From NCBI GenBank assembly GCA_008017145.1, contig SSGY01000211.1, forward strand, positions 1 to 28,502: a DNA stretch of 28,502 nucleotides, read 5' to 3'. Below the pieces are notes generated by a model. That model ran no database searches, had not been told where the DNA came from, and saw only the letters and a program-made list of their open reading frames with translations. This DNA is from Neisseriales bacterium. GTDB taxonomy: Bacteria > Pseudomonadota > Gammaproteobacteria > Burkholderiales > UBA11063. Of this stretch, positions 1 through 28,502 are shown one piece after another; within the stretch, counting starts at the first letter, position 1; each line of letters starts with the position of its first letter. Position numbers and translations under genes: made by a program.

Positions 1-741
1 AATGCACTCTGTGCAAAATATAATAATGCTACAAATAATAATAGTGGCTGTAATGGGCTTTTCACAGATTTGTCAAGTGGTGAACTACAATCAATGCAAT
101 TTATCTATAATATTAATGATGGTCATGATGGCTCATTCCCTGTGGCAGCGCCGTGTATGATGAATGAAAATGCAGCATTAGGAAGCTCTCCAACAGGAAT
201 TGAAGGAATTGCGAACTGGACAGACCCAACTCATGCTGTCGCCTGTGATGGCAGTGGTAATTGCGGATTCTCACAAGCATATAATGTGTCGATTGTTCCG
301 CCACCTGTAATCTTTGTAAGCTCTCTTACCTACAATGGGAATTTGGGGGGGCTAGCAGGAGCAGATCAATCGTGTAATAATGATCCAGCTATGCCATCCT
401 TTGGAGGTACATACAAAGCCCTATTAGTAGGAAATAATGCAACAACGGCAGATACAAAATATTATCGTCCGGACGGGACATATATCGCAACTGCTAATTC
501 TGGGATGCTTGTCAACAATGCAAATAATGAACCGCTGACTAGTGCTATTTCTAGCTCATCGTTCACTGTCTGGACTGGATTTGGTGGAGACGTTGCTAAT
601 GAGACCTGCAATAATTGGACCAGTAGCTCAAACAATGATATAGGATATAAAGGCACTTCAGATCAACTTGACGAACCTTATTTAAGGTCAAACACGCCTG
701 ACTGCTCGGAACAGAATCATTTATACTGCGTCAAACAATAA
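1..741 (+). CDS. Secreted modular protein, Cys-rich N-module plus DUF1554-like domain (5' end outside window)
   Basis: The reading frame is open from base 1, so the gene starts upstream; the TTG at 70 is only an internal codon. The visible part is 246 residues. Residues 1-100 form a Cys-rich module (LC, GC, LQSMQFIYNI, PCMMN, CDGSGNCGFSQAY) that matches, block by block, residues 130-210 of the RCC1 lipoprotein at 2523-4415. From about residue 101 (IFVSSLTYNGNLGGLAGADQ) to the end it resembles the DUF1554 family, a C-type-lectin-like fold known from Leptospira and other bacteria: GTYKALLV, WTG, CNNWTS, and a final Cys pair ending LYCVKQ. High Ser/Asn/Thr and paired Cys suggest an exported, disulfide-bonded protein. 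A signal peptide cannot be checked. The gene converges on the asparagine-synthetase-like gene with a 21-base gap. Binding function is inferred only from the fold. Confidence 0.8.
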   Translation, partial: NALCAKYNNATNNNSGCNGLFTDLSSGELQSMQFIYNINDGHDGSFPVAAPCMMNENAALGSSPTGIEGIANWTDPTHAVACDGSGNCGFSQAYNVSIVPPPVIFVSSLTYNGNLGGLAGADQSCNNDPAMPSFGGTYKALLVGNNATTADTKYYRPDGTYIATANSGMLVNNANNEPLTSAISSSSFTVWTGFGGDVANETCNNWTSSSNNDIGYKGTSDQLDEPYLRSNTPDCSEQNHLYCVKQ

Positions 742-762
742 TTAGTTAGAGGTACGGTTAGT

Positions 763-2409
763 TTATTTTACTAAAAATTGATTTAAACTTAGCAAAGCTA
801 AATCTTGATATAGATTAGTATTTTCTAAAATGTTTGGATCAAATTTTAAAATTTGCTCTTTAATTTTCCAATACTGCAATTGTGTATTTAATTGGTTTTT
901 AAGCTCATTCTGATAACTTTGACGAATTTTAATAAACGTTGAGCCCATTATATTTCCGTCAAATTTTGCAATTGGTTTTTCTGTAAATTCAGGCATCCCC
1001 GCTTGTGCCAAATATTTTCTAATCATAATTCGGGCCAAACCATTTTCACGCTTCATGTGCAAAGGCAAGCGATTACAAAACTCAACTAATTTGGGATATA
1101 GCAATGGATACTTATATTTAAAGCCATAATGACGCGCAATTAAGGCACTATCTTCTATCCTATAACAGATATGATTATTATCCACCCCAACTAACTGGCG
1201 AAGTTCAAGTTCGGCAATAGATTTAGCTTTAGGTATATAATCAGGAAACATAAAACTTGATTTGACAAATTTCTGCTTATCCTGCTGGTAGCGTTGCAAT
1301 GCATATTTCTCTCTTAATTCAGGAAATTGTGCACCGAGCCAAGTTTTGATCTGAGTAATCATAGCTGGTTTCAATAGATTATTCATTGCATAGTGTCGGT
1401 GATATTCTTGCCAAGCCTTTTTATACTGCCCATGTTTAAGCCACTGTAATAAACATAACTGCAAGTTTGCATGCCCTGACACACATTCATCACCACCAAA
1501 TCCGGATAACAAAATTTTTGTTTTATCAGTAGCTGCTTTGGTGTGTATAATATTTGCGCCGATGGGGAAAAGACTTTGTATTTGCCCTGCAAGAACTTCT
1601 GTAACCATATCAAGTACAGGTTGCAACTCAAAATCATTTGCATCAATATTACTATGTTTAAAGCCATATTTTTTGACCAATTCTTCAACAAAATAGCCTT
1701 CTCGAATCCTCTTCTTTAAAGGATCATAATCCTGATCTAGGTGAGTATAAAGAGTTAATGGTTTATTAAGATGGTACGCAGCTAAAATGATACTTGAAGA
1801 GTCTAAACCACCACTACACTCTGCGGCAAGAGCTGTTTCATTGCCAATTTGTAGCTTAATTCCCTCATGAAATAATTCACTAAAATGCTCCAAATACTCG
1901 TTTTCATCATTATAGTAAATTGTTTCATGGCAATGGCTGGCTAAATCCCAATATTGGGTTTGAGTAATAGTATCATTGGAAATAGTAACTACGTGATTAG
2001 GCTTAACTCGCTTTATACCATTATATAACGTTTCTTCATGAACCTCTGTTGGATAAGTCAGTACTTTACCTAGTATTAACATATACCTTAATTCATCTTC
2101 ATTAACGCTAATACTAATCTGATCTTGTTTAAGTGCTGAGATTAGTTCTGCAAGAGAAGAAGCAAAATATAGGTTTTGTTGATTGATAAAATAAAAAAAT
2201 GGTTCGCAACCAAAATGATCACGTACCAACTGAATAGTCTCAGATATATTATCAATAATTACACATGCAAACTCGGTATAAGTAGTTAGCCAAAATTCAG
2301 TTTGTGGATTTTCTCTTAATTGTGCAATTAGTTCAATATTTGGTGAATAATAAGTTTTCTCACCAATACAGAATGATTGCCAATTTGATACATTAACTAG
2401 ATGACGCAT
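763..2409 (-). CDS. Asparagine-synthetase-like enzyme without Cys2; candidate lasso-type macrolactam cyclase
   Basis: 548 residues with the class-B asparagine synthetase layout: a degenerate N-terminal glutaminase-like domain (about 1-160, with RDHFGCEPFFY and LYFASSLAEL) and a C-terminal ATP-pyrophosphatase domain with the PP-loop SGGLDSS at 199-205 and GFGGDE at 303-308. The protein begins MRH; a TAA stop lies two codons upstream in frame, so the missing Cys2 nucleophile is not a start-site artefact. The enzyme therefore should not hydrolyse glutamine. Cys2-less homologues of this size include lasso peptide cyclases (McjC family), which activate an Asp/Glu side chain with ATP and close it on Gly1. 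The precursor-like gene at 4405-4569, upstream on the same strand, fits that role. An ammonia-dependent amidotransferase is the alternative. The RNA before it carries a hairpin (2433-2456). Enzyme class is sure; the cyclase role is inference. Confidence 0.75.
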   Translation of the reverse strand: MRHLVNVSNWQSFCIGEKTYYSPNIELIAQLRENPQTEFWLTTYTEFACVIIDNISETIQLVRDHFGCEPFFYFINQQNLYFASSLAELISALKQDQISISVNEDELRYMLILGKVLTYPTEVHEETLYNGIKRVKPNHVVTISNDTITQTQYWDLASHCHETIYYNDENEYLEHFSELFHEGIKLQIGNETALAAECSGGLDSSSIILAAYHLNKPLTLYTHLDQDYDPLKKRIREGYFVEELVKKYGFKHSNIDANDFELQPVLDMVTEVLAGQIQSLFPIGANIIHTKAATDKTKILLSGFGGDECVSGHANLQLCLLQWLKHGQYKKAWQEYHRHYAMNNLLKPAMITQIKTWLGAQFPELREKYALQRYQQDKQKFVKSSFMFPDYIPKAKSIAELELRQLVGVDNNHICYRIEDSALIARHYGFKYKYPLLYPKLVEFCNRLPLHMKRENGLARIMIRKYLAQAGMPEFTEKPIAKFDGNIMGSTFIKIRQSYQNELKNQLNTQLQYWKIKEQILKFDPNILENTNLYQDLALLSLNQFLVK

Positions 2410-2432
2410 AATTTAATCTCAGTAAAATGAAT

Positions 2433-2456
2433 GGCTTACTAACAAAATAGTAAACC
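2433..2456 (-). promoter_or_regulatory. Hairpin in the leader of the asparagine-synthetase-like gene
   Basis: On the minus strand GGTTTACTA and TAGTAAGCC pair over 9 bp (one G-U) around a 6-base loop TTTTGT. It lies 24 bases before the ATG at 2409, within the 113-base gap after the RCC1 lipoprotein. No U-run follows, so it is not an intrinsic terminator; it could be a processing or stability element. A small second hairpin (ATACT/AGTAT) lies at 2465-2477. Confidence 0.45.
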
Positions 2457-2522
2457 ACTCTAATATACTCAAAGTATTTGATAGATAGTATTATGCTCGC
2501 AACAAGTATAATAGCGGCATAA

Positions 2523-4415
2523 TTATTGGACTAAAGTTGGTACATTGACATTATTATTTGCACCATTACCAATCTGCCCATCACTGCCATAACCCCAGCA
2601 GTAGGTGTTGCCTGCGTTATCTCCGCTAGCTGCTATTGCACAACTAAAGCTAGTATTCGTTGAAATATAGCCAAAGCTAGTAACACCACTGGGCATGGTT
2701 ACCGCGGTTGGCACATTAACATTACTATCAGCACCATTCCCGATTTGTCCATCTGTGCCTAATCCCCAACAGTAAACTTTGCCGGTATTGGCTAGCGCAC
2801 AACTAAAGTTAGGATTGGTTGACACCGCCGTAAAACTAGTAACCCCGTTTGGCATGGTTACCGCGGTCGGAACATTAACATTGCTATTGGCACCATTACC
2901 AATTTGTCCACTTGTGCCTTTACCACAGCAATAGATAGTTCCAGTATTAGCTATTGCACAACTAAAGTTAGCATTAGTAGATATAGCCGTAAAACTTGGC
3001 ATTGTTACAGAAGTAGGAACATTGACATCATTATTTGTACCGTTACCAATCCGTCCATTTGCGCCTATACCCCAGCAGTAAATCTTGCCATTATTTGCGA
3101 TAGCACAAGTAAATTTGCTATTAGTCGAGAGCGCACTAAAGCTCTCGACTCCACTTGGCATTACCACAGAAGTTGGCACATTAACATTAGTGCTAGCACC
3201 ATTGCCAATTTGAGCATAAATACCCGTACCCCAACAGTAAACCTTGCCATTATTGGCAATCGCGCAACTAAATTCAGCATTAGTAGATACCGTGGTAAAG
3301 CTCTCAACACCATTTGGTATTATCACGGAAGTCGGTATATTTACACCTGCATTGGCACCATTACCAATCTGCCCAGAACCAGCACCACCCCAACAATAAA
3401 GATTACCATTATGGGCAATCGCACAACTGAATTTTGTATTAGTCGACACCATATTAAAACTCTCAACACCAACTGGCATCGTAACCGCAGTTGGTACATT
3501 GACGCTGTCATTTGTACCATTACCAATCTGCCCACTATCACCAGCTCCCCAACAATAAAGATTACCTGTGTTTGCGATACCACAACTCAAAGTAGTATCT
3601 ACTGATACCTGACTAAAACTAGCTATACCATCAGGCATAACTACCTGTGATGGTAGAGCATCGACTCCTTGACCATTACCCATTTGACCACCACTACCTG
3701 AACCCCAGCAAGTTAGATTATTACTCAGACTACCTGTCACACGACAGCTGGAACCAGAGCTAGTCGATATCGCAGGTATCCCTAGTAACTGTGCGCCATA
3801 GGATTCGGAGTAACCACAGGAGTTCCCAGAAGCACATGTAGTTGGCGTAGCTGGCGTTGAATAATCAGCTAATGCTTCGTAGCTTTTAGTCGCATTGTAC
3901 ATACACGTAGATGAGCTTGACGCTAAATTCGTATAATTATATTTATACTGGATTGATTTAAAGGTAGAGTTTTGAGCAGCGCTCAATTCAGCCGAACATC
4001 CACCAGCATAAGCATTGCATACATTGTAGTTGGATTGATCACTGGTCGAATAAGTTCCTGCAGGTATGGTCGTAGCACTTCCACCAATAGTCGTTACACT
4101 TGATAGACTTTCACAATGATCATCCGTGTAGTAATTCATCTCAATACTGGCTAATGTAACTGGAGCTAAAGCAGTAAACACTTGCTGATTACCAAGCTTA
4201 CTCATTGCTAATGTATTCTTGGAGGAAATATTGATGTTTGTGTTTGTCGACAGTGGCTTATAATTTAAGCTTTTAATGTAACTCTGCAACGTTAAATCAT
4301 TCATAGCATTATTTGCAATATTTTGATTATTAGCACCTGAACCACAACCAGTCAAAGATCCAACTAATCCAACTAGCAATAAAATATGGCTAATCATTTT
4401 ATTATCAACTAGCAT
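2523..4415 (-). CDS. Lipoprotein with eight RCC1-like repeats
   Basis: 630 residues from the ATG at 4415, chosen because GGTGG lies 5 bases before it on the minus strand; a GTG at 4424 is the longer option. A signal peptide ends in the lipobox LTGC, so Cys24 is the predicted lipidated residue and the protein should be anchored in a membrane after export. Residues about 85-212 are the Cys-rich module shared with the protein at 1-741. From about 224 to the end there are eight units of 46-60 residues, each with SCxIA...YCWG...GQIGNG...NVPTxVxMP, typical of RCC1/alpha-tubulin suppressor beta-propellers. Each unit carries two Cys, unlike cytosolic RCC1 proteins. One unit has YCCG in place of YCWG. 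The start overlaps the end of the 54-residue peptide gene by 11 bases in another frame, which suggests coupled translation. The ligand is unknown; it could be a surface adhesin, or a partner or target of the neighbouring peptide. Confidence 0.85.
   Translation of the reverse strand: MLVDNKMISHILLLVGLVGSLTGCGSGANNQNIANNAMNDLTLQSYIKSLNYKPLSTNTNINISSKNTLAMSKLGNQQVFTALAPVTLASIEMNYYTDDHCESLSSVTTIGGSATTIPAGTYSTSDQSNYNVCNAYAGGCSAELSAAQNSTFKSIQYKYNYTNLASSSSTCMYNATKSYEALADYSTPATPTTCASGNSCGYSESYGAQLLGIPAISTSSGSSCRVTGSLSNNLTCWGSGSGGQMGNGQGVDALPSQVVMPDGIASFSQVSVDTTLSCGIANTGNLYCWGAGDSGQIGNGTNDSVNVPTAVTMPVGVESFNMVSTNTKFSCAIAHNGNLYCWGGAGSGQIGNGANAGVNIPTSVIIPNGVESFTTVSTNAEFSCAIANNGKVYCWGTGIYAQIGNGASTNVNVPTSVVMPSGVESFSALSTNSKFTCAIANNGKIYCWGIGANGRIGNGTNNDVNVPTSVTMPSFTAISTNANFSCAIANTGTIYCCGKGTSGQIGNGANSNVNVPTAVTMPNGVTSFTAVSTNPNFSCALANTGKVYCWGLGTDGQIGNGADSNVNVPTAVTMPSGVTSFGYISTNTSFSCAIAASGDNAGNTYCWGYGSDGQIGNGANNNVNVPTLVQ
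2526..3746 (-). repeat. In-gene tandem repeat array, eight units of roughly 150 bp
   Basis: The RCC1-like units are visible as near-repeats in DNA: phrases such as ACCATTACCAATYTG and GCACAACTAAA recur about every 150 bases on the plus strand. Units differ by scattered substitutions, and one boundary has a short deletion (TMPSFTAIS where neighbours read MPxGVxSF). The array could change length by recombination or slippage. The long antisense frame over it is a by-product of the repeats. Confidence 0.8.
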
Positions 4416-4569
4416 AAATACCACCCTGACTTTCTAGGATATATTGCGGAACTCCGCCAAGTATGTGCTCAGAAACACTAAATTCTTCTATTACAGGGCT
4501 TTTATAATCAATTTTCTTCTTAAGAGCAACACTTTCTATATGCGCTTTCTTGTCATCTACATAACTCAT
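4405..4569 (-). CDS. Putative lasso-type RiPP precursor peptide, 54 aa
   Basis: ATG at 4569 with GGAG 8 bases before it on the minus strand; TGA at 4407-4405. The peptide begins MSYVDDKKAH, has a charged leader with DYKSPVIEEF at residues 21-30, and ends GGVPQYILESQGGIYAS at 38-54. Y-x-x-P-x-[LI] in the leader is the motif bound by RiPP recognition elements in many lasso systems. If the core starts at Gly39, Glu46 is position 8; if at Gly38, it is position 9. Both are classic lasso ring sizes, leaving an 8-residue tail with bulky Ile-Tyr. The Thr usual at leader position -2 is absent (Ile or Leu). The gene overlaps the lipoprotein gene by 11 bases, and the Cys2-less asparagine synthetase homologue follows on the same strand. 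No B-type protease or recognition protein is seen nearby. The ORF, RBS and motif are direct observations; RiPP identity is inferred. Confidence 0.6.
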   Translation of the reverse strand: MSYVDDKKAHIESVALKKKIDYKSPVIEEFSVSEHILGGVPQYILESQGGIYAS

Positions 4570-4616
4570 TCTATATGCTCCATTTACCTACAAAAACAAT
4601 TGTAATATTGTACTGA

Positions 4617-4645
4617 ATTGTATCACACCTCTCTTTGCCTTATAA
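4617..4645 (-). promoter_or_regulatory. Candidate promoter for the peptide-lipoprotein-cyclase unit
   Basis: On the minus strand an extended -10, TGATACAAT (4617-4625), lies 17 bases from a weak -35, TTATAA (4640-4645). The start point would be about 40 bases before the peptide ATG at 4569. It faces away from the typA promoter, in the 221-base gap between the two divergent genes. Confidence 0.4.
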
Positions 4646-4705
4646 ATCCAAAACGGATAATCTATCAAATTACTAATTTATTACAAATCCTCGTTTAACT
4701 CATAG

Positions 4706-4733
4706 TTCATTAGATACTAATCTATGCTATAAT
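4706..4733 (+). promoter_or_regulatory. Candidate typA promoter
   Basis: A consensus -10 TATAAT (4728-4733) is preceded by TGC, giving an extended -10. A weak -35 TTCATT lies at 4706-4711 with a 16-base spacer. The 5' leader to the typA ATG would be about 50 bases. Confidence 0.55.
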
Positions 4734-4753
4734 ACCCGCTATTTGATTATTAA

Positions 4754-4770
4754 TACCGCGGTTTGCGGTA
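4754..4770 (+). promoter_or_regulatory. Hairpin in the typA 5' leader
   Basis: TACCGC and GCGGTA pair over 6 bp around a 5-base loop GGTTT, about 20 bases before the typA start codon. No U-run follows. It could affect mRNA stability or ribosome access; no known leader class is recognised. Confidence 0.35.
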
Positions 4771-4790
4771 AACTTTTATAGAGAAACTCA

Positions 4791-6611
4791 ATGGCAAAAA
4801 ACCTACGCAATATTGCAATTATCGCTCACGTGGATCATGGTAAAACAACTCTGGTTGACAAATTATTACATCAAGCAGGAACATTTTCTGCTCATCAACA
4901 TATCGCAGAACGCGTAATGGATAGCAATGACATTGAAAAAGAACGCGGAATTACGATTTTTGCTAAAAATGCCTCATTAGATTATAAAGGTACTAAAGTT
5001 AATATCGTGGATACTCCTGGACATGCTGATTTCGGCGGGGAAGTTGAACGAGTATTGGGAATGGTTGATGGCGTATTATTATTAGTTGATGCGGTTGAAG
5101 GACCAATGCCACAAACACGTTTCGTAACACGTAAAGCATTAGCTCTAGGGTTAAAACCAATTGTTGTCGTAAATAAAATTGACCGTGACGGTGCACGTCC
5201 AGAATGGGTTGTTGATCAAACATTTGATTTATTTGACAAACTTGGAGCAACCGAAGAACAGTTAGATTTCCCTGTTGTCTATGCATCGGCAATTAATGGT
5301 TTTGCAAGTCTTAATCCTGAAGAGCGTCCAGATAATATGGAAGCACTTTTTGAAACAATTATGTCTCACGTTCATGCACCTCAGGACGATGTTGATGGTT
5401 CGTTACAATTACAGATTTCAGCTTTAGATTATAATACATTTGTTGGTCGTATTGGTATCGGACGTATTCGTCAAGGTAAAATCAAAGCTGGACAACAGGT
5501 AATAGTTGCAACTGGTCCAGATGGTGAACGTAAGCCAGCTAAAATTAATCAAATTCAAGTCTTCCATGGGTTAGATAAAGCACTGGTTGATGAAGCATCA
5601 GCTGGCGATATCGTTTTAATTAATGGAATTAGTGAGTTAAATATCGGGGTTACAATATGTGATGTTGCCAATCCTGAACCACTCCCAATGTTAGTGATTG
5701 ATGAACCTACTTTAAGTATGAATTTACAGGTAAATACTTCTCCCCTAGCTGGAACTGAAGGTAAATTTGTAACTAGTCGTCAGATTCGTGACCGTCTAAC
5801 TAAAGAATTATTAACCAATGTCGCCTTAAAAGTTGAAGATACTGAAAATGCCGATGTGTTTTTATTGTCAGGACGTGGTGAATTACATTTAACTATTTTA
5901 ATTGAAAATATGCGTCGTGAAGGATTTGAGTTAGCTGTGGCTAAGCCTCACGTAGTGATGAAAATGATTAATGGTGAAAAGTGTGAACCGTATGAAGCAT
6001 TGACAATTGATCTTGAAGATGAACATCAAGGGGCAGTAATGGAAGAACTTGGTCGCCGTAAAGGTGAACTAACCGACATGGTGTCAGATGGTAAAGGGCG
6101 CACTCGCCTAGAATACCGCATCCCTGCCCGTGGTTTAATTGGATTCCAAGGTGAGTTTTTAACTCTAACCCGCGGTTCTGGTTTGATGGCTCACTTATTT
6201 GATGACTACGGTCCAGTAAAAGCAGATTTACCAGGCCGTCGGAATGGTGTCTTGATTTCCCAAGAAGATGGTGCCGCTGTTGCTTACGCATTATGGAAGC
6301 TTGAAGATCGTGGGCGGATGTTTGTAAGTCCTGGTGAAAAACTATATACCGGAATGGTTATTGGTGTTCATAGCCGTGATAATGATTTGAACGTTAACCC
6401 AGTTAAAGGTAAACAGTTAACCAACGTTCGCGCATCAGGAACCGATGAAGCCGTGCGCTTAACACCGCCAATTCAACTGACCTTAGAAAGTGCAATTGAA
6501 TTTATTGATGATGACGAATTAGTTGAAGTTACACCAAAAAGTGTTCGTATCCGCAAACGTTACTTAGATGAAACAGAACGCAAACGCGCATACAAAGCTA
6601 ACAATAGTTAA
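4791..6611 (+). CDS. typA: Ribosome-associated GTPase BipA/TypA
   Basis: 606 residues, the normal length for this translational GTPase, which acts on the ribosome in 50S assembly and in stress or cold adaptation. G-domain motifs are clear: G1 AHVDHGKTT at 12-20, G2 in the ERGIT region at 51-55, G3 DTPGHAD at 74-80, and G4 NKID at 128-131. EF-G-like domains follow, then the TypA-specific C-terminal part ([35 protein letters not shown]). The ATG at 4791 follows AGAGAAA. A GC-rich hairpin follows the stop, so the small gene downstream is probably read separately or by partial read-through. Confidence 0.97.
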
Positions 6612-6620
6612 TTATTATTT

Positions 6621-6660
6621 GCCGCCCTAACTTGGGTGGCTTAGTTATACTTTTTTTATA
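6621..6660 (+). terminator. Probable intrinsic terminator after typA
   Basis: GCCGCCC (6621-6627) and GGGTGGC (6634-6640) pair over 7 bp with a 6-base loop. A T-rich tract TTAGTTATACTTTTTTTAT follows, but the T-run begins about 10 bases after the stem, so termination may be partial. The next gene's AAGGA lies just after it. Confidence 0.6.
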
Positions 6661-6673
6661 AGGAACTGCAATT

Positions 6674-7015
6674 ATGATTATCCATTTAACTAAAGATCAA
6701 TTAGAGTGGGTTGATATACAACATCACGAAGAATTGTCTCATGGAGAGTCTGTTGAATCGGTGATTCAGGCAGAAGTATTTTATTACAAAAATGATGATA
6801 TCACCGTGCGTTCAACTATTAAAATTATAGAGCACAGCAATCGTGAATATAATTTTGAAGTTTTAACTCATAGCTATGCTCACGTTCATCCTGGCTTAGT
6901 TCGCATGGAATTTGGCGACGGCAAACAACTTGGTGAATATAAAACCCAAGAAGAAGCAAAATTTGCTGCACAAATGCATTTTAATCATCATCATCACATC
7001 AAATACCATCACTAA
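6674..7015 (+). CDS. Small acidic/His-rich protein of unknown function
   Basis: 113 residues, ATG with AAGGA about 9 bases upstream. No family was recognised. It has no signal peptide or membrane segment, so it is likely cytosolic. The middle reads as alternating beta strands (ITVRSTIKIIEH, NREYNFEVLTH), and the C-terminus is strongly His-rich (HFNHHHHIKYHH), with more His pairs near residues 16-24 and 85-91. The His cluster could bind metal. A hairpin separates it from typA and another terminator-like hairpin follows, so it may form its own short transcript. Confidence 0.75.
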   Translation: MIIHLTKDQLEWVDIQHHEELSHGESVESVIQAEVFYYKNDDITVRSTIKIIEHSNREYNFEVLTHSYAHVHPGLVRMEFGDGKQLGEYKTQEEAKFAAQMHFNHHHHIKYHH

Positions 7016-7027
7016 AAATTATAAGTT

Positions 7028-7065
7028 GGCATCCGCGGTAAACTAAAAACCTCGGATGTTATTTT
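7028..7065 (+). terminator. Terminator-like hairpin after the His-rich gene
   Basis: GGCATCCG (7028-7035) pairs with CGGATGTT (7053-7060), 8 bp with two G-U pairs and a 17-base loop, followed by ATTTTATTATT. The loop is long, so strength is uncertain. Confidence 0.5.
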
Positions 7066-7114
7066 ATTATTATCTGTTTATATTGAAATAAAATCAGCAA
7101 CACTATCCTAATCG

Positions 7115-7123
7115 TGTTATAAT
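7115..7123 (+). promoter_or_regulatory. Candidate extended -10 promoter for the RRM gene
   Basis: TGTTATAAT fits an extended -10 with a perfect TATAAT hexamer (7118-7123). No good -35 is visible. It would give a leader of about 120 bases before the RRM start codon, long and AT-rich, as seen in some cold-regulated genes. Confidence 0.45.
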
Positions 7124-7250
7124 GCATCTTCAGCTAAAATTTAATTTTTCTTGTACATCATACCTACTTAAATATTCGATTATTTCCACAGTATATTGCC
7201 AATAATCATTCAGTTTTATCATTTTAAATTATTTTTATAAGGCATATACT

Positions 7251-7550
7251 ATGCAAAAATCACTTTTCGTAGCGGGTTTAGATTTCGGAATTACTAATAC
7301 AGAATTACAAGATCTATTTGCACAACATGGTAGCGTAAAGACAGCCAAAGTTGTTACAGATAAATATTCAGGTCAAAGCAAAGGTTTTGGCTTCGTGGAT
7401 ATGGAAAATGTTAATGATGCACAAGCATGTATTAAAGCATTAAATGCAACTAGCTACAAAAATCGTACTCTGGTTGTTAAAGAAAAAGAAGACAAGCCAA
7501 AAACTAGCAGTGGCTTTGGTGGTGGTAATTCACAACGCAGAAGCTGGTAA
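7251..7550 (+). CDS. Single-RRM RNA-binding protein
   Basis: 99 residues made of one RNA recognition motif: RNP2 LFVAGL at 5-10 and RNP1 KGFGFVDM at 44-51, with the beta-alpha-beta order intact. A short Gly/Ser/basic tail (SSGFGGGNSQRRSW) follows. Bacterial proteins of this kind bind single-stranded RNA and are often induced by cold in cyanobacteria and proteobacteria. The ATG at 7251 is preceded by AAGGC. It stands alone between a probable promoter and a strong bidirectional terminator. RNA targets cannot be read from the sequence. Confidence 0.93.
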   Translation: MQKSLFVAGLDFGITNTELQDLFAQHGSVKTAKVVTDKYSGQSKGFGFVDMENVNDAQACIKALNATSYKNRTLVVKEKEDKPKTSSGFGGGNSQRRSW

Positions 7551-7566
7551 TAATTATTATCTGACT

Positions 7567-7600
7567 AAAAAAGCATCCCAAAATATATGGATGCTTTTTT
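7567..7600. terminator. Bidirectional intrinsic terminator
   Basis: AAAAAAGCATCC (7567-7578) and GGATGCTTTTTT (7589-7600) form a 12-bp stem with a 10-base loop. A U-run results on either strand. It ends the RRM gene and the aromatic operon. The minus-strand stop codon (7599-7601) lies inside the T-run. Confidence 0.9.
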
Positions 7601-8345
7601 AACAATCTGGATTTTCATAATCATGAATCAACCATTTATGCTGCAATTCTAGGCCATAGTTACCATGATTTCTTCGTTCACGAATTAATTCAGCAGGAGT
7701 TCCCGCAACCATTGTATAGTCAGCAACATCCTTAGTAACTACTGAATTAGCACCAATAATAGCGCCTTCACCAATCGTAACGCCAAGATTAATCAACGCG
7801 TTAGAGTAAATTTTGGCATAATCTTTAATAACTACAGGTTTATAAACTCTAGTGGAATGAATATCTTCGCCATGACTATGAGTAAAAATCATTACGTTTT
7901 CGGTAATTCCAACATTACTACCAATTGTAATTCCACCCTTGGCATCCAAAAAGACATTTTCATTAAAAAAAACATTATCACCAAGTTCAATCTGATGACC
8001 AAAATTAAACGAAACGCCTTTTAAGGCAATGAAGTTTTCACCACAACGCTTAAAGAGCTTTTTAGCAATAATTTGTCGAAAATAAACTGCAAAATCAATG
8101 TGCAATTTTAAAGGGCTTAATTCAAAAGAATCCCATAAAAAATGCAAATAGCGCTGCTCCTGAGAATAAGGATTGATTAATGCGCCAACTGGTAAAACAT
8201 CGCTATACAGGCGCAGATCATCAACCATCCAACCAGGAGTAGAAACACTAATTAATTCCAAAATAGATTTTACATCCCGTTCTGTAATTCCAGATTTAAC
8301 CAATTCACTAATATTTCGCAAGATTACTTTTGCTTCAGGATTCAT
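7599..8345 (-). CDS. Left-handed beta-helix (hexapeptide) O-acyltransferase
   Basis: 248 residues. The N-terminal 110 residues are mostly helical. The rest is a hexapeptide-repeat fold (IELGDNVFFNENVFLDAKGGITIGSNVGITENV) with the FTHSH segment typical of the catalytic His, ending in IGEGAIIGANSVVTKDV and AGTPAELIRER, as in maltose/galactoside acetyltransferases. It should transfer an acetyl or related acyl group from CoA to a hydroxyl; the substrate is unknown. It starts 11 bases after aroC and its stop lies in the operon terminator, so it is the last gene of the aromatic operon. That position hints at acylation of an aromatic or sugar-like product, but a housekeeping role is equally possible. 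Confidence 0.85.
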   Translation of the reverse strand: MNPEAKVILRNISELVKSGITERDVKSILELISVSTPGWMVDDLRLYSDVLPVGALINPYSQEQRYLHFLWDSFELSPLKLHIDFAVYFRQIIAKKLFKRCGENFIALKGVSFNFGHQIELGDNVFFNENVFLDAKGGITIGSNVGITENVMIFTHSHGEDIHSTRVYKPVVIKDYAKIYSNALINLGVTIGEGAIIGANSVVTKDVADYTMVAGTPAELIRERRNHGNYGLELQHKWLIHDYENPDC

Positions 8346-8356
8346 TTTAACAATCT

Positions 8357-9442
8357 TTATAAAGGAGAATAAGCTCTATGGCGTAAATAATGATCAATAA
8401 TTACTAATGCCGCCATAGCATCGACTACCGGAACTGCCCGCGGTAATACACATGGATCGTGCCGCCCCTGTGCTTCAAGTTCAACTTCATTATAATCAAC
8501 ATCTAGTGTTTTTTGCAATTTGCTAATAGTAGAAACTGATTTAAAAGCTACCCGGAAATAAATATCTTCACCAGATGAAATTCCGCCTAATACCCCACCA
8601 GCATGATTGGTTTGGGTACGTAGTTCGCCATCAACCAGAACAAACGGATCATTATGTACTGAACCACGTAGTTCAACTCCAGCAAAGCCAGAACCGATTT
8701 CAAACCCCTTAACTGCATTGATGCTTAACATTGCTTTGCCTAGATCAGCATGAAGGCGATCAAAAACAGGTTCACCCAAGCCAACAGGCGCATTACGAAT
8801 AACACATTTAATTACGCCACCGATTGAATCACCATCATCACGTACTTCTTCAACCAAACGGATCATTTCTGCCGCAACTACCGGATCTGGACAACGGATG
8901 ATATTATCTTCAATTTGTGAAGCTTCAACCCGAGTATGATCAATATCTGCTTTAATCGGACCAACTTGCTCGACATAACTCAAAATTTCAATACCTAGTT
9001 CTTGTTTAAGGTATTTTTTAGCAATTGCTCCAGCGGCAACTCTGGCTAATGTTTCACGCGCACTAGCCCGACCACTACCACGATAATCACGCATACCATA
9101 TTTCATTAAATAAGTAAAATCAGCATGAGAGGGACGAAATACATTTTTTAAGTGATCGTAATCAGCAGAACGTTGGTCTTTGTTATATGCCATTAATAAA
9201 ATTGGAGTACCAGTAGTTTTACCTTCAAAAATACCAGATAGCGCATGAATTAGATCAGCTTCAGAGCGCGGAGTTGTAATTGCACTTTGTCCTGGCTTAC
9301 GACGGTCTAATTCCTGTTGAATCTCTTCTACAGTAATTTCAATTCCAGCTGGTGCTCCATCAATAATCACGCCAACCGCGCCACCATGTGATTCGCCACA
9401 GGTAGTAATTTTAAATATTTGACCGAAACTATTTCCTGACAT
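8357..9442 (-). CDS. aroC: Chorismate synthase
   Basis: 361 residues, the usual length. Converts EPSP to chorismate using reduced FMN, the last step of the shikimate pathway. Family signatures are present: GESHG at 16-20, the [19 protein letters not shown] block at about 121-139, and a C-terminal [18 protein letters not shown] stretch. The ATG at 9442 lies 20 bases after the aminotransferase stop; the acyltransferase follows after 11 bases, so it is within the operon. Confidence 0.97.
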
Positions 9443-9462
9443 CTGATTTTACCCTATATTTA

Positions 9463-10650
9463 TTAGTTCAAACTTTTTATGAATTTAGCAAGATTTTCCA
9501 AACCGCCGTCTAAATCACCTTCATCAGCACCATATGAGAAGCGGACATATCCTGCTTGACCAAACGCACTACCAGGTACAGTCGCAACATTAGCTTCTTC
9601 CAGCGCACGAATACAGAATTCTTCATCACTAAGATTTTTTACACCAAGACTGTCTAATGAGGCAAATACGTATAATGTAGCCTTAGGATATTCTAATTGA
9701 ATACCAAAATGTTTGCGGAATGAGTCAACAAAAATATCACGGCGAATTTTCATGGTGTCACGAACCCAAGCATTAATTTGTTTGGCATTTTTAAATGCAG
9801 CTAGCGCACCGTGTTGGCAAATTAGTGATACACCAGTGGTACTTTGAGTACTTAATGCGCTCATAACATCAATCAGATCCTTTCTGCAGAAAAGGAATCC
9901 AACACGCCAGCCAGTCATCGCAAAAGATTTAGATGCGCTTTGCACAACTACCACATTGTCTTTATATTCTGGAAAGCTACCACACGAAACATACTCATCG
10001 TCAGTATAAACTAATGCGCTATATACTTCATCGCTAATGACCAATAAGCCGAGTTCATTTGCAGTAGCCATTAATGCTTGCATTTCACTACGTGTATAGA
10101 TAATCCCAGTTGGATTTACTCCGTTATTCAACATTAGGATTTTACATTCAGGTGTATAAGCAGCTTTGAGCATTTCCGGAGTTAATTTCCAACCACCAGC
10201 TTCGGTTGAATTAATGATAACTGGGTTTGCATCCATAATTTTAGTAATTGACGGATATGAAACCCAATAAGGAGCTTGAATAATCACGCTAATTTTGTCT
10301 GTTGGATTAGTTTTTAACGGTGAATTAGAGCCACATAAATATTGTAACATTAAATAAATCGCAAATTTACCACCCGTAGTAATAATACACTCTTCAGCTT
10401 TATAATTAGTTGCATATGATTGATTCATCCAATTTGCGGCGGCTGAGCGTAAGTCATTTAATCCAGCTGGAGAAGGATAAGGAATATCACCAACTTCAAT
10501 AAACTTACTCGCACCTTCGCGCACAACTTCAGGAGTTATCATTTTGGGCTCACCAACACTCAAATTATAAACCCGAATGCCTGCAGCTTTTTTACTTTGT
10601 GCCAGAGTATTAATTAATACTGTTGCAGATGCTTTTAATTTATTGCTCAT
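9463..10650 (-). CDS. PLP-dependent class I aminotransferase, probably aromatic
   Basis: 395 residues from the ATG at 10650, chosen for AAAGGT 8 bases upstream rather than the TTG at 10677. Fold type I, aspartate aminotransferase family: YPSPAGLNDLR, TTGGKFAIYL, SDEVYSAL, the PLP lysine in SASKSFAMTGWRVGF, and a C-terminal RFSYG with the substrate-carboxylate Arg. The usual NNPxNPTG reads NNGVNPTG. The start overlaps the chorismate mutase end by 11 bases. Directly after chorismate mutase and prephenate dehydratase, it most likely aminates phenylpyruvate to phenylalanine or acts on prephenate or another aromatic keto acid. Aspartate or alanine specificity cannot be excluded. Confidence 0.88.
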   Translation of the reverse strand: MSNKLKASATVLINTLAQSKKAAGIRVYNLSVGEPKMITPEVVREGASKFIEVGDIPYPSPAGLNDLRSAAANWMNQSYATNYKAEECIITTGGKFAIYLMLQYLCGSNSPLKTNPTDKISVIIQAPYWVSYPSITKIMDANPVIINSTEAGGWKLTPEMLKAAYTPECKILMLNNGVNPTGIIYTRSEMQALMATANELGLLVISDEVYSALVYTDDEYVSCGSFPEYKDNVVVVQSASKSFAMTGWRVGFLFCRKDLIDVMSALSTQSTTGVSLICQHGALAAFKNAKQINAWVRDTMKIRRDIFVDSFRKHFGIQLEYPKATLYVFASLDSLGVKNLSDEEFCIRALEEANVATVPGSAFGQAGYVRFSYGADEGDLDGGLENLAKFIKSLN

Positions 10651-10909
10651 ATTTCTGTACCTTTCTAGATTCTTCAATTAATGCTTCGAAAACTTTAGCT
10701 ACCAATTCTGGAGATATTCCATGCTCAACACTTTGCATGCTATGAAATTCATGCAGTAATGCCTCGCGTGCAGCATCCAAAACTGGCAAATTATGCTCTT
10801 TTTTATACTCACCAATTTTTTTAGAAATTTGTTGTCGCAAGGCAATTAAACGAATAATTTCAGCATCAACCTCTGAAATTTGCTTACGCAACAGCTCAAT
10901 ATCATTCAT
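10640..10909 (-). CDS. Free-standing chorismate mutase, AroQ class
   Basis: 89 residues from the ATG at 10909, preceded by GGGA and 1 base after the dehydratase stop; the TTG at 10930 is less likely. It is an all-helical AroQ domain: LRKQISEVDAEIIRLIALRQQIS, GEYKKEHNLPVLDAAREALL and a final helix. The Arg, Lys, Asp and Arg-Glu pattern of the active site is in place. It converts chorismate to prephenate. In many proteobacteria this domain is fused to prephenate dehydratase (PheA); here the two are separate, adjacent genes in the order dehydratase then mutase. No regulatory domain is attached. Confidence 0.93.
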   Translation of the reverse strand: MNDIELLRKQISEVDAEIIRLIALRQQISKKIGEYKKEHNLPVLDAAREALLHEFHSMQSVEHGISPELVAKVFEALIEESRKVQKYEQ

Positions 10910-10910
10910 A

Positions 10911-11468
10911 TTATCCCGCTTTCTTAACAACTATAAACCGCGTAATATTGGGTTGGATATCTTGAATACCTCGCTTAACTATTTGCAAATCATAACTCTT
11001 TGCTGCCTGAGCTGAAGCAACCACACCAGCATTTTTTGGCAAAATACCAGCCGCTAAATCACGAGCAGCTTTGGCAGTATCACCCCAATCAATTAGTTTA
11101 AATCCATGTTGATTGATAAATCCCTTACATTGCTCAAATGCAGGAGTATATGAATATAGTTCATTAATTTCACTTAAATCTGTACCTAATTTTGCCAATA
11201 AACATTGTTCAACATTTAATTGTAAATCATCAATCGGCATAAAGTTATATTTACCCATTGCGGTAAATGCAGGCCACACAATACCGCTATTATAATTGAC
11301 AAAAGGAAAGATTCCAACATCAATCTCACCACGCTCAAGAGCGGCTAAAACTCCATCCATGTCAATTAAATAACGAATTTCATGTTTGGCACTATGTGCT
11401 TTTGCTGCATAAATTAAACCAGCTTCTTCAGAAAATGAGCCAACATCACCCGATACACCGATTAACAT
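10911..11468 (-). CDS. Prephenate dehydratase catalytic domain without ACT domain
   Basis: 185 residues from the ATG at 11468, which has AAAGGA 7 bases upstream and lies 4 bases after the DAHP synthase stop; TTG 11504 and ATG 11486 would overlap that gene and lack a good RBS. Dehydratase features: GSFSEEAG near the start, ALERGEIDVGIFP, TAKAA, SAQAAKSYDL and the catalytic TRF in NITRFIVV at the end. It would convert prephenate to phenylpyruvate. The protein stops right after TRF, so the C-terminal ACT domain that binds phenylalanine in usual 270-390-residue enzymes is missing. The usual PIENS motif reads FVNYNSG. Short ACT-less relatives include prephenate decarboxylases such as BacA, but the retained TRF favours dehydratase. 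Confidence 0.8.
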   Translation of the reverse strand: MLIGVSGDVGSFSEEAGLIYAAKAHSAKHEIRYLIDMDGVLAALERGEIDVGIFPFVNYNSGIVWPAFTAMGKYNFMPIDDLQLNVEQCLLAKLGTDLSEINELYSYTPAFEQCKGFINQHGFKLIDWGDTAKAARDLAAGILPKNAGVVASAQAAKSYDLQIVKRGIQDIQPNITRFIVVKKAG

Positions 11469-11472
11469 AATT

Positions 11473-12513
11473 TTATCCTTTAGCATGTTGCTTTGCAACT
11501 TCAAGAATTAATTTAGCAGTACTCTCCCAGCTTAAACAAGGATCTGTTATGGATAAACCACTCATATCAATAGGATTGCCACTTTCAGCATTTTGGCGAC
11601 CTTCTTTAATGAAGCTTTCGAGCATAAAGCCTTTTACTAGATTTTTTAATTCTGGTTGCTCTTTTAATGATTCGATGACACGTAAAACAATATTTGCTTG
11701 TTCATTATGGTCTTTAACACCATCAATTACACAATTGTCATGACTAACATCGACAATAATTGCTGGATTTACCACTTGGTTTTTCTTAAATAATTCATTA
11801 ACTTCAGCAATATATTCAACGCCATAGTTTGAACTATCATTACTACCACGCAAAACTAAATGTGCGTATTTATTGCCCGCGGTTTTAACTTCATAACCAT
11901 CGAAAACGATATAATGCGGATGCTGCGCAGCCAAAATACTGTTCACTGCAATTTTTAGTGAACCATGAGTAGGATTTTTCATCCCAACTGGACAATCAAG
12001 TGATGATGCAAAAATACGGTGTTCCTGATCTTCCGTGCTTCTAGCACCGATAGCTACCCAAGAAAGTAACTCTTGAAATCCACGCGCATTGTGGGTAAAT
12101 AAACACTCATCGGCAATCGGTAAGCCCATTTCAACCACTTGCGTCATGAGTTTACGACAATACCAGATACCTGCTTCAATATCTGGTTCAGCCAGAGGGT
12201 CTGGTTGGTTAATCGGACCTGTCCAGCCTTTAACTGTACGTGGTTTTTGAATATACACACGCATCACTATTTTAATTGAATGAGCTACTTGCTTACTTAA
12301 TTCCGCTAAGGATTTGGCATATTCCAATACCGCAGTATCCGGCCATGCAGAACATGGACCAACTATCATTAATAAGCGTGAATCTTTACCACTCAAAATA
12401 TCTTCAATTTCTCGATGGTGTTGCTGAATACTTGCATATCCTTCAATACTTAACGGTATCTTCTGAATAATTTCATCAGATGTCGGAACTTTTTTTATAA
12501 TTTCGTAAGCCAT
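11473..12513 (-). CDS. DAHP synthase, type I (second tandem copy)
   Basis: 346 residues; condenses phosphoenolpyruvate with erythrose 4-phosphate. Metal and substrate motifs are present: GPCSAWP (metal Cys), KPRTVKGWTG, GARSTEDQEHR, LRGSND, DVSHDNC (metal His), MLESFI (metal Glu), SITDPC (metal Asp). It resembles AroF/G/H enzymes overall but belongs to a divergent branch. It is about two-thirds identical by eye to the copy at 12552-13592, equal in length and colinear, so the pair arose by tandem duplication. Where E. coli AroG has DMITPQY, including inhibitor-site residues Asp146 and Pro150, this copy reads FTHNARG. RBS AAGGAT precedes the ATG. Confidence 0.92.
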   Translation of the reverse strand: MAYEIIKKVPTSDEIIQKIPLSIEGYASIQQHHREIEDILSGKDSRLLMIVGPCSAWPDTAVLEYAKSLAELSKQVAHSIKIVMRVYIQKPRTVKGWTGPINQPDPLAEPDIEAGIWYCRKLMTQVVEMGLPIADECLFTHNARGFQELLSWVAIGARSTEDQEHRIFASSLDCPVGMKNPTHGSLKIAVNSILAAQHPHYIVFDGYEVKTAGNKYAHLVLRGSNDSSNYGVEYIAEVNELFKKNQVVNPAIIVDVSHDNCVIDGVKDHNEQANIVLRVIESLKEQPELKNLVKGFMLESFIKEGRQNAESGNPIDMSGLSITDPCLSWESTAKLILEVAKQHAKG

Positions 12514-12551
12514 TTTTATCCTTATTTTGTACTAACTTTAAAGCTATACCT

Positions 12552-13592
12552 TTATTTCTCAATATGTAAATCAGCTAATTTTAACAATAATGCCTCAGTA
12601 TCATCCCAGCCCAAGCATGGATCAGTTATAGATAAACCACATAAGTCAATCGGATTAGCGGTCTCTGCATTTTGTTTGCCTGGTTTAATAAAACTCTCAA
12701 GCATAAACCCCTTAACTAAAGTTTTTAATTCTGGATTAGTTTTTAAATTATTAACTACTTCAAGAATAATGTCGGCTTGAGCATTATGGTCTTTAACTCC
12801 ATTAACCACGCAATTATCATGACTTACGTCAATAATTACCGCTGGATTATAAACATTATTCTTTTTACATTGCTCAGCAACTTCACTAATATCTGCCAAT
12901 GAATAATTAGGGCGATCATTACTACCACGTAAAACTAAATGTGCATATTGATTACCATCAGTTTCAACTTCATTACCATCTAATACTATATAGTGAGAAT
13001 GTTGCGCAGCTACTACACCATTTATTCCGATTTTAATTGATCCATGCGTTGGATTTTTAATCCCAACTGGACAATCAATGCCTGATGCAAAAATACGATG
13101 TTCCTGATCTTCGCTACTTCTAGCACCAATTGCAACCCATGATAATAGCTCAATAAAGCCACGCGCATTGTGTGTAAACAACGCTTCATCGGCAATCGGC
13201 AAGCCCATTTCGACAACTTGCGTCATAAGTTTACGACAATACAATGCACCTGCAGCAATATCAGGAGGAGACAGCGGATCAGGTTGATTCACCGGACCAG
13301 TCCAACCTTTGATTGTCCGTGGTTTTTGGATATAAACCCGCATAACTAATTTTAGCGCATGGCTCACTTTTTCATTTAATTTTTTTAAACGCTCAGCGTA
13401 TTCTAAAACCGCAGTATCAGGCCATGCTGAACAAGGTCCTACCACCACAATTAATCTTTGATCCTTGCCGCTTAAAATAGCTTCAATTTCAATACGATGT
13501 TTATCAATGCTCAAATAACCTTCGTCACTTAACGGAAATGCCGCAATAATCTCATCTGCAGTTGGTATTTTTTTTACTATCCGGTAACCCAT
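12552..13592 (-). CDS. DAHP synthase, type I (first tandem copy)
   Basis: 346 residues, all catalytic motifs intact: GPCSAWP, KPRTIKGWTG, GARSSEDQEHR, LRGSND, DVSHDNC, MLESFI, SITDPC. It lies 20 bases after aroB and 38 bases before the second copy, with AGGA before the ATG. The region matching the AroG inhibitor pocket again reads FTHNARG. The copies differ most in 200-260 and at the C-terminus (LHIEK versus QHAKG), so different effector response or partner is possible. Both look active. Confidence 0.92.
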   Translation of the reverse strand: MGYRIVKKIPTADEIIAAFPLSDEGYLSIDKHRIEIEAILSGKDQRLIVVVGPCSAWPDTAVLEYAERLKKLNEKVSHALKLVMRVYIQKPRTIKGWTGPVNQPDPLSPPDIAAGALYCRKLMTQVVEMGLPIADEALFTHNARGFIELLSWVAIGARSSEDQEHRIFASGIDCPVGIKNPTHGSIKIGINGVVAAQHSHYIVLDGNEVETDGNQYAHLVLRGSNDRPNYSLADISEVAEQCKKNNVYNPAVIIDVSHDNCVVNGVKDHNAQADIILEVVNNLKTNPELKTLVKGFMLESFIKPGKQNAETANPIDLCGLSITDPCLGWDDTEALLLKLADLHIEK

Positions 13593-13612
13593 AATTTTAT
13601 CCTATCTATTAT

Positions 13613-14737
13613 TTACACTAATAAGGTGTTAAATGCTGCTTCAATGATACTTTCATCAACAGCAAAAGCTACTTTATTATCAATATTTTTCACCTGACCA
13701 ATTCCGCTTAATAAAACCAATACAATTTGTTGATTTTTATTTTTCTTATCACCACGCATAGCAGAAATTAATTCACTGACTTGATATCCAGCTAATAATT
13801 TTGGTGTAATCTCTAACTTTGCTAAAAACTCAGCAATTAGTTTATAATCAACGCTACTCAACAATCCAGATATTTCAGCAATTTTTGCCTCAACCAGCAT
13901 TCCAATGCCAACCGCATAACCATGTAACACCTTATAATTACTCAACTTTTCAATTGCATGAGCCACAGTATGCCCAAAATTCAGGATCATCCGTAAGTTT
14001 TGCTCTTGCTCGTCTACTTCAACTACATGAGCTTTTAATGCCACAGCCTCACTGATCATCTGTACCAGCGGAGTATGTTCCAGATTTAAAATTGCCGTTA
14101 AATTAGCACAGCAAAAATTAAACTGCTCGGCATTAAGTGTCAGAAATATCTTGATGGCTTCAAAAAAACCATTAATCACCTGCTCACGTGGCAAGGTTTT
14201 TAATAACTCGGTATCCATTATAACTGCACGCGGCTGCCAAAAAGCACCTATGATATTTTTACCATAGCTGGTATTTACTGCCGTTTTACCACCAACACTA
14301 CTATCTATCATAGCAAGTAATGACGTAGGAATTTGAATATAATTCATACCCCGCATATAGGTTGCCGCAGTAAAACCCGCCAGATCGCCAACCACTCCAC
14401 CGCCCAACGCAATACACAAAGTATGGCGATCGCAGCCAAAGGCAAACATTTTCTCCTCTAGCTCTAGCTTGGTCGATGCTGATTTAGAAGCTTCCCCAGC
14501 CTCAAAGTCAAGCAGTTGACATTGATAACCAGCGGCACTTAATTCAGCGCAAAAAGCTTGGCCATAGAGTTTAGCAACATTATCATCACTGATAATGATA
14601 ACTTTTTTAGTTTGCGCATAGTCTTTAATCCAATTTTGCCAGTTAGTTAGCAATTTGGGCTCAATTACGATCGGATAATAATGTGCAACTTTTGCGGGAA
14701 GGTTAACTTGTAGATTTATTTGCTGCGTATTTGCCAT
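13613..14737 (-). CDS. aroB: 3-dehydroquinate synthase
   Basis: 374 residues; converts DAHP to 3-dehydroquinate with NAD and a divalent metal. Motifs: GGGVVGDLAGFTAATYMRG, PTSLLAMIDSSVGGKTAVN, NFGHTVAHAIE and LHGYAVGIGM. The metal ligands (Glu in FFEAIK, His in NFGHT, His in LHGYAV) are present, but the local sequences are unusual: FFEAIKIFLTL where most enzymes have LAEVIKYG, and HGYAV for HGEAV. First gene of the eight-gene aromatic operon. The RBS is weak. Confidence 0.94.
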   Translation of the reverse strand: MANTQQINLQVNLPAKVAHYYPIVIEPKLLTNWQNWIKDYAQTKKVIIISDDNVAKLYGQAFCAELSAAGYQCQLLDFEAGEASKSASTKLELEEKMFAFGCDRHTLCIALGGGVVGDLAGFTAATYMRGMNYIQIPTSLLAMIDSSVGGKTAVNTSYGKNIIGAFWQPRAVIMDTELLKTLPREQVINGFFEAIKIFLTLNAEQFNFCCANLTAILNLEHTPLVQMISEAVALKAHVVEVDEQEQNLRMILNFGHTVAHAIEKLSNYKVLHGYAVGIGMLVEAKIAEISGLLSSVDYKLIAEFLAKLEITPKLLAGYQVSELISAMRGDKKNKNQQIVLVLLSGIGQVKNIDNKVAFAVDESIIEAAFNTLLV

Positions 14738-14774
14738 GTATAACGTCTTTATAATTTCAGTAAGTGAACTACTG

Positions 14775-14803
14775 ATTATAAATGATTTAGAGCCACTATA
14801 TCA
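14775..14803 (-). promoter_or_regulatory. Candidate promoter of the aromatic operon
   Basis: On the minus strand a perfect -10 TATAAT (14775-14780) has only a weak -35 (TGATAT at 14798-14803, 17-base spacer). The transcript would start about 30 bases before the aroB ATG, which leaves no room for a leader-peptide attenuator. Confidence 0.5.
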
Positions 14804-14887
14804 GACTAAATTTTAGCTAAACGCGTCATAACGGATTGAGAAAATTAGGCTATATCTAAAATTAAGTCAATTTTTTAATATCCATCA

Positions 14888-14916
14888 CTTGAAAACTTAA
14901 AGATTGACTCTATTTA
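14888..14916 (+). promoter_or_regulatory. Heat-shock (sigma-32-like) promoter candidate for htpG
   Basis: CTTGAAA (14888-14894), a 13-base spacer and CTCTATTTA (14908-14916) match the sigma-32 pattern CTTGAA-N13-CCCCATnTA with two mismatches in the -10. It sits 40 bases before the ATG of htpG, a classic heat-shock gene. Confidence 0.55.
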
Positions 14917-14955
14917 AGAACTAGTTGGTGATTAAACTTACTTAAAGGAACTACT

Positions 14956-16845
14956 ATGTCAAATAAACAAACTATGTCTTTTCAGACTGAGATTAAACAA
15001 TTATTAAACTTAATGATTCATTCACTTTACTCCGATAAAGAGATTTTTTTACGTGAATTAGTATCAAATGCTTCGGATGCAATTGATAAATTGCGCTTTG
15101 AACAAATCAACAAACCAGAATTAAATAAAGGTGAAAAGTTAGCTGTACGAGTAAGCTTTGATAAAGATGCTAAAACAATTACCGTAAGCGATAATGGAAT
15201 CGGTATGACTGAAGCAGAAGTTATCGAAAATATCGGTACAATTGCCAAATCTGGCACCAAATCATTTTTAGAAAATTTATCTGGTGATGCTAAAAAAGAT
15301 GCCAATTTAATTGGACAATTTGGGGTTGGTTTTTATTCAGCATTTATCGTTGCAGACAAAGTTGAACTAATTACCCTAAAAGCTGGTGAAACAACGTCTC
15401 ACGCCGTAAAATGGATATCCGATGGCGCTGGAGAGTTTACTATTGAAACAGTCGATAAACTAGATGGTAGCGGTACCAGTATCACTCTACACCTTAAAGA
15501 AGGCAATGACGATTTGCTATCTGATTGGGGATTACGTACAATAATCCGTAAATATTCTGATCATATCAATTACCCGATTAAAATGCAAAAAATGCCTGAA
15601 CATGGCGAAGATGGTAAAGAAATAATTTCTACTGAACTAGAAACAGTTAACAAAGCTAATGCATTATGGACTCGCAGCAAAAATGACATCGGCGAAGAAG
15701 AATATAAAGAGTTCTACAAACATATTTCCCATGATTACCATGAGCCAATGAAATGGATTCATGCACGAGTTGAAGGTGCACAGGAATACACTCAGTTATT
15801 ATATATTCCAAGTAAAGCTCCGTTTGATTTATACGATGCTAACCGTCGCTATGGAATCAAATTATATGTAAAACGTGTTTTCATTATGGATGATGCCGAA
15901 AAATTATTGCCAAATTATTTACGTTTCGTACGTGGTGTAATTGATTCACAAGATTTGCCTCTGAATGTTTCACGTGAGATTTTACAATCATCACGTGACA
16001 TTGATGCAATTCGCTCTGGTTCAACTAAGAAAATTTTAAGCGTATTGGAAGATATTGCTAAAAACGAACCAGAAAAATATGCAGAACTATGGAATGAATT
16101 TGGTCCAGTAATTAAAGAAGGTGTTATTGAAGATCATGCCAATAAAGAACGAGTTGCCAAACTGTGCCGTTTTGCTTCTACTCATAATAATGACAATGCA
16201 AAAACCGTTAGCTTGGATGACTACGTAAGCCGTATGAAAGACGGTCAAGATAAGATTTATTATATTACAGCTGAAAGTTATAATGCAGCTAAAAATAGCC
16301 CACATTTGGAAGTATTCAAACAAAAAGGCATCGAAGTTTTATTATTGACAGACAGGGTTGATGAATGGGTTGCGGGTCATTTATTTGAGTTTGATGGAAA
16401 ATCATTAGTATCAGTAGCAAAAGGTAAACTAGACCTAGGTAAACTAGATGATGAAAAACCATCTGAAGAAGCCCAAAAACAGCAAGATGAGCAAGCTAAA
16501 CCAATTTTAGAGAAAATTAAAACCGCTCTTGGTGGTAAAGTTAAAGAAGTAGTTGTTACAACTCGCTTAGTTGATTCTCCTGCTTGTTTGGTTGTTGAAA
16601 ATAACGCGATGAGTATGCAAATGGAGCGCTTATTACGTCAAGCAGGTCAAGAAGTTCCGTCAATGCAACCGACCTTAGAAATTAATTTAAACCACAAATT
16701 AATTAACAAACTTGAATCAAGCATTGATCAGGTTCAAATTGATGATTTAAGCTTAGTTATTTTTGAACAGGCTCAACTTGCAGAAGGAATTCAGCTTGAT
16801 GATCCAGTTGGTTTTGTTAAACGGATGAATTCATTTATTGCTTAA
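14956..16845 (+). CDS. htpG: Molecular chaperone HtpG (Hsp90 family)
   Basis: 629 residues, typical of bacterial Hsp90. The N-terminal GHKL ATPase domain has NASDA at 39-43, DNGIGM near 76-81 and [11 protein letters not shown] near 120. The middle domain has [19 protein letters not shown] with the catalytic Arg, and the C-terminal dimerisation domain is intact. It is a cytosolic ATP-dependent dimer that remodels client proteins with DnaK. RBS AAAGGA lies before the ATG. It diverges from the aromatic operon. Confidence 0.98.
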
Positions 16846-17191
16846 TAGCGTATATTACGCACTAAGCGCGTAAGCTATGTAAAATAATGGGTTCGTTTAT
16901 CGGAGATAGGCTATAAACAACGTCTTTGATCTTCACACCAATTATTTACAATAAACATCACTTGGTCTAGCAACTGCTGCTGGTTTGTCTAAATTAGTAC
17001 ATAACAGTAGCACATGACCAAGTGACTTGTACATTAGCAAAACACCGAGTTTGACAATAAAAAAACTATAGCTCAATATAAAAACCGCTAGTTCATCAAC
17101 ATAAAACAAAAAGTATTACTTGTTTAATCTTTTGATGACAATATACACACACCATTTGTCCATGCCTTAAGTAATCAATAATGAAGGACTT
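16846..17191. other. Gene-free stretch with inverted repeats
   Basis: 346 bases without a convincing gene. After htpG two overlapping hairpins compete: GCGTA/TACGC (16848-16860) and TTACGC/GCGTAA (16855-16873); neither is followed by a T-run. A 10-base inverted repeat, TCACTTGGTC (16958-16967) and GACCAAGTGA (17016-17025), spans 68 bases and extends inward as GCAACTG against GCTACTG. A perfect -35 TTGACA lies at 17051-17056 on the plus strand but no good -10 is found at 16-18 bases. Confidence 0.5.
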
Positions 17192-17377
17192 ATGTTAGTA
17201 ACGAATATTTTTTCACCCTACACTATTATTAAGATAAGATCATTCTTTGCAAAAATAAACTCTAATATTTTACAGCCAGAACAAATAAAATACCTATTTA
17301 ACAATAAAAAACGTCATAATATTTACTTGACACACGTATTGTCAAAACTAATTTATAAACGAGCTTCAACAAAATAG
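17192..17377 (+). CDS. Possible small protein, 61 aa, upstream of the FUSC gene
   Basis: ATG at 17192 with AAGGA only 3 bases before it, which is close. The product is basic and Asn/Lys-rich, with no signal peptide or membrane helix, so it does not resemble the small AaeX/DUF1656 membrane protein found beside AaeAB pumps. No family was recognised. Its stop is 2 bases before the FUSC start codon. That gene lacks a visible RBS, so translation of this frame could feed ribosomes to it. It may equally be a chance frame in AT-rich DNA. Confidence 0.3.
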   Translation: MLVTNIFSPYTIIKIRSFFAKINSNILQPEQIKYLFNNKKRHNIYLTHVLSKLIYKRASTK

Positions 17378-17379
17378 CC

Positions 17380-18417
17380 ATGAATTTCACTCAATCACAA
17401 TTTACTCGCGCAGCGCGCCTAAGTCTTGCGATGATAATAAGTTTCGTCTACGTTGCTTATATAGGCATGTCAGACGGAATTTGGGTCATAATGACATGCG
17501 CAATTATTCTTTTCGATAATCCTACTCTTGGTGGCACAATTAACAAAAGCCATTTGCGGTTTTGGGGAACTTTTTTTGCTGCAGCATTCTCGCTAATATT
17601 CATTGTAGGATTTGCTAATAATGTTATTATAAATTTACTTGGAGTGGTTATAGGCACTTTTCTTGCTGCTTACTGGTATATGGATACAGCACAAGGATAT
17701 ATTGGCGGACTCATCTCATGGACATTACCCATAATATTGCTTAATAACAATGACATTAAAAGTGCCTTCCTAAGGTTGATGAATATCATTATTGGAATTA
17801 TTGTTTCCTATATTATGTTAAGATATTTTTACCCTGAATATGCACGGGATAATATGCTGAAATCAATGCATAAGACACTTGCTGAACTAAAAATCCTGTT
17901 ACTATCTATTAGTGATCCAGAGCTAGGCTCAGAGCAAATCCAAGTTCTCTACCTAAATCACGAAGCAAAAATCTTAACTGAAATTAATAGCTTTAATCGT
18001 TGGCAAACGGAGGCAAAATGGGAGACTAAAAGAGCTCAAGAATATGTTGATGCTGCAGCTCTTGCTTATTTACACATCAGACGATTATATCGATTACTGA
18101 GCGTGGTAATTTTCTATTTCAACTGTGATGAAATTCGTCATAATTCTAAAATTCAGCCACGATTTATACAGATTAAATATCAATTAGAAGGAATGATTGA
18201 CGCATTAATACAGAATCAAAAGCAGTATTATATCCCTGAAATATTTAATCAAAATAAGAAGAATATAACTTCAGAACTATTAAATCACGATGAATATCAA
18301 CACTATCAAAATCTATCAATTCAAACTATTACTGATATTATTCAAATTGAAATCGATGTTATTACCGCAAATCTAATCAAATTATTTAAGAGCCGTCAAG
18401 CACATAACTACTATTAG
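17380..18417 (+). CDS. Half-size FUSC family membrane protein (AaeB/YccS-like)
   Basis: 345 residues. The first 155 form a hydrophobic bundle of about six helices (LSLAMIISFVYVAYIGMSDGIWVIMTCAIIL onward), with the FUSC-type turn DNPTLGGTINKSHLRFWGT. The rest is a helical cytosolic region. Full-length AaeB and YccS proteins have about 650-720 residues with two membrane bundles, so this is a one-bundle form that may act as a dimer. The family exports aromatic acids or other small anions with a fusion protein; the convergent gene at 18555-19562 is a suitable partner. Its TAG stop (18415-18417) is made from the TA target plus the first base of the inserted repeat element. Without the insertion the frame would run one Tyr further to TGA. 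No clear RBS. Confidence 0.8.
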   Translation: MNFTQSQFTRAARLSLAMIISFVYVAYIGMSDGIWVIMTCAIILFDNPTLGGTINKSHLRFWGTFFAAAFSLIFIVGFANNVIINLLGVVIGTFLAAYWYMDTAQGYIGGLISWTLPIILLNNNDIKSAFLRLMNIIIGIIVSYIMLRYFYPEYARDNMLKSMHKTLAELKILLLSISDPELGSEQIQVLYLNHEAKILTEINSFNRWQTEAKWETKRAQEYVDAAALAYLHIRRLYRLLSVVIFYFNCDEIRHNSKIQPRFIQIKYQLEGMIDALIQNQKQYYIPEIFNQNKKNITSELLNHDEYQHYQNLSIQTITDIIQIEIDVITANLIKLFKSRQAHNYY

Positions 18418-18557
18418 ACCTCTTTCATAACCAATTATTTCACACTTAGACTAGGAATAAAGATTTTGAGAAACGGAGTGTACACGTAGTACACGAGTAT
18501 CGCAAAAGTCTTTTATGACAACGGATAATTAAAGAAGCAGGTTAGGAAAGAGGTCTA
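18415..18557. mobile_element. MITE-like element with 16-bp terminal inverted repeats and TA flanks
   Basis: GACCTCTTTCATAACC (18417-18432) and GGTTAGGAAAGAGGTC (18540-18555) are inverted repeats with 15 of 16 matches, bounding 139 bp with no coding frame. TA lies on both sides (18415-18416, 18556-18557), as expected for a TA target duplication of the IS630/Tc1 type. Inside is a small palindrome, TGTAC-acgta-GTACA (18479-18493). Removing the element and one TA joins the flanking genes so that both stop codons are restored as TGA and TAA, which supports a clean insertion. The parent transposase is not in the window. Confidence 0.8.
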
Positions 18558-19562
18558 TTGATGTTGGGTCTGAATATATACATAAGCACTTGAACCAACA
18601 CTCAAAGGATAGTGCTCATCATCATAATCAGTAATTTTAATCTGCAAAGGCAGGCGTTGCGGTAGCATCACCCAATTATTTTCATTTTCTGTAACAGTTT
18701 GCATCTGACTTTTAGTATTTGTTATTTGCCGATTAGTAGACCACGTTTTTCCTACTACTATACCATGGTATACTTTACTCCATAAGTACATTCTGGGGAA
18801 AATAAAAACCTCGTCACCCGGATATACATCTCGAAGATCAATTTCATTAAAATTAGCTTGAATATATAAACTGTTGGTGTCAATAAAAGAAAATAAAGGT
18901 TGATGCTGAATTATTGGAGTTCCTACTGACAAATATAGATTATCAACAATACCATCAGAAAAAGCTTTAACAATAGTTAAATCAAGATTAATCTTAGCTA
19001 GATTCATCGCTGCTTTTAAAGCTAAAACCTTTTGGCGTTGTTGCTTAATTTGACTATCATCAATCGCTAATTGATTACGCAGCGCTAAAACCTTGTTAGC
19101 TAAGGCTCGCCGATCATAATTTAATTTTTCAACATCCAGTTTTGGAACAGCTTTGATTACCAACTGATTGGTTTTTAAGCCATACTCATAATTAGCTTTG
19201 TCATAGTTTTCTTGCGCTTCATGTAACAAGTCAAGATTTTTCTGAGTCTGTTTCTGTATAACTTCAATATTGGCTTCTGCTTCTAAATATAATGCGCGAG
19301 CTTGATTATAACTCTGCTCATATGGAGCATCGTAAACTTTAAACAACGGAGTACCTTTTTTTACTATTTGACCATTCTTTACATAAATATCTGTAATAAA
19401 ACCAGAAACATCTGCTGCTACTGGGCTAATATTTGCAACTACAAATGCATTATTCGTAAAAGGAAAAAGATAAGAAAAAAAGTAGATTACACCCGCAATA
19501 ACAATTAGCGCGAACACTAAAAATGGAAAATTATTCAATCGTTTAATTACATGAAAATTCAT
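18555..19562 (-). CDS. Membrane fusion protein, EmrA/AaeA (HlyD) family
   Basis: 335 residues. One N-terminal membrane helix at about 13-34 (FPFLVFALIVIAGVIYFFSYLF), then TNNAFVVANISPVAADVSGFITDIYVKNGQIVKKGTPLF, the lipoyl/barrel-sandwich half typical of HlyD proteins. A coiled-coil hairpin covers about 85-190, followed by the second half (VKAFSDGIVDNLYLSVGTPI) and a beta-barrel end. It would sit in the inner membrane and bridge the periplasm for an efflux pump. The convergent FUSC gene encodes the likely pump subunit, as in AaeA-AaeB, although those are usually in one operon. Its TAG stop (18557-18555) is formed by the edge of the MITE-like element. The C-terminus looks complete. Confidence 0.9.
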   Translation of the reverse strand: MNFHVIKRLNNFPFLVFALIVIAGVIYFFSYLFPFTNNAFVVANISPVAADVSGFITDIYVKNGQIVKKGTPLFKVYDAPYEQSYNQARALYLEAEANIEVIQKQTQKNLDLLHEAQENYDKANYEYGLKTNQLVIKAVPKLDVEKLNYDRRALANKVLALRNQLAIDDSQIKQQRQKVLALKAAMNLAKINLDLTIVKAFSDGIVDNLYLSVGTPIIQHQPLFSFIDTNSLYIQANFNEIDLRDVYPGDEVFIFPRMYLWSKVYHGIVVGKTWSTNRQITNTKSQMQTVTENENNWVMLPQRLPLQIKITDYDDEHYPLSVGSSAYVYIQTQHQ

Positions 19563-19875
19563 TCTAACTCAATATTAAACATTATATATACTCGTTATTA
19601 TACGTTACAAATAAAGCACATTGCTTAAACTCTACTTAAAAAAATGTTCAATTATGCATTACAAGAACATGTCTTCAGTTATGTTGCTTTAAGCAACACA
19701 ACATAAAATATAATTACTACAATTATCTATAACAAAATTTACATAACAATTGAGCGTTTTTGTGCATCGCATGTTACTTTACAAATTTAAAATTTGGTAA
19801 AATGTCAAGGGTATTGGAGCCCTGTATTCGTGTAGAAAACTAACTACTAATCTATTTACTTGAGGAATCATATTT
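19563..19875. promoter_or_regulatory. Divergent control region with palindromic operator candidate
   Basis: 313 bases between the fusion-protein gene (minus) and the asparaginase gene (plus). TGTTGCTTTAAGCAACA (19682-19698) is a 17-base palindrome with a one-base centre; a half-site TTGCTTAA occurs again near 19621. Such a site suits a dimeric regulator. Closer to the asparaginase gene, TAAAAT (19798-19803) could be a -10, followed by a small AGGG/CCCT hairpin at 19808-19823. No gene was found. Confidence 0.45.
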
Positions 19876-20934
19876 ATGCATAAAACAATAATTACCACCC
19901 TGCTTTGTTTGAGTAGCTTTGCTTCTTTAGCTCAAAATATAAACAGTCCAACAGTAGAAATACTCGCCACAGGCGGTACAATTGCTGGTGTAGCTTCATC
20001 GCAAACCTCAAGCAATTATCAAGCTGGAAAACTTACCGCAGAACAATTAATTTCTTCAGTAAATGGAATAAGTGATCTCGCTCATATAAAATATGACCAG
20101 GTATACAATAAAGATAGTGGTGATGTAACCTTAAATGACTGGTTAAAGCTTTATGGTGAAGTACAAAAAGCAGTCAATGATCCATCAATAAATGCAATTG
20201 TAATCACACATGGTACAGATACTTTAGATGAAACGGCTTATTTCTTAGAGTTAACTGCAAAAACAACTAAACCAATTGTTATCGTTGGTGCAATGCGCCC
20301 AGCAACAGCAATGAGCGCTGATGGACCGCTTAATCTTTATAACGCGGTGGCAGTAGCAGCAAATAAAAACTCCACTGGTCGTGGTGTTATGGTTGCAATG
20401 AATGAGAAAATTTTTGATGGACGAGAAGTACAAAAAACCAACACAACTTCGGTAGAGACATTTGAAGCACCTAATAGTGGCCCTATAGGTACCGTATTTA
20501 TGGGTAAAGTAGATTATAATAGTAAAACAACCCGCCCAAATACTAAAGATACTCCATTCAACTTAGATGGAATATCTTCGCTGCCAGATGTAGCAATAAT
20601 TTATGAACATGTAGGCGTGAATACAGAGATGTTAGATCATATCCTTGATACTAAAAACCTTAAGGGAATTGTAATTGCTGGAGTTGGTGATGGTAATATC
20701 CCAAGCTATGAAAAAAATTTCTTAATTAAAGCTCGCAAAAAAGGAATTGTTATAGTGCGCAGCAGTAGGGTTGGTAGTGGTCAAGTTACCTATGATTATA
20801 ATAATTTAGATACTACTTATGGCTTAGTTTCTGGTAATGATCTAACTCCTGCTAAAGCACGCATCCTGCTAATGTTAAGCCTGACTAAGACAACAGATAT
20901 TAAACAAATTCAAGAGTATTTTGATAAATACTAA
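19876..20934 (+). CDS. ansB: Periplasmic type II L-asparaginase
   Basis: 352 residues. A signal peptide is clear (HKTIITTLLCLSSFASLAQ), probably cut after Ala19. The mature protein has ILATGGTIAG with nucleophile Thr35, THGTDT with the second catalytic pair Thr114-Asp115, and REVQKTNTT with the matching Lys, as in E. coli AnsB (Thr12, Thr89, Asp90, Lys162). It hydrolyses asparagine, and perhaps glutamine, to the acid plus ammonia in the periplasm. TGAGGAA precedes the ATG. The aspartase gene follows after 12 bases, so the two form one transcript. Confidence 0.95.
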   Translation: MHKTIITTLLCLSSFASLAQNINSPTVEILATGGTIAGVASSQTSSNYQAGKLTAEQLISSVNGISDLAHIKYDQVYNKDSGDVTLNDWLKLYGEVQKAVNDPSINAIVITHGTDTLDETAYFLELTAKTTKPIVIVGAMRPATAMSADGPLNLYNAVAVAANKNSTGRGVMVAMNEKIFDGREVQKTNTTSVETFEAPNSGPIGTVFMGKVDYNSKTTRPNTKDTPFNLDGISSLPDVAIIYEHVGVNTEMLDHILDTKNLKGIVIAGVGDGNIPSYEKNFLIKARKKGIVIVRSSRVGSGQVTYDYNNLDTTYGLVSGNDLTPAKARILLMLSLTKTTDIKQIQEYFDKY

Positions 20935-20946
20935 AAGGAGAATCTT

Positions 20947-22308
20947 ATGACTTATCGGATTGAAAAAGATTTTATCGGTGAATTTAAAGTTCCAAGTGAT
21001 GCTTACTATGGAGTGCACACTGCTAGAGCTTTAGAAAATTTTAAATTAACGGACTATCATCTAACTCATCGTTATTTGGTTAAAGCTTTTGCCAAAGTAA
21101 AAACTGCTGCGGCATATGCCAATCATAGAACAGGTAAGATTTCACGAGAAATTTGTGATGCAATTGTTTATGCTAGTAACCAGATTATTGCTGGCAAATA
21201 TATTGAGCAATTTATTATTCCAGGGATTCAAGGTGGAGCAGGTACATCAACCAATATGAATGCCAACGAGGTAATCGCGAATATAGCGCTGGAAAAACTC
21301 GGTTATGAAAAGGGACGTTATGATATTTTAAGCCCGATAGACCATGTCAATGCCTCACAATCAACTAATGACTCCTACCCTACGGCCATAAAAATTGCAA
21401 TTTACGAACTAGTTAATGAAGTCGAACGTAATTTAAAACTATTGCGACGAGCGCTAGAAGATAAGGCAAACGAATTTAAAGATATTATGAAAATGGGACG
21501 CACACAGCTTGAAGATGCTGTGCCAATTGCGCTTGGTCGTGAATTTAAAGTTTATGCGATGGCTATAAATCGTGACGTCCGCCGCCTGCATCAAGTTAAA
21601 GAGCTGTTCTTGCAAGTTAATATGGGAGGAGACGCTATTGGTACTGGCGTTTCAAACCATCCTGATTACCGAATTGCGGTTATTGAGGAACTACGTAAAG
21701 TTACTGCAACGCCAATTACAGCTTGTGAAGATTTGGTTGATGGTACACAAAATTTAGATGTTTTCCCTCAACTTTCTAGTATGCTTAAGATTTGCGGACT
21801 AAATCTACGTAAGATTGCCAATGATTTGAGGCTGATGAACTCTGGCCCAACTACCTCGATTCATGAGATTGATTTACCAGCGATTCAAGCTGGCTCAAGC
21901 ATTATGCCGAAAAAAGTTAATCCCGTTGGTGCTGAGTTTATCATGCAAATTGCATATAAAATACTTGGTAATGATTTAATTATTTCTGAATGTACGGTTG
22001 GTGAATTTGAGTTAAATGCATGGGAACCACTTATTGCTGATGCTATGTTTGAAAGTTTAACCTTGCTAAGAGATGGATTAGAGCTATTCACTAATACCGT
22101 AGTTAAAGGAATTACTGCGAATAAAGAGCTTTGTGAAGAATATTTTGAGCACTGCCCAACTGCTGCAACAGAATTAATTTCAATTATTGGCTATGATAAT
22201 GTTGCCCAAATTATTGCTAAAGTAAATGAAAGTGGTGAATCATATAAGAAAGTAGCAATTGAAATGGGATTTGTAAATCCTGGATTTTTTGATAAACCAA
22301 TAAATTAG
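20947..22308 (+). CDS. aspA: Aspartate ammonia-lyase (aspartase)
   Basis: 453 residues, about 25 shorter than E. coli AspA at the C-terminus. Fumarase/aspartase superfamily: GAGTSTNMNANEVIAN near 97-112, HVNASQSTND near 133-142, and the signature GSSIMPKKVNPVGAEF at 316-331 with the catalytic Ser on the SS loop. It splits aspartate into fumarate and ammonia in the cytosol, feeding the TCA cycle. AAGGAG lies 8 bases before the ATG. The partner asparaginase is directly upstream. The motif set favours aspartase over fumarase, and the neighbour supports that. Confidence 0.92.
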   Translation: MTYRIEKDFIGEFKVPSDAYYGVHTARALENFKLTDYHLTHRYLVKAFAKVKTAAAYANHRTGKISREICDAIVYASNQIIAGKYIEQFIIPGIQGGAGTSTNMNANEVIANIALEKLGYEKGRYDILSPIDHVNASQSTNDSYPTAIKIAIYELVNEVERNLKLLRRALEDKANEFKDIMKMGRTQLEDAVPIALGREFKVYAMAINRDVRRLHQVKELFLQVNMGGDAIGTGVSNHPDYRIAVIEELRKVTATPITACEDLVDGTQNLDVFPQLSSMLKICGLNLRKIANDLRLMNSGPTTSIHEIDLPAIQAGSSIMPKKVNPVGAEFIMQIAYKILGNDLIISECTVGEFELNAWEPLIADAMFESLTLLRDGLELFTNTVVKGITANKELCEEYFEHCPTAATELISIIGYDNVAQIIAKVNESGESYKKVAIEMGFVNPGFFDKPIN

Positions 22309-22417
22309 TTTTTAGATTGGTGTAGCATTAAGCAACTACATTTTAATTTTATACTAAAAACAACTGGTATATTTACAATCCAAATAAAATTTTTAGGTAA
22401 TTACCACTATTTGCTAG

Positions 22418-22445
22418 TTCATTTTGATTAAAAAAATGCTACAAT
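22418..22445 (+). promoter_or_regulatory. Candidate promoter for the symporter gene
   Basis: TTCATT (22418-22423), a 16-base spacer and TACAAT (22440-22445) preceded by TGC give an extended -10 promoter 65 bases before the ATG. Just after aspA there is a weak hairpin TGTAG/CTACA (22321-22340) followed by TTTTAATTTT, a possible terminator, so the symporter may be transcribed on its own. Confidence 0.5.
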
Positions 22446-22509
22446 ATAGTCGATAAAATCAATTGGTTTTTTTTAATTATCTTTCTTTTACAATAAGGCA
22501 ATATAAAAT

Positions 22510-23742
22510 ATGAAAGCAGCACGCGCAATTGTAATTAGTTTACTTTTGGGGATTTTTTTTGGATGGCTTGTCCGTTATTTAAGCCTACCACAAACAACGA
22601 CAGCAAGTATCCTACAATACTTGTCTATGGCATCAGATATTTTTATTAAACTAATTAAAATGATTGTTGCACCATTAATTTTTGCCTCATTGAGTCTAGG
22701 GGTAATAAATATTGGTGATAATGCTAAAGGATTAGGTCTCCTATTTGGGCGCGTACTAGGACTATTTATCATTTCTTCAATTTGTTCACTATTTATCGGC
22801 TGGTTTGTAATTGATCTGTTTAAACCAGGTTTATCAATGGTTGAAGTTGGTAAAAATTTGCTTGAAGAAGGTACTTCTGTTGCAGGTAAGTTTGATTCAT
22901 CATCAATTTCATTAGCGCATTTTGTCCAAGAAACTATTCCAGATAATATTTTCAACGCCTTTGCTGGTGGACATATTATTCAGATTGTGATTTTCTCGCT
23001 ATTTTTTGGTGTTGCACTGACAAAAATTAATCCTAAAGGTCGTGAAGCAATGCGCGAGCTTTTGGATGCGATAATGCATGCAATGTTTGCAATTTGTCAT
23101 ACGGTAATGAAATTAGTTCCAATTGCCGTTTTTGCTTCAATTGCCAACGTAATTATTAAAAATGGTTTTGGTGTACTTTATACCTATATGGTATTTATCC
23201 TTGAATATTACCTTGCTCTAATTGTAGTTTGGTTGGTTATCTATATAATTTCACTTAAAGTTGTGGGCAAAGGTATTAATAAATTAATTAATGCAATTAT
23301 TCCACCGCTTTCACTATCATTTGCCACATCTTCATCTGAAGTAGCTTACCCTGCTGTATTTGAAGCGTTGGAAGAACATGGAGTACGTGAGAAGATTAGT
23401 AGTTTCGTAATGCCAATGGGATATTCATTTAATATGATAGGTTCAATGGTATATTTCAGCTTTGCGATTATCTTTATTACGCAAGTGTTTGGAATTGATA
23501 TTTCGTTTACCGATAAACTTTATATCTTCTTTATGCTATTAATTACCTCTAAAGGTATTGCGGGTGTTCCACGTGCTTCGATTATGGTAATTTCCTCAGC
23601 GGTGACAGCATTCCACTTCCCTGCTGCAAGTATTTTGCTATTATTGCCAATTGATGCATTTGCTGACATGGGACGGAGCGCAACCAATGTTTATGCCAAT
23701 GCAGTAATGACAACGTTCATTGATAAATGGCACAAAGACTAA
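22510..23742 (+). CDS. Dicarboxylate/amino acid:cation symporter (DAACS family)
   Basis: 410 residues, normal for GltP/DctA-type carriers, with about eight membrane helices and two re-entrant hairpins. HP1 reads SFATSSSEVAYP, the TM7 motif PMGYSFNMIGSMVY replaces the usual NMDGT form, HP2 reads GIAGVPRAS, and TM8 carries DAFADMGRSATNVYANA with the Arg that binds the side-chain carboxylate of acidic substrates. It most likely takes up aspartate, glutamate or C4-dicarboxylates with protons or sodium. Position after asparaginase and aspartase favours import of aspartate formed in the periplasm. The changed TM7 motif leaves ion coupling open. Confidence 0.9.
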   Translation: MKAARAIVISLLLGIFFGWLVRYLSLPQTTTASILQYLSMASDIFIKLIKMIVAPLIFASLSLGVINIGDNAKGLGLLFGRVLGLFIISSICSLFIGWFVIDLFKPGLSMVEVGKNLLEEGTSVAGKFDSSSISLAHFVQETIPDNIFNAFAGGHIIQIVIFSLFFGVALTKINPKGREAMRELLDAIMHAMFAICHTVMKLVPIAVFASIANVIIKNGFGVLYTYMVFILEYYLALIVVWLVIYIISLKVVGKGINKLINAIIPPLSLSFATSSSEVAYPAVFEALEEHGVREKISSFVMPMGYSFNMIGSMVYFSFAIIFITQVFGIDISFTDKLYIFFMLLITSKGIAGVPRASIMVISSAVTAFHFPAASILLLLPIDAFADMGRSATNVYANAVMTTFIDKWHKD

Positions 23743-23755
23743 TTATATCGGAAAT

Positions 23756-23790
23756 AAAAAACCCTCAACAACATTGTTGAGGGTTTTTTA
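23756..23790. terminator. Strong, probably bidirectional terminator
   Basis: AAAAAACCCTCAACA and TGTTGAGGGTTTTTT form a long GC-containing stem with a 4-base loop ACAT, with a U-run in either direction. It ends the symporter gene and lies 73 bases beyond the purH stop. Confidence 0.92.
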
Positions 23791-23862
23791 TTTCAATCGA
23801 CTGCTAAGTGACAAAGCATACAACCAATCAGCTGAAGAACTTAGCAATCCCTGCTCGAATGT

Positions 23863-25368
23863 CTAATGCTTGAAGTGACGAATGCCGCTGAATACCATTG
23901 CTATGCCATGCTCATCACAAGCATCAATCGACTCTTGATCGCGAAGAGAACCACCCGGTTGAATAATCGCTTTAATTCCAGCCTTAGCACATTCATCGAC
24001 ACAATCTCTAAACGGGAAGAAAGCATCTGATGCTAATACACCACCATCTTTAGCGCGCTCAATCGCTTGTGCGGTTGCCCAAATCCGGTTAGTTTGCCCA
24101 GCACCAATACCTTTAGCCACACCATTTTTAGCCACAACAATAGCGTTGGACTTAACATGTTTAACTACTTTCATTGCCATCGTAAGATCAATCAAATCTT
24201 CTGCGCTTGGTTGTGCTTTAGTCACAACTTTAAGCTCATCAGCAAACTCACAATCACGATCTTGTACTAAAATACCGCCATCAACGGTTACATATTCTAA
24301 TTTAGCTTGTGGAACAGTAGTTTTAATCTGAATTACCCGTAGGTTTTTCTTGGTTTGTAATTCAGTTAATGCTTCAGCGCTGAAAGCTGGTGCCATCACG
24401 ATTTCTAAGAAGGTGTTATTCATTTCCTTGGCAGTTGCTAAGTCAACTTCACTGTTAATAGCAACAATACCACCAAAGATTGATACTGGATCACTAGCAT
24501 GCATTTTAGCGTAGGCATCGGCTACATTCGCACCAATCGCAACACCACACGGAGTTGAGTGTTTTACGCCACAAGCAGCAACTTCACTAAATTCAGCAAT
24601 CACTTTCCATGCCAAATCCATATCACGGATATTATTAAAAGATAATTCTTTACCATGTAACTGGACAAAATCTTTTAAAACACCAGCTTGAGTAGTCGCG
24701 GTATAGAATGCGGCTTTTTGATGCGGATTTTCACCATAGCGTAAATCAGCAGATTTTTGGTATGAGATATTAAGGTAATGCGGGAACTCATCTTCGCCCA
24801 ATAAGAAATTACTAATCGCTGCGTCATATGCAGAGGTTAGATTAAATACCTTACCAGCTAATTTTTTGCGGGTAGCAAAACTTACATCCTGAGTAGCGCT
24901 TAACTCTTGCTGTACTTGCGCATAATCAATAGTATCGCTAATCACAATCACATCTTTAAATGCTTTGGCTGCAGAACGAAGCATGGTTGGTCCACCAATA
25001 TCAATAAACTCAACTTTTTCTTCAAAAGAAATATCTTTAATAACTTCATTAAAAAATGGATACAAATTAACAATTACCATATCGATGGTCGCAATATTAT
25101 GTTCCGCTATTGTTTGCATATGCACTGGATTATCACGAATTGCTAAAATTCCGCCATGAATATTAGGGTGCAAAGTTTTTACTCGTCCATCTAGCATTTC
25201 TGGAAAATTAGTAACTTCACTAACTTCGGTAACTTTTAAACCTTTTTCTTTTAAGTATTTATAAGTTCCACCAGTTGAAATTAATTCAACGCCCTGACTA
25301 ACCAAAAATTCGGCAAATTCGGCAATACCTTCCTTATCAAAAACACTGATTAACGCTCGTTTTAACAT
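23863..25368 (-). CDS. purH: Bifunctional AICAR transformylase / IMP cyclohydrolase
   Basis: 501 residues. The N-terminal cyclohydrolase domain (1-190) shows [32 protein letters not shown] and NLYPF. The C-terminal transformylase domain has [28 protein letters not shown] and the catalytic KH at 269-270 ([10 protein letters not shown]). It carries out the last two steps of IMP synthesis. AAAGGAA precedes the ATG; the GNAT gene ends 29 bases upstream on the same strand, so purH may share its transcript. It is slightly shorter than the usual 510-530 residues, but all motifs are present. Confidence 0.97.
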
Positions 25369-25397
25369 ATACTAAATTCCTTTCATAATTAATTAAT

Positions 25398-26135
25398 TTA
25401 TACAGCTGGAAAACTATATTCGTACAACATTTGAGAAATCTTAAAACCCATACTTTGGTAGAGTTTTTGCCCATCTTCGGAAGCATAAAGAACTGCATGA
25501 TCTAAACCTAACTCTTTTGCTATTGCAAGACACTCATTCACCGCCGCTCGCCCCAACCCCAAACGACGAAACTCGGAGTTAGTCGACATTGCGTATATTC
25601 CTGCAACAGAAGAATCACAATAAACCATCGCCGTAGCGGCTGGCTTCTCCCCATAGTAAATTAATAATGGGATGCAATTGGCAACATCTATTAATGGGTA
25701 GAAAAACTCTTTAAAATCACTCTCCGTAAATCCAAAAGTAGCAATCGCTGTTTCTGTCCAAAGCTGCAATTCATCTGTTCTTTGCACCCTTACCACACTA
25801 ACTTCTGATGGTTTATCCATTTGTATTTGGTATGAACTAAGGTCCATAATCATTTCTGGAAACTCTTCTGGAGTATGAAAGTGTAGCTGAATCACCCCAT
25901 CTAATAATTCTTTTTGTGGCTTGGTTAAAATCCAATAAAAATCACAATTACCATAAAAAGCTTTAACTCGAGCCAGATTGTCGTCGCTAACTTCACCCCA
26001 AACAAAATTAACTAATGGGATTGCAGCCGGAGATTTCAAAGCCAATAAATTACTACTCTCCAAAATTTTCCAACCATCAACCATTGCCATTTTATTTAAG
26101 ATATCTTTAAAATTTTGCTGCTGGAGAGATTTCAA
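25398..26135 (-). CDS. GNAT family N-acetyltransferase
   Basis: 245 residues with a TTG start at 26135, chosen because AAAGGG lies about 9 bases upstream; ATG codons at 26090 and 26084 lack an RBS. The C-terminal half is a GNAT fold: VAGIYAMSTNSEFRRLGLGRAAVNECLAIAKELG with the acetyl-CoA loop RRLGLGRA, then ASEDGQKLYQSMGFK. The N-terminal 110 residues are an extra domain of unknown role with a VWGEVSDD segment, as in some two-part GNAT proteins. The substrate is unknown. Confidence 0.85.
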   Translation of the reverse strand: MKSLQQQNFKDILNKMAMVDGWKILESSNLLALKSPAAIPLVNFVWGEVSDDNLARVKAFYGNCDFYWILTKPQKELLDGVIQLHFHTPEEFPEMIMDLSSYQIQMDKPSEVSVVRVQRTDELQLWTETAIATFGFTESDFKEFFYPLIDVANCIPLLIYYGEKPAATAMVYCDSSVAGIYAMSTNSEFRRLGLGRAAVNECLAIAKELGLDHAVLYASEDGQKLYQSMGFKISQMLYEYSFPAV

Positions 26136-26180
26136 CTATTTATACCCTTTTGTTCTTAATCAAAATTTTTCAAGACTCGC

Positions 26181-26837
26181 TTATGTCTTAATTTTAAAAT
26201 CACATAGCAAGACATGCTCTAAATCATAAACTTCACCAGCTTCGATATTTAACATTTGTTTAAACAATGGAGCATCATAAACCAGCGTATGAAATTCACC
26301 ATTCTCACCACAAATATCTACACCTAGTTGTTCTAAACAAGCAAAGTCTAATTTGCTGTACTCAGCGCCTAATAATTCATCAATAGCGTATTTTTTACTA
26401 ACTACTGACAGTTTACTTTTTATTTTTAGCCGAATAATTTCATTTTTAACATCAAGCCGCGACTTACCCCATAATGGTAAGTACGCAGACAATCCAGATT
26501 GTTGACAAACCGATTCTTCAAATTGGCGGTGGACAACGACATCAATATCGCCAAAAACACACTGCGTTACATTGTATGCATGTTTAATCTCAGTAAGCGC
26601 CTCAACTAGATTAGGCTCGTAGTTATTCCAAGAACTTTCTTTTAAAACCAATGGCAAATTAAGTGCCGATGCCTGCTGCTGCAAAATTTGCGTACTTACA
26701 CCATTAGAGCGTGAATAGCCACGTTCATCAACCATGCAAAGTAAAACTTGTGGCTTTAATCCACTTGCTAGCGCAAGATGTAATGCCAACGCGCTGTCTT
26801 TGCCACCACTCCAAGAGATAGCAATGTTCTCCGTCAT
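26181..26837 (-). CDS. DUF71 / diphthine-ammonia-ligase-like PP-loop ATPase
   Basis: 218 residues. The N-terminal PP-loop SGGKDSALALHLAL at 10-23 binds ATP. Family signatures follow: VFGDID, LPLWGKSR and GENGEFHTLVYDAPLF near 180-195. In eukaryotes and archaea relatives amidate diphthine on EF2; bacteria lack diphthamide, so here the target must be different and is unknown. It starts 19 bases after the ABM gene. No strong RBS is seen directly before the ATG. Confidence 0.88.
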   Translation of the reverse strand: MTENIAISWSGGKDSALALHLALASGLKPQVLLCMVDERGYSRSNGVSTQILQQQASALNLPLVLKESSWNNYEPNLVEALTEIKHAYNVTQCVFGDIDVVVHRQFEESVCQQSGLSAYLPLWGKSRLDVKNEIIRLKIKSKLSVVSKKYAIDELLGAEYSKLDFACLEQLGVDICGENGEFHTLVYDAPLFKQMLNIEAGEVYDLEHVLLCDFKIKT

Positions 26838-26856
26838 TGAAGCTATTTATCTATCC

Positions 26857-27171
26857 CTAAAGCTTTTTGCTATAATGAAGCACTGCGGTATCTGGGGCAA
26901 AGAATTTATGCAATAACTCTTTCCATTGTTGATATTCCTGCGACTCTCTAAAACCAACCATATGAGCTTCAAGAGTTTCCCACCAAATTAACAAGATATA
27001 TTGATCAGGTTTCTCAATGCCGGCAACCAAATCATGTTTGATATAACCTGGAATTGACTCCACCAGCAGACGTGCTAGTTTAAAATTTTCTTCAAACTCA
27101 GCGGTTTTACCACTAATAATATTTAAAGTTGCAACTTCGAGCACCTTACCTACAAGACTATTTTCTTTCAT
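26857..27171 (-). CDS. ABM-domain protein (YgiN-like)
   Basis: 104 residues fitting the antibiotic biosynthesis monooxygenase dimeric alpha-beta barrel: VLEVATLNIISGKTAEFEENFKLA at the start, PGYIKHDLVAG, and QYILLIWWETLEAHMVGFRES. Such small proteins act as quinol or heme-related monooxygenases or as binding proteins without known activity. AGG lies 8 bases before the ATG. Downstream of the lipid-linked genes and upstream of DUF71; specific role unknown. Confidence 0.85.
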   Translation of the reverse strand: MKENSLVGKVLEVATLNIISGKTAEFEENFKLARLLVESIPGYIKHDLVAGIEKPDQYILLIWWETLEAHMVGFRESQEYQQWKELLHKFFAPDTAVLHYSKKL

Positions 27172-27212
27172 GCTTAAGCCTAATAAAAAATGTTATTTAC
27201 CACTAACTACTA

Positions 27213-27740
27213 TTATGAAGATTCTTTTTCCATATACAGCGTTAGCTCACCAACATTAACACCAAATTTTTTAAAATAATTACGGTTAATTAGATGTTTA
27301 TCGTCAATTAAAAACATCCAATCATCAAAATTAATTTGATATGTACTATCATCAACCTTTACGTTCATCACATAATTCCATTGCATCGCATTGCCGGCTA
27401 TTTTTATGTCTGCTTTACCAATCACATCATTAGTAGTCGCTTCGTATTGGCTCTCTGAAATCTTAACAAAAAGCCATTCACGGCTTTCTACTTTGCCATT
27501 ATCATAAATAATTTTTTCATCAAATATACCCTTATTATCAGTCCAACGAGCATTACCATGGAAGTCAAAGCGCCGGGTAACGTTCCCAGTTCTGTCCTGT
27601 ACAATACCATAACCATTGATATTACCATTTAGATAAGTTTGTAAATTAAGCTGAGGTTGATTATTTTTATAATCTTTAAGACTCATTCCTGAACAGCCTA
27701 TTAATGAACACATAGCTACAAATATAATCATTAAACGCAT
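27213..27740 (-). CDS. DUF3833 family lipoprotein
   Basis: 175 residues from the ATG at 27740, which has GAG about 7 bases upstream; a GTG at 27752 is less likely. The signal peptide ends in LIGC, so the Cys should be lipidated. The body is beta-rich with LQTYLNGNINGYGIVQDRTG, RRFDFHG, DEKIIYDNGK and SREW, which fit DUF3833. In many proteobacteria this family is found with cfa-like methyltransferase and chalcone-isomerase-like genes, as here. Function is not established; a role in envelope lipid modification is inferred from context. Confidence 0.85.
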   Translation of the reverse strand: MRLMIIFVAMCSLIGCSGMSLKDYKNNQPQLNLQTYLNGNINGYGIVQDRTGNVTRRFDFHGNARWTDNKGIFDEKIIYDNGKVESREWLFVKISESQYEATTNDVIGKADIKIAGNAMQWNYVMNVKVDDSTYQINFDDWMFLIDDKHLINRNYFKKFGVNVGELTLYMEKESS

Positions 27741-27763
27741 TATTATACTCACATAAAAATAAG

Positions 27764-28297
27764 TTAGGTATTAACATCACCAAATAACTGTTTTCTTAGC
27801 TTTGTATCACTCGAGTCCTTTCCTAACCAAATTCCAAAAAAATGATTAGCAAATTCTTTATCGTTAATACGCCCTAAAAGCTGCCAATTCCCATCAAAAA
27901 ATAATGTTTCATGTTCTTTAGTTAGTACACCAGTTAACACACTTCCATTACTTACATTAGGAATTATCTCAGATAATTCACTTTGCCAAAGATCTAACTT
28001 ATCTTCAGATACTTTATCAGATTGACCACGGATTTTTTCAATTGCTTTTTTGGCAATATCTTCACCTTTTAAATCTCTCGCGTAGCGTAGCTGTAATGCA
28101 AATGGTTTATCTAAAGATAGCTTCCCCATTGGCGCATAGGTTGTTGCCGTAAAAACATTAAAAAATAAAAATTTATAATTTCCACTACCAACTTTTTCAG
28201 CATCTGGAATATAATTCTTTAATATACCAATGTCTGCAAAGCAATAATTACATGCTAATGCTATGCTAAATAATATCCATCTCTTTAATTTAAGCAT
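27764..28297 (-). CDS. Exported chalcone-isomerase-like protein
   Basis: 177 residues from the ATG at 28297, with GGAG 7 bases upstream; the ATG at 28321 would overlap the previous gene more. It has a signal peptide (LKLKRWILFSIALACNYCFA) and then a chalcone-isomerase-like body: VGSGNYKFLFFNVFTATTYAPMG, FALQLRYARDLKGEDIAKKAIEKIRGQ, and GVLTKEHETLFFDG. The start overlaps the end of the methyltransferase gene by 8 bases, so translation is coupled. Bacterial members are not known to act on flavonoids; the context suggests a lipid-related ligand. Confidence 0.85.
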   Translation of the reverse strand: MLKLKRWILFSIALACNYCFADIGILKNYIPDAEKVGSGNYKFLFFNVFTATTYAPMGKLSLDKPFALQLRYARDLKGEDIAKKAIEKIRGQSDKVSEDKLDLWQSELSEIIPNVSNGSVLTGVLTKEHETLFFDGNWQLLGRINDKEFANHFFGIWLGKDSSDTKLRKQLFGDVNT

Positions 28298-28502
28298 GAA
28301 CAATCTCCATTTGAACAACATTAATTCTCTCAGAAATAAAACCTGCGCTACAAGCTGCTAAATAAAATTCCCACATTCTAGCAAACTCCTCATCAAATCC
28401 AAGTTGTAAAATTAATTCCAATTTATGCTTAAACTGCTTCAACCAAATTTGTAAAGTAGTTGCATAATCTTTCCCAAAGCGAAAAATCTCAGAACATTTC
28501 AA
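28290..28502 (-). CDS. C-terminal end of a cyclopropane-fatty-acyl-phospholipid synthase-like methyltransferase (partial)
   Basis: The frame is open to the window edge, so only the last 70 residues are present; the apparent start at the edge is an internal codon. FGKDYATTLQIWLKQF and LGFDEEFARMWEFYLAACSAGF match the C-terminus of Cfa-family SAM-dependent enzymes, which modify double bonds of membrane phospholipid acyl chains. It overlaps the chalcone-isomerase-like gene by 8 bases. The partial length prevents telling a true Cfa from a paralogue in furan-fatty-acid or related pathways. Confidence 0.85.
   Translation of the reverse strand: MKCSEIFRFGKDYATTLQIWLKQFKHKLELILQLGFDEEFARMWEFYLAACSAGFISERINVVQMEIVHA

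Follow-up and report, generated by a model that had tools for sequence, protein, structure and literature searches.

The window analysed here is a stretch of 28,502 nucleotides that carries, on its (−) strand, the genes for a predicted lasso precursor, a surface lipoprotein and a predicted macrolactam cyclase homologous to asparagine synthetase (AsnB), and, at its left edge, the end of another secreted protein. The features are as follows, NTD standing for the N-terminal domain of the lipoprotein:

4578..4581 (−): GGAG, ribosome-binding site of the precursor gene (sequence)
4405..4569 (−): gene for the predicted lasso precursor of 54 aa, with its stop codon at 4405-4407 (leave-one-out profile, 13-row alignment)
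4459..4569 (−): leader, 37 aa, with predicted RRE-binding motif Y22-K-S-P25-V-I27; Ile36 penultimate in the preferred register
4408..4458 (−): predicted core GGVPQYILESQGGIYAS, 17 aa, or 16 aa if the second Gly is the start (alignment)
4432-4434 (−): codon of the predicted ring Glu46
4408-4410 (−): codon of the C-terminal Ser
4405..4415 (−): 11-nt overlap of precursor end and lipoprotein start, with possible translational coupling (sequence)
2523..4415 (−): surface lipoprotein of 630 aa, made up of a signal peptide (lipobox LTGC), the NTD and an RCC1 propeller (Pfam RCC1 3.9e-59, eight stretches)
3783..4350 (−): NTD, also present in further secreted proteins from this group; its limits are approximate (alignment, genome search)
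763..2409 (−): predicted lasso macrolactam cyclase, AsnB-like, 548 aa (NF033535 as best model, tree, AlphaFold2/Foldseek)
1..741 (+): secreted protein next to these genes, truncated at the window edge, NTD end plus DUF1554 (7.7e-21)

Precursor peptide and cyclase

The earlier note described a 54-codon gene with a good ribosome-binding site, and both features hold: GGAG lies 8 nt before the ATG, and the frame scores 7e-16 against a precursor profile from which the window row and a twin (98% identical) had been excluded, the runner-up among 333 window frames reaching 1.0. When the four closest remaining relatives were removed as well, the values were 1.1e-10 and 1.2, and a chance frame is ruled out by this leave-one-out profile. 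Lasso cores begin with Gly (or another small residue) and carry Glu or Asp 7–9 residues further on. The Y-x-x-P-x-I leader and the Glu 8 or 9 residues from Gly reported by the note are both seen in the window: the ring Glu in GGVPQYILESQGGIYAS is ninth counting from the first Gly and eighth from the second, and in the same register nine of 11 precursors carry it at core position 8. Tyr22, Pro25 and Glu46 are unchanged in 13/13 alignment rows; all 11 distinct precursors end in Ser, and in the preferred register position −2 holds T, I or V in 11/11.

Precursors in other assemblies include one at 98% identity and several at 46–48%. The note had made its reading depend on conservation of the 54-aa frame in relatives that keep the cyclase gene; the frame is conserved across the 13-row alignment, and in G001, the nearest relative represented by a genome, the precursor lies on a contig other than that of the cyclase. 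Judged by its sequence, the 54-codon frame is best described as a real lasso precursor, with a computed lasso mass of 1719.85 Da (17-aa core) or 1662.83 Da (16-aa core). The leader–core boundary is ambiguous, as the Y(−17) spacing of the leader Tyr given in the accessible text of PMC10368454 puts the core start one residue later and makes Leu37 the penultimate residue; the same text describes Ile(−2) as validated in a kinase-containing lasso cluster. According to the accessible part of PMC9266682, the C-terminal Ser is the phosphorylation site of PadeK-type kinases.

The AsnB homologue begins with MRHLVN, lacks an N-terminal Cys and contains SGGLDS and GGDE. Its AlphaFold2 model (pLDDT 88.9), Foldseek matches and sequence fit an AsnB-type fold without the glutaminase Cys, and a sequence search of the PDB gave a single match, a hydroxyamidotransferase (7.5e-5). 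NF033535 is the best model for the enzyme (142 bits, under the cut-off of 525), a score that does not discriminate because an ordinary MCG-type enzyme of G010 gets 312 on it (and 442, above cut-off, on the asparagine synthase model); four of four other cyclases, taken from loci where lasso genes or precursors occur, score 120–254, likewise under cut-off. The tree bears out the note's likening of this same-strand, Cys-less homologue to lasso cyclases: the window enzyme shares a 19-row clade (support 100/100) with the cyclases of lasso loci, and a separate 13-row clade (100/100) takes in the MCG-type asparagine synthetases. The tree and the missing N-terminal Cys rule out an ordinary asparagine synthetase.

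The lipoprotein and its N-terminal domain

The propeller lipoprotein does lie between the two genes, as noted earlier, but it is not merely interposed: it is encoded on the same strand, overlaps the precursor gene and recurs as a partner in relatives. Its frame spans 2523-4424 (−), and comparison with L002, P0129 and P0130 makes the ATG at 4415 the better start. An identical 11-nt precursor–lipoprotein overlap is found in L002 (at 298-308). The NTD has no match in Pfam, and its AlphaFold2 model is poor (pLDDT 44.7).

The lipoprotein might nonetheless be an unlinked neighbour, belonging to a lineage-specific surface family that shares variable loci with precursors, a reading compatible with a lasso system at the locus. 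In its favour, no precursor was recognised within about 1.5 kb of 18 of the 23 NTD genes, and the NTD is rejected as lasso-specific on this count. Against it, an NTD gene adjoins six of eight precursors in the genome search of relatives, the two without one being G001 C1 and G010 C23. Same-strand adjacency is seen in the window, G002, G003, G004, G010 C39 and G010 C38 (interrupted); two of these pairs overlap by 11 nt, and in one the genes stand 3 nt apart. The pairing also persists while the C-terminal part of the NTD proteins is exchanged (RCC1, Kelch, DUF1554-like). The chance of the six-of-eight pairing is estimated at ~5e-16, or 2e-7 for three of the five precursors found by profile alone, for cases that are not independent because the genomes are related. 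Two order-wide searches of 399 genomes each (one scoring at most seven candidates per genome) found precursors in two genomes and NTDs in four, all of them family genomes already known, and so did not widen the association. An unlinked lipoprotein is a serious possibility, although we give it distinctly less than an even chance; because of the 11-nt overlap and the six of eight precursors beside an NTD gene, we assign the RCC1 lipoprotein to the putative lasso system, in a presumed role.

In proteobacterial lasso clusters with an isopeptidase and a TonB receptor, an extracytoplasmic partner is encoded next to the lasso genes; isopeptidases of the AtxE type combine a propeller with a hydrolase domain. 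The window resembles these clusters in its extracytoplasmic partner; the RCC1 lipoprotein differs in that Pfam gives only RCC1-type families above cut-off and no hydrolase domain, on which ground a lasso isopeptidase was rejected. The left-edge frame matches the NTD profile at 1.3e-13 (6.1e-16 with the window RCC1 protein left out of the profile) and LenA/LenF below cut-off; it also belongs to the lipoprotein family, and any link of this neighbour to the lasso genes would be putative. The two proteins share Pfam RCC1 with RCC1-repeat proteins and DUF1554 with leptospiral endostatin-like (LenA/LenF) proteins, respectively, but unlike those, the RCC1 and DUF1554 parts are here joined to an NTD without a Pfam match, and some such proteins are preceded by a lasso precursor.

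Maturation genes and their layout in relatives

As the earlier note had remarked of the leader protease and recognition protein, no match to B1 (RRE) or the B2 leader protease was found within the 28.5-kb window, nor to a kinase, nucleotidyltransferase (NTase) or ABC exporter. The note offered two explanations: a missing partner elsewhere in the genome, or a different class of macrolactam or amide-forming system. The first is borne out in the genomes of relatives, to which this evidence applies. In L003, a 53%-identical cyclase stands with B2, a PqqD-type RRE and an HPr-kinase-like gene, and the L003/G003 B2 is above curated cut-offs (NF033537, 80.4 bits vs 33; PF13471, 67 vs 26). RRE, B2, kinase, NTase or ABC genes surround 73–36% identical cyclases in relatives, and B2 is present in the same six of 23 family genomes as convincing precursors (excluding G008, a seventh precursor genome, whose sole match was 0.03).

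G001 (76% cyclase identity) has its cyclase on C10, an RRE/B2/kinase cassette on C2, the precursor on C1 and an ABC exporter homologue on C24. In G010, the cassette is on C4 and the precursors are on C38, C39 and C23; this genome, with three precursors and B2, yielded no close cyclase of the window clade, and for each of two distant Cys-less homologues that it encodes the lasso cyclase model ranks first. Because G001 keeps maturation genes, cyclase, precursor and exporter on separate contigs, the window looks like one piece of a known kind of lasso system, the kinase type, in a variant whose genes are scattered. The note's second explanation is unsupported, as the cyclase groups with lasso loci and relatives carry B2 and RRE. 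A plasmid search returned 210 records, all <60% identical (21–24% among the 20 matches listed).

The window and G001 are syntenic around typA (87% DNA identity). In G001 the cyclase stands beside typA with no precursor there, the 2.3-kb precursor–lipoprotein module being missing from the typA–cyclase interval, and the cyclase gene is 76.7% identical to that of the window, below the 87–88% of the typA and aro regions. Together with the lack of B1, B2 and kinase matches in 28.5 kb, these differences would fit a decaying remnant, that is, a once-whole lasso system whose leader protease and RRE were lost in the window's lineage, with precursor and cyclase on the way out. The remaining lasso genes could indeed be lost in this lineage, since the sequence covered is that of the window and holds none of B1, B2, kinase, NTase or ABC exporter. 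However, the precursor, lipoprotein and cyclase frames are all intact, as are a 98% identical precursor and a 97% identical cyclase in other assemblies; core codons compared with L002 are identical in 8 cases, synonymous in 5 and changed in 4; and G001 retains B2, RRE and kinase, on a contig other than the cyclase's. We consider decay improbable.

Less probable still is a leader-protease-free amide former, in which the AsnB-like enzyme acts directly on peptide or lipoprotein: protease and RRE were not found locally, and, according to a title cited in PMC9266682, production of the lasso peptide pseudomycoidin is possible with neither leader nor leader peptidase, but B2 and RRE genes adjoin 53–36% identical cyclases in relatives, and YxxP is invariant in 13/13 rows, as expected if an RRE reads the leader.

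Proposed pathway and comparison with known systems

We think it likely that the window holds a precursor–lipoprotein module and the cyclase belonging to a lasso system of the kinase type, that the other genes of this system lie elsewhere in the genome, and that the lipoprotein is the surface partner. The distant genes would encode a PqqD-like RRE, B2 leader protease, HPr-kinase-like enzyme, nucleotidyltransferase and ABC exporter. The RRE would bind the YxxPxI leader, and the kinase would place a phosphate on the C-terminal Ser, which may be further modified by the nucleotidyltransferase. B2 would cut after Ile36-Leu37; the cyclase would then adenylate the Glu46 side chain and, with the tail threaded, link it to the Gly freed at the N-terminus. 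The mature lasso peptide would be exported, and the lipoprotein would act at the cell surface as its partner, most likely binding or presenting it.

The accessible text of PMC10368454 and PMC9266682 describes paeninodin/pseudomycoidin/BsfA-type kinase clusters (Ser phosphorylation, split B1/B2, optional nucleotidyltransferase) that share with the window a YxxPx(L/I) leader, possible Ile/Val at −2, a C-terminal Ser and an AsnB-like cyclase. The window's relatives also have the PqqD-type RRE, B2, HPr-kinase-like and NTP_transf_5 genes of these clusters. Unlike in that type, the G001 genes are dispersed, the precursor is paired with a surface lipoprotein, and the kinase is a predicted one, seen in relatives. 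What phosphorylation and other tailoring do for lasso peptides is still an open question according to PMC9266682.

The recurring precursor–lipoprotein pairing offers a partner that can be put to the test, and it speaks against seeing the peptide as a simple antibiotic. A bolder version, which we put forward tentatively and hold to be possible but unlikely, is that one dispersed enzyme set matures several precursors in trans, each encoded at a locus of its own and made along with its own modular NTD lipoprotein (exchangeable propeller or lectin-like C-terminal part), and that the lasso peptide is a ligand, cargo or displayed part of a surface protein and not a free antibiotic.

A literature search with most subscription journals outside its reach returned no paper containing both 'lasso peptide' and 'RCC1', and the available part of PMC12282271 has lasso peptides only in its reference list. 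Mining for side-by-side precursor, B and C genes would miss dispersed systems of the kind proposed here: the window has a precursor and a cyclase with no B protein within reach.

Promoter-like sites number 23 in the window, compared with 16.6 (sd 3.5) in shuffled sequences.

A putative kinase-type lasso system with dispersed genes

Across one 28.5-kb window and the fragmented assemblies of its relatives, sequence comparison indicates that the locus belongs to a kinase-type lasso system with dispersed genes, whose precursor is tied to a surface lipoprotein. Related loci come from uncultured bacteria recorded as Neisseriaceae or Neisseriales (L001, L002, and L004), Burkholderiales (L003), and Pseudomonadota (L006). 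The genes concerned are:

4569-4405, minus strand: 54-codon precursor gene, first in transcription order
4415-2523, minus strand: RCC1-repeat lipoprotein gene, second in transcription order
2409-763, minus strand: asparagine-synthetase homologue without Cys, third in transcription order
from 4791, plus strand: typA, divergent neighbour of the precursor gene
1-741, plus strand: frame cut by the left window edge, convergent with the enzyme gene, 21 bases between

GGAG stands 8 nt upstream of the precursor ATG, and the last 11 nt of the precursor gene overlap the lipoprotein ATG, an overlap found identically in L002. Elsewhere in the window, a tandem pair of 346-aa DAHP synthase genes (PF00793; 11473-12513 and 12552-13592, minus strand) sits within a series of aromatic amino acid genes.

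The Cys-less asparagine-synthetase homologue appears to be a lasso cyclase. Its best NCBIfam model is NF033535 (lasso cyclase; 142 bits vs 117 for asparagine synthase, both below cut-off). Scores on NF033535 are 120-254 for four further cyclases, each encoded at a locus with lasso genes or precursors, and 312 for an ordinary MCG-type enzyme from the relative genome G010, which reaches 442, over cut-off, on asparagine synthase. This score by itself decides little; the tree (38 rows) decides more, and there the window enzyme joins, among others, cyclases from loci with RRE, leader protease (B2), or kinase genes in a 100/100 clade of 19. MCG-type enzymes form a separate 100/100 clade of 13 (MCG near the start in 12, one frame open at its start). 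Three Bacteroidota rows with lasso-like context fall outside the clade of 19, and the unsure parts of the tree are the long-branched L068, L020, L065, and L089 and the deep joins (90/63). An AlphaFold2 model of the enzyme (pLDDT 88.9) matches the hydroxyamidotransferase TsnB9, carbapenam and beta-lactam synthetases, and asparagine synthetase B.

The 54-aa peptide, which the earlier note had proposed as a lasso-type precursor, is one by sequence comparison. Relatives were collected first beside related cyclases and afterwards by profile. Their 13-row alignment, close pairs included, shows invariant Tyr22, Pro25, and Glu46 and a nearly invariant Gly39. A profile built without the window peptide and its 98% twin matched the precursor frame at 7e-16 among 333 window frames (next best 1.0); with the four nearest remaining relatives also left out, the values were 1.1e-10 vs 1.2. 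The weakest precursor retained (G010 contig C23, E-value only 0.0015) was kept because of its motif.

With the core starting at residue 38, the 11 distinct precursors have Gly (8), Ser (2), or Asp (1) as residue 1, the ring Glu at position 8 in nine and at position 9 in the window and G002, Thr (4), Ile (5), or Val (2) as penultimate leader residue, and the leader Tyr at -16 in all except G007 (-15). Tyr at -17 is described as required for recognition by the RRE (B1) in PMC10368454, a spacing that would place the core start at residue 39 and give the window peptide an 8-residue ring. Both starts are retained, with computed lasso masses of 1719.85 Da (residue 38) or 1662.83 Da (residue 39).

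Ser is the last residue in each of the 11 distinct precursors. According to PMC9266682, the kinases PadeK, ThcoK, SyanK, and PsmK phosphorylate the C-terminal Ser, and PsmN, which is homologous to nucleotidyltransferases, attaches hexoses to this site; BsfK, from a cluster with Ile(-2), is reported to target Ser3 and not the C-terminal Ser (PMC10368454). Phosphorylation of the window peptide is thus reasonably predicted rather than observed.

Maturation genes in relatives

Five profiles (B2, kinase, RRE, nucleotidyltransferase [NTase], and exporter) had no match in the window. L003 carries consecutive genes for cyclase, kinase-like protein, PqqD, B2, NTase, and ABC protein; L004 has B2, kinase, PqqD, NTase, and cyclase; and L002 has cyclase, kinase, and PqqD, then the contig end. 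The G003 genes exceed curated cut-offs for B2 (NF033537, PF13471), PqqD (PF05402), kinase (PF07475), and NTase (PF14907), and fall below those of the NCBIfam lasso PqqD and HprK models. B2 was present in all seven genomes reached via L001-L007. Within the 23-genome family of G001, the closest relative with a genome, it occurs in six, the same six that bear convincing precursors (G008, with a single match at 0.03, was left out of these).

In G001 (cyclase protein 76% identical to that of the window; DNA 87-88% around typA and the aro genes), the lasso genes are scattered: the cyclase on C10 (69.4-71.1 kb on an 84-kb contig), kinase-PqqD-B2-NTase on C2, the precursor on C1 adjoining rplM-rpsI (these two named by eye), and an exporter on C24 that shares 59-60% identity with the G003 and G002 exporters. 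The C2 NTase is a 95-aa frame close to the contig end. Among G001 proteins compared with the window (E < 0.1), only an NTD, the N-terminal domain of the RCC1 lipoprotein, matched. In G010 a B2-kinase-PqqD-NTase-ABC cassette lies on C4, apart from the three precursors (C38, C39, and C23). A close cyclase from the clade of the window enzyme was not found there; two distant Cys-less homologues, L065 and L068, both score best on the lasso cyclase model (214 and 194 bits) and may substitute for it. Because these assemblies are fragmented, gene distances in relatives are lower bounds.

Near the G001 counterpart of the window's FUSC-family gene (17380-18417, plus strand) are an ABC exporter of the lasso type and a bare NTD protein (L107), both missing at this place in the window.

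The lipoprotein as a recurring partner

Sequence context further suggests that the lipoprotein is a recurring partner of the precursor. Its NTD (~200 residues; no match in Pfam) recurs in secreted proteins with differing C-terminal parts: RCC1 in the window, L002, and L073; Kelch in G004, where the two pieces, which we infer to be one gene, are an NTD on the contig of L084 and, on that of L004, a Kelch-repeat tail that exceeds Pfam cut-offs; and DUF1554 in the left-edge window frame (DUF1554 7.7e-21, NTD profile 1.3e-13), with DUF1554 matches below Pfam cut-off in L006 and L114. NTD proteins with no recognised precursor nearby carry other propellers, DUF1554, Lcl_C, or glycosyl hydrolase 18.

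Six of the eight precursors retained in family genomes adjoin an NTD gene, the exceptions being those on G001 C1 and G010 C23.

NTD genes adjoining precursors in family genomes
G002: downstream, same strand; 11-nt overlap
G003: downstream, same strand; 94 nt
G004: downstream, same strand; 14 nt
G010 C39: downstream, same strand; 3 nt
G010 C38: downstream, same strand; 19 nt; interrupted after 51 codons
G005: divergent; about 300 nt

Seen from the NTD side, the domain occurs at 23 places in 8 of the 23 family genomes, and a precursor adjoins five of these places (the interrupted G010 C38 gene is not counted in the 23). Under a simple placement model, the chances are 5e-16 for the six of eight and 2e-7 for three of the five found by profile, not via the cyclase, figures that are rough because the genomes are related. 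Order-wide searches did not extend the association. The precursor-lipoprotein module, present in the window, is missing between typA and the cyclase in G001, which marks it as a unit. In other assemblies, a further precursor (P0123) and an RCC1 protein (P0131) have longest contigs of equal length, 57,123, which fits their linkage and is no proof of it. Because the genes overlap and the outer part is exchanged, we favour a role for the lipoprotein as putative surface partner of the peptide, with binding, display, immunity, and reception as candidate parts.

RCC1 repeat number varies: the window protein (repeats at 2523-3780, minus strand, in tandem 159-nt units) has 630 aa vs 1066 aa in P0130, with N-terminal domains 97% identical, a difference that may be real or due to assembly collapse. 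The window's left-edge frame (1-741, plus strand), a secreted protein oriented towards the cyclase, retains the final part of an NTD ahead of DUF1554 and has LenA/LenF matches below cut-off. On G010 C38 (L124, 3598-3753), the lipoprotein gene after the precursor breaks off after 51 codons near the contig end, perhaps through an insertion element.

Unusual precursor loci in relatives

At L085 (1183-1620; G006, Gammaproteobacteria bin.23), a single frame joins a PqqD-type RRE (PF05402) to an end resembling a lasso precursor (YQAPTL ... GDGNINESLSGDGLLMS); a secreted protein and then the cyclase come downstream. The phrase 'fused to the precursor' was absent from the papers that an open-licence search for RRE-precursor fusions listed. 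L089 (785-3856; G004) holds two back-to-back lasso loci: one strand carries the precursor-lipoprotein pair, and the opposite strand has two precursor-like frames, with the ends GDDGLGFFSGS and GTDGTGAFTGS, ahead of a second, distant cyclase that scores 254 bits to NF033535.
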